DNA from: Limisphaerales bacterium
GTDB lineage: Bacteria; Verrucomicrobiota; Verrucomicrobiia; Limisphaerales; UBA1100
Assembly (NCBI GenBank): GCA_014382585.1
Contig: JACNJL010000044.1
Coordinates: forward strand, 1 to 64,000
Reading direction: 5' to 3'
Length of the DNA: 64,000 bases
In this document: in pieces, positions 1-64,000 of the stretch
Numbering within the stretch: the first letter of the stretch is position 1
Layout: each line of letters starts with the position of its first letter
The notes under the pieces: generated by a model
The model's input: only the letters and a program-made list of their open reading frames with translations
Databases searched by the model: none
What the model was told of the DNA's origin: nothing
Translations under genes and position numbers: made by a program

Positions 1-1774
1 ATTGGCCCTGAGCGGAAACGGTAATCTGCACCTTCCCAACGTTGGCTTCCGGCGTAACCGTCAGATCAAATTCCAAAAACTCCTTGTCCGCCGGCACCTC
101 CAACTTGGCCGGCGCAGTCACGCCCTTAGGTAAATTATTAAGCGTCAGCGTAATGGGTTTTCGATCAGGCTGTTGTCCCAATGGCTCCGCCGCGCGGCGC
201 GCGTTCACCCGCACCTTAACCTTCCCTCCGCGAGGCAGACGCACGTTGTTCATCTCCAAACTCACTGGCTCGACAATTACCAACGGAATCGTCTGGAGAA
301 TTGGTAAGAACATCATGTGCCCCCACTCATTTCGAAAAGCTTCGGCAAACTGGACCGACTCCACGTGGATATCGTTTGCCCGGCCGACGAGTTTAAGGTG
401 ATGTAATTCGCCAGAGCGCGCCGTGGGCGGGATGGATAGTTTCAGCACATGTTCCTTGGCCTTCGCCGGCACGGAAGCGCCAATCAACGGCCAGCCGATG
501 GCGGTTTGGATTTCTACGGCACCCTCGTATTGGTGGCGTTCCAGTTGCAGGGTCAAGGCCAGCTCCTGACCGGGAATAGCCCAGAGTCGGTCGGGGAGTG
601 GCAGCGGCTTTTTCTTGGCGTCCTGCCCGGGCTTCAGCTTAAGCACGACCCCGCCTTGGCCGACAAATGTATCAATCCGATACCGGTGGCGCGGGCCGCC
701 ATGGCGGATGTATTCCTCCACTTGCAGCGTGTAGGCGCCGTCTCCCGGAAGCTTGTGGCGCAGGATCACGGGCTTGGTGATATCTGCTCCACCGGTTTGA
801 ATGGTTTTGCCGGCGGCATCCTGCAGTTTAAGGACGATGTAGGCCGGCGATCCCTGTCGTCGGGTGTGGGCACGAAACTGCACCCATTGATCCTTGGTGC
901 CGGCAAACCGGTAATGATCCCGTGCGCCGGCTTTTTCAATGTGACCAAACAAGGTCTGCCCCAGTTTGAAAGCCGTAGCCTGAGCAGCCTGATCGTTGGG
1001 TTCCTTTTCGGTCACTGTGTTGGGCGGCAGAAGCCAATCCGGCCACAGCTCGAAACGGCCGACCCGCATGCGGTAAGGCTGGCCGCCGCGATATTGCACA
1101 TCGCGCAACTCCAGCAAATAAGTTCCAGTGTGCCGCGCCTCGTGCATGAGCGCCGCATCGCCGCCGCGCACATCATCGTCATCCGCGTAATCCACCTCAC
1201 GCCCGTTGGGATCAAACAACCGGACCATCGGATCGCCTGTGGCCGCCAGACGCTCGGAATACACCTCGACGGTGAACCGTTCCCCCGCCTTGGCGTCCAG
1301 TGTGAACCAGTGCGACGCCTGCCCCGGCAAGGCGCCGTCCACCGCCACCGGCCAGGCCAGTGCCTGAGGTTTGGCGCGATCGGTACTGGACGGAGCTACA
1401 TCCTCCAGCGGATCCACCAGCACCAGCCGGGGGACGCTAATGCCCTCGGCATTGTGCACGCGCATCATGCCCACATGAACCGGCGTGTTTGCCGGTACGG
1501 TCACACGAAACACCGCCTGTTTGCCCTCGGCCTTGATCAGTTCGGATTGCGCCGGAAAACTCGTCCAGAGTTTCAGGTCCCCCGTCAATCGATCGCCGTT
1601 CACACGGATTTCCACCGGCTTCCCGGGCGCCCAAGCAGAGGGCTGCACGGTGTTCAAGGACGGCAAGGCCATTGCGCCCATGACGCTCAAAAAGGAAAAT
1701 AACAAAATCCAACCACGCATGCGGAAAGTTTTCCGCGAATCACGGATGGGGTCAACGGCAAGGGATCGATTCAT
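1..1774 (-). CDS. Secreted PPC-domain protein, 3' end beyond window
   Basis: An open minus-strand frame of 591 codons runs without a stop from an ATG at 1774 to the window edge, so the C-terminus is missing. A hydrophobic export segment lies at about residues 21-36. Two regions, about residues 145-245 and 255-350, have the beta-sandwich look of bacterial pre-peptidase C-terminal (PPC) domains: an ENDQ-like entry (KEPNDQ), then HWFTLDAKAGERF and DHYRFAGTK segments and aspartate-rich turns (YADDDDV). The rest is beta-rich, Ig-like sequence. GGAG stands a few bases before the chosen start, which makes it better than the internal ATG at 1720. The gene starts 15 bases after the haem/WD40 gene and is probably last in the 7719-to-1 operon. 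PPC proteins of this type often accompany planctomycete-cytochrome genes; I infer an extracellular binding role. No catalytic motif is seen. Confidence 0.82.
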   Translation of the reverse strand, partial: MNRSLAVDPIRDSRKTFRMRGWILLFSFLSVMGAMALPSLNTVQPSAWAPGKPVEIRVNGDRLTGDLKLWTSFPAQSELIKAEGKQAVFRVTVPANTPVHVGMMRVHNAEGISVPRLVLVDPLEDVAPSSTDRAKPQALAWPVAVDGALPGQASHWFTLDAKAGERFTVEVYSERLAATGDPMVRLFDPNGREVDYADDDDVRGGDAALMHEARHTGTYLLELRDVQYRGGQPYRMRVGRFELWPDWLLPPNTVTEKEPNDQAAQATAFKLGQTLFGHIEKAGARDHYRFAGTKDQWVQFRAHTRRQGSPAYIVLKLQDAAGKTIQTGGADITKPVILRHKLPGDGAYTLQVEEYIRHGGPRHRYRIDTFVGQGGVVLKLKPGQDAKKKPLPLPDRLWAIPGQELALTLQLERHQYEGAVEIQTAIGWPLIGASVPAKAKEHVLKLSIPPTARSGELHHLKLVGRANDIHVESVQFAEAFRNEWGHMMFLPILQTIPLVIVEPVSLEMNNVRLPRGGKVKVRVNARRAAEPLGQQPDRKPITLTLNNLPKGVTAPAKLEVPADKEFLEFDLTVTPEANVGKVQITVSAQGQ

Positions 1775-1789
1775 GAAGACTCCACGCAG

Positions 1790-3112
1790 TTACTTCAGCC
1801 CGGGAATGGCGATAAAGGTGTTGAGTTCTTTGCCGTCTTCCAGATTCCAGATGCGGACCTGGCCGTTGAAGCCGCCGGCGGCGAGGTGTTTGCCGTCGGG
1901 CGAGATGGCCACACTGACAGCCCAGTCCTCGAGCGCAAAATCGCCGAGGGGGTTCAGGTTGTTGGCCTGATATCGGCGCACGCGGTTGTCGGCTGCGGGG
2001 ACAACGAGCACTTTGTCATGGCGCACGAGCTTGAAGAGTTCGGCGCTGAAGCCGATGTCCCGCACGCGTTTGCCGTCGGAGATGCGCCACAGCTGCACCT
2101 TCTTGTCCATACCGCTGGAGTACAGTTCCCGACCGCCGGGATGAAATGCAATGCCACGGACGTTCTTGCCGTGGCCGGCAAAGGTCACCAGCGATTTATT
2201 GGCGGCCAAGTCAAACACCTTGGCGGTGTGATCGCGACTGGCGGTAGCGAAGCGTGAACCGTTGTCGTCCCAGGTCACCGCATTCACCCAGTCGGAATGC
2301 AGGCCAAGGGTGTGGGTGACCTTGCGGGAGGCCAGATCGATCACGAGCACCTGCCCATCAGCACCGCCGGCGACTAGGCGTTGACCAGCCGGATCGAAGG
2401 CCACATCGAGCATCACGTCGGGAGCGGTGGCCAGCACGCGATCCAACTTGCCGGTGGACGCCTCAAAGAGGCGCACCTCGCCGAGTCGGCCGGGCTGACC
2501 GCTGGCGGTCGCGAGCCATTTACCGTCCGGACTGGCGGACAGGCCGTAGGTCCGCTCGCCTTCGCGAGCAATGCGCCGCTGTAGTTTGCCGTCGCCCGCA
2601 CCCCACACGGAGACTTCGTGGTAGCCGGAGACAAACACGGACTGGCCATCGGCACTAAAGGTTAACGCCGTAATCGGCACGGCGCGCGGGTATTTGGCCG
2701 GCGGATCAGGATGCCGCGGGGCCGGCAGGATGGTGGACAGCAGCGCCTTGGGATCGCCGCCATCATACTTCGCACCGGCTTCAATCCATTGCCTGAATTT
2801 CGCCACCACTTCCGGCGGAAGCGGATCGTCATCCTGCGGCATGCGTTCATCCGCGTCGTCTGTGCTGAGCCGGTAAAACAGCTCGCTCATGTCCGGCTTC
2901 CCCGCGGTGACCATCGGCTCGTCCGTGTCGCCCGGCATCAGAACCTTGGCAAAGGTATCCACGCGGTAACTGCCTTTGGCCTTCTTCGGCCCGTGACAAG
3001 CCAAACATTTCTGAACAAGCACCGGGGCTAGATCACGGCGAAAGCTAATGTCCGCCGCGTCCATCCACGGCACCATCACGAAAAGAATAAGGAGACTAAT
3101 CTGGCGCATCAT
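1790..3112 (-). CDS. Planctomycete cytochrome c (PSCyt1) fused to WD40 propeller
   Basis: A 440-residue exported protein. A signal peptide covers about residues 1-19. A PSCyt1-type domain follows with a CxxCH haem motif (C36, C39, H40, read as CLACHG) and the family's typical MPQDDDPLPP loop near residue 92. From about residue 155 to the end there are repeated WD40-type blades (for example VSVWGAGDGK, AKVFDLAANK, VQLWRISDGK, VRIWNLEDGK). This predicts a periplasmic c-type haem module attached to a seven-bladed propeller. The start overlaps the stop of the upstream DUF1549/DUF1553 gene by one base (TGATG), so the two are probably translationally coupled. The function of PSCyt1 domains is not established; electron transfer or binding at the cell surface is an inference. 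Confidence 0.9.
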   Translation of the reverse strand: MMRQISLLILFVMVPWMDAADISFRRDLAPVLVQKCLACHGPKKAKGSYRVDTFAKVLMPGDTDEPMVTAGKPDMSELFYRLSTDDADERMPQDDDPLPPEVVAKFRQWIEAGAKYDGGDPKALLSTILPAPRHPDPPAKYPRAVPITALTFSADGQSVFVSGYHEVSVWGAGDGKLQRRIAREGERTYGLSASPDGKWLATASGQPGRLGEVRLFEASTGKLDRVLATAPDVMLDVAFDPAGQRLVAGGADGQVLVIDLASRKVTHTLGLHSDWVNAVTWDDNGSRFATASRDHTAKVFDLAANKSLVTFAGHGKNVRGIAFHPGGRELYSSGMDKKVQLWRISDGKRVRDIGFSAELFKLVRHDKVLVVPAADNRVRRYQANNLNPLGDFALEDWAVSVAISPDGKHLAAGGFNGQVRIWNLEDGKELNTFIAIPGLK

Positions 3113-5526
3113 CAGTGCTGAAAGAGAAACTCCGTCTTATTCAGAATCGCCCACGCAATGTCTTCCATGGCGGCGTTGCGATCCGGAACGCCAGCGAGAT
3201 GCGCGAGGGCAAGCTGCAGTTCCTTGGCCGAAGGCGGACGACTCAGCGCGGCAAGGTAAAATTCGACCAGCACTTCCTCATCCTTCTTACCCTCGGCCAT
3301 GGCCCGGCGAAATCGGTTGCCGCCGTTGCGCAGCCGGTCGTTAAGCAGCTTGCCGTTGTAGAGCTGCAGTGCACTCTCGAGGCTGGTGTCGTCCGTCCGT
3401 TCGCATTCGCAGGCCGATTGCCGTTCGGGCTGGCCGAATACCTTGAGAAAATCAATCTTCGCCAATTCCGGCGCGGGCAGTTGCGTGCATTTCATGTCCG
3501 CCGGCAGCCCTCCAATGCGCTCAGGCAGCCCCGTCACCTGCCCGATGGCATCGAGCAATTGCTCGGCGGACATCATGCGCGGCTGGTAATGCGAAAAGTA
3601 TTTGCGGTCCTCTTTGTTAAACGCATTGCGCGTGGAATCGGCTTGATAGGTACGGCTATTTAAAATCGTGTGCAAGATCTTCTTCCGATCAAACCCGCTG
3701 CGCACAAAATCCTCGGCCAAGGCGTCCAACAGCGGCGCGTTGGCGGGCGGGTTGGTGTCCCGAAAATCATCGAAGGGTTCCACGATGCCGCGCCCCATCA
3801 CATGTGACCAGAGACGATTGACCTCAACGCGGGCAAAGAAGGGATTGCTTGGCCCTGTGAGCCAGTTGGCAAAAGCGGCCCGACGATCAGCGGCATCGGA
3901 CACCGGCAAGTCTCCAGCGGCGGGCGCCCACGGTTTCATCACCTTGCCATTGAGCGGATGCGTGACTTCTCCGGCGCCTTTGGAAAACACCAGCGTTTCA
4001 TCGCCCTTCCCCGTGCGCTTGCGTTCCACGCGATTGAAGAAGGACGCCATGCCGTAATAATTATCCTGCGTCCAACGTTCAAAGGGATGGTTGTGACACT
4101 TGGCGCATTGAATGCGGGTGCCGAGGAAAATTTGCGCGGAGGTCTCCACCGCATCATCGCGGTTGGCGGAGGTGCGGTAAAAATTGGCGGCCGGATTGAT
4201 CATGGTGCTGCCGCTGGCGGTAAGCAGTGAGGTGGCAAACTGATCGTACGGCATGTTGCGGCCAAGGGCGCCCTCGATCCAGCGATGATATTTGTGTACG
4301 CTGGGCGCGCCGATTTGCTTCACCGAAAGCCGCAACAGGTCACCCCATTTCAACGCCCAAAACTGAGCGTGCTCCGGCCGATTGAGCAGCGTGTCGACCA
4401 ACTGCGCGCGTTTATCCGGACGTTTATCCTGCAGAAACGCCTCGACTTCCTTGATCGTGGGCAGGATGCCGATCACGTCGAGGTACACACGCCGCACAAA
4501 GGTGGCATCGTCGCACAAGGGCGCGGGCGCAAACTGCAACTGGCGCAGCTTATCATCAATGTGGCGATCCACGTAGTTACGTTGCGGTAGGTTCGGCCAC
4601 TGGAAGCCCTCCACATCGCGCGTGAAAGTTAGCAGCGTGCTTTCGATGTGATGCAGATAACGCACGAGCACTGCCGCTTCGCCTCGCCGGAACCCAGTGA
4701 CCAGCCCGGAGGCGCTGATGTCCGCCACTTCGTTGTCCGAACTCTCGAACACAGCCAGATGCGTCACATCGAGTTGCGTGCCGTCCGAGTAATGCGCCAT
4801 CACGCTGAGTTGCTGTTTCCAGGCCGGATACTTAAGCACGCGGCCGGATGCCGGAGTCACTGTCACCTTCACGCAACTGGGCTGGCCTTCCTCCACGCGG
4901 CAGCCTTCGGCAATCCAATCGCGCAACAGATTGTAGCTGCGGTCGCCCTGACGAAAACGCCGTCCTCCTTCGTGGGCCACCTCCATGAGCGGCTTGGCCA
5001 GCAGCAGACTGGCGGCGGGATTCAACGGGTTGGTGCGCCGGCCCAGTTCCTCACGCGTGAGGGTAAAGGTATCGAGCACCGGATCGAACGCGCGCAGAGA
5101 CAGACGAAACCCGCCCTTGCCGTGCGGCGAGCCGTGGCAGGAACCACTGCTACAGCCCAGCTTGGACAACACGGGCAGCGCATCAAAATAAAACGAAACC
5201 GACCGGGTCGCATGCGCCGTTTGCACGGGCACGGCAGCGGTTTGGTCGGCGAATTGAACGGTCACTTGCGTGTTGCCGGCGCTCATCGAATGCACGAGGG
5301 CCTTCTCCACTTTGGCCACATTGGCGTGCTGCACGGTGTACTGCGCACGGTGGGTCACATCCTCCACGCGGCCATCGGCTAAATGCGCGGTGACGACCAA
5401 CTGCCGCGTGTCGCGGTCCGAGGCGAGCTCCACCTGCGCAGGGGTCACGGTGATCCGTTTCACCTGCGCGGTCAGTGCCGGCGGTAGCAGCAGAGCCAGC
5501 AATAGAATGAACGCGCCGCTTCTCAT
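3112..5526 (-). CDS. Big2 / DUF1549 (PSCyt2) / DUF1553 (PSD1) secreted protein
   Basis: An 804-residue exported protein with a signal peptide at about 1-20. Two bacterial Ig-like (Big2) segments lie at about 25-105 and 210-300. Between them sits an unusual C-x4-C-H motif (C125, C130, H131) instead of the CxxCH of PSCyt1. DUF1549 (PSCyt2) covers about 325-530 and includes CAKCHNHPFERW, a proper CxxCH. DUF1553 (PSD1) covers about 560-800, with the signature VEVNRLWSHVMGRGIVEP. This is the only one of the four paralogues in the window with N-terminal Ig domains. It overlaps the upstream TolB-like gene by four bases (ATGA) and the downstream PSCyt1-WD40 gene by one. The biochemical function is unknown for the family; a haem-containing extracytoplasmic enzyme or scaffold is the common guess. 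Confidence 0.93.
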   Translation of the reverse strand: MRSGAFILLLALLLPPALTAQVKRITVTPAQVELASDRDTRQLVVTAHLADGRVEDVTHRAQYTVQHANVAKVEKALVHSMSAGNTQVTVQFADQTAAVPVQTAHATRSVSFYFDALPVLSKLGCSSGSCHGSPHGKGGFRLSLRAFDPVLDTFTLTREELGRRTNPLNPAASLLLAKPLMEVAHEGGRRFRQGDRSYNLLRDWIAEGCRVEEGQPSCVKVTVTPASGRVLKYPAWKQQLSVMAHYSDGTQLDVTHLAVFESSDNEVADISASGLVTGFRRGEAAVLVRYLHHIESTLLTFTRDVEGFQWPNLPQRNYVDRHIDDKLRQLQFAPAPLCDDATFVRRVYLDVIGILPTIKEVEAFLQDKRPDKRAQLVDTLLNRPEHAQFWALKWGDLLRLSVKQIGAPSVHKYHRWIEGALGRNMPYDQFATSLLTASGSTMINPAANFYRTSANRDDAVETSAQIFLGTRIQCAKCHNHPFERWTQDNYYGMASFFNRVERKRTGKGDETLVFSKGAGEVTHPLNGKVMKPWAPAAGDLPVSDAADRRAAFANWLTGPSNPFFARVEVNRLWSHVMGRGIVEPFDDFRDTNPPANAPLLDALAEDFVRSGFDRKKILHTILNSRTYQADSTRNAFNKEDRKYFSHYQPRMMSAEQLLDAIGQVTGLPERIGGLPADMKCTQLPAPELAKIDFLKVFGQPERQSACECERTDDTSLESALQLYNGKLLNDRLRNGGNRFRRAMAEGKKDEEVLVEFYLAALSRPPSAKELQLALAHLAGVPDRNAAMEDIAWAILNKTEFLFQH

Positions 5527-6389
5527 TTGCTTTGGGTCGGCACGTCCATCAGGTAGAGGTCAAAGCGGCCCTCGCGTTCGCCGACATAGATGATGCGCTG
5601 ACCGTCCGGATGCCAACTGGCGTAATCGTCGCGTTCCTCGTGGAAGGTCAGTCGCCGCTGGTTTTGGCCGTTCACATCCATCACGTACAACTCGCGGTTG
5701 CCGTCGCGCATGCTGGTGAACACAATCCGTTTACCATCGGGCGAAATCTCCGGACGAATATCCATCGCCTCATTGTCGGTGAGCTGCTTCACGTTTTTGC
5801 CGTCGGCATCGCTTGAGTAAATTTCGTAGGTGTTCGTGCGGCTGCTACCGTACACCAGCGTTTTGCCGTCCGGCGAAAAGCTCGGCCAATTATTGATACC
5901 GGTACCTTCGGTGATCTGCTTCTTCTCCTTGCCGTCCAGCGTCACGCGCCAGATATGCTGCGGGCCGGTCTCAGCGAAACAGTACAACACGTGTTTACTG
6001 TCGCGCGTAAACACCGGACTGCGATAGCCGCCGCGGCCGCCGTGTTTCACAAACGAATCCTTGCGATCATCGCGCCGGCGAATGACGAAGTGGGCCGTAA
6101 GATTCCCGGTGCATTCGTTAAAGGCAATGTGCTTACCGTCAGGCGACATGGCGGCGTTGAGCTGATGTTTATTGGCGTCGTTAAACATCGGCTCGGGCTT
6201 CAGCTCCTCGGCATCCATCACCATAAGCCGCAGCAACGCACGCGTTTCATCAAACGAATACATGATCTTGCGGCCGCCCTCGAAGTAGCGCGGATCGCGT
6301 TTATTGGTGCCGTCGTGCGTGAGCCGAATGGTCTCGGCAGTGAGCGACAGCCCGAGGCTGCTCAGGATAAGAAAGGCCAGGACGCGCAT
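5523..6389 (-). CDS. TolB-like WD40-like (PD40) beta-propeller, exported
   Basis: A 288-residue protein starting MRVLAFLILSSLGLS, a clear signal peptide. It is built of TolB-type PD40 repeats with the signature PDGKHIAF / RDSKHVLY / PDGKTLVYGS / PDGKRIVFTS / PDGQRIIYVG followed by ELYVMD-like strands. I prefer the ATG at 6389 to the upstream TTG at 6398 because it lies one base after the DUF1501 stop. Such propellers bind proteins or glycans in the periplasm. Here it is the second gene of an operon of exported proteins, so a partner role for the DUF1549/DUF1553 protein is likely. It lacks the N-terminal TolB alpha/beta domain, so it is not TolB itself. Confidence 0.88.
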   Translation of the reverse strand: MRVLAFLILSSLGLSLTAETIRLTHDGTNKRDPRYFEGGRKIMYSFDETRALLRLMVMDAEELKPEPMFNDANKHQLNAAMSPDGKHIAFNECTGNLTAHFVIRRRDDRKDSFVKHGGRGGYRSPVFTRDSKHVLYCFAETGPQHIWRVTLDGKEKKQITEGTGINNWPSFSPDGKTLVYGSSRTNTYEIYSSDADGKNVKQLTDNEAMDIRPEISPDGKRIVFTSMRDGNRELYVMDVNGQNQRRLTFHEERDDYASWHPDGQRIIYVGEREGRFDLYLMDVPTQSK

Positions 6390-6390
6390 G

Positions 6391-7719
6391 TTAAACAAGC
6401 TCCCGAATCAAGCGACCGCCGTCGAGTACCTTCATTTCCGCGCGCGCCTGCGCGTCCACGCCGGCCAGCTCGCAAATGGTCGTGCCGGCCATCAACGGCG
6501 TAATCGGCGTGGTGACGGGGTAATTGCCCACCTTATCGCTCTCGCCAATGCAACGCCCCGGCTGAACACCGCCGCCGGCCCATACGGAGAAATAACAGTG
6601 CTGCCAGTGCTCGCGCGCGGCGCGGTTGCTAATCTTGGGGGTGCGTCCAAACTCGCCCATCGCCACCACCAACGTGTCCTTCAAAAGACCGCGCTCGTTA
6701 AGGTCATCCAACAGTGCCGAGTAGGCGCGGTCAAAGATCGGGCAGTGACGGTCCTGTAATAGCTCGAAGTTAAAGATGTGCGTATCCCATCCCCAATCGC
6801 CCTTGGGGGTGAAGGTTTCCACATACTCGCTCCAGTTCACCTGCACATAGGGCACGCCGGTCTCCACAAGACGCCGAGCCATCAGGCAGCTTTGGCCAAA
6901 GGTCGTCTGGCCATACGTATCACGCGTCTTACGTTTCTCCTGTGTCAGGTCAAACGCCGCGCGCGCCTTGGGATCGGCCAACAGGCCGTAGGCACTTTGG
7001 TGCGTGCGTTTCCAGTCATCGATCCCGGCATTCTCCAGCTGCCGTTCGGCGGCGTCCAGTTGGCCGAGCAGTTTTTTGCGATCCTCAATGCGGTTGGGGG
7101 TGAGGCCTTCGAGCAGTTTCAGCGTGGGAATATTCGCCTCCCCTTTCTCGCTGCATTGCACGAGAAACGGATCATGCGCCTTGCCCAACGTGCCGCCGCC
7201 GTAGCCGGCTATGCGCCGCGGCAAATCACGAGGGATACCGTGCCCAAGATAAAAGAACGGCGGCAACGCATCCGCGTGCCCGCGATGCTTGGCGACAATG
7301 GAACCGAAATTCGGATGAACCGTGGGCCGTTCCTCAAAACCCGTGAGCCCCACGGTACCAGCACCGGGATGTCCGCCGTTGCTGGATTGCATGGAACGCA
7401 CCACGCTAAACATGTTCGAGCGTTTGGCCGTCTTGGGCAGCAGCTCGCTGAAGTGCATGCCCGGGGTGCGCGTGGGGATCGTGCCGAACGGCCCGCGATA
7501 ATCGCTGGGCGCTTCCGGTTTAGGATCAAACATGTCGATATGGCTCGGGCCACCCCACAGCCACAGCACGATCACGGACTTGGCCTTGGGCGCCTTGCCA
7601 GCAGCCCACGCTTCGTGTCCAGCGCCCATCGCCATCGGCAGCGCGGCGGCAGTTTGCAAAAACGAACGGCGCGTCTGGCCGCCACAGGAGTTCGCCTTAA
7701 AATCTCCGATTCCGAGCAT
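6391..7719 (-). CDS. DUF1501 protein with twin-arginine leader
   Basis: A 442-residue DUF1501 family member. The N-terminus carries a twin-arginine-type motif (RRSFLQ near residue 18) followed by a hydrophobic alanine-rich stretch, so export of a folded, probably metal-bearing protein is expected. Family signatures are visible: GGPSHIDMFDPKP near residue 57, GEFGRTPKIS near 360, and the C-terminal ICELAGVDAQ block. DUF1501 proteins belong, as I recall, to the alkaline-phosphatase-like superfamily; no substrate is established. It is the first gene of the minus-strand operon. It differs from the 8876, 22465 and 38258 paralogues in lacking the DVHGHV C-terminus. Confidence 0.92.
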   Translation of the reverse strand: MLGIGDFKANSCGGQTRRSFLQTAAALPMAMGAGHEAWAAGKAPKAKSVIVLWLWGGPSHIDMFDPKPEAPSDYRGPFGTIPTRTPGMHFSELLPKTAKRSNMFSVVRSMQSSNGGHPGAGTVGLTGFEERPTVHPNFGSIVAKHRGHADALPPFFYLGHGIPRDLPRRIAGYGGGTLGKAHDPFLVQCSEKGEANIPTLKLLEGLTPNRIEDRKKLLGQLDAAERQLENAGIDDWKRTHQSAYGLLADPKARAAFDLTQEKRKTRDTYGQTTFGQSCLMARRLVETGVPYVQVNWSEYVETFTPKGDWGWDTHIFNFELLQDRHCPIFDRAYSALLDDLNERGLLKDTLVVAMGEFGRTPKISNRAAREHWQHCYFSVWAGGGVQPGRCIGESDKVGNYPVTTPITPLMAGTTICELAGVDAQARAEMKVLDGGRLIRELV

Positions 7720-7741
7720 AATACTGTCTTCCGACCCCGAA

Positions 7742-7770
7742 AGATTCGCCTGAATTCACTGTGTCATCAA
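7742..7770 (-). promoter_or_regulatory. Candidate sigma70-type promoter of the 7719 operon
   Basis: On the minus strand TTGATG (7770-7765) and GAATCT (7747-7742) are separated by 17 bases. They lie 22 bases before the ATG at 7719, with GGAAGACAG as a possible ribosome site. Predicted from sequence only; the -10 match is weak. Confidence 0.4.
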
Positions 7771-7821
7771 GAAAATTGCCCCGCAATTTGTTCCCTGCCA
7801 GACCGCGAGCCAAGGCGAAAC

Positions 7822-7849
7822 TTGCCCCGCCACCGCGAACATCTACAAT
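7822..7849 (+). promoter_or_regulatory. Candidate leaderless promoter of the 7856 gene
   Basis: TTGCCC (7822-7827), a 16-base spacer, and a good -10 TACAAT (7844-7849) that ends only 6 bases before the ATG at 7856. The expected transcription start would fall on or next to the start codon, so the mRNA would have no Shine-Dalgarno leader. Confidence 0.5.
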
Positions 7850-7855
7850 GGCGGC

Positions 7856-8845
7856 ATGACCGCATTTCGAATTCTGCTGCTGATCCTGATCTCCGCCCTT
7901 CCCGCTCAGGCGAAATTGAAAGTGTTCGTCCTCGCCGGCCAATCGAATATGGAAGGCGCCGGGCAAATCAACATCAACCCGCGCGCCCAAAACAAAGGCG
8001 CCGGCACGCTGGAGTTTATGGTGAAACACGCGCCAAAAAAATACGGGCCTTTACAGACCAAAGCCGGCGAATGGACCGTGCGCACCGATGTGTTTGTGAA
8101 ATATGGCGAACGCGCCGGGGGTCTGAAGCCGGGCTTTGGCGCGCGCAGCAGTGCCATCGGGCCGGAGCTGGGCTTCGGCACAGTGGTGGGTGATGCGCTC
8201 AAGGAACCGGTGCTCATTATTAAAACCTGCTGGGGTGGTAAAACGTTGATGGTGGATTTCCGCCCGCCTTGCGCCGGTCCATTGCCCAAGACAATGGCGG
8301 ACAAAATGCTCGCGGGCATTCAACGCCGCGAACCGGATGCCACCATGAAAGCCGTCGAGGAACGCACGGGCGCATTTTACCGGCTGATGATGGATGAGGT
8401 CGCCAACACGCTGGACAATCTCAAGGAAATTTACCCGGCCTATGACGGCAAAGGTTATGAGATCGCCGGCTTCGGTTGGCACCAAGGCTGGAACGACGGG
8501 CTCACGCACGACATGGTAGCCGCCTACGAGGAGAACCTCGTGCGCCTGATCAACGATGTGCGCCGCGCATGGAAGACCCCCGACCTGCCGGTGGTCATCG
8601 CCGTGAGCGGCTTTGGCGGACGCAACCAAAAGATCGACCGCCGCCTCGGCATCATCGCCGCCCAACACGGTGCCGCCGCCCGCAAGGAATTCAAGGGCAC
8701 CGCCGCCAGCGTCGAGACCCGTGATTTCTTCCGCCCACGCGAACAATCCCCCGGCGGCCAGGGCTATCACTGGAATAACAACGCCGAAACCTACTACCTC
8801 ATCGGCGAAAGCATGGGCAACGCGATGTTGAAATTGTTGAAGTAA
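7856..8845 (+). CDS. SASA-type SGNH carbohydrate esterase (sialate O-acetylesterase-like)
   Basis: A 329-residue protein with a signal peptide (about 1-19). It has the family nucleophile block FVLAGQSNMEG (Ser30) and the matching histidine block GWHQGWNDG (His209 region), the two hallmarks of the SASA/DUF303 (carbohydrate esterase family 6-like) fold. Blocks IGPELGFG and IIKTCWGGK also match the family. Such enzymes remove O-acetyl groups from sialic acid, xylan or other glycans. It starts a plus-strand run and is followed 30 bases later by a DUF1501 gene, so a role in processing an acetylated polysaccharide is plausible. The exact substrate cannot be read from the sequence. Confidence 0.88.
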   Translation: MTAFRILLLILISALPAQAKLKVFVLAGQSNMEGAGQININPRAQNKGAGTLEFMVKHAPKKYGPLQTKAGEWTVRTDVFVKYGERAGGLKPGFGARSSAIGPELGFGTVVGDALKEPVLIIKTCWGGKTLMVDFRPPCAGPLPKTMADKMLAGIQRREPDATMKAVEERTGAFYRLMMDEVANTLDNLKEIYPAYDGKGYEIAGFGWHQGWNDGLTHDMVAAYEENLVRLINDVRRAWKTPDLPVVIAVSGFGGRNQKIDRRLGIIAAQHGAAARKEFKGTAASVETRDFFRPREQSPGGQGYHWNNNAETYYLIGESMGNAMLKLLK

Positions 8846-8875
8846 AAGAGAATATCCGACGTCCTTTCCCCCGAC

Positions 8876-10360
8876 ATGAACAACTCGCCTTACCATCGAG
8901 CCCCCGATCAATCGCCTTTAAGCCGGCGCGATTTTCTGTGGCAATCGGGCGGGGGCTTGGGCGGGATGGCCTTGACGACGATGTTGGGGCGCGAGCCGTT
9001 GCTGGCCAAAGGCGTGCTGAGCGGCACCTTGCATCATCCGCCGAAAGCAAAGCGGGTGATCCAGTTGTTCATGGGCGGGGCGGCGAGTCATTTGGATACA
9101 TTCGATTTCAAGCCGGCGCTCATTCGGCATCATGGCGAGAAGAGCGATTTCGGCGAACACGTGGAGGCGTTTCAAAACGGGCTCGGGCCATGGATGCAGT
9201 CGCCCTTTGCCTTCGCGCGTCATGGACAGAGCGGCAAGCATCTATCGGAAACCGTCGCGCCGTTGGGTGAAGTGGTGGATGATCTGGCCTTCGTGCACAA
9301 TCTCGTGGGTAAAACCGGCGTGCACAGCCAGGCCACTTACCTGCAGGCCACCGGCTTTCAGCGCCCGGGCTTTCCCGGCATGGGCTCGTGGGTGAGCTAC
9401 GCACTCGGCAGCGAAAATGAAAACCTACCGACCTTTGTCGTGTTGCCCGATCATCGCGGATACGCCTCCAACGGCCCGAAGAATTGGGCCAGCGCATTCC
9501 TGCCAACGCACACGCAGGGCACTACGATTTTTCCGCAACGCGAAAACCCGATTCCCGATCTGCATCCCAAGGCCGGCTTTGTGACGCCCGGCAGTCATCG
9601 CACGGGCATTGACCTGATCAACCAACTCAATGCCGGCTACGCCGAGACGCGCCCAGGCGATGACCGTCTGGAGGCACGCATTCAAACCTACGAACTGGCC
9701 GCGCGCCTGCAGCTCTCTGCCACCGAGGCACTGGACATCGCCAAGGAACCGGACCACGTCCTCAAGCTCTACGGCCTCGAACGCGAGCCCAAGCAATACC
9801 CGAAGACCATCAACGCGCCCGAGGAGACCGAGTATTTCGGCCGCAAATGTTTGATCGCCCGACGGCTCATCGAGCGCGGCGTACGCTTCGTGCAGATTTG
9901 GTCCGGCAACGACAATTCATTTCCCCGCCGCAACTGGGACAGCCACGAGGACATCGAACGCGACCACGGCCCGCTCGCCCTGGGCATGGCCCACGGCGCC
10001 GCCGGCCTCATCCGCGACCTCAAACAACGCGGCCTACTCGAGGACACCATCATCCACTGGACCACCGAGTTCGGGCGCATGCCCAGTACGCAAGGCAGCA
10101 CGGGCCGCGACCACAACCCCTACGTGTTTACCAACTGGCTTTGCGGCGGCGGCATCCGCGGCGGTGTCACCGCCGGCCAGAGCGATGAGTGGGGCTACAA
10201 ACCGCAGGACCGCGCCAACCCCACGCAAGTCTACGACCTCCACGCCACCATGCTGCACCTCCTCGGCATCGACCACAAACAACTCACCGTCCGCCACAAC
10301 GGCATCGACCGCCGATTGACCGACGTCCACGGGCATGTGGTCGAAAAATTGCTCGCTTGA
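8876..10360 (+). CDS. DUF1501 protein with twin-arginine leader
   Basis: A 494-residue DUF1501 member. A twin-arginine motif (SRRDFLWQS, near residue 16) precedes a hydrophobic glycine/alanine stretch. Core blocks: GGAASHLDTFDFKP near residue 67, [19 protein letters not shown] near 325, TTEFGRMPSTQG near 395, GRDHNPYVFTNWLCGGG, and DLHATMLHLLGIDHKQL near the end. It closes with [13 protein letters not shown], the C-terminal signature shared with the 22465 and 38258 copies and with the remnant at 29433. It is the one full DUF1501 gene here not directly paired with a DUF1549/DUF1553 gene; its neighbours are the SASA esterase and the PhyH oxygenase. Confidence 0.92.
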   Translation: MNNSPYHRAPDQSPLSRRDFLWQSGGGLGGMALTTMLGREPLLAKGVLSGTLHHPPKAKRVIQLFMGGAASHLDTFDFKPALIRHHGEKSDFGEHVEAFQNGLGPWMQSPFAFARHGQSGKHLSETVAPLGEVVDDLAFVHNLVGKTGVHSQATYLQATGFQRPGFPGMGSWVSYALGSENENLPTFVVLPDHRGYASNGPKNWASAFLPTHTQGTTIFPQRENPIPDLHPKAGFVTPGSHRTGIDLINQLNAGYAETRPGDDRLEARIQTYELAARLQLSATEALDIAKEPDHVLKLYGLEREPKQYPKTINAPEETEYFGRKCLIARRLIERGVRFVQIWSGNDNSFPRRNWDSHEDIERDHGPLALGMAHGAAGLIRDLKQRGLLEDTIIHWTTEFGRMPSTQGSTGRDHNPYVFTNWLCGGGIRGGVTAGQSDEWGYKPQDRANPTQVYDLHATMLHLLGIDHKQLTVRHNGIDRRLTDVHGHVVEKLLA

Positions 10361-10361
10361 C

Positions 10362-10390
10362 TCGACGCTGCGCAACTTCGCTGCTATTTT
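10362..10390 (+). promoter_or_regulatory. Candidate leaderless promoter of the PhyH gene
   Basis: TCGACG (10362-10367), 17-base spacer, TATTTT (10385-10390), then 7 bases to the ATG at 10398. The -35 is weak, but the layout repeats that seen before several other genes in this window. Confidence 0.38.
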
Positions 10391-10397
10391 CCGCCGA

Positions 10398-11330
10398 ATG
10401 AGCGACGACCTCGCCTCGCGGCATCACCCCATCACCGACTTGTTTCCCCAGCCAAACGCTCCGGAAAATTGGGCGCGCTATCAGCTCACCAATGCGCAGT
10501 TGGAACGTTTCAAAGAACAAGGTTTCGTAAACGGCATTCGGCTGTTGAGTGATGAGCAGGTTGATGCGTTGCGCGCGGAGTTGGGGGAAATGACTGATCC
10601 CGATCACGAGGGGCGCGAGTTGTTTTATGAGTATCACAGCAACGAATCGGGCGATCCGGATTCAGTTTTGTTTCACGCGCTGGGTGCGTGGCGGGTCCGG
10701 CCGGCATTTCACGACTTGCTTTGGAACCCCGCGTTCCTTTTGCCGGCGTACCAGTTGTTGGGCAAAAAATTCCGGCTCTTTCACGACCAACTTTTCAGCA
10801 AACCCGCAAAGCACGGCGGCGTGGTGGCGTGGCATCAGGATTTTTCGTATTGGACGTGGACCCAACCGATGGCCCACCTCACCTGCTGGATCGGCCTCGA
10901 TGATGCCACCGAGGAAAACGGCTGCCTGCATTACATCCCGCGCAGCCATCGCTGGGGCTTACTAGAAAAAACCGGTCTCGCGGGCGATATGGATTCCGTG
11001 CGCGAAGTACTCACGCCCGAACAGATTTCTGATTTTGAAAATCAATGCCCTGTCGTGCTGAAAAAAGGCGAGTGCAGTTTTCATCACCCGCTGATGATGC
11101 ACGGCTCATACGAAAACAAATCCGATCACCCACGCCGTGCCACCGTCATCAACGTGCTCGCCGATGGCGTAACCTCTAATTTCGAAGGCGACCACACCCC
11201 GGGAACTTCCAATTTCCCCATGCTTCCCAAAGGCGAAACCATGGCGGGCGGTTTTTACCCACTGCTCTTCGACCCCGAGGATCAACTTGGGGAATTGGCT
11301 AAACACACTCAAACCATCGATGATGTGTGA
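10398..11330 (+). CDS. Phytanoyl-CoA dioxygenase (PhyH) family oxygenase
   Basis: A 310-residue cytoplasmic protein without a signal peptide. It belongs to the Fe(II)/2-oxoglutarate-dependent PhyH family. The iron ligands are visible as HxD in VAWHQDFSYW (H146, D148) and a distal histidine in HHPLMMHGSY, followed by an arginine (PRRATVIN) placed to bind 2-oxoglutarate. The block GLDDATEENGCLHYIPRSH is typical of the family. Start chosen at MSDDLAS; an upstream in-frame ATG at 10335 lies inside the DUF1501 gene and is less likely. Members hydroxylate diverse small molecules; the substrate here is unknown. It stands between two modules of exported proteins. Confidence 0.9.
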   Translation: MSDDLASRHHPITDLFPQPNAPENWARYQLTNAQLERFKEQGFVNGIRLLSDEQVDALRAELGEMTDPDHEGRELFYEYHSNESGDPDSVLFHALGAWRVRPAFHDLLWNPAFLLPAYQLLGKKFRLFHDQLFSKPAKHGGVVAWHQDFSYWTWTQPMAHLTCWIGLDDATEENGCLHYIPRSHRWGLLEKTGLAGDMDSVREVLTPEQISDFENQCPVVLKKGECSFHHPLMMHGSYENKSDHPRRATVINVLADGVTSNFEGDHTPGTSNFPMLPKGETMAGGFYPLLFDPEDQLGELAKHTQTIDDV

Positions 11331-11386
11331 TGGGTTCGTATGCGTTCGCCAATCATCATCACGGGTGCCAACACCGCCTTTCGGCT

Positions 11387-11415
11387 TTGACCCATCGCTA
11401 TAAACTCATTATGCT
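11387..11415 (+). promoter_or_regulatory. Candidate promoter with very short leader, 11428 gene
   Basis: TTGACC (11387-11392), exactly 17 bases, TATGCT (11410-11415), then 12 bases to the ATG at 11428. This is one of the best -35/-10 pairs in the window. Expected leader is about 5 bases. Confidence 0.55.
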
Positions 11416-11427
11416 GAGGCCGGAAAG

Positions 11428-14337
11428 ATGAGTTCACGCACGTTTATCCTACCGTTGCTTTCGTTGCTGATTAATGGGGTGATTTTGGTGAAAGCCGAGG
11501 GCCTTACACCAAAAGACCGCAATTTTTTTGAGACACAAATTCGGCCGGTGTTGGTTAAACAGTGTTTGGAATGTCACTCGTCGAAAACAAACAACACGGC
11601 GAAGTTCGATGCGCCGTTGCCGGTCGCCGAGGCAGAGGCGATTGTGGCGATGCTGCGCGCGACGAAAAAGAAACCGCATCACAAACCGCTGGCCGAACAG
11701 GTGATTCGTGACTTTGAGCGCTGGGTAAAACTTGGTGCACCGTGGCCGGCCGCGGCAGATCCGCAAACTAACGATTCGCTTTGGGCATTCCAACCAATCT
11801 CCCAACCGATCGTCCCCCGCGTTAAGAATTCCAGCTGGCCCCGTGATCCACTGGATCAGTTTGTGCTCGCGCGGTTGGCGCAGGAAAAACTAACGCCTGC
11901 GAACGACGCTACGCCGACGGTGCTGATTCGGCGGATGTATATGGACCTCACCGGATTGCCGCCGACCATTGAGGCGGTGGAAGCGTTTCAAAAAGAATGT
12001 GCAGTTGATAAACCGAAGGCGGTTGAAAAACTAGTCGATCACCTGCTCGCCTCGCCGCATTTCGGGGAGCGTTGGGGGCGGCATTGGCTGGATCTGGCGC
12101 GCTTTGGCGAATCCAACGGTAACGACGGCCTTGGTCGCAATGCCTCTTTCCCGCACGCATGGCGCTATCGCGATTACGTGATCGAGGCGTTCAACCGAGA
12201 CACGCCGTACGATCGTTTTCTGACCGAACAAATTGCCGGAGACTTATTGCCGGCCAAGAGCGATCCCGAGCGCGACCGCAACCTCGTGGCCACCGGATTT
12301 CTCGCACTCGGTTCCAAGCCGGCCAAGGCGATGAATAATAATTTCGACATGGACGTGGTGGCCGACCAAATCAACGTGGTGAGCACCGCGGTGATGGGTC
12401 TCAGCGTCGGCTGCGCACGTTGCCATGATCACAAGCACGATCCGATCCCCACACGCGACTACTACGCGCTCGCCGGCATCTTCACCAGCACCGAGACGCT
12501 CTGGGGCAATGCCGCCAACGAAAAACTCACCGCACCGGCCACCGCGTTGCATCAGCTCAAAACGATGACGCGCACGGACGCGAGGCCGGACCCCACATTA
12601 ACGGCCACCGCCGGCGTGCCGAAATTTGCCGAGAATTATCACACGGCGATTGGTGCACTGAAACCGGAATACCACCTGAATTTCCAATCCGCACCCCAGG
12701 GATTCACGGTGAAAAAAGACGTTAAATTTTCCGCCGACAACGCCGGTGCATTTGGCGGGGGGTGGCTCGAAGGGCAACTCAAAAAAAATATCGATGCGTA
12801 CACCGTCTCGTTTTGGTTTCGCAATGATCTCGAGAACAACGCGCGCGCTGTGACGGCCTATCTTTTTTCGCGCGGCCCCAAGGGAGCCAACGGAGCGCCC
12901 GGCGATCAGGTGGGCATCGGCGGCAATTACAAAAACAATCCACACGCAGGGAAACTGTTTGTCTTCAATGGGAACGGCGGCGTGTCGATCAAAGGCAACA
13001 CCCTCGTGCCGCCGAACACATGGAATCATCTAGTATTTGTCCGTGATGGCAAACACGCGGCGCTTTACCTCAACGGAAATGCCGAACCGGAACTGAAGGC
13101 GGAAATGCCGGTGACCACCCGGGGGGCACGCGATATTTTCATTGGCGGCCGCAACGACTATTTCAACCTCACTCTCGAGGGCAATATGGCGGAGTTTGCG
13201 CTGTTCCCACGTGCCCTCAACGCCGCGGAAATTTTGCAGTTGCACACCGCATCAGGGCGGCCCAAAGGCAGCGGCAAAAAACTGGCGCCGCAAAAATCGC
13301 CCAAGCCCGCGCCGGGCAATCTGGCCATGGGTGTGCGCGAGGGTAAAAAACCAGCCGATGCCAAGATCAACAAAAACGGCGAATCCAACAAGCTCGGCGA
13401 AACCGTCCCGCGCGGATTTCTCTCAGCCACAAAAATGACCGACGCAGTGAACGTTGACCCCCAACAAAGTGGCCGCCGACAACTCGCGCAGTGGCTCACG
13501 CATCCGTCGCACCCACTCACCGCACGCGTGATGGTCAACCGCGTTTGGCTGCACCTCTTCGGCCGGGCAATCGTTGACACGCCCGATGACTTTGGCGTGT
13601 ACGGCGCGCGCCCAACACATCCGGAATTACTCGATCATTTGGCACAGCGGTTCATGGCCGATAAGTGGTCCGTCAAAAAACTCATCCGCGCCATCATCCT
13701 CAGTCGCACCTACCAACTGGGCAGCCAACCCACCGCTGCACAAATGCAGGCCGATCCGGACAACCAATGGCTTGCCCGCCACCACCGCCGCCGGCTTGAT
13801 GCCGAAAGCGTGCGCGACAGCATCCTCGCCGCCAGCGGACAGCTGAATCGCGCCCCGCGCCACGGCTCCGACGTCAGCCAGCTCGATGTGCTGATCAACT
13901 GGCCTCCCGGCGAATCAGCCGTCATCCATCGCCCCAGCACTCACCGCAGTATTTACCTTTGCCTGCTGCGCCACGCGCCGCCGCCGGAGCTCTCCGCCTT
14001 CGATCTGCCCACCGGCGTGAAGCCCATGGGCCAACGCCACATCACCACCGCGCCAACCAGCGCCTTGTATTTGATGAACAACGAGATGGTGGTGAAGCAG
14101 TCGCGCCGGTTCGCCGTCCAATTGCTCGACAAGGCCGGAGCCGATTCCGCCAGCCGTGTGCGCTGGGCCTTCCGCCGAGCGCTACAGCGAAATCCTAGCG
14201 GGGCCGAATCGCGGCGGGTCATTGAACTGCTAAACACTTTGCAAACTCAAACACGCAATCCCGAAAACGAAACGTCAACCTGGGCCACTATTTGCCAAGC
14301 GCTCCTGACGACCTCGGAATTTCGATACATCGATTGA
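11428..14337 (+). CDS. PSCyt1 / DUF1549 / LamG-like / DUF1553 secreted protein
   Basis: A 969-residue exported protein. Signal peptide about 1-23; PSCyt1 haem motif CLECH (C46, C49, H50); DUF1549 (PSCyt2) about 130-360 with a second motif [11 protein letters not shown]. An inserted LamG/concanavalin-like beta-sandwich lies at about 410-600 ([44 protein letters not shown]), then a lysine-rich linker and DUF1553 (PSD1) about 675-960 with [22 protein letters not shown]. LamG folds in this position are expected to bind carbohydrate. The stop overlaps the start of the following DUF1501 gene by one base (TGATG), a tightly coupled pair. Function of the family is unknown. Confidence 0.93.
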
Positions 14338-15683
14338 TGAACGCACAGCCCATATCCATTTCGCGCCGCAACCTGCTTCAACAGGCCTCATGCGGTTTTG
14401 GTTACCTCGCGATGTCGGCCTTGTTGGCGGAAGCCGCCAAACCGCTTGCGCCCAAGCCGCCGCCGCTGCCCGCTCGCGCCAAGCGCGTGATTTTTCTTTG
14501 CATGTCCGGCGGCCCGGCGCACATGGATACATTTGATTACAAACCGCAACTGACCAACGCCGCGCATCCGGGATCGGCTTTTAATTTCAAACAGCACGGC
14601 GACAGCGGCCTGTGGATTTCTGAGTTATTGCCCGAGACTGCCAAGCACGCGGACAAGCTTTGCCTCATCAACGGTATGCACGCGGATACCGGCAACCACG
14701 CGCAATCGTTTTTGCAACTGCACACCGGCGAACGCCTTCGCCGCCGCCCGAGCATGGGCGCGTGGATCAACTACGGCCTCGGCACGGAAAATCAAAATCT
14801 GCCGGGGCTCATCAGCCTCAACACCGCCAAGCCCTCCACTTACTCCGCCGCATTCCTGCCGCCGGCCTACGAAGGCACGCCCATCGGCATCAACGGTGAA
14901 GATTTTTCCAAGGCCAGCATCCCAAACATCGGCGGCGCGCATCTTTCCTCTGCAGACAAACGCCGCCAGCTGGACCTTGTGCAAGCGCTCAACCGTGAAC
15001 ACGCCGCACGGCGGCCATACGATGCCAAGCTCGAGTCGGTCATCGAAACGATGGAGCTCGGATTCCGAATGCAAACCATCGCGCCGAATCTGCTGGATGT
15101 CAGCACCGAATCCAAAGCCACCCTCGAGCGTTATCGCGTGGGCGCAAAACATTCGGTCGGCACCTGCCGCGCCTCCGATTTCGGCCGGCAATGTCTGCTG
15201 GCCCGCCGCTTCGCCGAGGCCGGCGTACGGTTCATCGAGGTGAACCACGGCAGCTGGGATCAGCACAAATGGCACCGGCGCGATCTGCGCGCCAACTGCG
15301 AAACCACCGACGCCCCCATCGCCGCGCTGCTCGGCGACCTCGAGGCGCGCGGGTTGCTGGATGAAACGCTCGTCGTGTGGGGCGGCGAATTCGGCCGGCC
15401 CGGCCTCGTGCCCGGCAACGGCAAGGACGAAACCGGCCACAACGCCCGCGGCTTTAGCTTCTGGCTCGCCGGCGGCGGAGCCAAACGCGGCCACGTCCAC
15501 GGCCGCACCAACGACACCGGCTCGGCGGCGGTCGAGGGCAAAGTTCATTTCCACGATCTCCACGCCACCATCCTCCACCTGTTGGGACTGGAACACAACC
15601 GGCTCACCTACCACCACGCCGGCCGCCACCACCGCCTCACCGGTCCCAATGGCGGCAAAGTTGCCACGGGGTTGATTGCCTAA
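14337..15683 (+). CDS. DUF1501 protein with twin-arginine-like leader
   Basis: A 448-residue DUF1501 member starting [16 protein letters not shown], a twin-arginine-like leader followed by a hydrophobic stretch. Blocks: [16 protein letters not shown] near residue 58, [19 protein letters not shown] near 285, [11 protein letters not shown] near 345, and [18 protein letters not shown]. The start is fixed by the TGATG overlap with the upstream DUF1553 stop; an ATG at 14292 lies inside that gene. Unlike the 8876, 22465 and 38258 copies it ends [15 protein letters not shown] rather than in the DVHGHV signature, so at least two DUF1501 subfamilies are present. Confidence 0.92.
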
Positions 15684-15719
15684 CCGGCCAACTGCAAATT
15701 CATCACTACGCCGTGCAGC

Positions 15720-15748
15720 TTGACCGCGCCAGCCAATCGGCCAAGGAT
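15720..15748 (+). promoter_or_regulatory. Candidate leaderless promoter of the 15754 gene
   Basis: TTGACC (15720-15725), 17-base spacer, AAGGAT (15743-15748), then only GCGGC before the ATG at 15754. The -35 is strong, the -10 moderate. No Shine-Dalgarno sequence could be carried on such a transcript. Confidence 0.45.
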
Positions 15749-15753
15749 GCGGC

Positions 15754-17052
15754 ATGCAGACTCATTCGCGCCGAGCCTTTATCCGATCCTCAACCTTAGC
15801 GTTTCCATTTCTATTTTTACCCCGACTGCGTGCTGCGGAGCCGTGGGAAAGCAATGAAGTTATCCAACGCCATCGCCGGGCCGCGCTGGCGGTTCTCAAA
15901 CCCTCTGCAGCCCAACTCGATCGCGGATTAAAACTGCACGCTGAATCACTGGTGTTTGATACCTATGGCTTCGCGCCGCGCTGCGCGGTGGATGGCGCCG
16001 CGCTGGCCAAGCTTGCCGCTGAAAACGCTTCGGTTATCGAAATCAAAGACGCCCGCGAGCGTATGATGATGACCCGCTGCGTGGATGACCCGGCCGAACG
16101 CATAGAATTCCAGCAAGCATGGAAGGCGGCCGGCGTGACTTGCATTTTCCAAAATGCCGGTGAGGAAGGGCAAGCCCCGCTGCGCCTGATCAAGCGTCTC
16201 GCCAACTTCACGTACGTGACAGATCACCTGAAGGGTTTTCTAAACAAAGCCGCCACGCCCGCGGACATCGTGGCCGCAAAAAAAGCCGGCCAACATTGCC
16301 TGTATTTCACCGGCAACGGAGTCCCGCTTACTCAACAATGGATCAGTGTTCCTGATGAATTGCGCTACTTAATCGTGTTTAAAAATCTCGGCATGCGCAT
16401 GCTGCACCTCACCTACAACCGACGCAACATGATCGGCGATGGCTGCGCCGAACCGGGCAATGCCGGGCTCAGCGATTTTGGAAAATCCGCGGTCAAAGAA
16501 ATGAACCGATTGGGCATCATCCCCGACTGCGCTCATTCCGGTTGGCAAACGAGCTTGGAAGCCGCACAAATTTCTGAGAAACCCATCCTCGCCAGCCATA
16601 GTTGCGCGGCAGATTTGCACAAACACATCCGCGGCAAGCCAGACAACGTCCTCAAAGCCATCGCCAACACCGGTGGCCTCACCGGCATCGCGTGCATCCC
16701 GAGTTTTCTCGGCAACCCGGGTGATATCAACGCCTTTCTCAACCACATTGATCACGTCATCAAGACTACCAACATCAACCACGTCGGCATTGGCTCCGAT
16801 GTTTCGTACACCTCCCGAAATCAAGCAGCAGAAGCGGCTAAGATTCCTAAATCACAAAAACCCCGCACCCCATGGCGTTACTTCTGGCCCGTGGGGAGCC
16901 TGCGCCCACAACCACAAGCGCGCCTTTCGATCGCCTGGACCAACTGGCCACTGTTCACCGTTGGCCTTGTACAACGCGGATACAAAGATGATGAAATCCG
17001 AAAAATCATCGGCGGCAACATGCTGCGGGTTTGTCGCGACAGCTTAAAATGA
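15754..17052 (+). CDS. Peptidase M19 (renal dipeptidase)-like protein lacking part of the metal site
   Basis: A 432-residue exported protein with a twin-arginine-like start (SRRAFIRSS) and hydrophobic core. The body matches family M19 from about residue 60: MRMLHLTYNRRN, GLSDFGKSAVKEMNRLG, DCAHSG (H261), ILASHSCA (H282), IRGKPDN (R293) and HVGIGSDVSYTS (D349). Classical members begin with an HxD metal pair (DGHND); here the site reads FDTYGF (68-73) and both ligands are missing. The bridging glutamate of the EGG block is replaced by FTGNG (185-189). So the zinc site is incomplete and true dipeptidase activity is doubtful. It may be a PVC-specific variant with another metal or a binding role. 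Confidence 0.8.
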   Translation: MQTHSRRAFIRSSTLAFPFLFLPRLRAAEPWESNEVIQRHRRAALAVLKPSAAQLDRGLKLHAESLVFDTYGFAPRCAVDGAALAKLAAENASVIEIKDARERMMMTRCVDDPAERIEFQQAWKAAGVTCIFQNAGEEGQAPLRLIKRLANFTYVTDHLKGFLNKAATPADIVAAKKAGQHCLYFTGNGVPLTQQWISVPDELRYLIVFKNLGMRMLHLTYNRRNMIGDGCAEPGNAGLSDFGKSAVKEMNRLGIIPDCAHSGWQTSLEAAQISEKPILASHSCAADLHKHIRGKPDNVLKAIANTGGLTGIACIPSFLGNPGDINAFLNHIDHVIKTTNINHVGIGSDVSYTSRNQAAEAAKIPKSQKPRTPWRYFWPVGSLRPQPQARLSIAWTNWPLFTVGLVQRGYKDDEIRKIIGGNMLRVCRDSLK

Positions 17053-17090
17053 GTTGCAAGCCCTCAACAAAAACCGGAACCTCAAGGCAC

Positions 17091-18032
17091 ATGAAACTAC
17101 TCCTTCCACTGCTGACCGCCCTCGCCGTTTCACTTACCCCACCCGCCGCGCAGGCCGAGCGATTGGTACTCGTCGGCGCATCTTACGGCAAAAATCTACT
17201 GGCCATCACCGATGCGGACGGCAAGGTGATTTGGCAGCACAAGACCGCCGGACCGCAGCGAGGCCATACCGGCCATCACGATGTGCATCTGTTGCCCAAC
17301 GGCAATATTCTCTTTCACGATACATGGACAAAAACGCAGGAGATCACTCTCGGCAAAAAAGTCGTGTGGTCCTATGAATCGGCCCAGATGAATGGCAACG
17401 CCGGTAAGCGCGTCGATGTGCATGCCTTTGCGCGGTTGAAGAACGGCAATACGATGATTGTGGAGAGCAGTGTCGGCCGCGTGATTGAGGTCGATCAGGC
17501 CGGCAAACTGGCCCATCAATTCCCCTTAAAACCCGGCGGCACGCAAAGCACGCGCTGGGCCCGCCACACCGCCACCGGCACCCTACTCGCCTGCAGCGAA
17601 CGCCCCGGCGTGGTCACCGAATACGATCGCACCGGTAAGGTGGTCTGGGATTACCTCATCAACACGCGCGTCTACGGCGCCATCCGTCTCAAAAACGGCA
17701 ACACCCTCATCGCCTCCGGCAGCGGCAAGAGTGTCGTGGAAGTCACGCCTGAGAAAAAGGTCGTTTGGGAAATCAAAGGCCAAGTGCCCGGCACCGATAT
17801 CAGCCTCGGCTGGATGACCTGCCTGCAGGAACTGCCCAACGGCAACCGCATCATCGGCAACTGCCATGCCGGCGATAAAAACCCGCAGATCTTCGAGATC
17901 ACCAAGGACAAAAAAGTGGTGTGGCAATGGGATCAATGGGACCTGGTCGGCAACGGCCTCGCCTGCTGGCAGGTTCTCAGCGATGAGCAGTCCGCCCTCG
18001 TCCGCAAAAAGTTGGCAGCACTGAAGAAGTAA
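17091..18032 (+). CDS. PQQ-like / arylsulfotransferase-like beta-propeller, exported
   Basis: A 313-residue protein; the start MKLLLPLLTALAVSLTPPAAQA is a clean signal peptide, preferred over the in-frame ATG at 17031 that overlaps the previous gene. It consists of propeller repeats with the pattern DADGKVIWQHK, LGKKVVWSYES, TGKVVWDYL, EKKVVWEIKG, DKKVVWQWDQ, alternating with LPNGNILF / LKNGNTMIV / LKNGNTLIAS strands. This pattern is typical of bacterial ASST-like and PQQ-like propellers. No PQQ-ligating or sulfotransferase histidines can be assigned, so a structural or binding role is more likely. It begins 38 bases after the M19-like gene. Confidence 0.85.
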   Translation: MKLLLPLLTALAVSLTPPAAQAERLVLVGASYGKNLLAITDADGKVIWQHKTAGPQRGHTGHHDVHLLPNGNILFHDTWTKTQEITLGKKVVWSYESAQMNGNAGKRVDVHAFARLKNGNTMIVESSVGRVIEVDQAGKLAHQFPLKPGGTQSTRWARHTATGTLLACSERPGVVTEYDRTGKVVWDYLINTRVYGAIRLKNGNTLIASGSGKSVVEVTPEKKVVWEIKGQVPGTDISLGWMTCLQELPNGNRIIGNCHAGDKNPQIFEITKDKKVVWQWDQWDLVGNGLACWQVLSDEQSALVRKKLAALKK

Positions 18033-18048
18033 TCTCCCGCCAAACAAC

Positions 18049-18076
18049 TTGCGGACGCATGGCCACCTGTTAGCCT
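18049..18076 (+). promoter_or_regulatory. Candidate promoter with normal leader, 18101 gene
   Basis: TTGCGG (18049-18054), 16-base spacer, TAGCCT (18071-18076), followed by about 18 bases of leader containing AAAGGGAAG before the ATG at 18101. It contrasts with the leaderless layout seen elsewhere. Confidence 0.4.
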
Positions 18077-18100
18077 TGGGCAACCAGTGAAAGGGAAGCC

Positions 18101-19132
18101 ATGCCGAATCGTCGTGAGTTTATTAAGTCCACCACTCTGGCCGCGGGCGTAACGGCGCTGGCGGCAGGGCAAGCCACTGAAGCGAAACCTGCCGTGAACG
18201 CGAAACAAAAACTCTTCCGCGAAAAACTGCTCGAATGCCTCGGCGGTACGTGGCCTAAAGGCGGGGATTTGAAGCCGGAGAAAACCAAGACGGAGCAGAA
18301 GGATGGCTACCGTTTGGAATGGCTGACGTACGAGCTGGAACCGGGCGACCGCTGCCCGGCCATTATGCTGGTGCCCGATGGTGTGAGCGACAAATCGCCC
18401 GCGCCGGCCGTAGCCATTTGGCACCAACACGCCGGCCAATGGCACTTGGGCAAGACGGAGCCGGCGGGTCTCGCGGGCAATCCCATGCACCACACCGGCG
18501 TGGCGCTGGCCAAGCTCGGCTACGTGGTGTTGTGCCCGGACGCATTGTGCTTCGAGGAGCGGCAGGATCCCCGCAAGAAACTGCGCGGCGGCGCGTACGA
18601 GCGATTTGAATTCCTGCGTTACACGGTCGCCGGCCAGTGTATGGCTTGGAAAAATATTTTGGATATGCGGCGCGCGGTCGATTACCTCGTATCGCGGCCC
18701 GAGGTGAAGGCCGATCGCCTTGGCTGTTACGGCCACAGTATGGGCTCCACGCACACGTGGCTGGTCGGCCCATGGGAAACCCGCCTGCGTGCGCTAGTGG
18801 GCAATTGCTGTCTGCCCACCTACGGTGGCATTCATCGCACCAGCCTGCTGCATTGTTTCCCGAACTTCATCCCGGGCATCCACGAGTACGGCGACACGCC
18901 GGATATCGCCGGGTTGATTGCCCCGCGTGCGCTGCATTTGAACCTCGGCGAAACCGACGGCGGCTCGCCCATCCAGGAAGCCCGTGAAGGCGTGAAAACC
19001 ATCGCCAAAGCCTACGCCCAGGCCGGTGTGCCTGAAAACTTTTCATCCTTCATCGAACCTCAAACCGGCCACGTACTTTCCGATAAAATGTGGAACCACG
19101 TGCAGCAATTTTTCGCCAAGCATCTCTCATGA
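18101..19132 (+). CDS. Exported alpha/beta hydrolase (acetyl xylan esterase / dienelactone hydrolase-like)
   Basis: A 343-residue protein with a twin-arginine leader (MPNRREFIKSTTLAAG). The alpha/beta hydrolase core shows the nucleophile elbow GHSMGS (Ser213), the preceding strand GYVVLCPDALCFEER, and a late histidine in PQTGHVLSD near residue 326. An acid is plausible in LGETDGGSP. These fit the large family of PVC esterases annotated as acetyl xylan esterase or dienelactone hydrolase-like. It probably removes acyl groups from exported or environmental glycans. The next gene starts within its stop codon (ATGA), so the two are co-translated. Confidence 0.87.
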   Translation: MPNRREFIKSTTLAAGVTALAAGQATEAKPAVNAKQKLFREKLLECLGGTWPKGGDLKPEKTKTEQKDGYRLEWLTYELEPGDRCPAIMLVPDGVSDKSPAPAVAIWHQHAGQWHLGKTEPAGLAGNPMHHTGVALAKLGYVVLCPDALCFEERQDPRKKLRGGAYERFEFLRYTVAGQCMAWKNILDMRRAVDYLVSRPEVKADRLGCYGHSMGSTHTWLVGPWETRLRALVGNCCLPTYGGIHRTSLLHCFPNFIPGIHEYGDTPDIAGLIAPRALHLNLGETDGGSPIQEAREGVKTIAKAYAQAGVPENFSSFIEPQTGHVLSDKMWNHVQQFFAKHLS

Positions 19133-19869
19133 ACCGACTCCGCTTCACCCTGCTCCTTTGCCTGAGCCTCGGCACGGTGGCCGCCGCCCGAGAATTGCCG
19201 CCCGCTTATTTTCTGATTGGTAACTCGCTCACGTGGGATACGGTGCCCGCGCGGATTGATGGCGATGTGCAATGGCATGTCGACTGCGGCAAACCGATCG
19301 CATACATCCACGCGCATCCCGAGAAGCCGTGCGTCAAGACCTCCACGCTTTGGCCCAAGGCGCTGAAGGCTAAGCAATACACCTTTCTGTCCGTGCAACC
19401 ACATTACGATGCCTCGGTGGCTTCGGCGGCGGAGGCGATTGGCCATTGGATTCGGCTGCAGCCCAACGCCATCGTGGTCATCCACACCGGCTGGGCGCAT
19501 CATGAAAACCGCGCTGAGGAATACGCCGCCAAGACCGCCACCGGCAAACTCGTCCATAGCGAGGCGCATTATGCGGCGTTGATGGCGCGACTGAAGAAGG
19601 AGTTTCCCAAACGCACCATTCGCTCCACGCACGCCATGCGTCTGCTGCATCAAATCGCGGCCGACATCGAGGCGGGCAAGGCGCCGTTGAAGGATGTTTC
19701 CGAGCTGCACCGCGACGCTATCCACGTCACCCTCACCGGCGGCCGTTATCTCATGCACAATTGCATGCGCCACGCGCTAAACCAACCGCGCAGCAGCAAG
19801 GGGTTTGAAAAGATCGATCCCAAACTCAAGATCTACCTGGACGGCGTGCTGGATACCCTGAAACCGTAA
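19129..19869 (+). CDS. Exported SGNH-hydrolase-like protein
   Basis: A 246-residue protein starting at the ATG that overlaps the previous stop (ATGA); the first 20 residues form a signal peptide. Just after it comes FLIGNSLTWD (Ser33), which resembles block I of SGNH/GDSL hydrolases, where GNS carries the nucleophile. A late block LHRDAIHVTLTGGRYLMH has the D-x-x-H spacing used for the catalytic Asp/His in this superfamily (D-x-IHVT). The middle is poorly recognisable. I infer a small esterase or acetylhydrolase; confidence in the enzymatic assignment is moderate. Its stop overlaps the following DUF1549/DUF1553 start by one base. Confidence 0.75.
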   Translation: MNRLRFTLLLCLSLGTVAAARELPPAYFLIGNSLTWDTVPARIDGDVQWHVDCGKPIAYIHAHPEKPCVKTSTLWPKALKAKQYTFLSVQPHYDASVASAAEAIGHWIRLQPNAIVVIHTGWAHHENRAEEYAAKTATGKLVHSEAHYAALMARLKKEFPKRTIRSTHAMRLLHQIAADIEAGKAPLKDVSELHRDAIHVTLTGGRYLMHNCMRHALNQPRSSKGFEKIDPKLKIYLDGVLDTLKP

Positions 19870-22274
19870 TGCGCCCGCTGCTCATCATCAGTATCTGCCT
19901 TACCGCATTGACCGCGTTGGCCGATCCGCACTGGTCTTTCCAACCCGTCACGCGCCCGACCACGCCGGCAGGCATGCATCCGATTGATTATTTTGTGGAG
20001 AAACAGCTTCGGGAAAAGAACCTGCAACAATCGCCGATGGCTGGACGCGAAGTCCTCCTGCGGCGGGTAACGCTCGATCTCATCGGCCTACCGCCCACGA
20101 TCAAAGAACTGGAAAACTTTCGCGCAGACAAACGCCCAACAGCCGTGGCATTGGCAGCCGTGGTGGACAGGCTATTGGCCTCGCCGCGATACGGCGAGCG
20201 GTGGGCGCAGCATTGGCTGGATGTCATTCGTTGGGCGGAAACGGTTGGCTTCGAGACGAACATCGAACGGCCAGTGGCCTGGCGTTATCGCGATTGGGTG
20301 ATTACTGCGTTCAATCAAGACCTGCCCTACGACCGATTCATTCGCGATCAACTGGCCGGCGATGTCACCGGCGCGGATGCCGCACTCGGCTTTCTGGTAT
20401 CCGGCCCCGCGCTGCAACCGGGCCAAATCGGCCGCGATGAAGAGGCCATGCGCTCGGCACGACAGGATGAACTCGATGAAGTCATCCGCACCGTGAGCCA
20501 AAGCATGCTCGGCCTCACCATCGGCTGCGCACGCTGCCATGATCATAAGTTCGATCCCATTCTGCAGAAGGATTACTATGGCATGCAGGCCGTGTTCGCC
20601 GGTCTGCGCTACGGCAACCGTCGCCTGCGCGGCACGGAAAACGACGCTTGGACCGCCAAGGTGCCTGCCGCGCGCGCGAAAGTGACGCGATTGCAAACCG
20701 AGCTAGAGGCCCTGCGCAAAGAGCACGCGCTGCGCCCGCCTTTGCTCAGTGTGCAAACGGAAACATTCGAACCCGTTTTGGCTCAATCGGTTCGAATGAA
20801 AATCGCCGCCACAGTCAATGGCGCGGCGGCCTCGATTTACGAATTCGAAGCGTGGACACCCCAAAAACAAAACGCCGCCCTGGCCTCCACCGGCGCGGTG
20901 CCCAGCGCCTCGAGCTTTGCCTTGGCCAATCAAACGCGGCATTTTGAAAACCTGACCGACGGCTCGGTCGACCGGCGTCAATCCTTTCCGTGGGTCGCCG
21001 CCAGCGCTGGGCCGGCGTGGTTCCGCATTGATTTCCCGAAACCGATGACCCTCCAAAGCATCACGTGGCACAATGGCTCCAGTGTTCCGGCGGAGTACGT
21101 AATCGAAGTGCTGCGGCCCGATGATGTGTGGCACCCCATCGCCCGCACAACCGATCGCCTGCCGCGCATGGACGACCGACGCGCTCCGGATAAGGTGAAG
21201 CTCACCGAGCTGAACGCCGACCAAGTCAAATCAATCATGGCGCACATCGGCCAGCTCCGCGCGGCGCAAGGCGAACTGAACGGGCTCAATGCTGGCCCGC
21301 AAACCTTCGCCGCCAGCTTTGCCTCCCCCGATCCCACTTGGCTGTTGCGCCGGGGTGATCCCATGCAGCGGCTGGAGAAATTGCCGCCATCAATTCCCGG
21401 CGTACTGGGCAAACTTCAGCCCAAGGATGCCACCGAACCCGCGCGACGATTGGCGCTTGCGCAGCACCTTACGCGCCCGGATCATCCGCTCACCGCCCGC
21501 GTGCTGGTGAACCGCGTGTGGCAACAGCATTTTGGTACGGGCCTCGTGGACACGCCGTCGGACTTCGGCAAGATGGGCAACGCCCCGACGCATCCGAAGT
21601 TGCTCGATTGGTTGGCCAGTGAATTTGTGCGGCAAGGCTGGTCCATCAAAAAACTGCATCGCCTAATCCTCACCTCGCGCACCTACCAACAAACCCACCG
21701 CCCCAACGCCGCGGCCGCGCGCATTGATACCGATAGCCGTCTGCTGTGGCGGTTCCCCCCGCGTCGACTGGAGGCCGAAGCGATCCGCGACTCGATGCTT
21801 TTTGTGAGCGGCAAATTAAATTTGAAAACCGGCGGGCGCGGGTTTGATTTTTTCAATCAACGCGGTGGCCTGTCCGATTATCATCCCAAGGAAACCTTCG
21901 AAGCCGATGGCTGGCGGCGCATGATTTACGCCCACAAGGTGCGCATGCAGGCGGTGGATATTTTTGGCGCATTCGATTGCCCCGACGCCGGCCAGATGAA
22001 GCCCCGCCGCACCCGGTCCATCACGCCCGTGCAATCGCTCAGCCTGCTCAACAGCCCCTTCGCCAACCGGCAGGCCGACTTCTTTGCCGGTCGCGTCCGG
22101 CGCGAAGCCGGCGACGAGATGGGCGCTCAGGTGCAACACGCCTTCCGCCTCGCCACCTCGCGCGACCCCAACCCACGGGAATTGGCCACCCTGCAAACTC
22201 TTACTGAACAGCACGGCCTCGAGCAGGCCTGCCGTGTACTGTTCAATTCCAGTTCATTCCTGATGCTCCCATGA
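19869..22274 (+). CDS. DUF1549 / discoidin-like / DUF1553 secreted protein without PSCyt1
   Basis: An 801-residue exported protein (signal peptide about 1-18). It begins directly with DUF1549 (about 35-250, with [11 protein letters not shown]) and has no N-terminal PSCyt1 haem domain, unlike the 11428 and 35029 paralogues. The linker at about 295-430 resembles an F5/8 type C (discoidin) domain: IYEFEAWTP, LTDGSVDRRQSFPWVA, FRIDFPKPMTLQSITWHNG, YVIEVLRPDDVWHPIA. DUF1553 covers about 510-795 with VLVNRVWQQHFGTGLVDTPSDFG. The start ATG overlaps the previous TAA, and the partner DUF1501 lies downstream beyond a repeat-rich 190-base gap. Confidence 0.92.
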   Translation: MRPLLIISICLTALTALADPHWSFQPVTRPTTPAGMHPIDYFVEKQLREKNLQQSPMAGREVLLRRVTLDLIGLPPTIKELENFRADKRPTAVALAAVVDRLLASPRYGERWAQHWLDVIRWAETVGFETNIERPVAWRYRDWVITAFNQDLPYDRFIRDQLAGDVTGADAALGFLVSGPALQPGQIGRDEEAMRSARQDELDEVIRTVSQSMLGLTIGCARCHDHKFDPILQKDYYGMQAVFAGLRYGNRRLRGTENDAWTAKVPAARAKVTRLQTELEALRKEHALRPPLLSVQTETFEPVLAQSVRMKIAATVNGAAASIYEFEAWTPQKQNAALASTGAVPSASSFALANQTRHFENLTDGSVDRRQSFPWVAASAGPAWFRIDFPKPMTLQSITWHNGSSVPAEYVIEVLRPDDVWHPIARTTDRLPRMDDRRAPDKVKLTELNADQVKSIMAHIGQLRAAQGELNGLNAGPQTFAASFASPDPTWLLRRGDPMQRLEKLPPSIPGVLGKLQPKDATEPARRLALAQHLTRPDHPLTARVLVNRVWQQHFGTGLVDTPSDFGKMGNAPTHPKLLDWLASEFVRQGWSIKKLHRLILTSRTYQQTHRPNAAAARIDTDSRLLWRFPPRRLEAEAIRDSMLFVSGKLNLKTGGRGFDFFNQRGGLSDYHPKETFEADGWRRMIYAHKVRMQAVDIFGAFDCPDAGQMKPRRTRSITPVQSLSLLNSPFANRQADFFAGRVRREAGDEMGAQVQHAFRLATSRDPNPRELATLQTLTEQHGLEQACRVLFNSSSFLMLP

Positions 22275-22291
22275 AACATAAAATAAAACCA

Positions 22292-22356
22292 CGGACTCGC
22301 AGGCTCGTCCCTCCAATCTGCAGCCGAAAAAATGGAGGGACGAGCCTGCGAGTCCG
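22292..22356. repeat. Perfect 24-bp inverted repeat, dispersed family
   Basis: A 24-base arm at 22292-22315 (begins CGGACTCGCAGG, ends CCCTCCA) is matched exactly in reverse complement at 22333-22356, with a 17-base loop. One arm recurs without mismatch at 25749-25772. It lies between two genes that are directly fused or overlapping in a sister module, so it looks inserted. It could act as a hairpin in the mRNA, but no T-run follows. Confidence 0.85.
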
Positions 22357-22377
22357 CCATCGAACCTGCGCGCCCAC

Positions 22378-22454
22378 GTGCTGCCGGCACCTTGCCGGCA
22401 GAAGTTTGATGAACGACGTTTACCTTCGGCCTGCCGGCGGGGCGCCGGCAGCAC
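22378..22454. repeat. Nested GC-rich palindromes (CTGCCGGC / GCCGGCAG)
   Basis: Two short hairpins, 22381-22401 and 22431-22451, each with CTGCCGGC and GCCGGCAG arms around a 5-base loop. The outer pieces GTGCTGCCGGC and GCCGGCAGCAC can also pair with each other. The block ends 10 bases before the DUF1501 start and could hide or expose it. It may be a second dispersed repeat type; only one locus is visible here. Confidence 0.6.
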
Positions 22455-22464
22455 AAGTTCTCTC

Positions 22465-23889
22465 ATGACTAATCGCCGACAGTTTTTGATGCAGTCCATG
22501 CACGGGTTTTCCGGCGTGGCGTTGGCGGCGATGTTGGCCGAGGAAGGCCGCGCGGAAGGGCCGCGCATTGACGCCACGCGTCCCTATGCGCCGCGCCCTA
22601 CGCATTTTGCGCCCAAGGCCAAGCGGGTGATCGAGGTATTTTGCTCCGGCGCGTTGAGCCATGTGGACACCTTCGATTTCAAGCCGGAACTGATCAAGCA
22701 CCACGGCCAACCCTTGCCCGGCAACGATCGGCTGGTGTCGTTTCAGGGGCCGAACGGCAATCTCACCAAGCCCTTGTGGGACTTCAAACCGCGCGGTCAA
22801 TGCGGCAAGCCGGTCAGCGATCTTGTGCCGCACATTGGCGAGCTGGCGGATGAGCTGTGCTTTTTCCATTCGCTCACCAATAAATCCAACACGCACGGTC
22901 CGGCGGAGAATTTCATGAACACCGGGTTCGTCTTCGACGGCTTCCCGAGCATGGGCGCGTGGATCAATTACGCGCTCGGCAGTGACAACGAAAACCTGCC
23001 CGCCTTTGTGGCCATCGAAGATCCGCGCGGCATGCCGCAGAGCGGCCCGAACAACTGGGCCAACGGATTCCTGCCCGCCGCGTTTCAAGGCACGCCCTTC
23101 AGCAGTACCAAGCCGATCCGATTCCTGAAACGGCCCGCAACTATTTCCGCCACCAAAGACAAAGCCGCGCGCGATGCCCTGCGCGTGTTGGAGCAGGAAA
23201 ATCAAAACACCTTTCCCGGCGACGCCAATCTCGCCGCGCGTATTGCCAGCTACGAACTGGCCGCCCGCATGCAGCTCACCGTGCCCGAGGCCGCCAACCT
23301 CAAAGCTGAGCCAGCGCACATTCGCAAACTGTATGGCGCGGACAGCGACGACCGGCATCAGGCTGCCTTCGCCGACAATTGCATCCTCGCCCGGCGATTG
23401 ATCGAGCGCGGCGTGCGTTTTGTGCAGCTCTTCAACGGCGCCTACGCTTCCGGCGGTCGCATCAACTGGGACGGTCATTTCAAGTTGAAGGAACAATACG
23501 ACGTGCACGGCCGCATCCTCGACCAGCCCGTCGCCGGCCTATTGCGCGACCTGAAACAACGCGGTCTGCTGGAGGACACCCTCGTGGTGTTCGCCACCGA
23601 GTTCGGTCGCATGCCGATGTTTCAGGCTGGCACCTACGGGCGCGACCATAACCCGCACGGCTTCACCGCCTGGCTGGCCGGTGCCGGCGTGAAAGGCGGC
23701 ATGAGCTACGGAGCCACCGACGAGTTTGGCTTCAAGGCACAGCGTAACGTCATCACCCCGCACGATTTCCACGCCACCATCCTGCACCTGCTTGGCCTCG
23801 ATCACGAACGCCTCACCGTCTACCACAACGGCATCCAACGCCGCCTCACCGACGTCCACGGGCACGTGATCAAAGAGGTGCTAACGTAG
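22465..23889 (+). CDS. DUF1501 protein
   Basis: A 474-residue DUF1501 member. It starts [17 protein letters not shown], a twin-arginine-type leader; the upstream in-frame ATG at 22378 would translate the palindromes and is rejected. Core blocks: [15 protein letters not shown] near residue 60, [18 protein letters not shown] near 308, [12 protein letters not shown] near 376, [21 protein letters not shown], and [18 protein letters not shown], closing with [13 protein letters not shown]. It is close to the 38258 copy in both order and wording of the blocks. Its presumed partner is the DUF1549/DUF1553 protein at 19869. Confidence 0.92.
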
Positions 23890-23926
23890 CCATTGACTGA
23901 GTCGATTCACAAATTGATTTTATCAA

Positions 23927-23955
23927 TTCGAAGAACGCCCCGGATTGAGTTATCC
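23927..23955 (+). promoter_or_regulatory. Candidate leaderless promoter of the 23964 gene
   Basis: TTCGAA (23927-23932), 17-base spacer, TTATCC (23950-23955), then 8 bases to the ATG at 23964. Both boxes are moderate matches; the geometry repeats that of other genes here. Confidence 0.38.
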
Positions 23956-23963
23956 TGCTGGGC

Positions 23964-25169
23964 ATGAAAAATACTGTTCTTCTGGCTTGCATCGGGTTTT
24001 TAGGCTTCGTGTTGGGTTGCCGTGATCCATTAGCCCTCGACCCTCTACCGCCTGCCCCAAAGAGCATTGCTGCAATAGAATCCCATCCGAGATTCCTTTG
24101 GAAATTTGATCTTGGAGATGCGTCCAGTTCTTCCCCGACAATCGGCCATGACGGCACCGTTTACATTGGATCAAGAGCTAAAGATCCCTATGAAGGAATC
24201 CTGTACGCAATTAATCCTAAATCCGGACGTAAGAAATGGGAATTTCGCACGGGCGGGAGCGGCATATTTTCTAACCCTGTCGTTGGCGCCGATGGCACTG
24301 TATTTATTTCTGACGATCGAAAAGTTTTTGCATTGGACGGGAAAACCGGCGTCAAAAAATGGGGAGCTGAAACAATCGGTCAAACCATGAGTAAAGAATT
24401 GGCATTGGATGCCAATGGAACACTCATCGCCATTGGAGGGACAATTTGCGCCTTGAACTCGAAGACCGGAGAGAAAAAATGGGAGACTGATTCCATAGGC
24501 TACATGGGATATCCACCTTCGTTTGGTGTTGATGGGACATTTTATATTACTTACGGGCATCGAATTTTTGCACACTCGATTGTGGATGGGAGTGAAATAT
24601 GGCGATCGACACAAGAAAGCTATACTGGCACACCAGCCTTGGCTCCGGATGGCACCATCTTCATCGGCACGGGAACAAAAGGTGGATCCACAAAATCAAA
24701 AATCTACGCATTAGACAGTAAGACAGGTGAGCAAAAATGGTTTTATCAAACAAAAGGGAACATGGTTGACGCAGATCCCGTGATCGGCACTGATGGGACC
24801 GTTTATGTAAGTTCCGGAGATTCATTTATGTACGCCTTGGATGGGAAAACCGGAGAAAAGAAGTGGGAGTTCGAAGCAAACCAATGGAGATCTCGATCCG
24901 CCGCGATCGGGACGGATGGCACGGTTTATTACGGAACGGACGATTATTCCGTTTACGCACTGAATGGCAAAACCGGTGCCAAGCTCTGGGAATTCCCGAC
25001 GGGTTCGATCATCCAAACATCCCCTGCACTTAGCCAAGACGGCACCCTATTCATTGCTTCGAATGATTACCATCTGTACGCCATTAAAACGGACAGCAAA
25101 GGTTTAGCAAAGAGCTCATGGCCCATGTCTGGACAAAACAACCAAAGAACGAACCACGCCGCCAAGTAA
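23964..25169 (+). CDS. PQQ-like beta-propeller lipoprotein (BamB-like repeats)
   Basis: A 401-residue protein with a lipoprotein signal: hydrophobic 5-19 and lipobox LGFVLGC with the cysteine near residue 20. The rest is about eight copies of a PQQ-type propeller repeat, pattern DGTVYIGS ... LYAINPKSGRKKWEF, with variations such as YALDGKTGEKKWEFE and YALNGKTGAKLWEFP. BamB and quinoprotein dehydrogenases share this repeat, but no PQQ or metal ligands are evident, so a scaffold or surface-binding role is likely. The C-terminal KSSWPMSGQNNQRTNHA closes the propeller. Base composition is visibly more AT-rich than its neighbours, which may mean later acquisition. It sits alone, with no operon partner. 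Confidence 0.86.
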   Translation: MKNTVLLACIGFLGFVLGCRDPLALDPLPPAPKSIAAIESHPRFLWKFDLGDASSSSPTIGHDGTVYIGSRAKDPYEGILYAINPKSGRKKWEFRTGGSGIFSNPVVGADGTVFISDDRKVFALDGKTGVKKWGAETIGQTMSKELALDANGTLIAIGGTICALNSKTGEKKWETDSIGYMGYPPSFGVDGTFYITYGHRIFAHSIVDGSEIWRSTQESYTGTPALAPDGTIFIGTGTKGGSTKSKIYALDSKTGEQKWFYQTKGNMVDADPVIGTDGTVYVSSGDSFMYALDGKTGEKKWEFEANQWRSRSAAIGTDGTVYYGTDDYSVYALNGKTGAKLWEFPTGSIIQTSPALSQDGTLFIASNDYHLYAIKTDSKGLAKSSWPMSGQNNQRTNHAAK

Positions 25170-25185
25170 CGCGCGCTACTGCCCG

Positions 25186-25737
25186 CTACTTGTTCGGAAA
25201 TCGCTCATCAACAATCTTCGCATCTTCGGGAAGGCGAATGCGATTGAGGTCCACAATCTTGCCGTCGATCACGAGCTCAATGGCGTGGAGGGTGCAGTCT
25301 TTGAAATAGACACCCGGCGTCTTTGAGAAATCGGTTTGCTCAGGCTTCACTTTCGCGGGCGGGTTGCCGGCGGCCTTGGACCACGTAAACAGTCGGATGC
25401 CGGCGGTTTTGTTTTTGGCCGGACGCGTGTCCAAAACCCTCACGTGCGGCCCGCGCTTGAGGGTGAGGGGCACCTCCTTGGGGCGCAGCTTCAGGAGATG
25501 CGGCCACATGGCCTCGAATTGCTCGCGATCCTTGAAGGTGATTTCAAAGCTGTTGTAGGCTTTGCCTTCATGAATGCGGCCATGGCTCCAGGTCCAGGCC
25601 TGTTTGCGGAGTGGATCCAACTCCTTGGGCCAATCTTGCGGCCACCACCCGCCCGGTCCGCCCAAAGAAAGGGCCTGAGCCACCGGACTCAGCGCGAGCA
25701 TGCCGATGGCGAGGGTGATGAGGCGGAATAGTTTCAT
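25186..25737 (-). CDS. Exported protein of unknown function
   Basis: A 183-residue protein starting MKLFRLITLAIGMLALSPVAQA, a convincing signal peptide; longer in-frame starts would translate the dispersed repeat at 25749 and are rejected. The mature part is rich in tryptophan and charged residues (GGWWPQDWPKELDPLRKQAW, EQFEAMWPHLLKL). It ends in a beta-rich part (HAIELVIDGKIVDLNRIRLP). I do not recognise the family. It is transcribed divergently from the DUF1592-type gene and converges on the propeller lipoprotein. No catalytic motif is visible. Confidence 0.7.
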   Translation of the reverse strand: MKLFRLITLAIGMLALSPVAQALSLGGPGGWWPQDWPKELDPLRKQAWTWSHGRIHEGKAYNSFEITFKDREQFEAMWPHLLKLRPKEVPLTLKRGPHVRVLDTRPAKNKTAGIRLFTWSKAAGNPPAKVKPEQTDFSKTPGVYFKDCTLHAIELVIDGKIVDLNRIRLPEDAKIVDERFPNK

Positions 25738-25748
25738 GAAGAGTTTGA

Positions 25749-25772
25749 CGGACTCGCAGGCTCGTCCCTCCA
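25749..25772. repeat. Single arm of the dispersed 24-bp repeat
   Basis: Identical over all 24 bases to the left arm of the inverted repeat at 22292-22315. It lies in the divergent intergenic gap between 25737 and 25838. No opposing arm is found nearby. Confidence 0.85.
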
Positions 25773-25837
25773 TTGTGTGATAGTTGGAGATTGGAAAGTT
25801 CGCCGAATTTCGTATCATGGCGGCGCTAAAAATTGGC

Positions 25838-27787
25838 ATGCGGCGCGTAATTTTTCATTTTGTTTTTCTCGCCTCCCTCGGCTGGGCTGGGGCGGTGGAA
25901 TTGCCTGAGGTGGCGGAGGTGTTGAGGGCGCGGTGCATGGATTGTCATGACTGCGAGACGAGCAAGGGCGGTGTGAATTTGGAGGCGCTGCTGGCGGCAA
26001 CGGATTTTCGGGAGAAAGAAAACGCCAAGATCTGGCTAAAGGTGGATCACATGGTGGCCACGGGCGAGATGCCGCCTAAAAAAAAGAAGCCGCTCACCGC
26101 CCCGGAAAAGGCGGTGATCACCGGCTGGTTCTCGGAAGCGTTTGTGTTGAAGGACGGACGCGAACACATCGGGGCCACACCGCTGCGTCGACTGACGCGT
26201 TATGAGCTGATCAACACGCTGGAGGATTTGCTGCACGTGAACCTCAAGCCCGCGTATGTGTATAGTCCGGAAGTCCCGGCGCTGTTGCCCTCCACGCTGG
26301 AAACTCTGCTGCCGGCCGATGCGCCGGGCGAATCGGGTTTCACCAACGACGCCGCTCAACAGGCCGGCACCCCGCCGCCGATCCTGAAGCTCAGCGCGGC
26401 ATTCGATTTTGCGCTGAAGACTTTTGCGAAAGATCAGGAGGCACGCGCGAAGGTGTTTGGAATGAAAGTGATCCCGGCGGATTTGCCGGATGCCGAGGCG
26501 CGAGAGATTCTGCTGCGCTTCACACGCCGGGCGTGGCGGGGCTATCCCAATGCCGCCAACGAAGCGGTCGTGTGGCGCGCCTACCAAACCCAGCGCCAAG
26601 ACGCCGCGCCGCAGGCGGCGTTGCTGCACGCGATGAAGATCGCCCTCCTTTCGCCGGCGTTTATTTACCGGATGGAGATGGTGCAAAACCGGCCGCTGCC
26701 TTACGCCGTGAACGATCGGGAATTGGCCAATCGTCTGAGTTATTTTCTTTGGGCCAGCCCGCCCGATGACGAATTGATCCGCAAAGCCGACCGCGGCGAA
26801 CTGCGCCGGCCGGACGTGCTCGCCGCTCAGGTGGATCGTCTGTTGAACTCGCCGAAGCGTCTGGCGTTGGCGGAAGATTTCGCCGGACAATGGCTGGGCT
26901 TTACCGATCTCGTGGACAACCGCGTGTTTTACCAGAACGAAAACTGGAACCGCGGCGTGTACGATGAGGCCCTGTTTTTCTTTGATGAATTGGTGAAATC
27001 GGACCGGCCGATTCTGGATCTCATCGATTCGAACTGGGTGTACCAGAGCAACTACACCGGCGTGCGCACGGCCGGCGGCGGGCATGCGTTTGAGGCGAAG
27101 TACGCGGATATTTTCGACTGGCGCCGTCAACGGCCGGGCGGCATTCGCGAGCGATTTTATGAACCGCCGCGCTTAATCAAAATCAACAGCGACCAGCGCG
27201 GCGGACTGATCACGTCCGTCGGCATTCTGCGGGTCACCTCCGCGCCCGATCGCACCAACCCCATCCGACGCGGCGTGTGGCTGCTGGACAAGGTGCTCGG
27301 CCGGCAACTACACGCGCCGGAAAACATTCCCGCCCTCAGCCAAAGCGAGCGCGTGAATGGCAAGAAACTCGAGGATCTCGCCGACATCATGAAGGCCCAC
27401 GCCAGCAAAGCCATTTGCGTGAGCTGCCATCAGCACATCGACCCGCTCGGGTTGGGTCTGGAGAATTTCGATCCCTTTGGCAAATGGCGGACCACCTATC
27501 CCAACCGCCGACCGGTGAAGAGCGACGGCGCCTTCCCCAACGGCGCGGCCTTCAACACGCCGCGGGCGATGAAACAAATTTTGCTGAAAGATTACCGCGA
27601 ACCCATCGTCCGAAATTTCACGAAACGCCTGCTGGCCTACGCCATCGGCCGCAAGCTCAAGCCGCACGATCGGCCGGCCGTGGACCGAATTTGCGCGGCC
27701 CTTGCGGCGGACGGCAATAAAATGAACACCTTGATCCGCGGCATTATCGCCAGCCCGCAGTTTCAACAACGACAAGACGCACCATGA
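25838..27787 (+). CDS. PSCyt-type protein: DUF1587/DUF1595/DUF1592/DUF1588/DUF1585
   Basis: A 649-residue exported protein (signal peptide about 1-19). It opens with a CxxCH motif (C33, C36, H37, CMDCHDC). DUF1587 follows (TPLRRLTRYELINTLEDLL, near 120), then DUF1595 (FTRRAWRGYPNAANE, near 230), DUF1592 (LSPAFIYRME ... LANRLSYFLWASPPDDEL, near 275-330), and DUF1588 (GLITSVGILRVTSAPDRTNP, with CVSCHQHIDPLGLGLENFD, a second CxxCH). DUF1585 closes (FTKRLLAYAIGRKLKP). This is the standard order for this second class of planctomycete cytochromes. Starts at 25817 or 25838 are both possible; the latter gives the cleaner signal peptide. It overlaps the DUF1552 gene by four bases (ATGA). Confidence 0.92.
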   Translation: MRRVIFHFVFLASLGWAGAVELPEVAEVLRARCMDCHDCETSKGGVNLEALLAATDFREKENAKIWLKVDHMVATGEMPPKKKKPLTAPEKAVITGWFSEAFVLKDGREHIGATPLRRLTRYELINTLEDLLHVNLKPAYVYSPEVPALLPSTLETLLPADAPGESGFTNDAAQQAGTPPPILKLSAAFDFALKTFAKDQEARAKVFGMKVIPADLPDAEAREILLRFTRRAWRGYPNAANEAVVWRAYQTQRQDAAPQAALLHAMKIALLSPAFIYRMEMVQNRPLPYAVNDRELANRLSYFLWASPPDDELIRKADRGELRRPDVLAAQVDRLLNSPKRLALAEDFAGQWLGFTDLVDNRVFYQNENWNRGVYDEALFFFDELVKSDRPILDLIDSNWVYQSNYTGVRTAGGGHAFEAKYADIFDWRRQRPGGIRERFYEPPRLIKINSDQRGGLITSVGILRVTSAPDRTNPIRRGVWLLDKVLGRQLHAPENIPALSQSERVNGKKLEDLADIMKAHASKAICVSCHQHIDPLGLGLENFDPFGKWRTTYPNRRPVKSDGAFPNGAAFNTPRAMKQILLKDYREPIVRNFTKRLLAYAIGRKLKPHDRPAVDRICAALAADGNKMNTLIRGIIASPQFQQRQDAP

Positions 27788-29379
27788 GCAAGTCATCCTA
27801 CCTCATCCCGCGCCGCACCTTTTTGCGCGGCATCGGCGCCACGCTGGCCCTGCCGGCGCTGGAGATCATGTCGCCCGCCCTCAGCCACGCCAAGACCGCC
27901 AAGCCCAAGCGCCCCGTGCGCCTGGCTGTGCTCTTCAAGGGCGCGGGCGTGAACCCTACCTCATGGGATATCACCGGCGCCACGGAAACGGAGTTCACCC
28001 TCTCGCGCCTATTGCAGCCGCTGGAGAAAAACAAAAAGGACATCGTCGTCCTGCGCAATATCGACACCGACCAGCGCGCCAATGGCGGCCACGAGAATGT
28101 GACCGTCACCTTCATGACCGGCCGCACGCGCAAGAGCCGGCTGGAACAATGGCAATCGTTTGATCAAGTGATCGCCGATGAGGTCGGCCGCACGACGCCC
28201 GTGAAATCGCTCGCGCTACGCAGTGACACGTATCTCGATCACAAGGATCCCGCTGAGAACTTCATTTCCTACGGCACCGATGGCAGTCCCCTACCCGTCG
28301 AGGCCAAACCGGAGGTGGTATTCAACCGTTTGTTCAAGGGCTTTCACAACAGCGACTTTCGCCAGCGCACCACGAGCGTGTTAGATGAAGTGAAAGACAG
28401 CTACGCCGCCATTGCCCGCAAGGCCAGCCGGCGCGATCAACAGGTGCTCGAGCAGTATCTGCAATCTGTACGCGAGGTGGAGCGCGATATCGAGCAGTTC
28501 AGCACACAAGGCAACGCCGCGCGCGATGCCAAGCTGCGGAAGATCCAGCCCGTGCCGGCCGTCAATAATCTCGCCGAACGCACCGCCGCCATGCTCGACC
28601 TAATGGCGCTGGCCTTCTGGACGGACATGACCCGCGTAAGCACGCTGATGATGGCGCACACTGAGAGCCGGTCCACCTTCGAGTTTCTCGGCATCAATGA
28701 CGAGCTGCACATGCTTTCGCACTTTGTGCGCACGCGCAACCGCTCCTCCGGCTTGGACGGCTACGACCGCATCAACCGCTGGTACATCAGCCAGTTCGCG
28801 CGGTTCATCAACCGCCTCAAGGCATTGCCCGACACCGAGGGCACCGTGTTCGACAACAGCGCCGTGCTCTTCGGCTCGGGCATCAAACACGGCGATTATC
28901 ATTCCGTCACCGATCTCCCCCTCGTGCTGGCCGGCGGCGGCGGCGGGCAAATCCAGCCGGGGCGGTACGTGGAATATCCCAACGTGCCCAACGGCAATTT
29001 GCATTTGAAGCTCATGCAGATCATGGGTGTGCACCGCGATCAATACGGCAACTCCACCGGCGTGTTGCCGGGCATCTCGGAGAAAGCCAACCTCGCACCG
29101 CGTTACGTGGATGACGGCTCGTGGAAAATCACCACCGATGCCGGCAACAAGATCGCGCTCAAGGGCCTGCTGAAGATCAGCGTGAAAGCCGATGACCTGA
29201 ACCATTATCTGGTGCAACTCTCCGGCGGCAAGGAACTCGACATCCGCCCGAGTTTTGGCAATGTCCACAGCACTCGCCTCGACGCCAGCGTCGGCTCCGT
29301 CGTCCAGCTCGAAGGCGAAACCAGCGTCAAAGACGGCCACAAAACCATCACCAAGATCACTCGCATCAAGCGTCTGTAA
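27784..29379 (+). CDS. DUF1552 (HXXSHH family) protein with twin-arginine leader
   Basis: A 531-residue protein; the leader IPRRTFLRGIGATLALPALE is twin-arginine-like. It matches DUF1552, the constant partner of the DUF1592-type cytochrome. Blocks include LFKGAGVNPTSWD near residue 48, NGGHENVTVTFMTGR near 100, TSVLDEVKDSY, and LHMLSHFVRTRN, the place of the HxxSHH signature (here HMLSHF, so the final histidine is replaced). GSGIKHGDYHS and PLVLAGGGGG follow. The last 100 residues (KITTDAGNKIALKGLLKI onward) are an extra beta-rich tail. It probably acts in the periplasm with the gene at 25838. Function unknown. Confidence 0.9.
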   Translation: MSKSSYLIPRRTFLRGIGATLALPALEIMSPALSHAKTAKPKRPVRLAVLFKGAGVNPTSWDITGATETEFTLSRLLQPLEKNKKDIVVLRNIDTDQRANGGHENVTVTFMTGRTRKSRLEQWQSFDQVIADEVGRTTPVKSLALRSDTYLDHKDPAENFISYGTDGSPLPVEAKPEVVFNRLFKGFHNSDFRQRTTSVLDEVKDSYAAIARKASRRDQQVLEQYLQSVREVERDIEQFSTQGNAARDAKLRKIQPVPAVNNLAERTAAMLDLMALAFWTDMTRVSTLMMAHTESRSTFEFLGINDELHMLSHFVRTRNRSSGLDGYDRINRWYISQFARFINRLKALPDTEGTVFDNSAVLFGSGIKHGDYHSVTDLPLVLAGGGGGQIQPGRYVEYPNVPNGNLHLKLMQIMGVHRDQYGNSTGVLPGISEKANLAPRYVDDGSWKITTDAGNKIALKGLLKISVKADDLNHYLVQLSGGKELDIRPSFGNVHSTRLDASVGSVVQLEGETSVKDGHKTITKITRIKRL

Positions 29380-29474
29380 ATGAAAACCCTGCTCGCCCTT
29401 CTCCTCACCACCGTCGGCCTCCTTGCCGTCTCGCCGACGTCCACGGGCATGTGATTAAAGAAATCCTCCCCTGA
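29380..29474 (+). pseudogene. Deletion scar: signal-peptide start joined to a DUF1501 3' end
   Basis: An ATG at 29380 begins MKTLLALLLTTVGLLAV, a fine signal peptide, but the frame ends after 24 codons at 29454. In another frame 29433-29474 reads [13 protein letters not shown] and stop, the C-terminal signature of the DUF1501 genes that end at 10360, 23889 and 39715. So the 5' end of one exported-protein gene seems to have been joined to the last codons of a lost DUF1501 gene. This is probably the mark of a deletion between module members. Confidence 0.7.
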
Positions 29475-29497
29475 TTTTTTAACAAAAAAATTTACGC

Positions 29498-29525
29498 TTG
29501 AACCCGCACGACCACTCTTTAGGTT
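29498..29525 (+). promoter_or_regulatory. Candidate leaderless promoter of the 29536 gene
   Basis: TTGAAC (29498-29503), 16-base spacer, TAGGTT (29520-29525), then 10 bases to the ATG at 29536. It lies just after the DUF1501 remnant in AT-rich sequence. Confidence 0.48.
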
Positions 29526-29535
29526 AGCCGTTCCC

Positions 29536-30660
29536 ATGAAAATTAAACAGGTCATTTGTCAGGTGCTACGGTTGGAGTCGGTGGAAAATAAAACCGCGAG
29601 CAGCCAAGATGCCGTGATTGTGCGAATCCGCACGGACACGGGACTCGAAGGTGTGGGCGAGGCAGACTCGTCCCCGGAAGTAGTAAAGGCCATCATCGAT
29701 GCACCCTTCAGCCACAATGTCGCGTGTGGATTACGCGAAATGTTGCTCGGCGAAAACCCGCTGGAGACCGACCGACTTTGGCAGAAGCTCCATCGCGGCT
29801 CGCAATATTTCGGGCGCTCATCGGTCACCCTGTCAGCCATCAGCGCGATTGACTTGGCCTTGTGGGATCTCAAAGGCAAACATTTTGGCGAACCAATCCA
29901 CCGACTGCTCGGCGGCAAACGCCACAACAAAATCCGCGCCTATGCATCCATCCTTTTTGGGAGCGATGGCGCAGAGACTGCGGACATCGGCCGACGCTGG
30001 ATTGAAGCTGGCTACACCGCGGTGAAATTTGGATGGGAACCGATGGGCGAAAGCGAAGCGGTGGACCTGGATCTTGTGCGCGGCGCGCGCGAAGGCATCG
30101 GCGAAGACGCCACACTGCTCATCGACGCCGGCTGCGTATGGGATGCCCGCACCGCCCTACGCCGGGCCGAACGGTTTGCCCAGTACAATCCCGAATGGCT
30201 GGAAGAGGCGCTTCAACAGGCAGACATCGACGGCTACCGTTGGTTGCGCGACCGCTCACCCGTACCCATCGCGGCCGGAGAGGGCGAGTGCGGAGCGGAA
30301 TCGTTCCGGGCACTCATTGACCGGCACGCGCTGGATGTTTATCAAGTCGATCTATCACGCAACGGCTTCACCGATGCCAGCTACATCCGCCGCCGCGTGG
30401 AAGAGATTGGTGCGCGCCTGTGCAACCACTGCTACACCAGCCCCATCACCCACGCCGCCAGCGCCCATTGGCTCTCCACCTGCCGCGACGCGTTTTTGTT
30501 TGAAGATTGTGTAGAAGATTCCGCGCTCCGGCACGAGTTAACCCACGAGAAAATCCAGGCCAAAGATGGCTGGCTGCACGTCCCCGACCGCCCCGGCCTC
30601 GGCATCACTCTTAACGAGGAATTCATCAGCCAATACCTCGTCTCCGAATCGGGCGCATAA
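29536..30660 (+). CDS. Mandelate racemase / muconate lactonizing enzyme family protein
   Basis: A 374-residue cytoplasmic enolase-superfamily enzyme. The N-terminal capping domain is followed by the barrel with metal ligands in LLIDAGCVWD (D197), NPEWLEEAL (E223 or E224) and IAAGEGE (near 249). VKFGWE supplies a lysine at the second-strand position, and RLCNHCYTSP places a histidine late in the barrel. This set suits abstraction of a proton next to a carboxylate, as in sugar-acid dehydratases or racemases. The following symporter and creatininase genes suggest uptake and breakdown of one organic acid or glycan derivative. The exact substrate cannot be deduced. Confidence 0.9.
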   Translation: MKIKQVICQVLRLESVENKTASSQDAVIVRIRTDTGLEGVGEADSSPEVVKAIIDAPFSHNVACGLREMLLGENPLETDRLWQKLHRGSQYFGRSSVTLSAISAIDLALWDLKGKHFGEPIHRLLGGKRHNKIRAYASILFGSDGAETADIGRRWIEAGYTAVKFGWEPMGESEAVDLDLVRGAREGIGEDATLLIDAGCVWDARTALRRAERFAQYNPEWLEEALQQADIDGYRWLRDRSPVPIAAGEGECGAESFRALIDRHALDVYQVDLSRNGFTDASYIRRRVEEIGARLCNHCYTSPITHAASAHWLSTCRDAFLFEDCVEDSALRHELTHEKIQAKDGWLHVPDRPGLGITLNEEFISQYLVSESGA

Positions 30661-30672
30661 CATTCCCATCCA

Positions 30673-32301
30673 ATGACCTTTTGGGATTGGCTGATTGTCC
30701 TGGTGCTTAACGGCGGCGTAATCGCTTTTGGGTTTTATTTGGCACGCGGCACCAGGACGAGTGAGGATTGGTTTCTCGGTCGACGCGCGCTGGCGTGGTG
30801 GGCAATTGGCCTATCGATGTTTGCCACCAATATCGACAACGCCGACCTCGTCTCGCTCACCGGCACCACGTACAAAGAAGGCCTGCACATCATCACCGTG
30901 CACACCCTCGGCTCACTGTTGGGCGCCTGCTTTGCGGCGTTTTATGTGGTGCCGGCGATGGCGCGCGCAGGCCAATACACCAACGCCGAATACCTCGAAA
31001 CCCGCTTCGGCCCGGGCACGCGCGTGCTCAGCGCGCTGATACAAATCCAATATCGCAGCAGCATGCTGGGCCTGATGATTTGGGCCATCTACTTGCTGCT
31101 CACAAAATTTCTCGGCATGCCCGCCTCCACCGCGTGGCTGGCCATCGTGGCGCTGGTCGCGGCGGCAGCGTTGTACACCTCATGGGGCGGGTTGAAATCG
31201 GTAGTGATGACCGATGCGCTGCAGGGCGTAATTATGTTCATCGGAATGGGCGTGATTTTCGTGGCGGTCTGGAACGCTGCCGGCGGTTGGTCGAGTATGA
31301 TCGAAACAATTTCAAAACAAGGCCAAGGCGACCTCGCGCACGTCGGGCGATATTTTGGCGATAACAATAAAACGCCGCCGGTTTTGATTCTCATTGGCTG
31401 GACGATTATCGGCTGCGGATACTGGAGCGTGAACCACAGCCAAACCATGCGGCTAGCCGGCGCGCGTTCCTTCTGGGATATGAAGATGGCGGCGATTATC
31501 GGCGCAACCATCAGCATGCCCATCATGGTCGCCTGCGCCTCAATGGGCCTCTTCGGGCGGGCGCTGTTTCCCGGCTTTGAAAACCCCGACGCGTTGTATC
31601 CGCACATGGCGGACCAGTTCTTGGGAGTCGGCGCCAAAGGGCTCGTGGTGGCCGCCATCTTTGCGGCAGCCATCAGCACATTCGATTCCATCGGGTCCTC
31701 GCTCTCCGCGCTGTTCACGCGCGACATTTATGCTCGCCACATTTCCGGCCAACGCGATGACCGCCACTACCTCAAAGTCAGCCGTTGGGCCACGTTGGCA
31801 ATTCTCGCCCTCGGCTTCGCGTACATTCCCTTCATCAGTTCCAAGGACACCATGCTAAAAGCGTTTCTTACCTTGATTCCTGTTTTTGTCACCCCGTTGT
31901 TCACCATTTATTTGATCGGAATTTTCACTCGCGCCCACGCCCGCGCAGGGCTCATTGGCCTGATCACCGGCAGTGCATACGGCCTTGTGGCCTTGGTTGA
32001 CCGCGAAATTCACGACCTCGTCTGGCTCTCCAGCAACTTCACCGGCCGCTGGGTGGCGCTGACTTGGGCAATGGTATTCACCGCAACCGGCGCGTTGGCC
32101 GCCACACTTATTTACGGCAAACACACTGACCAACCGCCTCCCCCCCAACCGTCCGGCTGGCTGCGCAACAGCAGCGAATCGCTCGGCACGCTGCCCGAGC
32201 ATCCGTTCCAAACCACCCCGCCCCGCTGGCTCCAACCTGGCCCCATTGCCCTCGGGCTAATCGCCGCAACCGCCAGCGTTCTCTTTCTATTTTTTTGGTG
32301 A
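30673..32301 (+). CDS. Sodium:solute symporter (SSS family)
   Basis: A 542-residue inner-membrane protein with about 13-14 hydrophobic helices. The start MTFWDWLIVLVLNGGVIAF, the block RTSEDWFLGRRALAWWAIGLSMFATNI and GQYTNAEYLETRFGPGTRV are characteristic of the SSS family, where they help form the sodium and solute site. FSLSALFTRDIYARH-like sequence near residue 348 matches the family's cytoplasmic loop. It should import a small organic solute with sodium. It begins 12 bases after the enolase-superfamily gene and precedes a creatininase-family gene by 21 bases, so these three are likely one operon. Confidence 0.92.
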   Translation: MTFWDWLIVLVLNGGVIAFGFYLARGTRTSEDWFLGRRALAWWAIGLSMFATNIDNADLVSLTGTTYKEGLHIITVHTLGSLLGACFAAFYVVPAMARAGQYTNAEYLETRFGPGTRVLSALIQIQYRSSMLGLMIWAIYLLLTKFLGMPASTAWLAIVALVAAAALYTSWGGLKSVVMTDALQGVIMFIGMGVIFVAVWNAAGGWSSMIETISKQGQGDLAHVGRYFGDNNKTPPVLILIGWTIIGCGYWSVNHSQTMRLAGARSFWDMKMAAIIGATISMPIMVACASMGLFGRALFPGFENPDALYPHMADQFLGVGAKGLVVAAIFAAAISTFDSIGSSLSALFTRDIYARHISGQRDDRHYLKVSRWATLAILALGFAYIPFISSKDTMLKAFLTLIPVFVTPLFTIYLIGIFTRAHARAGLIGLITGSAYGLVALVDREIHDLVWLSSNFTGRWVALTWAMVFTATGALAATLIYGKHTDQPPPPQPSGWLRNSSESLGTLPEHPFQTTPPRWLQPGPIALGLIAATASVLFLFFW

Positions 32302-32322
32302 ACCCATAAACTGATCCTAATT

Positions 32323-33207
32323 ATGAACGACCAACATCTCACCGAACATCGTTACGAAAAACTGACCTGGCCGGAAATCAATGACGCCATCGCAGCGAAG
32401 CAAATCTGCATCATCCCGTGCAGCGCCGTGGAACAACACGGGCCGCACCTGCCGCTGGATGTGGATATGCTGCTCTCCAACAGCGTCGCCCTCGAGGCCG
32501 GCCGCCAGCGCGCGGAGAAAACGCTCGTGCTGCCCAGCGTTTCCTACGGATACACCGGCCACGTAATGGATTTCCCCGGCACCATCAACGTGCACTATCA
32601 GCATTTCATCGATCAGGTTTTGGACATCACCAAAAGCCTCGCCTACCACGGATTCAAGAAAATCCTGCTGCTCAACGGCCACGGCTCGAACATGCCGAAC
32701 CTCGACCTTGTCGCCCGCCGTTGCAATCTCGAGACCGATGCCGAGTGCGGCCTCTGTGCGTGGTGGCACCTGCTCACCGTTGATCCCGATTTTCTGCCCG
32801 GCTGGCGCGAAAGCGAATTCCCCGGCGGCTGCGCCCACGCCTGTGAATTAGAAACCGCCATGTACCTCCACCTCGATCCGGAAAATGTGCGGAAAGACGT
32901 CATCAAATCCGGCGATATTTCCTATAACACCACCAAGTCGCCGTACCGCTTCACCGACATTTACGGTGTCGGCGCCATCAATATCACCAGCTGGACCGCC
33001 AGCTATTCGGATACCGGCGTGCTCGGCGACGCCGAAAAAGGAACTGCCGAAAAAGGCAAAGCCGCCTTTGAGGAAGCCGTGAAACATCTCTGCGGTTTCA
33101 TCGACGAATGGCACGCCCAACCCCCGCCCATCCGCCACGAAGCCCACACCCAAAAACCCACCATCCCCATGCCCTGGGGACAGGCCGATTCACTGCCACG
33201 TCAGTAA
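32323..33207 (+). CDS. Creatininase-family amidohydrolase (first copy)
   Basis: A 294-residue cytoplasmic protein of the creatininase (creatinine amidohydrolase) family. Metal-binding blocks are visible: CSAVEQHGPHLPLDVD near residue 35 (E, H, D), VMDFPGTINV near 85, LLNGHGSNMPN near 120 and AHACELETAMYL near 170 (E). Members hydrolyse cyclic amides or related C-N bonds, including steps in cofactor synthesis. Its place behind the symporter suggests action on the imported compound. It is about 40 residues longer than the second copy at 33444, mainly from the middle insert and C-terminus. Confidence 0.9.
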   Translation: MNDQHLTEHRYEKLTWPEINDAIAAKQICIIPCSAVEQHGPHLPLDVDMLLSNSVALEAGRQRAEKTLVLPSVSYGYTGHVMDFPGTINVHYQHFIDQVLDITKSLAYHGFKKILLLNGHGSNMPNLDLVARRCNLETDAECGLCAWWHLLTVDPDFLPGWRESEFPGGCAHACELETAMYLHLDPENVRKDVIKSGDISYNTTKSPYRFTDIYGVGAINITSWTASYSDTGVLGDAEKGTAEKGKAAFEEAVKHLCGFIDEWHAQPPPIRHEAHTQKPTIPMPWGQADSLPRQ

Positions 33208-33408
33208 AATTAACCGCCAAATGGTAGCGTGTCGCACAGAATTCGCGCCGAATCGTTGCTCACGCTCAAAATTCATCCTCGGCATTGGAATGTCGATCTT
33301 CCCACCGGTTTGATTGCTTCAGCGTTGACTAAAATCAATCAACAAACCATCGACACAAATCGTTAACGATCGGTCGTTTTCCAAAACCAACCGCTCCTCC
33401 CTCCAGTC

Positions 33409-33436
33409 TTGCGCGGCCTGTCCGGTTGGTTAAGCT
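33409..33436 (+). promoter_or_regulatory. Candidate leaderless promoter of the 33444 gene
   Basis: TTGCGC (33409-33414), 16-base spacer, TAAGCT (33431-33436), then 7 bases to the ATG at 33444. The rest of the 236-base gap 33208-33443 shows no gene that I can support. Confidence 0.45.
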
Positions 33437-33443
33437 CGCGGCT

Positions 33444-34199
33444 ATGAAACTTACTGACCTCAAGTGGCCCGAAGTCGATTCGCTTAGCAAGGACTTGCCC
33501 GTGGTCATTCCCATCGCCGCCCACGAGCAGCACGGGCACCATATGCCGTTGCATACGGACAGCCTGTTGCTGGGCGAAATTGTCCAGCGAGCCGAGGTGC
33601 GTGTGGGCGGGGATATTCTGTTTGCGCCGCTGCAGTGGTTGGGCAATTCGCATCATCATATGGATTTCCCCGGCACCCTGTCCGCCGAGCCGCGCGCTTA
33701 TCTTGATCTGCTCAATGGGCTGCTGGAGAATTTCATTCAGCACGGCTTCAAGCGGTTGATTTTGTTGAACGGCCACGGGGGCAACATGGTGCCCGGCGCG
33801 CAAGTGGTGTTTGAGCTACGCCAACGACTGCGCGATCGCTCCGACCTGCTTCTCCTCTCCACTACCTACTGGGACAACGGCGCCCCGACCGCTGCGCGCG
33901 ATGATTTTGTGCAAACGCAAATGGGACACGCTGGCGAATGGGAAACTTCGATGATGCTGGTCATCCGACCCGAGTTGGTGGGCGACCATACGGCCGTGCC
34001 CGAGGTGCCCTTTGGCGAGGCCTTCCCCACCGCCACGCGCGGCTGGACGATGCCCGATCGTAGCAAGCCCGGCCACATCGGCACGCCCGCCGCCGCTACC
34101 GCCGAGAAAGGCGAGACGCTACTCACCTGTTTCACCGACGGCGTGTGCGATTTCCTGAACCGCGCGCGCGATTGGGATGGCCACAGCTGGGAGGGCTGA
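33444..34199 (+). CDS. Creatininase-family amidohydrolase (second copy)
   Basis: A 251-residue protein of the same family as the 32323 gene but clearly divergent. Metal blocks: AAHEQHGHHMPLHTDS near residue 25, HHHMDFPGTLS near 70, LLNGHGGNMVPG near 105 and MGHAGEWETSMML near 155. The start MKLTDLKWPEV mirrors the first copy's YEKLTWPEI. It has its own candidate promoter after a 236-base gap and is followed by an SDR gene, so it may belong to a separate unit. Two paralogues so close suggests two related substrates or successive steps. Confidence 0.9.
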   Translation: MKLTDLKWPEVDSLSKDLPVVIPIAAHEQHGHHMPLHTDSLLLGEIVQRAEVRVGGDILFAPLQWLGNSHHHMDFPGTLSAEPRAYLDLLNGLLENFIQHGFKRLILLNGHGGNMVPGAQVVFELRQRLRDRSDLLLLSTTYWDNGAPTAARDDFVQTQMGHAGEWETSMMLVIRPELVGDHTAVPEVPFGEAFPTATRGWTMPDRSKPGHIGTPAAATAEKGETLLTCFTDGVCDFLNRARDWDGHSWEG

Positions 34200-34217
34200 G
34201 CTCTCAGCACCGAACAT

Positions 34218-34246
34218 TTGATCACCGCAGGCAAACGCGGTACAAC
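34218..34246 (+). promoter_or_regulatory. Candidate leaderless promoter of the SDR gene
   Basis: TTGATC (34218-34223), 17-base spacer, TACAAC (34241-34246), then 7 bases to the ATG at 34254. It is among the clearest cases of this layout in the window. Confidence 0.5.
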
Positions 34247-34253
34247 GGCGGCC

Positions 34254-34982
34254 ATGAGCGATACCAAACCTCTTGTTGTGATCACCGGCGCCAGCTCAGG
34301 CATTGGCGCCGCCACGGCCAAGGCCTTTGCCGGAGCCGGATTTCCGCTGCTGCTGCTGGCGCGGCGGGTGGAATTGATGGAAGCCCTCGATCTGCCCAAC
34401 ACCCTGTGCCGCAGTGTGGATGTGCTCGATCGCGAGGCGATCAAGGCCGCGGTTGCCGAGGCGGAAGCTGCGCACGGGCCCACCGAGATTCTGATCAACA
34501 ACGCCGGCATCATGCTCAACGGCGATCCGACCACGCAAAACCCCGAGGAATGGGATCGCGTCATCGACGTGAATCTCAAGGGCGTAATGAACGGCGTGCA
34601 TGCCGTGTTACCCGCCATGGTCGAGCGGCAGGGCGGCACCATCGTGAATCTCGGCTCGATCGCCGGCCGTAAAACCTTCGGCGCTCATTCCGTTTATTGC
34701 GGCACCAAGTTCGGCGTACACGCCATCACCGAGACCATTCGGGAAGAGGTCGCCGGCAAAAACGTGCGGCTCATCACCATCGCCCCCGGCATGGTCGGCA
34801 CCGAACTGGTCAGTCATTCCACCGATGAAGCCGCCAAAAAAGGCTGGTGGGATTACGCTAATCAAATCGGCGGCCCGCTGGAGCCCGAGGACATCGCCGA
34901 CAGCATCCTGTACGCCTGTCAGGTGCCCCAGCGAGTGTGTGTTCGGGAAATGGTCATCTGCCCGACCCGCCAGGAACCCTGA
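34254..34982 (+). CDS. Short-chain dehydrogenase/reductase (SDR)
   Basis: A 242-residue classical SDR. The nucleotide-binding motif TGASSGIG (residues 11-18), NNAG near 84, the catalytic serine in NLGSIAG, and YCGTK (Y148, K152) are all present. The length and IAPGMVGTEL block fit the yciK/YdfG-like group that accepts 3-hydroxy acids or serine, but the substrate is not readable. NADP is suggested by ARR (residues 35-37) after the second strand. It follows the second creatininase gene by 54 bases, with its own candidate promoter between. Confidence 0.92.
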   Translation: MSDTKPLVVITGASSGIGAATAKAFAGAGFPLLLLARRVELMEALDLPNTLCRSVDVLDREAIKAAVAEAEAAHGPTEILINNAGIMLNGDPTTQNPEEWDRVIDVNLKGVMNGVHAVLPAMVERQGGTIVNLGSIAGRKTFGAHSVYCGTKFGVHAITETIREEVAGKNVRLITIAPGMVGTELVSHSTDEAAKKGWWDYANQIGGPLEPEDIADSILYACQVPQRVCVREMVICPTRQEP

Positions 34983-34994
34983 GCGATTCAGCGC

Positions 34995-35022
34995 TTGACG
35001 CCTCACAGCCCTGCCGCACACT
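34995..35022 (+). promoter_or_regulatory. Candidate leaderless promoter of the 35029 gene
   Basis: TTGACG (34995-35000), 16-base spacer, CACACT (35017-35022), then 6 bases to the ATG at 35029. Strong -35, weaker -10. Confidence 0.42.
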
Positions 35023-35028
35023 AGCGGT

Positions 35029-37794
35029 ATGAACGGTCGTGTTCGCACTCTATTGGTCGCCGGTTTGACCACCGGCCTGTGGGCGTTCGCCATTGATGTG
35101 GAGGAATTGCCGCCGCCCGCCAAACAGGTGGTTGATTTCAAAAAGGATATCTGGCCGCTCTTTCAACAGCACTGTGTGAAGTGCCACGGCCCAGATCAGC
35201 AAAAGAGCGGTTACCGGATCGACATCGCCGAGCTGGCTCTCGAAGGCGGCGAGATGGGCGAAGCCATCATCCCCGGCAACAGCGCCAAGAGTCCGTTGAT
35301 CCATTTCATTTCCGGGCTGGACGAGGAAGTCGTGATGCCGCCCAAGGGCGACCCTTTCAATGCCAAAACCGTCGGCCTCATCCGCGCCTGGATCGATCAG
35401 GGCGCGGACTGGCCGGAAGACGTCGGCGCGAAGGCGGTGGACCGGATGGATCATTGGGCGTTTAAGAAAATCACATGGCCCGGTTCGCCGCGGTTCATGC
35501 AGCCGATTGATGCCTTTGTGAAGGTGCAACTGGAATCGAAGGGGCTGGGGTTCAATCCACGCGCGGACAAGCGCACGTTGATTCGCCGATTGTATCTGGT
35601 CATGCACGGGCTGCCGCCGTCGCCGGAGGAGGTGGAGGCGTTTGTGAACGATTCGGCGCCCGACGCCTACCCCAAGCTGGTGGATCATCTACTGGCCAGC
35701 CCGCGTTACGGCGAACGGTGGGCGACGCATTGGCTGGATCTCGTGCGCTTTGGAGAATCGCATGGATTCGAAACCAACCGCGAACGCATCCACGCTTGGC
35801 CCTACCGCGACTGGGTGATCCGTGCGCTCAATGAAGACAAACCGTACAACCAGTTTGTGCGCGAGCAACTGGCGGGCGATGCGCTGGGCGAACCCATCGG
35901 CACGGGCTTCCTCGTCGCCGGACCGCACGACATCGTGAAAGGGCAATCGCCCGAACTCGGCCGCATGCAGCGCGCCAATGAACTGGACGACATGATCAAC
36001 ACCACCGGCACGGTGTTCCTAGGGCTCACCACCGGTTGCGCGCGTTGTCACAATCACAAGTTCGATCCCATTTCGCAGCAGGATTACTACGCGCTCAAGG
36101 GCATCTTCGAAGGCGTGAAACACGCCGATCGCAATCTGCCGCTCAACGACGCCGCCAAGGCCAAGACCGCCGCCATGCAACAGCGGGTTGGGGAATTGAA
36201 AACGCAGCTGGCCACATTCATCGCGCCGGTCGGCCAAGGCAAACGCCCGGCGGTGACAGCCAAACACAACATCGAATCGTTCCCCGCCGTGGAGGCGCGG
36301 TTTGTGCGCTTTACCATCACTCGCAGCACCTCCAGCCAACCGTGCCTTGATGAGCTGGAGATTTTTTCCGGCGCGAAAAATATCGCGCTCGCCAGTCAAG
36401 GCGCCAAGGCGAGTTCGGGCGGTGATTTCAAACACGCGCTGCACAAGCTCGCGCAAATCAATGACGGCCAGTACGGCAATGCCAAGAGCTGGATCGCCGC
36501 CGGCAACACCGGCTGGGTGCAAATCGAATTGGCCCGGCCCACCCGCATTGACCGCATCGAGTGGGCGCGCGATCGGCAGGGAAAATACGCGGATCGCGTG
36601 CCCATCGGCTACCGCATCGAAGCCGGACTGAAGGAAGGCGAATGGAAGACGATTGCCAGCTCAACGGATCGCCAGCCGTTCAAAGGCGGCCAGCCGGCCA
36701 AGCCGGTTTATGCCTTCGATACCCTTCCGAAAGCGGAGGCGGAGCGCGGCAGGCAGTTGTTGGCGGAACTGGAGCAGACCGAACAGCAACTCAAGATTCT
36801 GCAGAACAGCACCAAGGCGTACGTCGGCACGTTCGCTCAACCCGGACCGACCCGATTGTTTTATCGCGGTGATCCGGAGTCCCCGCGCGATGCGGTTACG
36901 CCGGGTGCCTTGGCCAAGTTTGTGTCGCTTAAGATCGATGAGAAGACCGTCGAGCAACAACGCCGGCTCGCTTTGGCCGATTGGATCGTAAGCGATACCA
37001 ACCCACTCGCGCGGCGTGTAATCGTCAACCGCATCTGGCAACATCACTTCGGCGCGGGGCTGGTGGATACACCCAATGACTTCGGCCGCAATGGCGTAGC
37101 CCCGACGCATCCCCAGCTGCTGGACTGGCTCGCGTCCACTTTGGTGTCCGACGGCTGGTCGCTCAAGAAACTGCACCGCCGCATTCTCCTCACCCAAACC
37201 TGGCAACAAAGCAGCCGCCCCCACGCCAAGGCGCTGAAGATCGATGCCGCCAGCCGGTTACTTTGGCGATTCCCCACCCGCCGCCTGGAAGCCGAGGCCA
37301 TCCGCGATTCCATGCTGAACGCGAGCGGCGTGCTGGATTTGAAAATGGGCGGCCCGGGCTTCAGCGGGTTTGAGGTGCAGATGGAAAATGTCCGCCACTT
37401 TTTCCCGAAGAAAAACTACGGCCCCGCCGACTGGCGTCGGATGGTGTACATGACCAAAGTGCGGCAGGAACAGGAAAGCGTGTTCGGCGCCTTCGACTGC
37501 CCCGACGCCAGCCAGGGCGTCCCCAAACGCAGCCGCTCCACCACGCCGTTGCAGGCACTCAACCTTCTCAACAGCACCTTCGTCATGCAGCAAGCCGCCC
37601 TGCTCGCCAAGCGCCTGCAAACCGACGTCGGCAAGGATCTCCAACAACAAATCGCCCGCGCCTTTACCCTCTGCTTCAACCGCCCGCCCACCGCCGATGA
37701 ATTGAAAGACGCCACCTCTTTCATTCAAGCCGAAGGGCTGCAGGCTTTTTCCCGTGCAATGTTGAATGCGAATGAATTTGTGTTTGTGCCATGA
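35029..37794 (+). CDS. PSCyt1 / DUF1549 / discoidin-like / DUF1553 secreted protein
   Basis: A 921-residue exported protein. Signal peptide about 1-21; PSCyt1 haem motif CVKCH (C49, C52, H53) and VVMPPKGDPF loop; DUF1549 (about 155-365) with CARCHNHKFDP. An F5/8 type C-like linker lies at about 400-555 (EARFVRFTITRSTSSQPCLDELEIFSG, NTGWVQIELARPTRIDRIEWARD). DUF1553 (about 640-915) has VIVNRIWQHHFGAGLVDTPNDFG. It is the best example of the full four-part architecture. The stop overlaps the GxxExxY gene start by four bases (ATGATG), which separates it from its DUF1501 partner at 38258. Confidence 0.93.
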   Translation: MNGRVRTLLVAGLTTGLWAFAIDVEELPPPAKQVVDFKKDIWPLFQQHCVKCHGPDQQKSGYRIDIAELALEGGEMGEAIIPGNSAKSPLIHFISGLDEEVVMPPKGDPFNAKTVGLIRAWIDQGADWPEDVGAKAVDRMDHWAFKKITWPGSPRFMQPIDAFVKVQLESKGLGFNPRADKRTLIRRLYLVMHGLPPSPEEVEAFVNDSAPDAYPKLVDHLLASPRYGERWATHWLDLVRFGESHGFETNRERIHAWPYRDWVIRALNEDKPYNQFVREQLAGDALGEPIGTGFLVAGPHDIVKGQSPELGRMQRANELDDMINTTGTVFLGLTTGCARCHNHKFDPISQQDYYALKGIFEGVKHADRNLPLNDAAKAKTAAMQQRVGELKTQLATFIAPVGQGKRPAVTAKHNIESFPAVEARFVRFTITRSTSSQPCLDELEIFSGAKNIALASQGAKASSGGDFKHALHKLAQINDGQYGNAKSWIAAGNTGWVQIELARPTRIDRIEWARDRQGKYADRVPIGYRIEAGLKEGEWKTIASSTDRQPFKGGQPAKPVYAFDTLPKAEAERGRQLLAELEQTEQQLKILQNSTKAYVGTFAQPGPTRLFYRGDPESPRDAVTPGALAKFVSLKIDEKTVEQQRRLALADWIVSDTNPLARRVIVNRIWQHHFGAGLVDTPNDFGRNGVAPTHPQLLDWLASTLVSDGWSLKKLHRRILLTQTWQQSSRPHAKALKIDAASRLLWRFPTRRLEAEAIRDSMLNASGVLDLKMGGPGFSGFEVQMENVRHFFPKKNYGPADWRRMVYMTKVRQEQESVFGAFDCPDASQGVPKRSRSTTPLQALNLLNSTFVMQQAALLAKRLQTDVGKDLQQQIARAFTLCFNRPPTADELKDATSFIQAEGLQAFSRAMLNANEFVFVP

Positions 37795-38261
37795 TGGAAT
37801 CCTCACGCAGAGACGCAGAGACGCGGAGTGTTGAACTGGAAACGAATGAGGTTTCCGGCGCTGTGGTGAATTGTGCGTTGCGGATTCATCAAAAGCTGGG
37901 GCCGGGATTGTTGGAATCGGTTTATCAACGGATTCTCGCATACGAATTGCGGAAGGCGGGTTTGACAGTGGAGACCGAAGTGCCTGTGCCGGTCGAATGG
38001 GATGGGCATGTCATTGATGAGAGTTTCCGTGCTGACCTGATTGTCGGCGGCAAAGTTCTGGTCGAGTTGAAATCCGTCGAACGCATCCAACCCGTTCACA
38101 AAAAACAAACCCTCACCTACCTCAAGCTCAGCAACCTCCAAGTCGGATTACTGATCAATTTCGGAGCTTCGCTTCTCAAAGAAGGCATCCATCGCATCGT
38201 AAACGACTTCCCTGAAAACCCCTCCGCGTCCCCGCGCCTCCGCGTGAGTCCAAAAATATGA
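37791..38261 (+). CDS. GxxExxY family protein (PD-(D/E)XK nuclease-like)
   Basis: A 156-residue protein with the family signature GLLESVYQ (G-x-x-E-x-x-Y, near residues 38-45), followed by YELRKAGL, the strand [19 protein letters not shown], and [15 protein letters not shown] near the end. The D-(x)n-ExK arrangement (ADLIVG ... VELKS) is that of the PD-(D/E)XK nuclease fold. No biological role is established. Its first and last codons lie in imperfect inverted repeats (see the element entry). The start overlaps the DUF1553 stop and the stop overlaps the DUF1501 ATG, so it is seated exactly between two genes that normally adjoin. It looks like an insertion. Confidence 0.9.
37802..38248. mobile_element. 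Putative inserted cassette with 27-bp inverted ends
   Basis: The left end 37802-37828 begins CTCACGCAGAGACG and the right end 38222-38248, reversed, begins CTCACGCGGAGGCG; they match at 23 of 27 positions. Both lie inside the GxxExxY reading frame (they encode RRDAETRS-like and PRLRVS-like peptides). The 447-bp unit carries no transposase, so mobility would need help in trans. No flanking target duplication is obvious. Confidence 0.6.
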
Positions 38262-39715
38262 ACTCTCTCCTGAATCGCCGTCAATTTCTTAGCAACACCG
38301 GGCAAGGACTCGGCGGGATTGCCTTGGCCAGTCTGCTGGCGCGGGAAGGGGCGCTGGCGGAGGATGGCCCCATCCGACCGAAGATTGATCCAGCCAAACC
38401 ATTTGCCGCGCGGGATGCGCATTTTAAAGGCAAGGCCAAACAGGTGCTGGTGATTTTCTGCTCCGGCGCGTGCAGTCAGCTGGACACGTTTGACTACAAG
38501 CCGGAGCTGATCAAACGCCACGGACAACCGATGCCGGGCGGTGACACACTCAAGACGTTTCAGGGCGCGCAGGGTAATCTCACCAAAAGCCCGTGGGAAT
38601 TCAAAGCGCGCGGGCAATCGGGCAAGATGGTGTCCGAACTGGTTCCGCAATTAGGCGAGCTGGCCGATGAGATGTGTTTCATCCATTCGCTCACCGGCAA
38701 AACGAACACGCACGGCCCCGGCGAAAATTTCATGTCCACCGGTTACACGCTGGATGGGTTTCCCAGCATGGGCGCATGGATGACGTGGGCGCTCGGCTCG
38801 GCCAATGACGAATTGCCCGCCTACGTGGCCATCCCCGATCCGCGCGGCACGCCACAAAGCAGCGTCAACAATTGGGGCCCCGGCTTTCTGCCTGCGGCAT
38901 TTCAAGGCACGGATTTCAACGCCAGTAAACCGCTGCGCAACCTCGCTCGTCCCGCCGGCATCAGCGCCAAGACCGACCAAGCCACCCGCAGTTTTCTCCA
39001 GCGCCTCAACGAACGGCATCTCCAGAAATTTCCCGGCGACACCGAATTGGCCGCGCGCATTTCCAGCTATGAACTGGCCGCGCGCATGCAGCTCAGCGTG
39101 CCCGAAGTCAGCGATCTCTCCACCGAGAAGGCGTCCACTCTCAAAATGTACGGTGCCGACGACGCCACCAATCCCATCAAGGCCGGCTTCGCCAAGAACT
39201 GCATCCTTGCCCGGCGTCTTCTGGAGAAGGGCGTGCGTTTCGTCCAACTCTTCAATGGCGCCTACCAAACCGGCGGCGAAGGCGTTAGCAACTGGGACGG
39301 CCACAAGGTGCTGCACCAACAATACGCCAAGCACGGCCCCGTGCTCGATCAACCCGCCGCCGCCCTCCTGCGCGACCTCAAGCAACGCGGCATTCTGGAG
39401 GACACCCTCGTCGTCTGGTGCACGGAATTCGGCCGCATGCCGACCTTCCAAAAAGGCGCCAGCGGTCGCGACCACAACCCCGACGGCTTCACCGCCTGGC
39501 TTGCCGGTGCCGGCGTCAAACGCGGCCATACCCACGGCGCCACCGATCCCTTCGGCTGGAAAGCCGAGCAAGACGTCGCCACCGTCTACGACTTCCACGC
39601 CACCCTCCTCCACCTCCTCGGCCTCAACCACAAACGCCTCACCTACTACCACAACGGCTTCGAACGAAGGCTCACCGACGTCCACGGGCACGTCATCAAG
39701 GACGTCCTTGCGTAA
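38258..39715 (+). CDS. DUF1501 protein with twin-arginine-like leader
   Basis: A 485-residue DUF1501 member starting [20 protein letters not shown], a twin-arginine-like leader. Core blocks: [15 protein letters not shown] near residue 70, [18 protein letters not shown] near 313, [12 protein letters not shown] near 388, [21 protein letters not shown], and [17 protein letters not shown], closing [13 protein letters not shown]. It is very similar to the 22465 copy. The ATG is formed inside the stop of the GxxExxY gene (ATATGA), so translation may be coupled to the inserted gene. Its natural partner is the DUF1553 protein ending at 37794. Confidence 0.92.
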
Positions 39716-39736
39716 GTTCTCTTTTTAGAGTACACT
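39708..39736 (+). promoter_or_regulatory. Candidate leaderless promoter of higBA
   Basis: TTGCGT (39708-39713, overlapping the end of the DUF1501 gene), 17-base spacer, TACACT (39731-39736), then 6 bases to the GTG at 39743. A toxin-antitoxin pair is expected to have its own promoter near the first gene. Confidence 0.5.
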
Positions 39737-39742
39737 TGCAGA

Positions 39743-40048
39743 GTGATCGTCAGCTACTTGGATTCGGTGACGGAGAAAATTTTCGCGGGTGAAGATTTGT
39801 CCCGAAAGGAATCCAAAAGATTCGGCGACTTGGATGTGGACAAAGCTCAGGAACGCTTGGCGATTTTGAATCAGGCATCCGAGCAGGATTTGCTGACGCT
39901 GCCGGTATTGCACTATCACGCCCTGCGCGGGACAAAGCGCTACTCGATTGACGCCAACTCGCGCCGGTCGAAATGGCGCATCACCTTTGCGTGGAAGGAT
40001 GATCAACTTTGTGATGTGGAATTGGTGAAAATTGAGGACCCCCATTAA
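39743..40048 (+). CDS. higB: HigB-type toxin (RelE superfamily mRNA interferase)
   Basis: A 101-residue protein starting at GTG (read VIVSYLDSVTEKIF). It matches HigB toxins of the RelE fold: LSRKESKRF, a helix AQERLAILNQASEQDL, LPVLHYHALRG, the strand RYSIDANSRRSKWRITFAWKD, and DVELVKIEDPH at the end. WRITFAW followed by an acidic turn is a hallmark. These toxins cut mRNA at the ribosome. The toxin gene comes first, the higBA order rather than the usual antitoxin-first order. Its partner starts 2 bases after the stop. Confidence 0.9.
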   Translation: MIVSYLDSVTEKIFAGEDLSRKESKRFGDLDVDKAQERLAILNQASEQDLLTLPVLHYHALRGTKRYSIDANSRRSKWRITFAWKDDQLCDVELVKIEDPH

Positions 40049-40049
40049 A

Positions 40050-40352
40050 ATGAAAACACCCAAACTGAAAACCAACCCCGCGGCGGGATTGATTGCCGAC
40101 ACGCTAGAGCACGAGGCCCTCAGCGCCGCCGAGGCCAGCCGGGCGATGCGGATTCCTCGCAGCCGGTTGAGCGATATTTTTGCCGGACGCAAGGGCATCT
40201 CCGCCGACACCGCGTTGCGGCTCGAGCAGTACTTGGGCATTTCCGCCGCGCTGCTGATTCGGCTGCAAGCTGATTTTGACCTGAGCGAAGCCGCCCAAGG
40301 CAAAGGCAAGATCATCCGCCGCGAAGTCACTCCGCACACAACAGCCGCATAA
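40050..40352 (+). CDS. higA: HigA-type antitoxin (XRE-family helix-turn-helix)
   Basis: A 100-residue XRE-type DNA-binding protein. The helix-turn-helix is LSAAEASRAMRIPRSRLSDIFAGRKGISADTALRLEQYLG split over residues 25-65, with the recognition helix near IPRSRLSDIFAG. This is the VapI/HigA subgroup in which the phrase 'SADTALRLEQYLG' is conserved. The ATG at 40050 is preferred; an ATG at 40032 would overlap the toxin by 17 bases. It should neutralise HigB and repress the shared promoter. Confidence 0.9.
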   Translation: MKTPKLKTNPAAGLIADTLEHEALSAAEASRAMRIPRSRLSDIFAGRKGISADTALRLEQYLGISAALLIRLQADFDLSEAAQGKGKIIRREVTPHTTAA

Positions 40353-40397
40353 CTGCGACCGGTTGACATTCCGATATCATTGCGTGACTTTATGATT

Positions 40398-41222
40398 ATG
40401 AAGTCCGCAATTTCCCTACTACTCTCACTTCTCTGCACTAGCTCGTTATTTGCCGAGCCGCCTAAGTTATTGCTCGCGAAGACTTGGGATGAATCGATCG
40501 ATCCGGCAGGCTGGTGGATCAGTGAAAAGTACGACGGAGTGCGGGGGTTTTGGGATGGCAAATCGCTTTGGACACGCGGCGGACACCCGATTGTTGCTCC
40601 GGATTATTTTCTGGCCGAACTCCCAACCGGGCTGGCGTTGGACGGGGAACTTTGGTTAGGGAGAAGACAGTTCGAGGAAACTTTGAGCACGGTTCGACGG
40701 CAGATTCCAGATGACCGGTGGCGCCGGATGCATTTCATGATTTTTGATGCGCCAAAAATCAAAGGAACGTTTGAACAGCGCACGGCATTCCTCAAAACGA
40801 AATTGCCCTCCTCATCGCGCCAGGTGCAGCTGGTGCCTCAGTGGCGCTGTCAGGGGAGAGCACACTTGATTGCAGAGCGGGACCGAATTGTGAAAGCCGG
40901 CGGCGAAGGATTGATGATTCGCGAGCCAGAATCGATCTACGAAGGCAAACGCTCGGGCACGTTGCTGAAGGTGAAGACGCACGAAGACGCCGAGGCGACG
41001 GTCATCGGCCACAAGCCGGGCAAGGGGAAATTCACCGGCATGCTCGGCTCGCTGCGCGTGCGTGCGAAGGATGGCCGGGAGTTTTCCATCGGCACCGGCT
41101 TCACCAATGCCCAGCGCAAAAACCCACCGCCCATCGGCGCGGTGGTGACGTACCGCTATCGCGGCCTCACGAAAAACGGACTGCCGCGGTTCCCGTCATT
41201 TTGGCGATTGCGGCCGAAATAG
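40398..41222 (+). CDS. Exported minimal ATP-dependent DNA ligase (LigE-like)
   Basis: A 274-residue protein with a signal peptide (MKSAISLLLSLLCTSSLFA). The ligase core begins at once with motif I EKYDGVRGFWDG (adenylated Lys44), then the motif III-like HFMIFDAP, motif IV GEGLMIR and motif V TLLKVKTHEDAEATVIG. A small OB domain ends RYRGLTKNGLPRFPSFWRL. Size and leader match the Lig E group, minimal ligases predicted to work in the periplasm, mostly known from proteobacteria. An ATG at 40392 is possible as start. A periplasmic ligase may repair nicks in DNA taken up or in extracellular DNA. It follows higBA by 45 bases. Confidence 0.9.
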   Translation: MKSAISLLLSLLCTSSLFAEPPKLLLAKTWDESIDPAGWWISEKYDGVRGFWDGKSLWTRGGHPIVAPDYFLAELPTGLALDGELWLGRRQFEETLSTVRRQIPDDRWRRMHFMIFDAPKIKGTFEQRTAFLKTKLPSSSRQVQLVPQWRCQGRAHLIAERDRIVKAGGEGLMIREPESIYEGKRSGTLLKVKTHEDAEATVIGHKPGKGKFTGMLGSLRVRAKDGREFSIGTGFTNAQRKNPPPIGAVVTYRYRGLTKNGLPRFPSFWRLRPK

Positions 41223-41271
41223 ATTCCCGCTTGCAATTGATCCGTGCAATCCATCCAATGCGGGCGCGTTC

Positions 41272-43878
41272 ATGGAAATGACCCGACAGCTCGCGGCCAT
41301 CGTGTTCACGGACATCGCCGGGTTCACGGCGTTGTCCTCGCGCGATGAGTCCGCCGCCTTCGCCGCGCTGGAGAAACAGCGCGCGCTGCTCAAGCCGCTC
41401 GTGGCCGAGTACGGCGGCGAATGGCTCAAGGAAATGGGCGACGGACTGCTGCTGAGTTTTCCCAGCTCGCTCAAGGCGGTGCATTGCGCGGTGGTCATTC
41501 AGCAAACGACTGCCGCGGAGGAACACCTCAACCTGCGCGTGGGCATTCATCAGGGCGACATCATCGCGAAGGATGGCGATGTGTTTGGCGACGGCGTAAA
41601 CATCGCCTCGCGCGTGGAACCGCATGCGCCCGTCGGCGGCGTGGCGATGACTCATCGCGTGCAGGAAGACATCGCCAGCCATCCGGACTTCACCACGGAG
41701 AGCATCGGCTTTCCCCCGCTCAAGGGTGTGGGCCAGCAAATGGAGCTGCACTGCGTGGTGAGTCATGGATTGCCGCGTCCCGAGAAAAAATGGAATGCCG
41801 CCGGCGCCGGTGAAACGCCCGATGAGATCGGCGGTTACAAACTCGTGCGCGCCATCGGCCGCGGTGCCTTCGGCGAAATCTGGCTTGCGCAAAGTGTCAC
41901 CGGCAAATTTTTCGCGCTCAAGATCGTGCGCCGCAGCAACTTCGACGACGACGGCCCGTACCAGCGGGAGTTTCACGGCATCCAGCAATACGAAAACATT
42001 TCGCGCGGCCATCCCGGCTTGGTCGATCTGCTGCACGTGGGCGGCAGCGAAAAAGAGGGCTACTTTTATTATGTAATGGAGCTGGCCGACGACCAGACCG
42101 GACAGCCACTTTCCGACCCGGACACTTACGAGCCGCGCACGCTCCTCTCCGACCGTCGATTGCACACGCGGCTTTCCACCGACGACACCCTGCGCGTGGG
42201 CATCACCCTCGCCCGCGGGCTCGCACACCTGCACGGCTGCGGCTTTCTGCATCGCGACGTGAAACCCGCCAACGTCATTTACGTCAATGGCCAGGCCCGG
42301 CTGGCGGACATTGGCCTGCTCACCGCCATGGACAACGCCGCCACGCTCGTCGGCACCCCCGCCTACATGCCGCCCGAGGGCCCCGGCCGCGCCGAGGCGG
42401 ATATCTATTCATTGGGAATTGTTTTATATGAAATGGCCACCGCCCAGGAGCCCACTCAATTTCCCGCCTTCCCCGAGGTGTCTGCCGATTCCCCCAGCGC
42501 GGCGAAGTTTCACCAACTGCAGGCCACCATCCTCAAGGCTGCCGCGCAGCATCCGGACCATCGCTATGCCGAGGCCGGCCAACTGGCCACCGAGCTGGAG
42601 CAGATTTTGCAGGACACCCTCACCACCGAGCCGCAGTACCGCGTGCAAAAGGACAACCAGCAATGGGGGCCGTTCACCCAAGCCGAGCTGTCCAGCCACG
42701 TGGCCAGCGGCACCTTCACCGTCGACGACCTTTGCTGGACCGAGGCACACGGCGATTGGCAACCGGTGGGAACCGTGCTGGGCGTTGAACCGCAAGCCGC
42801 GCCGGTTGCCGCCAAAGAGACGAAAGCCGCGCCGGTGAAGTTGATCGCCGCGACGGGCATTGTGGTGGCGGTATTGGCATTGCTGGCGATTGTTTTCATG
42901 GGCGATGACGAGGCCCCACCGGATCCAGATGGACCCAATGGGCCGGGCGCACAATCGCCAACGCAAGACTGGGGCGAGGTATATTCGGGAGAGGCGCACG
43001 AGGGGATGATTCGGGCAGTGGCATTTGACCCGAATGACTCCACCATCCTCGCCACCATTTCGGATGTGGACGGTGATCCGCCGAAAGTTTGGAGCTACAC
43101 TTCCGGCAAACTGCTCGCCACGCTTTCCGGCCACACTCATGAGGTGATGTGCCTGGCATTTCATCCGGCCAATCCCTGGCTCGCCAGTGGCAGCGGGGAT
43201 GACAAGGTGTTGATTCACGAGCTGTCCGGCGGAAAGCGGTTGCACGAGCTGGCGCACGAACCGGTGGATGGGCGCGACGGCAGCGTGGCCTGCGTCGCTT
43301 GGAGCGCGCGCGGTGACCGGCTCGTGACGGGGCTGAAGGATCACACGCTGCACCTTTGGAATCCGGAAAACGGATCGCACTTGGCGCAGCTGGGCGAGCA
43401 CCCGATCGAAGTCAACGCCGTCGCCTTCAGTCCGGTGGACAACAAGACCGGAGCCTCGATATGTGAAGCGGGAGAAATCAAGACGTGGAACAACAACGAA
43501 GGCCAAGCCAAACATTTGGCCACGCACCGCGACGGCGGGGCGGACATCGCGTTCAGTTCGGATGGGAGCATCCTGGCCACAGCCGGCAATAACGGCAACG
43601 TGATCCTGTGGTCCGCGCACGACGGCGAAACTCTCGCCACCCTCGAGGGCCATGAGGAGGGCGTCATGTGCGTGGCGTTTCATCCCAACGGCAAATGGCT
43701 GGCGAGTGGAAGCGATGACGACACGGTGATCCTTTGGGATCTGGCGTCCTGCCAAGTTTTCAAAAAGCTACAAACCACCGAGGACGTCAACGCACTCGCC
43801 TTTTCCGCGGACGGTTCGCGACTGGCCGCCGGCAGCGCGGATGGCACGGTGAAAGTGTGGGCGATTCCGACAAGGTAA
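41272..43878 (+). CDS. Adenylate cyclase - Ser/Thr kinase - GYF_2 - TM - WD40 signalling protein
   Basis: An 868-residue multidomain protein. (1) Class III cyclase, about 5-165: metal aspartates D14 (FTDIAGFTA) and D57 (EMGDGLL), adenine-selecting K53 and D107, transition-state N110 and R114 (VNIASR), so it should make cAMP. (2) Ser/Thr kinase, about 187-455: glycine loop IGRGAFGEIW, K217, HRDVKPAN (327-334), DIG in place of DFG (346-348), and PPE near 369. (3) GYF_2 (DUF4339), about 460-510: WGPFTQAEL and DLCWTEAHGDWQPV. (4) One transmembrane helix about 524-546. (5) WD40 propeller about 570-868. All catalytic residues look intact. The topology suggests a cytoplasmic enzyme half and a periplasmic propeller sensor. 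Confidence 0.93.
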   Translation: MEMTRQLAAIVFTDIAGFTALSSRDESAAFAALEKQRALLKPLVAEYGGEWLKEMGDGLLLSFPSSLKAVHCAVVIQQTTAAEEHLNLRVGIHQGDIIAKDGDVFGDGVNIASRVEPHAPVGGVAMTHRVQEDIASHPDFTTESIGFPPLKGVGQQMELHCVVSHGLPRPEKKWNAAGAGETPDEIGGYKLVRAIGRGAFGEIWLAQSVTGKFFALKIVRRSNFDDDGPYQREFHGIQQYENISRGHPGLVDLLHVGGSEKEGYFYYVMELADDQTGQPLSDPDTYEPRTLLSDRRLHTRLSTDDTLRVGITLARGLAHLHGCGFLHRDVKPANVIYVNGQARLADIGLLTAMDNAATLVGTPAYMPPEGPGRAEADIYSLGIVLYEMATAQEPTQFPAFPEVSADSPSAAKFHQLQATILKAAAQHPDHRYAEAGQLATELEQILQDTLTTEPQYRVQKDNQQWGPFTQAELSSHVASGTFTVDDLCWTEAHGDWQPVGTVLGVEPQAAPVAAKETKAAPVKLIAATGIVVAVLALLAIVFMGDDEAPPDPDGPNGPGAQSPTQDWGEVYSGEAHEGMIRAVAFDPNDSTILATISDVDGDPPKVWSYTSGKLLATLSGHTHEVMCLAFHPANPWLASGSGDDKVLIHELSGGKRLHELAHEPVDGRDGSVACVAWSARGDRLVTGLKDHTLHLWNPENGSHLAQLGEHPIEVNAVAFSPVDNKTGASICEAGEIKTWNNNEGQAKHLATHRDGGADIAFSSDGSILATAGNNGNVILWSAHDGETLATLEGHEEGVMCVAFHPNGKWLASGSDDDTVILWDLASCQVFKKLQTTEDVNALAFSADGSRLAAGSADGTVKVWAIPTR

Positions 43879-43978
43879 TCGCAACCCGCGCTGGCGTTTT
43901 CATCCAGTCACGCGTAGCCTCGAGTTATGAAATCCCAAGCACCCATCACCAAACCACATTGATGGAGATTTGAGTTGT

Positions 43979-44003
43979 TTGGGTTTTGGGCATTGGGCAT
44001 TCC
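43979..44003. repeat. Degenerate copy of the 57809-57833 intergenic repeat
   Basis: This 25-base G/T-rich stretch matches 57809-57833 at 21 of 25 positions and, like it, lies in a gap between genes. It is short and low in complexity, so the relation is tentative. Confidence 0.3.
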
Positions 44004-44062
44004 CACTCACCCCCTCACTTCAGTCTCGCGTATTCCTCCCCACTGTGCTTTACTTTCCGGCT

Positions 44063-45295
44063 ATGGAGGGTTTTGGTTCCCAGTTTCCGCCGCCACCGGT
44101 GCGCCCGTGGTGGCATCATTTGGCGTGGGCTTTGCCGTTAATGGCAATCACCGGGGGGCTCGGCTGGTGGCAGGGTGGCAAGCGTCAACAAGTCGCCGCG
44201 CCCATCGAACGCCCGCACGCGGTAAAGCCAGTGGAGAAAAAACCCGCGCCAAGCGTGACGGTGACCAATCGGCCCGCACCTGGGATCGGCGAGCGCGTGC
44301 CGGTGCGTCCGGAGACGAATCAATGGATTTCCCAACGCGGCGTGCGGGTGTACACCAACGCCACCGATGCCGCCCGCATCGGACTCACCCGCATCGGCGA
44401 AGAACTCCCATCCCTACCTGCAAACTTCACCCCGCGCCCAGTGACAGCTGGGAGTGATTTAGAGATTCAAGTTGCCTTGGATCGGCGCGGTTTTTCGCCC
44501 GGCTCAATCGATGGAATGAGCGGCCCACAAACGGTATCGGCCATCGCAGCCTTTCAGCAGCAGCAACGGCTGCCCATCAGCGGCCGACTCGATACCGCCA
44601 CACGCCGCTCACTCACCCTGCGCGCGCCGGTGTTTGCGCAGTACAGCGTTTCCACCAATGACCTGGCGCGGCCGCAGCCACTGGGAAAAACTTGGGCCGC
44701 CAAATCGCGCCAAGCCATTTTGGATTACGAAAGCGTGTTGGAATTAGTTGCCGAAAAACATCATTGCTCGCCGCGTTTTTTGCAGAAAATAAACCCGCTC
44801 GTGCATTGGCCCAGCGTGCGCGCGGGCACTGCCGTGAAGGTGCCCAACACCGCCGGCCCCGGCACGATGGCCGGCGTGGGCGCGCTGATTCACATTCAGT
44901 TGCGCGCGAAAACACTGCGCGTGTACGACAGCAGCACCAATCTTGTGGCTCAATTCCCCTGCTCCATCGCCACGCGCGTGGAGAATCAACCCGTTGGTCG
45001 ACTGGCCATCACCGCCGTGGCGCATCCGGCCAATTACACATTTAACCCCACGCGCTTTCCCAACACCCCCGAAGCGCTTGCGGGCAGCGGGTCGCTCAGT
45101 ATTCCGCCCGGCCCGAACAATCCCATTGGCACCGCGTGGTTCAGCCTCAGCCAACCTGGTTACGGCATCCACGGCTCGCCCGACCCGGAAAAAATCGGCC
45201 GCACGACTTCACTCGGCTGCTTCCGGTTGGCCAATTGGAACGCGGAACGGTTATTGAAATTGGTGAATGTGGGGACGAGTGTTTTGGTGGAGTGA
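44063..45295 (+). CDS. L,D-transpeptidase (YkuD) with peptidoglycan-binding domain
   Basis: A 410-residue protein. An uncleaved-looking membrane anchor lies at about 17-32 (HHLAWALPLMAITGGLGW), then a proline-rich linker and a PG_binding_1 domain at about 130-185 (LEIQVALDRRGFSPGSIDGMSGPQT). The YkuD catalytic domain covers about 275-410. Its active site is complete: HGSPDPEKIG and SLGCFRLAN with Cys386, the S-x-G-C-x-R motif. It should form 3-3 crosslinks in peptidoglycan or attach proteins to it from the periplasmic side. The ATG at 44063 is chosen because the earlier one at 43970 would translate a repeat-like intergenic stretch. A TACTTT -10-like box lies 6 bases before it. Confidence 0.9.
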   Translation: MEGFGSQFPPPPVRPWWHHLAWALPLMAITGGLGWWQGGKRQQVAAPIERPHAVKPVEKKPAPSVTVTNRPAPGIGERVPVRPETNQWISQRGVRVYTNATDAARIGLTRIGEELPSLPANFTPRPVTAGSDLEIQVALDRRGFSPGSIDGMSGPQTVSAIAAFQQQQRLPISGRLDTATRRSLTLRAPVFAQYSVSTNDLARPQPLGKTWAAKSRQAILDYESVLELVAEKHHCSPRFLQKINPLVHWPSVRAGTAVKVPNTAGPGTMAGVGALIHIQLRAKTLRVYDSSTNLVAQFPCSIATRVENQPVGRLAITAVAHPANYTFNPTRFPNTPEALAGSGSLSIPPGPNNPIGTAWFSLSQPGYGIHGSPDPEKIGRTTSLGCFRLANWNAERLLKLVNVGTSVLVE

Positions 45296-45343
45296 TTTTG
45301 GTAAGGACGGCTTTGCGCCTCCGTGGAAACTTGAAGTGAGCCC

Positions 45344-46687
45344 CTACCTTCTCATCCAATCTCTTAGCGGATTATTCCGCAACAAATCGAAAACCAATTC
45401 GTTCAGGCGTGCGGCTTTTTGTTCTTCCACGCGCAGCACTTGCACGGCGGTGGCGAGCAGCACCACGAGCAGCGCGGTGAAGTAAATGCTGAATTGATTC
45501 CATTCGAGGCCGAGCCAGTTCACTTTCACGCCGGTGAGCGCGTCGATGAGGATGCCCCAGAGGATTGGAAAAATACCGATGGCAAGACTGCCCACCACTG
45601 AGTAGAGCGCGAAGAAATGACTCTTGCCCAGCTCCGGCACCGTGGCCATCGCGAGCTTGGTAAGGCTCATATAAAATGTGCAGAAGCCAAAGCCCATCAC
45701 GAGGTACACGCCGCACACCCACTCAAAGCGCACAGGAATTTGGCCGCCGCTCATTCCAATCCACACTGCCATCACTAGTCCTAAAATGCCGAGCGCGAGA
45801 AACATCAGCGGCCGACTGCCCAGCCGATCCAATCGCGAATACAAAAACCACAAGGTAATCAGACCGCCCACAAACTTGGCGGCGCTGGCGTAGAGCACTC
45901 GGTCATCGGCGAGAGCGCCCTCGCCGGTCTTGAGAAATTTCACGATGAACCCGAGCAGTCCGCCCATAAAAATTGCCCAGATGAAACTCACCCACAACAG
46001 TTTACGAAACGGCTGATGTTGGATGATCTCGCGCCACTTCACCGGTTGTTTGCTTTGGGCATCTTCTTCGGCCACGGGCGCATCGGGCACGCGATGAACG
46101 AACCATAAACTCACCCACCCCATCACGAAACTAAACGCAAAGAGCGCGGCAAACTGATGCGGCACAGCATCGCGCCCAAGATACATCGCCGCCAACAATA
46201 GCGCAAAAAAACTGCCGATGTTGTTGGCCGCCGACTCGCGCGTGAGATAGCGCCCGCGCACGCGTTCAGGAATGATGCCGGTGATCCACGGAAACCACGC
46301 CGTACTGGCAATGCCTCGAATGAGATTAAAACAAAACAGCGCGCCAATAATGAGCGCCAACTGACTTTGCGGGTTGAGATGCCCATCCAGCAGCGGCACG
46401 GCCACCAACGGTAAAATAAAAATGAGCCGCAACGTCCAGCCCACCGTGATCGAGCGCTTGTAACCAAAGCGGCCCACGTGGTCGGCGGCGGGGATTTGGA
46501 AAATTACCATCAAAGGCGTGATGCCCGCGATGAGCCCTATGACCGTCGCGCTGGCGCCCAAACTTTCCGCGTACAAAATGATGGGGCTATCCATCACAAT
46601 CATGCACGAAACAAAGTTGAAAAAGAAAAACACAAACAGGTGATTCACCCCGTTCGGAAATCCCGAATTGTCACCTGCCGCGCTCAA
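45344..46687 (-). CDS. Major facilitator superfamily transporter
   Basis: A 447-residue inner-membrane protein with 12 predicted helices arranged as two halves of six, separated by a charged loop (PDAPVAEEDAQSKQPVKWRE, near residues 208-227). The loop between helices 2 and 3 reads DHVGRFGYKRSIT, a version of the MFS D-x-x-G-R-x-x-R signature; the equivalent in the second half is SRLDRLGSRPLM. The substrate cannot be told. Its start overlaps the ccsA stop by four bases (ATGA), so it ends the cytochrome-biogenesis operon, but a direct role in that process is not evident. It converges on the L,D-transpeptidase gene. Confidence 0.9.
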   Translation of the reverse strand: MSAAGDNSGFPNGVNHLFVFFFFNFVSCMIVMDSPIILYAESLGASATVIGLIAGITPLMVIFQIPAADHVGRFGYKRSITVGWTLRLIFILPLVAVPLLDGHLNPQSQLALIIGALFCFNLIRGIASTAWFPWITGIIPERVRGRYLTRESAANNIGSFFALLLAAMYLGRDAVPHQFAALFAFSFVMGWVSLWFVHRVPDAPVAEEDAQSKQPVKWREIIQHQPFRKLLWVSFIWAIFMGGLLGFIVKFLKTGEGALADDRVLYASAAKFVGGLITLWFLYSRLDRLGSRPLMFLALGILGLVMAVWIGMSGGQIPVRFEWVCGVYLVMGFGFCTFYMSLTKLAMATVPELGKSHFFALYSVVGSLAIGIFPILWGILIDALTGVKVNWLGLEWNQFSIYFTALLVVLLATAVQVLRVEEQKAARLNELVFDLLRNNPLRDWMRR

Positions 46688-49413
46688 GCAGATTTTTTGG
46701 AAGACGAAGCCGTGTATTCAGCGGGCAAAAACGAAAGCAACAAACCCGCGCCCACCAGCGCGATGCCGAGGTAGCTCAGGAAGCCACTCGTCCAGAGCGA
46801 GCCCAAGTGCAGCAGCAAACCGAGGCCCATCATCATCGCGACAATTTTGGCGATGGGCGCATTGAATTCCTTGTCGAGATTTGCGCCACTCATCCAATGG
46901 CGCAGCGGTTGGCGCGCGACGAGCATAAAGAGCACTTGCATGATTGCAAACCAACGCAGCGAGTTAAACGCCTCATCCATAAACCCGTAACTGTGCAAAC
47001 CGATGCCGAGCATATTCACGCCAAACCACGACCACGCAGTGACGATGTTGCCGAAGATCGCCAGCATAATTAGCCCACGATCACGCACCAAGCCGCCCCA
47101 ACGACAATGCAAAATGATGGCATTCCAAACCACAATCATCAGCGCGCCGTTTTCCTTGCTGTCCCAACCCCAGAAGCGTCCCCACGATTGATCCGCCCAA
47201 ATGCCGCCCAACACCGTGCCCACGAAACTGAAGAGCGTGGCAAAACACACAATGCCGTACACCATTCGGGCGAGCCCTTTGGCGATATCACCAGTGAGCG
47301 AAGGCGTGAACACGCCGCGCAACACATAAACCAGCGCGAGGAATCCCGCGAGGAAGGTGGCCGAATAGCCGATGGTGATGCACACCACGTGCGTGGCCAG
47401 CCAGAAATTGGTATCCAACACCGCGCGCATCATTTCCATTGTGTCGCCTTCCTTGGAAAGATGGGCGGCGATGATGAGCGTGGAAAATCCAACGAGCGCG
47501 GCAACACAACTGCCGATGCCGTTGCGATAAATGCGTTCCAAAATCCAACCGAGCAACACCGCGCCCCAACCGACAAAGATGGCGGAGGAATATAAATTAG
47601 TCACCGGCGGCCGGCCTTCGAGCACCATCCGAAAAATCAATCCGGCGGTGTGCAGCACCAACGCGAGGCCGATTAAATAAAATGCGGTGTTCGATAATCC
47701 GCGCGACATGTTCAGCCACGAGAAACACGCGAGCAACAGGGCGATGACATAAATCCACTGCGCCTGCGCGAACGGTGCGAAGGTGTTGAAGAAATGCTCG
47801 TTGCTGCCTTTTTTGACATCAATGGAAAATCCATTTTCGCTCAGCCAATCACTGTGCTTTGTCACGGCAGCGTTGAAGGCCTCCGGATTGCCGCCCACAT
47901 ACGCACTGCTCATTTCGGCATAATGATGCGCGGGCGACGGGAGTTTGCTTTCCGGAATGCCCGCGAGAATGGCATCGGCAGTCTTGTGCCAATCGAAGGC
48001 TTCCCAATTGGGATCGGGCGAATACACCTCGCGCTGGCGCACTTGGGCCACGGCAAATTCCAGCACCGCCTTGGCTTCGGCATCGGTCCATTTCGATTTT
48101 GTTGGATCGGCCAGTGTTGCGTCATCCACGGCATCCACAATCTCGTCGAGCAATGTTTCCCACTTAGAATTTTCCCAATGGCCCAAGTCGCGCGGCAGTT
48201 CGTACGCTTTGGGTTTGCCCTCGAGCACGGCGGCCACGGAAGTTTCCCATTGGCGCGCGTCCCATTTCGGATCGCCCGTGGCGGAAGGGATCATAAATAA
48301 ACTGCTGCGTTCTTTCATCGCCTGAAACGGCGCTTCCACAGTGAGTAGATGGCGGGCGAGTTTGGATTGGTCTTCCTCCGGCTCTGCAAGAAAAGACCGC
48401 ACGGCAAACGCGATGCGCATAAATTGCGCGCGTTGGGTCTCCGGCATTTGGTCAATGATCTCTTGATTGGAGGCCACCAATTTCTCCAACCGCGCGCGCA
48501 CTTGGGTGACGAGATGATTGGGGTCGGCATCATCGAGGTCGGCTTGTGTGATGTCGCCGAAGCGGCGCAGTTCATAAAACAACAGGCCAAACGTCGACGC
48601 AACGTCCGTGTGTTTTTTCTCGAATGCACGATACGTGGCTGCGTAATCCGCGCCATCGGTTTCGATTTGGCGCAACCGCTTGGCGTAATCCGCCACGCCG
48701 GGCGGATCGGCATTGGGCTGCGTGTCGAGGTCCAGCCGATTGGGCTGAAGACTATAGCGCAGCTGAATATAAATTTCCAACGCGTGCGCCAGCTTGAAGG
48801 CGGCGCGCTCGTAAGGGGTGCGCGTAGCGGCGTCCTTTTTGCCGATCACCATTTTTTTCCTGTGCAGCAATAAAACATTAGGGCGCATTTGCTCGAAGGT
48901 ATAAAAACGCAGGCCGGATTGATCGACGCCCGTTTGCTCGAGTTGCAATTCACCGAGCAGTTCCGGATGGTCGATGCGAAAAATAAAACGGCGATCCGCC
49001 ACATCCGGTTTCATCAACACCTCCATTAGCCACTCGGTGGGGTGCAGTTTTTTGGGGCGCTTATTAAACTGATAAAATTTGCGATACGTCAGCCCTCGGC
49101 CATCACCGGCTTGTTGCAGTTTGTAGAGATTATCCCACTCGCCTTTTGGGCCGTTGCCCTCGAGGGCGATGCGTTGTTGGCCGGCGATTTGCAGGAGCGA
49201 GGTGCGCGCCACGGAATCCAACGGCTTTACTCGACCGCCCTGCAGCACGGGCAGTTTGCCGAATGATAAATAGTCGAAGCCTTCCTTCACCGTGGGCGGC
49301 GATAGCACGGGCTTCACGGCAAAGAGCAGCGTGCAAAGGCCAAGGACAATCCACGGCACGATGCTCGGTTTTTGTTTTTCGGATTGCTTGGGTTGTTTAG
49401 ATTCGTCACTCAT
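46684..49413 (-). CDS. ccsA: CcsA/ResC-type cytochrome c biogenesis protein with long N-terminal region
   Basis: A 909-residue membrane protein. An N-terminal helix (about 19-36) precedes a large extracytoplasmic region to about residue 545 with no recognised domain. The C-terminal third has about eight helices and the CcsA hallmarks: GRPPVTNLYSSAIFVGWG, and the tryptophan-rich haem-handling segment WGRFWGWDSKENGALM, close to the WWD motif. Histidines in LHTAGLIF, ATHVVCIT and IILHCRWGG suit haem ligation. With ResB it forms System II, which attaches haem to CxxCH motifs in the periplasm. Typical CcsA proteins are 300-400 residues, so the N-terminal part is an addition. It overlaps resB by four bases. 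Confidence 0.92.
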   Translation of the reverse strand: MSDESKQPKQSEKQKPSIVPWIVLGLCTLLFAVKPVLSPPTVKEGFDYLSFGKLPVLQGGRVKPLDSVARTSLLQIAGQQRIALEGNGPKGEWDNLYKLQQAGDGRGLTYRKFYQFNKRPKKLHPTEWLMEVLMKPDVADRRFIFRIDHPELLGELQLEQTGVDQSGLRFYTFEQMRPNVLLLHRKKMVIGKKDAATRTPYERAAFKLAHALEIYIQLRYSLQPNRLDLDTQPNADPPGVADYAKRLRQIETDGADYAATYRAFEKKHTDVASTFGLLFYELRRFGDITQADLDDADPNHLVTQVRARLEKLVASNQEIIDQMPETQRAQFMRIAFAVRSFLAEPEEDQSKLARHLLTVEAPFQAMKERSSLFMIPSATGDPKWDARQWETSVAAVLEGKPKAYELPRDLGHWENSKWETLLDEIVDAVDDATLADPTKSKWTDAEAKAVLEFAVAQVRQREVYSPDPNWEAFDWHKTADAILAGIPESKLPSPAHHYAEMSSAYVGGNPEAFNAAVTKHSDWLSENGFSIDVKKGSNEHFFNTFAPFAQAQWIYVIALLLACFSWLNMSRGLSNTAFYLIGLALVLHTAGLIFRMVLEGRPPVTNLYSSAIFVGWGAVLLGWILERIYRNGIGSCVAALVGFSTLIIAAHLSKEGDTMEMMRAVLDTNFWLATHVVCITIGYSATFLAGFLALVYVLRGVFTPSLTGDIAKGLARMVYGIVCFATLFSFVGTVLGGIWADQSWGRFWGWDSKENGALMIVVWNAIILHCRWGGLVRDRGLIMLAIFGNIVTAWSWFGVNMLGIGLHSYGFMDEAFNSLRWFAIMQVLFMLVARQPLRHWMSGANLDKEFNAPIAKIVAMMMGLGLLLHLGSLWTSGFLSYLGIALVGAGLLLSFLPAEYTASSSKKSA

Positions 49414-51164
49414 CCGTTGGCCTTCTTTCGTTTACGCGCAAATCCAATGAGGTGAAATAAAAATTGGTAAATCAATCCCAGCGCCACGATGAGGCAGCCG
49501 ATGTACGCGGTGCGCCAGTTGGGATTTTTCACCACCTGCAAAACCGTCTGCACCGTGGCCCCGAGTTGGTCTTGATTCATTTGATATTGATAAAACGTCA
49601 GGCCGCCTTCGCGCAATGGCTCGTTCATTGAAATATCTACTGGCCGCGATTCGCTGGATCGCTCGACAATGACACGGCTTTGGAAATTCTTGGGGATTTC
49701 CGTGCCGCGATATTTTTCCCATTTCAAATTCACCAGCGTGAGATGGAAACCCAAATAATGCCGCTTGGGGCGGAGGATGAGTTTCCATTTTTGATCGCCG
49801 ACGGAAATGGATTGCTGAAATTCGCTGGTGCACGAAGCCAGCCAGGTGCCCAGCTCCTCGCCTTTGTGACTGATCTTCAGCACGGCCACCGGCTGATTGC
49901 GGTCGTCGTCGAAAGCCGTTGCGAGCGGTTGTACGAAGCGAAAGTAATCGCCGAGCCGACCTTTAGTCGTGCCGGTATGATATTTCAGGGCACGTTGTTT
50001 GATGCGAACGATAAATTGTTCGGCGGCTTGAATCATTTTTTCCATCTCACCGCCGCGATAATTCCTGAGGGTTGGCACAAAGTCATCCGCTTGGACGTTG
50101 AATTCCTCCAGCGTGCCGTTGGGGAGGTTCCCTTTCACCGCGCCTTTGAACAGGTCACCAACGGTGCGTTGGTCGTCAAACGTACGCGCCGCAACAAGCA
50201 TATCGCGCAGATTTTTTTGGTTAAAAATGAGTTGCTTGTCGGATTCGCCCAGGCCGAGAATTTCCATTTCCATTTCACCCACCAGCCCCAACAAACTGGC
50301 CAGCGAGCGCAACTCAACCGTCTCGGCGCGTTGCTGATACACACGCCCTTTCAGTGTGGTAAGCGCCTTGCGATTTTTGGGGTGCGGCGATTTCTGCAAG
50401 TGCTCTTCCAATGCCGTAATCCGCAATTGGATCACGGCAAACACTTCATCCACTTTCGCTTGCCGATGCGACTGTTGTTCGTCCCGATCAAGATCAATTA
50501 ACTGGCTCACCGTCATCGGCCGGGCATTACGCCAGTATTCTTTTGTCTCGATGGTTAGTCCTGCCAATTCGGGATGCTGAATGTTGAGTTTGTCATTCAA
50601 CATTTGTTCCGGAATGGAGACCACCCGATTGGAATCGCCGACGGGCAGCATCAACGCCAGTTCGTTGTCATCAAAAGACACCGTATAATTCCGGCGGTCG
50701 CCGCGTTCCATATGAACGAAACTTTCTTCCTGCAGTAAATCCGTAGCCACCTGACCAATCAACAACGTGACAATGCCGATGTGCGTGAGATAAATGCCGG
50801 CCTTCTTAGCGGACCACTCGAAGCGGTCATAATACGCCACTCCTAAATTGATGAGCAATAACGTGCCGATAAGGTAGCCGCCGGGGAAAACCGGCCAACC
50901 GGGATTGATGATTTGTTCCGGCGTGAGCGGCGTACCCTCCACTTGGAATAATTTGAGCAACATAAACCAACCGGCCTCGGCGGCGTGTGCATCAATAAAG
51001 AAACTTTTAAAATAACGCTCAACCGCAATGTTCAGCCCCATCGGTTCCTGCGCCAGCGTGCCAAAGAAAATGATGACCAACGAAATCAACAACAACGTCA
51101 CGGTGAGGCGCAGCGACGTAAAAAATTGATAAACGGGATTGGCTTTCAACGCATTCATGATCAT
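49410..51164 (-). CDS. resB: ResB/Ccs1-type cytochrome c biogenesis protein
   Basis: A 584-residue membrane protein. N-terminal helices at about 15-37 and 90-130 flank the loop AVERYFKSFFID; LYDRFEWSAKKAGIYLTHIGIVTLLIG is typical of ResB. A large periplasmic region is followed by LTFYQYQMNQDQLG and a final helix YIGCLIVALGLIYQFLFHLI. ResB keeps the apocytochrome cysteines reduced and presents them to CcsA. The ATG at 51164 is chosen because it overlaps the lipoprotein stop (ATGA); the one at 51170 is also possible. It overlaps ccsA, confirming the pair. Confidence 0.92.
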   Translation of the reverse strand: MIMNALKANPVYQFFTSLRLTVTLLLISLVIIFFGTLAQEPMGLNIAVERYFKSFFIDAHAAEAGWFMLLKLFQVEGTPLTPEQIINPGWPVFPGGYLIGTLLLINLGVAYYDRFEWSAKKAGIYLTHIGIVTLLIGQVATDLLQEESFVHMERGDRRNYTVSFDDNELALMLPVGDSNRVVSIPEQMLNDKLNIQHPELAGLTIETKEYWRNARPMTVSQLIDLDRDEQQSHRQAKVDEVFAVIQLRITALEEHLQKSPHPKNRKALTTLKGRVYQQRAETVELRSLASLLGLVGEMEMEILGLGESDKQLIFNQKNLRDMLVAARTFDDQRTVGDLFKGAVKGNLPNGTLEEFNVQADDFVPTLRNYRGGEMEKMIQAAEQFIVRIKQRALKYHTGTTKGRLGDYFRFVQPLATAFDDDRNQPVAVLKISHKGEELGTWLASCTSEFQQSISVGDQKWKLILRPKRHYLGFHLTLVNLKWEKYRGTEIPKNFQSRVIVERSSESRPVDISMNEPLREGGLTFYQYQMNQDQLGATVQTVLQVVKNPNWRTAYIGCLIVALGLIYQFLFHLIGFARKRKKANG

Positions 51165-51676
51165 CGCCATTCCGACAGGTATTTGAGAAACTCATCCTTT
51201 TCGGCGGCCACCACGGCGGGGGTGCCCATCAGTTTATAAAACCACGTCAGCTCATTGCGGGAAACAATAACGCCGACCAACCGCGTTTCCAATTGTGTCC
51301 GTTTCGAGGTGCCGTTGAGATCGACCAGCCGCGCTTCGGTTCCCAAGGAATCCACCGGCTGCACACCGTTTGCGAGATTCGTTTCGTCCAAAGGCTCGAG
51401 CCCCAGTTGGCCGCGCCAACGGTTGACATTGCCGAGCAACCCGCCGCCGTCGCCCTGCAAAACCGTAAGAGAAACAGTCGCCGTTCCCGTGCCTTCTTTG
51501 GCATTGATGGAAAATCGCTCTTTTTCGGGTCCAAAAGGAGAATCCAAGCCCCAGCTTTGAGGCGGACTGGGCTCGGCAGGAATAATGTGCACCTCGATCT
51601 TTTCAGCCTTCTCGCAACCCAAAAAACCGACGGCGGCGAACAGGCCAAGGCAAAAAATTCTAAGCAAAGTTGTCAT
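51161..51676 (-). CDS. Small lipoprotein preceding resB
   Basis: A 171-residue protein starting MTTLLRIFCLGLFAAVGFLGC, a lipoprotein signal with lipobox VGFLGC. The mature part contains a domain with ETRLVGVIVSRNELTWFYKLMG and ends AAEKDEFLKYLSEWR. This 'TWFYKLMG' segment is, as I recall, shared by small PVC lipoproteins, but I know no function. It is coupled to resB by an ATGA overlap, so a role in cytochrome c maturation, such as an accessory on the outer face, is a reasonable guess. A GTG start at 51697 is possible but gives a worse signal. Confidence 0.8.
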   Translation of the reverse strand: MTTLLRIFCLGLFAAVGFLGCEKAEKIEVHIIPAEPSPPQSWGLDSPFGPEKERFSINAKEGTGTATVSLTVLQGDGGGLLGNVNRWRGQLGLEPLDETNLANGVQPVDSLGTEARLVDLNGTSKRTQLETRLVGVIVSRNELTWFYKLMGTPAVVAAEKDEFLKYLSEWR

Positions 51677-51718
51677 TGCGTTGGTGGGACGCTTCACCGC
51701 GTCGCATCATTCATTTGC

Positions 51719-53137
51719 CTACTTAAGGTCGAGCGTCATTAAAAACGCAATATTGTTGGGCGTGTTACGCAGTTTGCTGAGGAGCAGCTCCATGGCTTCC
51801 ACCGCAGGCACGTCGGTGAGGGCGCGGCGCAGCAGGGCCACTTTGGAAAATTCATCCGGATGATACAGCAACTCTTCCTTCCGCGTGCCGCTCATAGCGA
51901 CATTGATGGACGGGAAAATCCGTCGATCCACCAGCGAGCGATCGAGGTGCACTTCCATATTTCCGGTGCCTTTGAATTCTTCAAAAATCACTTCGTCCAT
52001 CCGGCTGCCGGTGTCCACCAACGCCGTGGCCATAATTGTCAGTGAACCGCCTTCCTCAATGTTGCGCGCCGCGCCGAAAAATCGCTTGGGCTTATGCAGC
52101 GCGTTGGCGTCCACACCGCCGGAGAGAATTTTGCCACTGTGCGGCTGCACCGTGTTGTAGGCGCGGGCAAGGCGGGTAATGGAATCGAGCAGAATGATCA
52201 CATCCTTTTTGTGCTCCACCATGCGGCGGGCTTTTTCAATCACCATTTCGGCCACCTGCACGTGGCGCTCGGGCGGTTCGTCAAATGTGGAGCTGATGAC
52301 TTCCGCGCCGATACAGGTGCGTTGCATATCGGTGACCTCCTCGGGCCGCTCATCGATGAGCAGGATAATGAGAAACGCTTCGGGGTTATTGATGAGCACC
52401 GCGTTAGCGAGCTTTTGCATGAGCACGGTTTTGCCCGTGCGCGGCGGGGCGACGATGATGCCGCGGCTGCCTTTGCCGATGGGGCACACGATGTCCAACA
52501 CGCGGGTGGAAAGTTCCTCCGGATCGGTCTCGAGCAGAAACCGCTCTTCGGGAAATAGCGGGGTGAGGTTATCGAAATGCGTTTTGTCTTTTGCGATTTC
52601 CGGATCCTCATCGCCCACGGCATCGACCTTGAGCAACGCGAAAAATTTCTCCTTCTCTTTCGGCGGCCGGATGCGACCCTGAATTTGGTCGCCGGTTTGC
52701 AGGTCGAAACGCCGAATCTGAGATGGCGACACATACACATCCTCGGGACACGGCAAATAATTGTAGTACGGCGAGCGCAGAAACCCAAAGCCCTCGGGCA
52801 AAATTTCCAGCACACCCTCGGCGATGAGCACGCCACGATCCTCGGCGTGTTTGCGTAGGATTTGAAAAATGACCTCGTGCTTGCGCATGGTGCCGAAGTT
52901 TTCCACCTCCATTTCCTTAGCCATCCCGTTGAGTTCGGCGATGTCTTTTTGCTGAAGATCACCCATGCGAATCTCTTCGCCATCGGCGTCCTCCAACGCG
53001 GCGAGATCTTCACCATATTCCTCCACGTCGCGCGGCAAGCCTTCCGGAATATTACTGCCGCCGCGCTTACGGGAACCGCGCTTCATCGGACGACGCTTGG
53101 GATTTTTATTTCCGGATTTGTTTGGGGGTCTGGGCAT
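51719..53137 (-). CDS. rho: Transcription termination factor Rho
   Basis: A 472-residue Rho. A basic N-terminal tail of about 30 residues ([14 protein letters not shown]) and an acidic stretch precede the Rho N-terminal domain (about 58-95), the cold-shock-like RNA-binding domain ([19 protein letters not shown], near 105-125) and the ATPase. Walker A reads PPRTGKT, Walker [14 protein letters not shown], and the Q/R loops [21 protein letters not shown]. All expected residues are present. Rho is an RNA-dependent helicase that ends transcription. It follows the fusion gene by 100 bases and precedes the lipoprotein by 42, within an all-minus run. Confidence 0.97.
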
Positions 53138-53237
53138 GTCGTGTTTTTTTGTGGGTTAAATTTTCGCCCCGTGCAGTGTGCGCCCAGCCGTGGGATGGGA
53201 GATCGGGGAATGTGGAACTGGGCTATCGCCCGGCAAA

Positions 53238-55379
53238 TCAATACGGAAGCGGGAAACGCGTGGTCAGTTCGCGGACACGCTGGCGGACTTTGCGGGCGGC
53301 GTCAACATTTTTTACATCAGCCAAAACCTCGGCGATCATATCGGCAATCGCCGCCATTTCCTCCTCTCGCATCCCCCGCGTGGTCATCGCCGGCGTGCCC
53401 AGCCGTACCCCACTGGCCTTGAACGGCGAGAGCGTCTCAAACGGTATCGTGTTTTTATTCACGGTGATGCCAGCCGTATCGAGCGCTTCCTGGCATTCCT
53501 TGCCAGTGAGGCCCTTGCTTTGCACATCCACCAGCAGCAAATGATTATCCGTGCCTCCACTCACCAACCGGAACCCGTTGCGCTCCATACCATCGGCCAA
53601 GGATTTGGCATTCAAAATTATTTGCTGTTGGTATTCCTTAAACTCCGGCGCGAGTGCTTCTTTCAAACACACCGCCTTGGCGGCAATCACGTGCATCAGC
53701 GGCCCACCTTGGATTCCCGGGAACACATTGCTGTTGAGCGTCTTGGCATATTCCCCGCGCGCCATAATGAGACCGCCGCGTGGGCCGCGCAAAGTTTTGT
53801 GCGTGGTGGTGGTGACAAAATCCGCGTGCGGTACGGGGCTGGGATGGCATCCGGCGGCCACGAGCCCGGCGATGTGCGCAATGTCCGCCAGCAACATCGC
53901 GCCGCTCGCCTTGGCAATCTCACCCATCCGCTGGAAATCAATAAGCCGCGGATAGGCACTCGCACCCACGGTGATCATTTGCGGTTTGTGCTCCATCGCC
54001 ATTTCGGCGAGTTGATCGTAATCAATCCGCTCGTCGTCCTTACGCACGCCGTAATGGACGATCTCGAAAAATTTGCCGGAGAAGTTCGCCGCGTTGCCGT
54101 GCGTAAGATGGCCGCCGTGGCTGAGATCCATCGTGAGTAATTTATCGCCCGGCTTGAGCACCGCGAAGTACACGCCCATATTTGCGCCGCTGCCTGAATG
54201 CGGCTGGACGTTCACGTAATCCGCGCCGAAAACTTTTTTGGCGCGCTCGATGGCCAGTTCTTCCACGACGTCCACGTGTTCGCAGCCGCCGTACCAGCGT
54301 TTGCCCGGATAACCCTCGGCGTATTTATTAGTGAGCGTGGAGCCTTGTGCTTCCATCACGGCGGGGCTGGTGAAATTCTCACTGGCGATCAGCTCAATGT
54401 TTTCCTGCTGGCGCTGTTTCTCGTGCCGCAGCACCTCGTCCACATCGGGATCCACCACTTCCACGCGATGATCGGGTTCCAACTTTTCTACGCGCCGCGC
54501 GTGGCGGCCGCCCTCAAAATCTGTCCCGAGAAAATCCCCCAAAATATCCTTGGCCGCTTCTGCTCCGGTTTTGTTTGCCGATAAGCAAAGCACATTGGCG
54601 TCGTTATGCTGGCGCGCGAGCACGGCCGTGCCCGGCTCATCAACGAGCGCGGCGCGCACGCCGGATACTTTATTAGCGGCCATACTCATCCCCACGCCGG
54701 ATTTACAAATGAGCACGCCGCGCGCGTGTTGCCCACTGGCCACACTGCGAGCCACCGCCTGAGCGAAGTCGGGATAATCGCAGGACTCCCCGCTGGCGGG
54801 GCCGTAATCCTGAACGGTAATGCCTTGCGCCTCGAGATGCGCGCGCAATGTTTCTTTGAGGGCAAAGCCGCCGTGATCCGCGCCCAGGGCGAGGGTGTTT
54901 TTTTCTGATGCTGGTGTCATTGAAGTTTGATTCACGAAAGGGATGAGCGCCTCGATGCCCTCTTTGATTTGATTACGGCAGACTGTGTAAATTGCGAGGT
55001 CGCCGCCAATGGGATCGGCGATATCCTTACGGTCGGCCGGCAACACCTCCACAAACTCGCGCAGCAAAAAAATCCGCTCGCGGGCCTGCGGGAAAAAGCG
55101 GATGAGATTGTCCACGTGCCCGCTGGCAAGGCCGAAAATATAATCCGATTCGGCGACCATTTCCGGCGTGATCTGCGCGCTGCGCTGGTCGGTGATGTCG
55201 ATGCCCAGTTCCTGCATCGCGGTGACTGAGTGCACGCTGGGCGCCGCGCCATCAATAGCACCCAAGCCGGCTGACAGTGCTTCAAAGCCGCTCTGCTCCT
55301 TGGTGAGTTCGCGGAAAAAGCCTTCGGCCATCGGGCTGCGACAAATGTTGCCCGTGCAGATAAAGAGAATTTTTTTCAT
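53238..55379 (-). CDS. rpiB-glyA: Tripartite fusion: low-MW tyrosine phosphatase - RpiB - serine hydroxymethyltransferase
   Basis: A single uninterrupted 713-codon frame encodes three enzymes. Residues 1-150: low-molecular-weight protein tyrosine phosphatase with CTGNICRS (C8, R14) and the general acid in IADP (D122). Residues 162-300: ribose-5-phosphate isomerase B, with ADHGGFALK, the catalytic block [15 protein letters not shown] (C225) and RQHNDANVL (H258). Residues 308-713: serine hydroxymethyltransferase (GlyA), with [18 protein letters not shown] and the pyridoxal-phosphate lysine in [14 protein letters not shown] (K528). Each part is near full length and keeps its active site. Met154 between the first two parts may be a relic start or still used. 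It follows purD by 24 bases; the GlyA part supplies glycine and one-carbon units for purine synthesis. Confidence 0.93.
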
Positions 55380-55403
55380 TCCCGGTTGGGTGGACGCAGC
55401 CGG

Positions 55404-56696
55404 TTAATCCTGCAACGCCTTGGCGGCAATATCCCCGCGAACATGCGCGCCTTCAAACTTTATTTTATCCACCGCCGCGTAAGCGAGATCGCGCGCGGCC
55501 TCTAACGTATCGCCCACCGCCGTGACGCCCAGCACGCGGCCGCCGCTGGTGACGAGGGTTTCGCCGTCGCGCTTGGTTCCGGCATGGAAGACTTTTACGC
55601 CTTCCATTCCGTCCGCATCGGTGATGCCGGTGATGGATTTGCCTTTGGCGTAGCTTTCGGGATAACCGCCCGAAGCCATCACCACGCACACGGCGGCTTG
55701 ATTGCTCCAGTGCACGTCCATCTCCGCGAGCCGCCGATCGATGCTCGCCTCGAAGAGATCCACCAGATCGGTTTCCAATCGCATCAGATAAACCTGCGTT
55801 TCCGGATCGCCCCAACGCGCGTTGAATTCCAAAACTTTCGGGCCGTCGGCGGTGAGCATCAGTCCGGGATAAAGCATCCCGCGAAAATCAATGCCCTCCA
55901 CCTGACACCCCAACAGCCACGGGTCGATGATGGCCTTCGCGGCTTGTGCCAAATCCTTATCGCTCAAAAACGGCGCGGGCGAAAAGGTACCCATCCCGCC
56001 GGTGTTGAGGCCCTTATCGCCGTCAAGCGCGCGTTTGTGATCTTGCGATGTGGGAAACAAAATGGTGGTGCGCCCGTCGCACATCACGTGCAACGAAATT
56101 TCGGTACCCTCCAAAAATTCCTGAATCACCACTTCATCGCCCGCCTCGCCGAATTGTTGATCGACCATTACCGAGTCAATCGCCGCCTCCGCTTCCTCCA
56201 ATGTCTCGCAAATCAAAACCCCTTTGCCCAGCGCGAGGCCATCCGCCTTCACCACGCAACGCCCATTCAACTCGCCCGCAAACGCCTTGGCCGCTGTTGG
56301 AAAATTAAACGTGCCCGCGCGGGCGGTGGGGATGCTGTGCCGCGCCATGAAATCCTGCGCGAAAACCTTCGACGATTCAAACTGCGCCGCCTCCGCGTTC
56401 GGCCCCCAAATGCGCAAATCATTTTCCTCGAACAAATCCACAATGCCCCCCGCCAGCGGATTATCCGGCCCCACCACGGTGAGGTCCGGTTGATGCGCCC
56501 GCGCGAAATCCAGCAACGCCTCCAAATCCTCCGCACCCACCGGCACGCACTCCACCGGCTCCCCGCCCGCGGTGACCTCCCCTGCGATGCCGCCATTCCC
56601 CGGCGCCACCCAAAGCCGCTTCACCCGTTCGCTCTGCGCCAACTTCCAAGCCAATGCGTGCTCCCGCCCGCCACCGCCGATGAGGAGAATGTTCAT
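55404..56696 (-). CDS. purD: Phosphoribosylamine-glycine ligase
   Basis: A 430-residue PurD (GAR synthetase), the usual length. It begins MNILLIGGGGREHALAWKL, and the ATP-grasp core shows KADGLALGKGVLIC near residue 150, EEFLEG-like VIQEFLEGTEISLHV near 195, DHKRALDGDKGLNTGGMGTFSPAP near 227, and FNARWGDPETQ near 295. It joins phosphoribosylamine and glycine with ATP, the second step of purine synthesis. The start overlaps the purM stop by four bases (ATGA), so the two are coupled. Confidence 0.97.
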   Translation of the reverse strand: MNILLIGGGGREHALAWKLAQSERVKRLWVAPGNGGIAGEVTAGGEPVECVPVGAEDLEALLDFARAHQPDLTVVGPDNPLAGGIVDLFEENDLRIWGPNAEAAQFESSKVFAQDFMARHSIPTARAGTFNFPTAAKAFAGELNGRCVVKADGLALGKGVLICETLEEAEAAIDSVMVDQQFGEAGDEVVIQEFLEGTEISLHVMCDGRTTILFPTSQDHKRALDGDKGLNTGGMGTFSPAPFLSDKDLAQAAKAIIDPWLLGCQVEGIDFRGMLYPGLMLTADGPKVLEFNARWGDPETQVYLMRLETDLVDLFEASIDRRLAEMDVHWSNQAAVCVVMASGGYPESYAKGKSITGITDADGMEGVKVFHAGTKRDGETLVTSGGRVLGVTAVGDTLEAARDLAYAAVDKIKFEGAHVRGDIAAKALQD

Positions 56697-57748
56697 TGCG
56701 CCAACTTAACTTTGCCCCGCCCTTTTGTCACGTCGCCGATGATCCACGCGTTGTGGCCTCGGCGGCGGATGCTTCGGAGAATGCCGTCGGCTTTGGGGCC
56801 GCTGACGATGGCGGTCATGCCGATGCCCATATTGAAAACTTGATGCATCTCGGCGGTGGACACCTTGCCGTGTTTTTGGATGAGCTCGAACACCGGCAGC
56901 ACGGGCCACGTACCTTGGCGAATCGTGACACCGCAACGCTTTGGCAGCACGCGCGGGATGTTGTCGATGAAGCCGCCGCCGGTGATGTGCGCGAGGCCCT
57001 TAATGGCGCGGGCGCGGCGGGGTTTATTGAAACTCTTCAGCAACGCCTGCACGAGCGGGCCGTAGCTGACGTGGATTTTCAGCAGCTCATCGCCCGCGCT
57101 GCAGCCCAGCTCGGGCACGCGGGTACGGGGCTTGAGTTTCATCGTTTCAAAAAATACTTTGCGCGCGAGCGAATAGCCGTTGGTGTGCAGTCCGCTGCTG
57201 GCGATACCGATGACCGCATCTCCGGGCTTGATGCCGCGTCCGTCAAGCATCGCACTTTTTTCGACCACGCCGACGATGGTGCCGCTGACGTCGTACTCGC
57301 CTTTTTTATAAAAGGTGGACATCTGCGCCGTCTCGCCGCCGATGAGGGCGCAGTTGTTTTCCGCGCAACCGAGGGCGAATCCGGCGATGATTTGCTCAAA
57401 CACATTCGGCTCCAACACGCCGGTGCCGAGGTAATCCAGAAAAAATAATGGCTCCGCGCCAAGCACCGCGATGTCATCCACGCAGTGGTTCACGAGATCC
57501 TGCCCAATGGTGTGATGGCGCTTCATCGCAAAGGCGACCTTGAGCTTGGTGCCCACGCCATCGACGCTGGAGACGAGCACGGGGTTTTTGTATTTGCCCG
57601 GCTTAAGCGCGAAGAGACCGCCGAAACCGCCGACTTTGCCGAGCACTTCAGGGCGCGATGCGGATTTAAGCAGGCGCGAGAGGCCGGCTTTCACTTGATT
57701 GCCCAGCGCGAGGTCCACGCCGGCTTGTGCGTATGCGGTTTTACCCAT
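56693..57748 (-). CDS. purM: Phosphoribosylformylglycinamidine cyclo-ligase (AIR synthetase)
   Basis: A 351-residue PurM. The start MGKTAYAQAGVDLALGNQVK is typical; the in-frame ATG at 57775 lies in the palindromic repeat and is rejected. Diagnostic blocks: SVDGVGTKLKVAF near residue 60, NHCVDDIAVLGAEPLFFLDYLGTG near 82, LIGGETAQM near 130, IGIASSGLHTNGYSLARKVFF near 180, and HITGGGFIDNIPRVLP near 255. It converts FGAM to AIR with ATP. It is separated from purF by 114 bases holding a long palindrome, and overlaps purD. Confidence 0.97.
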   Translation of the reverse strand: MGKTAYAQAGVDLALGNQVKAGLSRLLKSASRPEVLGKVGGFGGLFALKPGKYKNPVLVSSVDGVGTKLKVAFAMKRHHTIGQDLVNHCVDDIAVLGAEPLFFLDYLGTGVLEPNVFEQIIAGFALGCAENNCALIGGETAQMSTFYKKGEYDVSGTIVGVVEKSAMLDGRGIKPGDAVIGIASSGLHTNGYSLARKVFFETMKLKPRTRVPELGCSAGDELLKIHVSYGPLVQALLKSFNKPRRARAIKGLAHITGGGFIDNIPRVLPKRCGVTIRQGTWPVLPVFELIQKHGKVSTAEMHQVFNMGIGMTAIVSGPKADGILRSIRRRGHNAWIIGDVTKGRGKVKLAQ

Positions 57749-57750
57749 AG

Positions 57751-57865
57751 TGAATGACCAATGACCAATGACCAATCACCAAGGAATGCCGAATGACAAA
57801 ATGACCCATTGGGGTTTGGGGCTTGGTCATTCCTTGGTCATTGGATTTTGGGAATTGGTCATTCA
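57751..57865. repeat. 115-bp imperfect palindrome with AATGACC-type repeats
   Basis: Arms of 38 bases, 57751-57788 and 57828-57865, are imperfect reverse complements with perfect outer ends (TGAATGACCAAT and its complement) and inner ends (ACCAAGGAATG), around a 39-base loop. The left arm contains short direct repeats of ATGACCA. It fills the purF-purM gap and includes the purF stop codon. It may be a dispersed element, or a processing or attenuating hairpin in the pur mRNA; there is no T-run for a classic terminator. Confidence 0.75.
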
Positions 57866-59320
57866 TAACAGTCTAGGCTGCGTGTCTTCCGCCACGAGAC
57901 TCTTGGCGCGGTCGCGTTGGCGTTCCATAATGTGCTTGTCCACGGCGGGATCGTATTCCACTGGATAATTTCCATCGTAACACGCCATGCAAAATGATTC
58001 CTTCGGATGACCGGTGGCGCGCACCATTCCCTCCTGTGAAAGATAATTCAGCGAGTCGGCATTGAGATAAGTGCAAATTTCTTCAATCGTATTATTGGCG
58101 GCCATCAACTTACTGCGATCAGGAAAATCAATCCCGTACACGCACGGATTTTTGTGCGGCGGGCAGCTCACCAAAACGTGCACTTCTTTCGCGCCGGCTT
58201 CTTTGAGGCTGTTGACGCGCTTTTTACAGGTGGTGCCGCGCACGATCGAATCATCCACGATGATCACGCGCTTGTCCTTCACCAATTCCGTGATGAGATT
58301 GAGCTTCACGCGCACATTGAAATCGCGGATGAGCTGGCTCGGTTGTAAAAAACTGCGGCCCACGTAGTGGTTGCGGACGAACGCCATCTCGAAAGGGATG
58401 CCACTCTCGTGCGCATAACCCAGCGCGGCGCAATTCCCGCTATCGGGAATGGGCACCACAATGTCCGCGTCGATGGGGTTTTCGCGCGCCAGTTCGCGGC
58501 CCATTTCCACGCGCACCGTGTGGACGTTGCGACCGTCAAGATTGCTATCGGGCCGTGAAAAGTAGACGTACTCGAATATACAAAACGACCGCTTCTCCTG
58601 TTCGGGAAAAGCCTCGATGCTACGCAATCCGTCATCATTGATGATGACAATTTCGCCCGGCGCCACATCGCGCACAAACTTCGCCTCAATCAAATCCAAC
58701 GCGCACGTTTCGCTGCTGAGCACGTACGCGCCGCTGGCGAGCTGGCCGATGCACAGCGGGCGGAAGCCGTGCGGATCGCGCACGCCGATCAATTCGTTCT
58801 CGGTCATAATGATGAGAGAGAACGCGCCTTCGAGTTTGCGGATGGTGTTGACGAGCGTGTTCTCGCCATTGCTCGTCGGCTGCGCGAGCCAGTGCAACAC
58901 GATTTCGCTATCAACGGTGGTTTGAAAAATAGAGCCGCGTTCTTCGAGTTCCTCGCGCAGCGCGGCGGCGTTGGTGAGGTTGCCGTTGTGGGCGATGGAA
59001 ATTTGACCGCGCGAACAATCCACTGTAAGCGGCTGTGCATTGCCGATGTTGGAACTGCCGGTGGTGGAATAACGCGCGTGGCCGATGGCGGTGTGGCCAA
59101 CCAATTCGTGCAGCACTTTGCCTTTGAACACCTGCGGCACGAGGCCCATCCCTTTGTGCTCGCGAAACTGCGTGCCGTCGTTGGCGACAATGCCGGCGCT
59201 TTCCTGTCCGCGATGCTGCAGTGCGTACAAGCCGTAGTACGTCAGCTCAGCGGCATTGGGATGGCCGTGCACGCCGAACACGCCGCAGTAGTGTTTAGGG
59301 TAATCCTGTTCGTCGTTCAT
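57863..59320 (-). CDS. purF: Amidophosphoribosyltransferase
   Basis: A 485-residue PurF of the iron-sulfur type. The catalytic Cys12 (CGVFGV) follows an 11-residue propeptide that must be removed. The glutaminase half shows YALQHRGQESAGI and IAHNGNLTN; the PRPP half shows VIIVDDSIVRGTT. Four cysteines fit the [4Fe-4S] ligands of the Bacillus enzyme: one in RSFCIFEYV, one in NPCVYGID and two in SFCMACYDGNYP. It makes phosphoribosylamine from PRPP and glutamine, the committed step. It starts 15 bases after purL and its stop lies inside the palindrome at 57751-57865. Confidence 0.97.
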   Translation of the reverse strand: MNDEQDYPKHYCGVFGVHGHPNAAELTYYGLYALQHRGQESAGIVANDGTQFREHKGMGLVPQVFKGKVLHELVGHTAIGHARYSTTGSSNIGNAQPLTVDCSRGQISIAHNGNLTNAAALREELEERGSIFQTTVDSEIVLHWLAQPTSNGENTLVNTIRKLEGAFSLIIMTENELIGVRDPHGFRPLCIGQLASGAYVLSSETCALDLIEAKFVRDVAPGEIVIINDDGLRSIEAFPEQEKRSFCIFEYVYFSRPDSNLDGRNVHTVRVEMGRELARENPIDADIVVPIPDSGNCAALGYAHESGIPFEMAFVRNHYVGRSFLQPSQLIRDFNVRVKLNLITELVKDKRVIIVDDSIVRGTTCKKRVNSLKEAGAKEVHVLVSCPPHKNPCVYGIDFPDRSKLMAANNTIEEICTYLNADSLNYLSQEGMVRATGHPKESFCMACYDGNYPVEYDPAVDKHIMERQRDRAKSLVAEDTQPRLL

Positions 59321-59335
59321 CCCACGCTCATTCTG

Positions 59336-61660
59336 CTAGGCCATTGCGTTGTCGATTGAGTTCCACCAAAGATCGTGCAAGCCGGCAACCTCCCACGACC
59401 ACTCGCCGGTCGTCGACTTAATTTTCAACGCCGCGCCTGTTTCGGCGTCCACCGTCCCGATGCGCCGCGCGGGTACGCTCATCAACTTGGCGCGCTCGAT
59501 GGCTTTCACGGAGTCCAATTCCGAAGTGGTGATGACGATGCGCCCGAGGGTTTCGCCAAACAAAAGGGCATCGAGACGTTCGCAATCAATTTCGGCTAAA
59601 TCAATTTCTGCGCCGATGAAGCGCGGGGTGTTGCGGCCTTCGACTTTGGAGAAGCAGCATTCCGCCAAGGTCACGGCGAGGCCGCCCTCGGCGCAGTCGT
59701 GCGCGCTTTTTACCAAACCACTTTGGATGAGGCCCAGCAGTGTGGTGCCGAGCGTGCGTTCGGTTTCCAAATTGCAACGCGCCGGCGTGCCGTTTTTTTG
59801 CTCGTGCAACACTTGCAAATACGCCGAGCCGCCGAGGCCGCACAATGGATCGTCGGTGTCCACCGGTTCGCCGAGCAAAATAATCGCGTCGCCGTCGTCC
59901 TTGAACCACTGCGTTGTCACGTGGTCCGCGTCTTCGATAAGGCCCACCATCGCCATTGTGGGCGTGGGGTCGATGGCGCTTTTGGGGTTTTGATTGTAGA
60001 GGCTGACGTTGCCGCCGGTGACGGGCGCATCAAACGCCGCGCAGCCCTCGGCCAGACCGCGCACGGATTCCTTCAATTGCCAAAACAACTCCGGGTTATG
60101 CGGGTTGCCGAAATTTAAATTATCGGTGGAACCAATCGGCGTGGCGCCGCTGCACGCGAGGTTGCGCGCGCATTCGGCGACGGCAGCCTTCGCGCCCTCG
60201 AAGGGATCGAGATAAACGTGCGTGGCATTGCAATCCACGGCGAGAGCGAGAATTTTTTCAGGGAACGCGCCGTTGCGGTCTGTGCCATTGTCAGCGCCGG
60301 GAACGCTGTCGGCTTTGATACGGATGACTGCGGCATCGCTGCCGGGATTGACCATCGTGTTGGCGCGCACCATGTGGTCGTACTGGCGGTAGACCCAATT
60401 TTTGGAAGCGATGGTCGGCCACTTGAGCAGTTTGCCGAGAGCGGCGGTGGGGTCTCCCACGTCGTCGATGCCTTCTAAAGTGAACGCACGCACATCGGCG
60501 AGGTACTGAGGCTCCTGCGCTTCGCGGTGATAAATGGGCGCGTCATCGGCGAGCTTGCTGGCGGGCAGATCGACGACTATGTCGCCGTGATTTTTTACGA
60601 CCATTTGGCCCGTGCCCGTCACGTTGCCAATTTCGGCCCACGGCAAATCCCATTTATCGAAAATGCGTTTGACTTCCTCCTCGCGACCTTGCTCCACGAT
60701 GATGAGCATGCGCTCCTGCGATTCGCTCAGCAAAATTTCGTAGGGCGTCATGCCGGGGCTACGTTGCGGCACCTTGGCCAAATCGATCTCAATGCCCGTG
60801 CCGCCGCGCGCCGCGGTTTCGCAAGTGGAACACGTGAGGCCCGCGGCACCCATATCCTGAATGCCCGCAACCGCTCCGGTGGCGAGCAACTCAAGACAGG
60901 CTTCCATGCAGAGCTTTTCCATGAAGGGATCGCCCACTTGCACCGCGCCGCGCTGGTGTTCGGCGGATTCCTCGGTGAGATCCTGCGAGGCAAACGCCGC
61001 ACCCGCGAGCCCATCGCGTCCCGTGGCGGGGCCGACATAAAAAACCGGGTTGCCCACGCCCTTTGCCGCGCCGCGCGCAATTTGGTCGTGCCGCAACACG
61101 CCCAGCGCGAAGGCGTTCACGAGTGGATTGCCCTCGTAGCTTTTATCAAAATAAACTTCGCCTCCGACCGTCGGAATGCCAAAGCAATTTCCGTAATGCG
61201 CGATGCCGCTGACCACGCCGCGAAAGAGCCGCCGCACTTCGGGGTTGGAAAGCTCACCAAAGCGCAGCGAGTTGATGGCGCAAACCGGCCGCGCGCCCAT
61301 CGTAAAAATATCGCGAATGATCCCACCCACGCCGGTAGCCGCGCCTTGGAAGGGTTCCACAGCACTGGGGTGATTGTGGCTTTCAATCTTGAATGAAATG
61401 GCGAGGCCATCGCCAATGTCGAGAATACCGGCATTCTCCTCGCCCGCCGCCACGAGCACACGCGGTGATTGAGTGGGGAAGCCCTTTAATAAAGCGCGTG
61501 TGTTTTTGTACGAACAATGCTCGCTCCACATCACGCTGAAGATGCCCAACTCGGTGTAATTGGGCGCGCGCCCGAGTAATTCCAAAATGCCTTCGTACTC
61601 CTCTGGCGTGAGGTTGTGCTCGGCAACCAATTCCGGCGTGATTGCGGGATCGGCGGCCAT
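59336..61660 (-). CDS. purL: Phosphoribosylformylglycinamidine synthase subunit PurL
   Basis: A 774-residue small-type PurL, the synthetase subunit that works with separate PurS and PurQ. Diagnostic blocks: [19 protein letters not shown] near residue 44 (catalytic His), [44 protein letters not shown] in pieces near 70-115, and [11 protein letters not shown] near 545. It forms FGAM from FGAR, ATP and ammonia channelled from PurQ. The length, far below the 1300 of the large type, agrees with the PurS/PurQ genes upstream. The start overlaps the purQ stop by one base. Confidence 0.97.
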
Positions 61661-62373
61661 CAGGCGGAGGCGAGGTTGGGTTGGGATTTAAGTGTGGCGA
61701 TGAGGCTTTCGAAAATGAGGCGGCCATCATCTTCGCCGAGGGCGGGTTCGGCGGCGCGTTCGGGGTGGGGCATCATGCCAGCGACGTTGCGTTTTCCGTT
61801 GCAGATGCCGGCGATGTTGGCGCGCGATCCGTTGGGGTTGGCGTGGTCGGTGAGGTCGCCTTCGACGTCGACGTACTGGAACAGGATTTGGTCGTTGTCC
61901 TCGAGTGACTGCAGGGTTTCGTCGTCACAAAAATAATTGCCCTCACCATGGGCGATGGGGATGCGGAGGTTTTTGCCTTCGGGGATTTGGCCGGTGAAGG
62001 GCGAGTCGTGCGTGGCGGTTTGCAGGTAAACGTGTTCGCAGCGGAATTGTAGCGAGCGGTTGCGAATGAGCGCGCCGGGGAGCATCCCCGCTTCACAGAG
62101 GATTTGGAACCCATTGCAGATGCCGAGTACGTGGCCGCCGTTATCGGCAAATTCTTTGACCGCCGCCATCACGGGGCTGAAGCGCGCGATGGAGCCGGTG
62201 CGGAGATAATCGCCATAGCTGAATCCGCCGGGGATGAACACCGCATCGGCATCGCCCACCGAGTTTTCCTTGTGCCACAGCAATTCCGTGGGGCGACCGA
62301 GCACATTGCGCAGCACGTGCACGCAATCCTGGTCGCAATTGGAGCCGGGGAATTGGAGGACCGCGAACTTCAT
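61660..62373 (-). CDS. purQ: Phosphoribosylformylglycinamidine synthase, glutaminase subunit PurQ
   Basis: A 237-residue class I glutamine amidotransferase. The nucleophile lies in [11 protein letters not shown] (Cys near residue 87) and the His/Glu pair in [11 protein letters not shown] near 215. [17 protein letters not shown] and [18 protein letters not shown] are typical of PurQ. It releases ammonia from glutamine for PurL. Its start overlaps the purS stop and its stop overlaps the purL start, one base each. Confidence 0.97.
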
Positions 62374-62612
62374 CAGTCCTCGAAAACGAGCCGGTAGTCT
62401 TCGATATTCGGGTTGGCGAGGAATTTATCGGCGTATTCGCTGAGCTTGGCCTCGACCGTTTCGCGGTCGCCGTCCATTTCGATTTCCACGTATTTGCCGA
62501 TGCGCACGTCGCCCACGCCGGAGCAGCCCATGTGCTCCAGAGCGGTTTGCACGGTCTTGCCCTGTGGATCGAGTACCGCGCGCTTGGGGGTGATGATGAC
62601 TTTGGCTTTCAT
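62373..62612 (-). CDS. purS: Phosphoribosylformylglycinamidine synthase subunit PurS
   Basis: A 79-residue PurS, the small subunit that bridges PurL and Pur[40 protein letters not shown] and [15 protein letters not shown]-like C-terminal sequence ([18 protein letters not shown]) are characteristic. The start at 62612 is preceded directly by GAAGGA; a longer frame reaches 62672 but lacks homology. It is the first gene of the pur run. A TTGACC box lies about 45 bases upstream without a good -10. Confidence 0.95.
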
Positions 62613-62691
62613 TCCTTCAAAAAAGGTGTGCCCACCAAAGACAGTATTTGCCTGCCTGCGGTCAAGGGGCATTTATTGGGGTTATTGACAT

Positions 62692-62721
62692 AAAAAAAGG
62701 CACCCCTTTAGAGGGTGCCTT
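62692..62721 (-). terminator. Rho-independent terminator of the pseudopilin gene
   Basis: On the minus strand AAGGCACCC (62721-62713) pairs with GGGTGCCTT (62705-62697) around a 7-base loop and runs into seven Ts (62698-62692). It begins 18 bases after the stop codon at 62740. It also isolates the purS gene from upstream transcription. Confidence 0.9.
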
Positions 62722-62739
62722 CGTGAAAATACCCGTGCT

Positions 62740-63492
62740 CTATTTTCGAAACACTTTAGTGGAAGAAGGCCCCATGGTCACTCCGCCTCTGGAATTAATG
62801 TGCGCCTTAACAAGTTTACCCCTAACTCCCAGATCTGCATCGGTAGATTGCTTGGCACTGCCATCCATTAACACCAACTGACCCTGACTTTTATTTAGCC
62901 CTGTGAAGGCCTCCGCGTGCGGAGGGTCTGCATCCGCACCACACCAATCCGCATCAGCAAGATCTTCGCCATGCACGTTTAAGGTCACGGAAAGAATGGA
63001 AGCGGGGCGAATGCTGTCTGCACCCTCCACAAACCCATAACTGATTGCCTTGGCCAATTCCATGTTATGGCCTTGAGCCTTTGTGTTATAGCTTGCCCAT
63101 TTGGACTGACAAACCTCATTGGCAGCCTGGCGGGCGGCATCACAGGGCGAGGTGATGAGTTTAGCTGACTGGAGTTCACTTTTCATGGCCGCCATTCCAA
63201 TAATGCAACCGGTCATTTGGGAAAGCATTGTTTGATTGCCAAAATGATTCATGATTCCATGGGGGGTTAATTGCCATGGCATCCGACCATCGTTTTCCTG
63301 AGCGAAACCAATAGAGGCCTTACCAATCTGCGCAAGATTGTTTACGCACTTAATACGGGCCGCCTTAGCCTTAGCCCGCGCGAGGGCGGGCAGGAGCATT
63401 GAGGCTAAGATCCCAATAATTGCGATTACCACCAGAAGTTCAATTAGAGTAAAACCCGCCTGCCGGGCTTCATTTATTCTTTCTTTATTCAT
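62740..63492 (-). CDS. Type IV pilin-like / type II secretion pseudopilin-like protein
   Basis: A 250-residue protein with a prepilin leader: [15 protein letters not shown], cleaved after Gly13 in the usual way and methylated on Phe. The hydrophobic helix continues [25 protein letters not shown], a wording typical of the very large pseudopilin families of Verrucomicrobiota and Lentisphaerota. The globular part has four cysteines and a late [13 protein letters not shown] segment, the place of the 'DG' motif of these proteins. Its role is not known; these are often exported by a type II-like system. A single gene, ended by a strong terminator. Confidence 0.9.
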
Positions 63493-63514
63493 CTTATAAT
63501 TAAAATTTTTGATT

Positions 63515-63541
63515 TTTATATTTTTAGCAGCACCGTGTCAG
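63515..63541 (-). promoter_or_regulatory. Candidate promoter of the pseudopilin gene
   Basis: On the minus strand CTGACA (63541-63536), 15 bases, TATAAA (63520-63515), in a very AT-rich stretch about 22 bases before the ATG at 63492. The spacer is short by two bases, so the boxes may be slightly shifted. Confidence 0.4.
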
Positions 63542-63554
63542 GTCGCCACATTAT

Positions 63555-63583
63555 CCGTAAAAAGCCTTACAGGCACTTTACGG
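63555..63583. other. Hairpin between the 63608 and 63492 genes
   Basis: CCGTAAA (63555-63561) pairs with TTTACGG (63577-63583), with an inner GCCT/AGGC stem and a 3-base loop. It follows the stop of the 63608 gene on the minus strand by about 25 bases and could end its transcript or slow decay. No T-run follows, so it is not a classic terminator. Confidence 0.45.
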
Positions 63584-63607
63584 GTTTCGTTTTAAAGGAA
63601 AAGGAAG

Positions 63608-64000
63608 CTAAGCCACCGATCGAGGCGGAGGCGAAGGAGGGGGAATGGGTTCGATAAAGAAAACAGAATTCGGATCGATTACGCAATTCAGAAACTTACC
63701 GGAATCCTCATGGATGCTAACATCACATGGGGGCATAGGAATCAACGGGCAAAGAATATCCGCCAGAACAGCTTCGTCAGGCACTCCATTCTGGTGGTTT
63801 TGGGTTTGTTGAATAATCTGGCAGATGTCACAGGAATCTCTGCAACTCATGGCTTTTTCGAGTGCCTGATCCAAGGGCATGACCTCTAGATTCACTAATG
63901 TATTATTACTCAAGGCAACCAACTGCAATAACACCAAGCGCGGCCCCAGCCCGAAAGCAATAGTCGCAATTATAGCAACCCGTAAGGCTTGACGAATCCA
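63608..64000 (-). CDS. Cysteine-rich protein with N-terminal membrane helix, 5' end beyond window
   Basis: The minus-strand frame is open from the right edge to a stop at 63608, giving 130 residues with the N-terminus missing. The first visible part is a hydrophobic helix (ALRVAIIATIAFGLGPRLVLLQL). A cysteine-rich piece follows, SCRDSCDICQII and ILCPLIPMPPCDV, then a proline-rich tail (PIPPPSPPPRS). Five or more cysteines close together suggest disulfides or metal binding outside the membrane. I do not recognise the family. Base composition is AT-richer than the first 60 kb, like the pseudopilin next to it. Confidence 0.6.
   Translation of the reverse strand, partial: WIRQALRVAIIATIAFGLGPRLVLLQLVALSNNTLVNLEVMPLDQALEKAMSCRDSCDICQIIQQTQNHQNGVPDEAVLADILCPLIPMPPCDVSIHEDSGKFLNCVIDPNSVFFIEPIPPPSPPPRSVA

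Follow-up and report, generated by a model that had tools for sequence, protein, structure and literature searches.

A DUF1501 gene tail fused to half a signal peptide: a probable insertion and deletion joint behind a relocated DUF1552 gene in a Limisphaerales genome

In the window, the whole stretch of 64,000 nucleotides analysed here (contig 44, positions 1-64000), a reading of the sequence reveals a scar of 95 bases (29380-29474) directly after the stop codon of a DUF1552 gene. We consider it likely that two events met at this place: a block consisting of a PSD3-type gene and the DUF1552 gene would have been inserted into an exported xylose-isomerase-like gene (SPI), within the codons of its signal peptide, and a deletion would have fused the remainder of that signal peptide to the tail of a DUF1501 gene, leaving the scar as a dead joint. 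Planctomycete-type cytochrome, DUF1501 and DUF1552 genes occur in many copies per genome, and this locus, whose breakpoints are fixed almost to the base, gives a view of how they spread and are lost.

The source genome is a 3.7-Mb draft in 70 contigs with 75 DUF1501 matches, and the scar, the block and the enolase-superfamily gene behind them lie on the forward strand. An ATG at 29380 opens a frame of 24 residues, MKTLLALLLTTVGLLAVSPTSTGM followed by a stop (29380-29454), whose start was judged by eye to be a signal peptide; no sign of function was seen in this 24-codon frame. In the frame offset by two, 29433-29474 holds 13 codons and the stop of a DUF1501 end. The preliminary description, made from the letters alone, had recorded a start codon and signal peptide running out of frame into a DUF1501 end, exactly as the sequence reads. 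It had counted the "last 14 codons": the DUF1501 end in another frame is there, but the count is 13 codons plus the stop, and homology already begins at 29425, that is, 15 codons plus the stop (29425-29474). Its remark that the ending DVHGHV closes three intact DUF1501 genes was borne out by a six-frame translation of the window, in which the motif occurs four times, in the scar and at the ends of the intact genes at 10322, 23851 and 39677; in 200 mononucleotide shuffles of the window it occurred 0 times.

The right half of the scar is the easier to trace. In a search of 57 other genomes, positions 29425-29629 proved 88% identical to two genomes of the same genus, G004 and G005. In both of these, the same spacer and the same start of an enolase-superfamily gene are immediately preceded by two intact genes, PSD1 and then DUF1501. 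The tail agrees with the DUF1501 gene of G004 at 44 of 50 bases and with the three intact paralogues of the window at 38, 38 and 36 of 50, and the G004 match continues through the stop codon and the 61-base spacer (29475..29535, also present in G005) into the next gene, whose initial 94 bases agree at 86 positions. What is present is the C-terminal sequence and stop in register with the intact orthologue; the domain body of a working gene (PF07394) is absent, only 15 codons being left. These alignments show that the right part of the scar is the end of a DUF1501 gene which the sister species still have whole, next to that spacer and enolase-superfamily gene. Upstream of 29424 the identity to the DUF1501 gene falls to 16 of 45 bases, which is the chance level (22% of shuffles and 11% of the 45-mers of the window reach it), and the idea that the stub is frameshifted DUF1501 sequence was rejected on this ground.

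The same observations bear on two other explanations. A misassembly joining two places of the genome might be suspected in a draft of 70 contigs with 75 DUF1501 matches, and the tail does share up to 20 exact bases with another copy (as tested in the window and 10 loci of the genome). A misjoin driven by such a repeat, however, would bring DUF1501 sequence to the left of the joint, where none above chance lies left of 29424, and the gene order on both sides agrees with that of relatives; we therefore hold an assembly error to be very unlikely. Hardly credible is a genuine small gene, or a leader peptide, made of the 24 codons. Its start codon directly after the DUF1552 stop and its hydrophobic stretch would suit such a gene, but its 3' half is an out-of-frame DUF1501 end, the in-frame form of which is intact in G004 and G005, and among the matches listed from 57 genomes (with 8 first-look candidates scored in most) none spans the joint outside the genome's own. 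A small gene conserved in all sister genomes, the outcome that would have spoken against the preliminary description, was likewise not seen among the matches listed from these 57 genomes. The scar is a dead deletion joint and not a gene.

Orthologues of the lost DUF1501 gene, at 89-100%, are found in G001, G003, G004 and G005 (the G003 copy being cut by a contig end), whereas the nearest DUF1501 copy in the window's genome reaches only 66% to the sister-species orthologue and is a paralogue. The PSD1 partner is present in the same four genomes; in the window's genome it was not found at E<=1e-150 among the 41 of 84 first-look candidates scored. The preliminary description is thus to be amended in that the deletion probably removed a whole PSD1 gene as well. 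The enolase-superfamily gene (MR_MLE_N and MR_MLE_C by Pfam) is intact in the window (29536..30660). In G004 and G005 it breaks off after about 31 codons, and of the G001 copy no more than the final 27-40 codons are visible (L110 5323-5415; L184 7372-7491). In G007 and G008 no DUF1501 gene lies upstream of the enolase-superfamily genes. The arrangement is not confined to the genus of the window: of 80 loci from other Planctomycetes and Verrucomicrobia, 8 have a DUF1501 match on the same strand that ends within 300 bases upstream of the enolase-superfamily gene.

The left half led to a different gene and to different relatives. A word search of 29371-29432 against the retrieved loci gave, apart from the window's own copies and two matches of 14 bases, a single match, which lies in the SPI signal peptide of G010 and covers 24 bases with 23 identities. 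Positions 29405-29428 agree with the SPI signal peptides of G010, G013 and G014 at 23, 20 and 21 of 24 bases, respectively, and the candidate second half of this signal peptide, LTTVGLLA, occupies 29404..29428. Among 127,952 24-mers of the window this one is the best against each of the three SPI starts, and 0 of 230 other signal-peptide-like starts in the retrieved loci reach 20/24 to G010. The best control start, at 19/24, belongs to an unrelated exported gene of G055 beginning MKTLLTLLTTLGLL, which had been retrieved for its likeness to the stub. As this start illustrates, signal-peptide DNA can converge. The starts of the sister-pair PSD1, MNRLGIILIF and MQRLGASLIF, are unlike the stub, and this gene was rejected as its source.

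The other half of the SPI signal peptide lies at the far edge of the block, 3.5 kb away. The SPI upstream region and first 11 codons (25780..25870, with ATG at 25838) now form the start of the PSD3-type gene; this region is 77% identical to G010 and G013 over 105 and 94 bases, and 74% to G014 over 94. When the two halves are joined, with the CTC found at both edges (25868..25870 and 29404..29406) counted once, they align without gaps to the three SPI starts at 50/55, 49/55 and 49/55 bases. In other words, two halves of one signal peptide flank the PSD3-DUF1552 block (25871-29406, 3536 bases), and since SPI halves stand on both sides, the block would sit inside SPI signal-peptide codons. It should be mentioned that SPI orthologues (in G014 an AP_endonuc_2 protein, PF01261) occur in 3 of 20 genomes of the family, G010, G013 and G014, all of another genus, and in none of the window's own genus. 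What survives of SPI is the start region and signal peptide, which match the orthologues; its TIM-barrel body is absent, since none of the candidates in the window's genome, of which 4 of 4 were scored, matched at E<=1e-10. Gene position lends independent support, because the same PQQ, creatininase-like and PSD1 genes flank SPI in G014, where the order PQQ gene, SPI, creatininase-like gene, PSD1, DUF1501 matches the window around the block. (The labels creatininase-like, SDR and phyH for neighbouring genes are ours and presumptive.) That the middle part of the scar is the second half of the SPI signal peptide, with PSD3-DUF1552 apparently inserted inside its codons, is well supported by these comparisons. 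To the left, 25186-25839 holds an open frame on the minus strand, 217 codons long and with no Pfam match, and a lone arm of a REP-like repeat adjoins the SPI remnant; these two take up a segment (about 25250-25779) that is absent between the PQQ and SPI genes of G014.

A simpler account supposes a plain deletion in place: the DUF1552 gene would already have been followed by an exported gene beginning MKTLLALLLTTVGLLA, which was then fused to the DUF1501 end. The scar taken by itself requires no insertion into SPI, and whole signal peptides of this type do begin unrelated genes, MKTLLTLLTTLGLL and MKTSLLALLLTAVLL in G055 and MKTLRALLIL in G011. These three genes, one of which resembles the whole stub, were the other short stub matches and were set aside as its source. 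A plain deletion nevertheless leaves unexplained (i) the presence of upstream DNA and the first signal-peptide half of SPI at the opposite border of the block; (ii) the gapless match of the joined halves to SPI; and (iii) the neighbours, which are those that flank SPI in G014. We regard it as rather improbable and prefer an insertion into SPI combined with a deletion.

In relatives the two genes of the block lie elsewhere. The PSD3-type gene (25838..27787; PSCyt1, PSCyt3 and PSD2-PSD5 domains) and the DUF1552 gene (27784..29379; PF07586) adjoin an SASA-type gene in G002, G003, G012 and G018, and in G002 they lie between that gene and the equivalent of the window's 8.9k DUF1501 gene. In the window these last two genes are adjacent (ending at 8845 and starting at 8876), the 30-base gap between them (8846..8875) marking the site that the block occupies in G002, and the region is 94% identical over 299 bases to the empty place in G014. 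In G001 the block precedes the same DUF1501 gene as in G002 but follows a PSD1 gene. From the gene order in relatives it appears that DUF1552 moved together with PSD3, so that a second amendment to the preliminary description is in order: the DUF1552 gene would itself be a newcomer at this locus. The PSD3 starts readable in G001, G002, G003, G012 and G018 share one common type of signal peptide, from which those of the window and of G005 differ. The PSD3 gene of the window would now rely on the start region of SPI and carry an in-frame signal peptide of hybrid origin, MRRVIFHFVFL joined to ASLGWAGA.

G005 may hold a second event of the same kind. About 40 bases after its relocated DUF1552 gene there is a broken exported frame, MRTFFYLLIFNFITAGITAQAASYTPRQVS (L111 9972-10110), and its PSD3 signal peptide departs from the type of the other copies. 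A 96-base repeat upstream of the G005 PSD3 gene recurs elsewhere in that genome. The source of the G005 PSD3 signal peptide was not found among the retrieved loci. PSD1a, the gene after DUF1552 in G015 and G018, was also tried as a signal-peptide source; a search of the window's genome at E<=1e-120, in which 42 of 109 candidates were scored, did not recover it, and since G005 carries PSD1a intact elsewhere, the stub in G005 is not a PSD1a remnant. The sequence TTAGACTGACCCG, which lies near two G005 breakpoints, was rejected as a module-border repeat, with 7 matches in 7 genomes of the genus against 18 for its reversed control.

The course of events that we favour has two steps, whose order the data do not fix. 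The PSD3-DUF1552 block would have entered the SPI gene inside its signal-peptide codons, with CTC at both edges, and a deletion would have begun immediately behind the SPI signal peptide and reached into the final codons of DUF1501, with the joint at GCCG (29425..29428), which is common to the SPI start and the DUF1501 tail. The deletion, the length of which we infer, would have taken the SPI body, probably the PSD1 gene and all but 15 codons of DUF1501. The earlier suggestion, by which an exported-protein gene lost its middle and a DUF1501 gene the greater part of its length to a deletion, is supported as the best reading, relatives keeping both halves intact. Its proposed check in sister genomes succeeded in part: DUF1501 is intact before the same enolase-superfamily start in G004 and G005, but the full order predicted, with a signal-peptide gene and a DUF1501 gene standing between the DUF1552 and enolase-superfamily genes, was seen in no sister, the intact counterparts of the two scar halves coming from different relatives. 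The objections are that in none of the genomes examined does the PSD1-DUF1501 pair come after SPI, or PSD3-DUF1552 lie within a complete SPI gene; that the three genomes in which alone SPI turned up belong to another genus of the family; that signal-peptide DNA can converge, as in G055; and that the absence of PSD1 is drawn from 41 of 84 candidates in a draft assembly.

How the block may have entered is hinted at by its ends. Put together, they spell an in-frame signal peptide, MKTLLALLLASLGWAGA; the end (29380-29406) joined to the beginning (25871 on) reads MKTLLALLLASLGWAGAVELPEV in frame and resembles the PSD3 start of G005, MKTTLMALLAFWGGLALAGAD. Of 123 control starts, 3 equalled or exceeded the score of this resemblance, the G005 start itself among them. 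The first part of the stub, MKTLLALL (29380..29403), would then be a candidate for the block's own PSD3 signal-peptide start in circular permutation, although comparable starts occur in unrelated genes. Permuted ends of this kind would be expected if a circular block had integrated by a single crossover inside signal-peptide codons, and entry as a circle is offered as a lead. Only tentatively do we extend it to a general proposal, that exported-gene blocks move as circles which integrate by crossover inside signal-peptide codons, with G005 maybe a second case. If so, both partners would stay in frame, promoters and signal peptides would be traded in one step, and insertion need not kill the host gene. 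The locus suggests exchange within short, forgiving signal-peptide codons as a route of spread; if this is recurrent, freshly moved exported-gene blocks should bear foreign promoters and signal peptides.

Downstream of the abhydrolase gene (18.1k), different genomes carry different PSD1-DUF1501 pairs (19869-23889 in the window; L183 1212-5653): the window and G015 have the 19k/22k pair, G018 has the PSD1 gene of that pair, at which its locus ends, and G001 and G003 have the sister PSD1-DUF1501 pair. This looks like a single slot in which one such pair takes the place of another. A REP-like repeat of palindromic form, GACTCGCAGGCTCGTCCCTCC, frequently accompanied by a nearby inverted copy, occurs in full at 22294-22354 and as a half at 25751-25771. 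At up to 2 mismatches its arms number 88 in the window's genome, 97 in G004 and 15 each in G005 and G006; none were found in G001-G003, and none for the reversed control.

As for known systems, PSCyt/PSD gene pairs have been described from lake Verrucomicrobia (PMC5615132); set against the pairs as section 13 of that paper presents them, the PSCyt2/PSD1 genes here are accompanied by DUF1501 and the PSCyt3 gene by DUF1552. Neither of these two families is named in that section, which likewise mentions no insertion, loss or scars; their identification was made here. Among the literature titles listed, none on natural signal-peptide exchange or on loss of these modules was found, and titles alone do not prove absence. 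Gene-loss scars can form by deletion at short shared sequences, and the present scar resembles such scars in that two gene fragments meet out of frame at a joint where they have a few bases in common; it differs in that the left fragment is itself split by an inserted two-gene block. In Campbell-type integration a circle is inserted by one crossover. Such an event would produce ends permuted as they are here, with the host start and the rest of the block on the left, and the block start and the rest of the host on the right; the difference is that only about three bases are shared here and that the first 24 bases of the stub are only tentatively assigned to PSD3. As a relic of gene loss the scar is of an ordinary type, and its unusual part is the signal peptide split around a moved block.

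Follow-up and report, generated by a model that had tools for sequence, protein, structure and literature searches.

What kind of signalling protein places a nucleotide cyclase, a protein kinase, a GYF_2 domain and a WD40 propeller in one chain, and would both enzymes answer to the propeller? This question is raised by a single gene in the window, by which we mean the whole stretch of 64,000 nucleotides analysed here. The reading frame is open from ATG to stop at 41272..43878 of the forward strand, its product has 868 residues, and its host is an uncultured Verrucomicrobia bacterium. An earlier note on this DNA had proposed the order cyclase, kinase, GYF_2, membrane helix and WD40 within one chain, and this order was confirmed by Pfam matches, hydropathy and an AlphaFold2 model. 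The features and neighbouring genes, all on the forward strand, are as follows.

41272..43878, +, whole gene: class III cyclase, Hanks-type kinase, GYF_2, transmembrane helix, WD40 (868 aa; Pfam and AlphaFold2 model)
41272..41766, +, class III adenylate cyclase domain (aa 1-165; Guanylate_cyc, 6.8e-15)
41827..42648, +, Hanks-type Ser/Thr kinase domain (aa 186-459; Pkinase, 4e-31)
42307..42315, +, DIG motif (aa 346-348), the normal form for the kinase subfamily (87/106 related kinases)
42643..42777, +, GYF_2 adaptor domain (aa 458-502; 2.4e-12)
42841..42897, +, single predicted transmembrane helix (about aa 524-542; hydropathy)
42970..43875, +, seven-bladed WD40 propeller, predicted extracytoplasmic (aa 567-868; WD40 1.4e-51, 28 strands)
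40380..41222, +, upstream neighbour, ATP-dependent DNA ligase-like gene (DNA_ligase_OB_2, 3.4e-32)
43970..45295, +, downstream neighbour, peptidoglycan-binding L,D-transpeptidase (PG_binding_1 and YkuD)

Catalytic residues of the cyclase and kinase domains

The cyclase domain was matched by Guanylate_cyc (PF00211) at residues 8-160 with an E-value of 6.8e-15 and 55.6 bits against a cut-off of 21.9. When it was aligned with 34 related cyclase domains, all six catalytic residues were found, namely D14 and D57 for metal binding, K53 and D103 for adenine specificity, and N110 and R114 for the transition state. The Lys/Asp pair at the specificity positions is the pattern of ATP-using cyclases, and the product would be cAMP. 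The nearest solved sequence is 3mr7 (E 1.5e-23), and by alignment the active-site motifs of the class III cyclases 3mr7 and mycobacterial LipJ (1ybt) are the same as those of the window cyclase, although these solved chains, unlike the window protein, are without kinase, GYF_2 domain or propeller.

The kinase domain (Pkinase, PF00069; residues 189-459; E 4e-31; 108.8 bits against a cut-off of 31.7) retains GxGxFG at 196-201, K217, E233, HRDVKPAN at 327-334 (HRDxKxxN), DIG at 346-348 and PPE at 367-369, and is closest, among solved structures, to PknA, StkP and PknB. Judged by sequence, both sets of catalytic residues appear complete, as the earlier note had claimed, with six of six in the cyclase and Lys, Glu, HRD, Asn and DxG all present in the kinase. 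That note had also read DIG instead of DFG and had suggested a special meaning for it. While the reading was correct, the meaning did not hold up: among 106 related kinases this motif is DIG in 87, DVG in 7, DLG in 4 and DFG in only 1, and DIG as a special tuning device was rejected on this ground. Considering that the 106 kinases were gathered by similarity to the window kinase, the count describes the subfamily and not bacterial kinases at large. The replaced Phe of DFG is usual and not strictly required in Hanks-type kinases, and on sequence grounds DIG is a trait of the subfamily that does not exclude the domain from the Hanks-type Ser/Thr kinases. The kinase is followed by the GYF_2 domain at residues 458-502, which scored 46.9 bits against a Pfam cut-off of 25.8 (E 2.4e-12).

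Membrane topology and the propeller

The hydrophobic segment at residues 524-542 has a mean Kyte-Doolittle value of 2.96, compared with a maximum of 2.76 over 1000 shuffled versions of the sequence and 1.56 for the next segment. Three Lys or Arg residues lie in the 30 residues before it, and the 30 residues after it hold no Lys or Arg and seven acidic residues. The AlphaFold2 model, which was built from 40 sequences, has a mean pLDDT of 88.4. The WD40 repeats make up the C-terminal third (Pfam E 1.4e-51), and this part of the model has 28 strands, which fits seven four-stranded blades closed by strand 569-574. The linker at 511-564 was modelled with low confidence, and helix 530-542 lies inside this stretch. 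Among solved structures, the fold of the propeller is matched best by 5yzv, a Thermomonospora WD40 domain that we take to be the one of PkwA, with a TM-score of 0.94 on the target and 36% identity.

Since both enzymes need ATP, they should be cytoplasmic, and with one helix the propeller would then lie beyond the cytoplasm. The earlier note had placed the propeller outside on sequence alone; the single helix and the positive-inside pattern of its flanks agree with this placement, as does the prediction for Planctomycetota kinase-WD40 proteins, in which the kinase is predicted to be cytoplasmic and the WD40 part mostly periplasmic, mostly with one membrane helix (PMC11032199). The propeller holds five cysteines, which is not typical of oxidising compartments and counts against a receptor.

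WD40 propellers are known above all as platforms for interactions, and the GYF_2 domain is likely a docking module. Both points would suit a propeller that is a protein-binding scaffold and not a sensor, where partners are gathered at the membrane and signalling is constitutive or controlled by expression. This explanation seems quite improbable to us, as the helix separates the propeller from both enzymes, an arrangement that suits an outside cue better than cytoplasmic scaffolding.

Comparison with known systems

Both PkwA of Thermomonospora curvata and the Planctomycetota kinase-WD40 receptors (PMC11032199) combine a Hanks-type kinase with a C-terminal WD40 propeller, as does the window protein, in which the PkwA-like order of kinase, membrane helix and C-terminal propeller was found. 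In contrast with the window protein, they are without an N-terminal cyclase, and the word cyclase is absent from the planctomycetal survey (PMC11032199). The TOMM system kinase/cyclase fusion (TIGR03903) unites, by its family name, a cyclase with a Hanks-type kinase in a single chain, but the kinase is N-terminal in its 1267-position model, whereas the cyclase comes first in the window protein. Membership in that family was rejected by order and by score, with 42.6 bits against a cut-off of 705.75 and only the kinase aligned. Animal receptor guanylate cyclases consist of an extracellular receptor domain, one helix, and cytoplasmic kinase-like and cyclase domains. Compared with the window protein, their order is reversed, their kinase-like domain is dead and their receptor domain is unrelated, and the likeness is an analogy only.

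We give a probability of about 0.5 to the reading that the window protein is a single-pass receptor-type signalling protein, made of recombined local modules and related to the PkwA-type kinase-WD40 receptors.

Distribution of the architecture

The full architecture was found in two of 320 genomes of the order, the window's genome and G004 of the same genus. The ortholog in G004, a genome that matches the record JAAZZB010000012.1 of a Verrucomicrobiia MAG, is 68% identical to the window protein over residues 1-867. Two further cyclase-kinase chains of 585-586 aa were present among the 320 genomes, in G004 and G010. When 387 genomes across the phylum were searched with the cyclase-kinase part at E 1e-80, there was no match besides the window's own, and neither this sample nor the search of the order, with its two full-length proteins, showed a wide family with the same architecture. 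A cyclase-kinase-WD40 protein was not found described in the open-licence literature. The combination had been called unusual in the earlier note, which proposed a search for the same domain order, and its restriction to two genomes of one genus bears this out. None of the parts is new, and chains that pair a kinase with WD40 or with a cyclase are known already; within the range of the searches, the four-part combination is new and its distribution very narrow.

Kinase-WD40 proteins without a cyclase are common in the order. This speaks for a protein that is in essence a PkwA-like kinase-WD40 receptor, with the kinase as its sole output and the cyclase as a dimerising or dispensable add-on, and the G004 ortholog points the same way, with an intact kinase and the change D57E in the cyclase metal site. 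However, the cyclase of the window protein is under constraint and lacks none of its catalytic residues, and intact sites are also found in related cyclases of several architectures. We consider a kinase-only output unlikely.

Relatives and origin of the fusion

In the cyclase tree, the four cyclase-kinase proteins form one clade with a support of 99/97, which is adjoined with weak support by a cyclase-TM-WD40 protein of G009. In a kinase tree, a single clade for the kinase domains of the cyclase-kinase proteins was not rejected (p-AU 0.53). The cyclase-kinase-FHA proteins of the same family (L016:2721-4478 and L018:4676-6430; 586 and 585 aa) share with the window protein the order of cyclase then kinase and the cyclase clade. 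They differ in that an FHA domain stands at the C-terminus, where the window protein has GYF_2, the helix and WD40, and in that their kinases are degenerate: HRDIRPAS with DVS, and HRDIRPSS with GVS, are found in place of HRDxKxxN and DxG. Their cyclases keep all six catalytic residues.

Given that these nearest relatives keep the cyclase and have lost the kinase motifs, and that the fusions share one cyclase clade with a single kinase clade not rejected, the cyclase could be the sole output, and the kinase might mainly regulate it in cis by phosphorylation or conformation, by analogy with the kinase-homology domain of the receptor guanylate cyclases. Against this stand the intact kinases of the window protein and its ortholog, which are the best conserved part between the two (85% identity, dN/dS 0.12), and the observation that in the ortholog the change lies in the cyclase. 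A cyclase-only output therefore appears rather unlikely.

Under the preferred reading of a receptor made of recombined modules, further proteins illustrate how the parts are combined. The G009 protein (L019:6529-8283, G009:C75) has cyclase, helix and WD40 and no kinase, from which it follows that a cyclase can join a propeller across a helix by itself. On the same contig, a cyclase-TM-TPR-like paralog lies about 2.4 kb from this gene on the same strand. The window's own genome (G000) encodes a GYF_2-kinase-WD40 protein of 1222 aa (L163:99-3764, G000:C14), which has many more WD40 repeats and no cyclase. In what seems the likeliest history, cyclase and kinase were fused once, and the C-terminal part was exchanged later. 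In the receptor reading, which as a whole has about an even chance, the window protein would have arisen when a cyclase from a lineage-specific clade was joined to a kinase-WD40 receptor like those often met in the order.

The window's genome has 19 kinase matches, 31 GYF_2 matches and three cNMP-binding domains, and the three cNMP-binding proteins could read cAMP. Among the possible readers is the protein at L165:1340-2908 (G000:C46), which has a mechanosensitive-channel domain and a C-terminal cNMP-binding domain. Elsewhere in the order, 8-10 cyclase paralogs each were seen among the matches listed for two genomes, G106, on several contigs, and G157, mostly in one cluster on C23 (G157:C23:910-20286).

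The G004 ortholog, selection and the variable slot

To describe selection on each domain, dN/dS was determined between the window gene and its sole ortholog, a pairwise comparison with dS near or above 1, so that the values (cyclase 0.11, kinase 0.12, GYF_2 0.57, propeller 0.24) are rough. Cyclase, kinase and propeller are all constrained by these values, and purifying selection has acted on both enzymes. In the G004 ortholog an in-frame TAA interrupts blade 5, after which the frame continues with recognisable homology and a dN/dS of 0.31; the TAA is either recent or a sequence error of the metagenome assembly. The ortholog's branch in the cyclase tree is 0.26, about eight times longer than that of the window protein (0.032). 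Because the sole ortholog has D57E, a long cyclase branch and the in-frame TAA, the complete form is attested once.

The G004 locus is flanked as in the window: a ligase-like gene lies upstream of the ortholog, and genes for an L,D-transpeptidase and a transporter lie downstream. That the combination stems from a frameshift or from a fusion made in assembly was rejected, as in G004 the domains are joined in the same order at this locus, between conserved neighbours. The L,D-transpeptidases of G004, G005 and G002 are 92, 92 and 86% identical to that of the window, and the ligase-like upstream gene is conserved in G004 and G005. In G005 and G002, also members of the genus, another gene is found in the slot next to the L,D-transpeptidase.

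Window, 41222-43970: variable slot with the cyclase-kinase-WD40 gene, as in two genomes
L161:3812-5236 and L162:3509-4966: variable slot with a beta-helix/pectate-lyase-like gene, in two other genomes

As the content of the slot, which is bounded by the ligase-like and L,D-transpeptidase genes, differs within the genus, the cyclase-kinase-WD40 gene is accessory. Its patchy presence in a variable slot, together with the stop codon, D57E and the faster cyclase evolution in the sole ortholog, could be taken to mean a recently assembled accessory gene with little present function that is decaying. Yet dN/dS is well under 1 in all domains, even after the ortholog's stop, the window copy is intact, and that stop may be a sequence error. 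Decay is, in our view, hardly credible.

Proposed mechanism

In the receptor model, the cyclase, kinase and GYF_2 domains would be cytoplasmic, and the rigid seven-bladed propeller would lie beyond the membrane. When a ligand or protein partner binds the propeller, chains would be drawn together or change their orientation. Active sites of class III cyclases are built between two chains, and dimerisation with trans-phosphorylation is a common route of activation of Hanks kinases. Two cyclase domains could then form the class III dimer site and produce cAMP, and two kinase domains could phosphorylate each other and further targets, while GYF_2 would dock proline-rich partners. For enzymes of these two kinds, pairing of propellers driven by a ligand or partner is the simplest switch for both, and we infer activation of this dimer-driven type.

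More tentative is the stricter claim that an extracytoplasmic WD40 propeller drives two outputs, cAMP and Ser/Thr phosphorylation, from one single-pass chain, in which the kinase might also gate the cyclase in cis. The relatives weaken such a two-output rule, since each of the two catalytic domains can decay: the FHA forms have a degenerate kinase, and G004 has an altered cyclase metal site. We regard the stricter claim as possible but doubtful.

A cyclase inside FtsK

A related observation concerns a different protein of the same family. The gene at G000:C62:3487-6621 (L020; 1045 aa) encodes FtsK_4TM, a cyclase, and FtsK alpha, motor and gamma in one chain. Of 20 genomes of the family, 19 have cyclase matches of this FtsK type, and in the 320 genomes of the order no above-limit cyclase match lay in a frame of FtsK size outside the family. 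When the domains were aligned, every one had all six catalytic residues, and the insert sits between the membrane part and the motor.

FtsK-cyclase loci: L020:3487-6621, L024, L025, L030, L166-L170, L181, L184, L185, L188, L189

In each of these 19 genomes FtsK_gamma was matched exactly once, usually within the reading frame of the cyclase. It lies on a different contig from the cyclase in G010, G014 and G016, probably owing to contig breaks. The cyclase-bearing FtsK is the family's only FtsK. Directly downstream in G000:C62, at L020:6633-7505, is a gene for a cNMP-binding protein with a weak GYF_2 match, and a cNMP-binding protein is the next gene in nine of the nine genomes whose flank was read. 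This arrangement suggests that cAMP is made at the divisome translocase and read by the neighbour, in a possible local circuit. The open-licence literature yielded no description of an FtsK-cyclase fusion.

Implications

If both catalytic domains of the window protein are active and answer the propeller, the protein would combine two different kinds of output in a single bacterial receptor chain. If so, it would offer a natural model for studying how phosphorylation and cAMP signalling influence each other, for which the relatives with a decayed kinase or a decayed cyclase are matched comparisons. The cyclase inside FtsK may matter more than the cyclase-kinase-WD40 protein. Taken as a whole, a single cyclase clade has been put to use in at least five protein contexts within this small family of bacteria.
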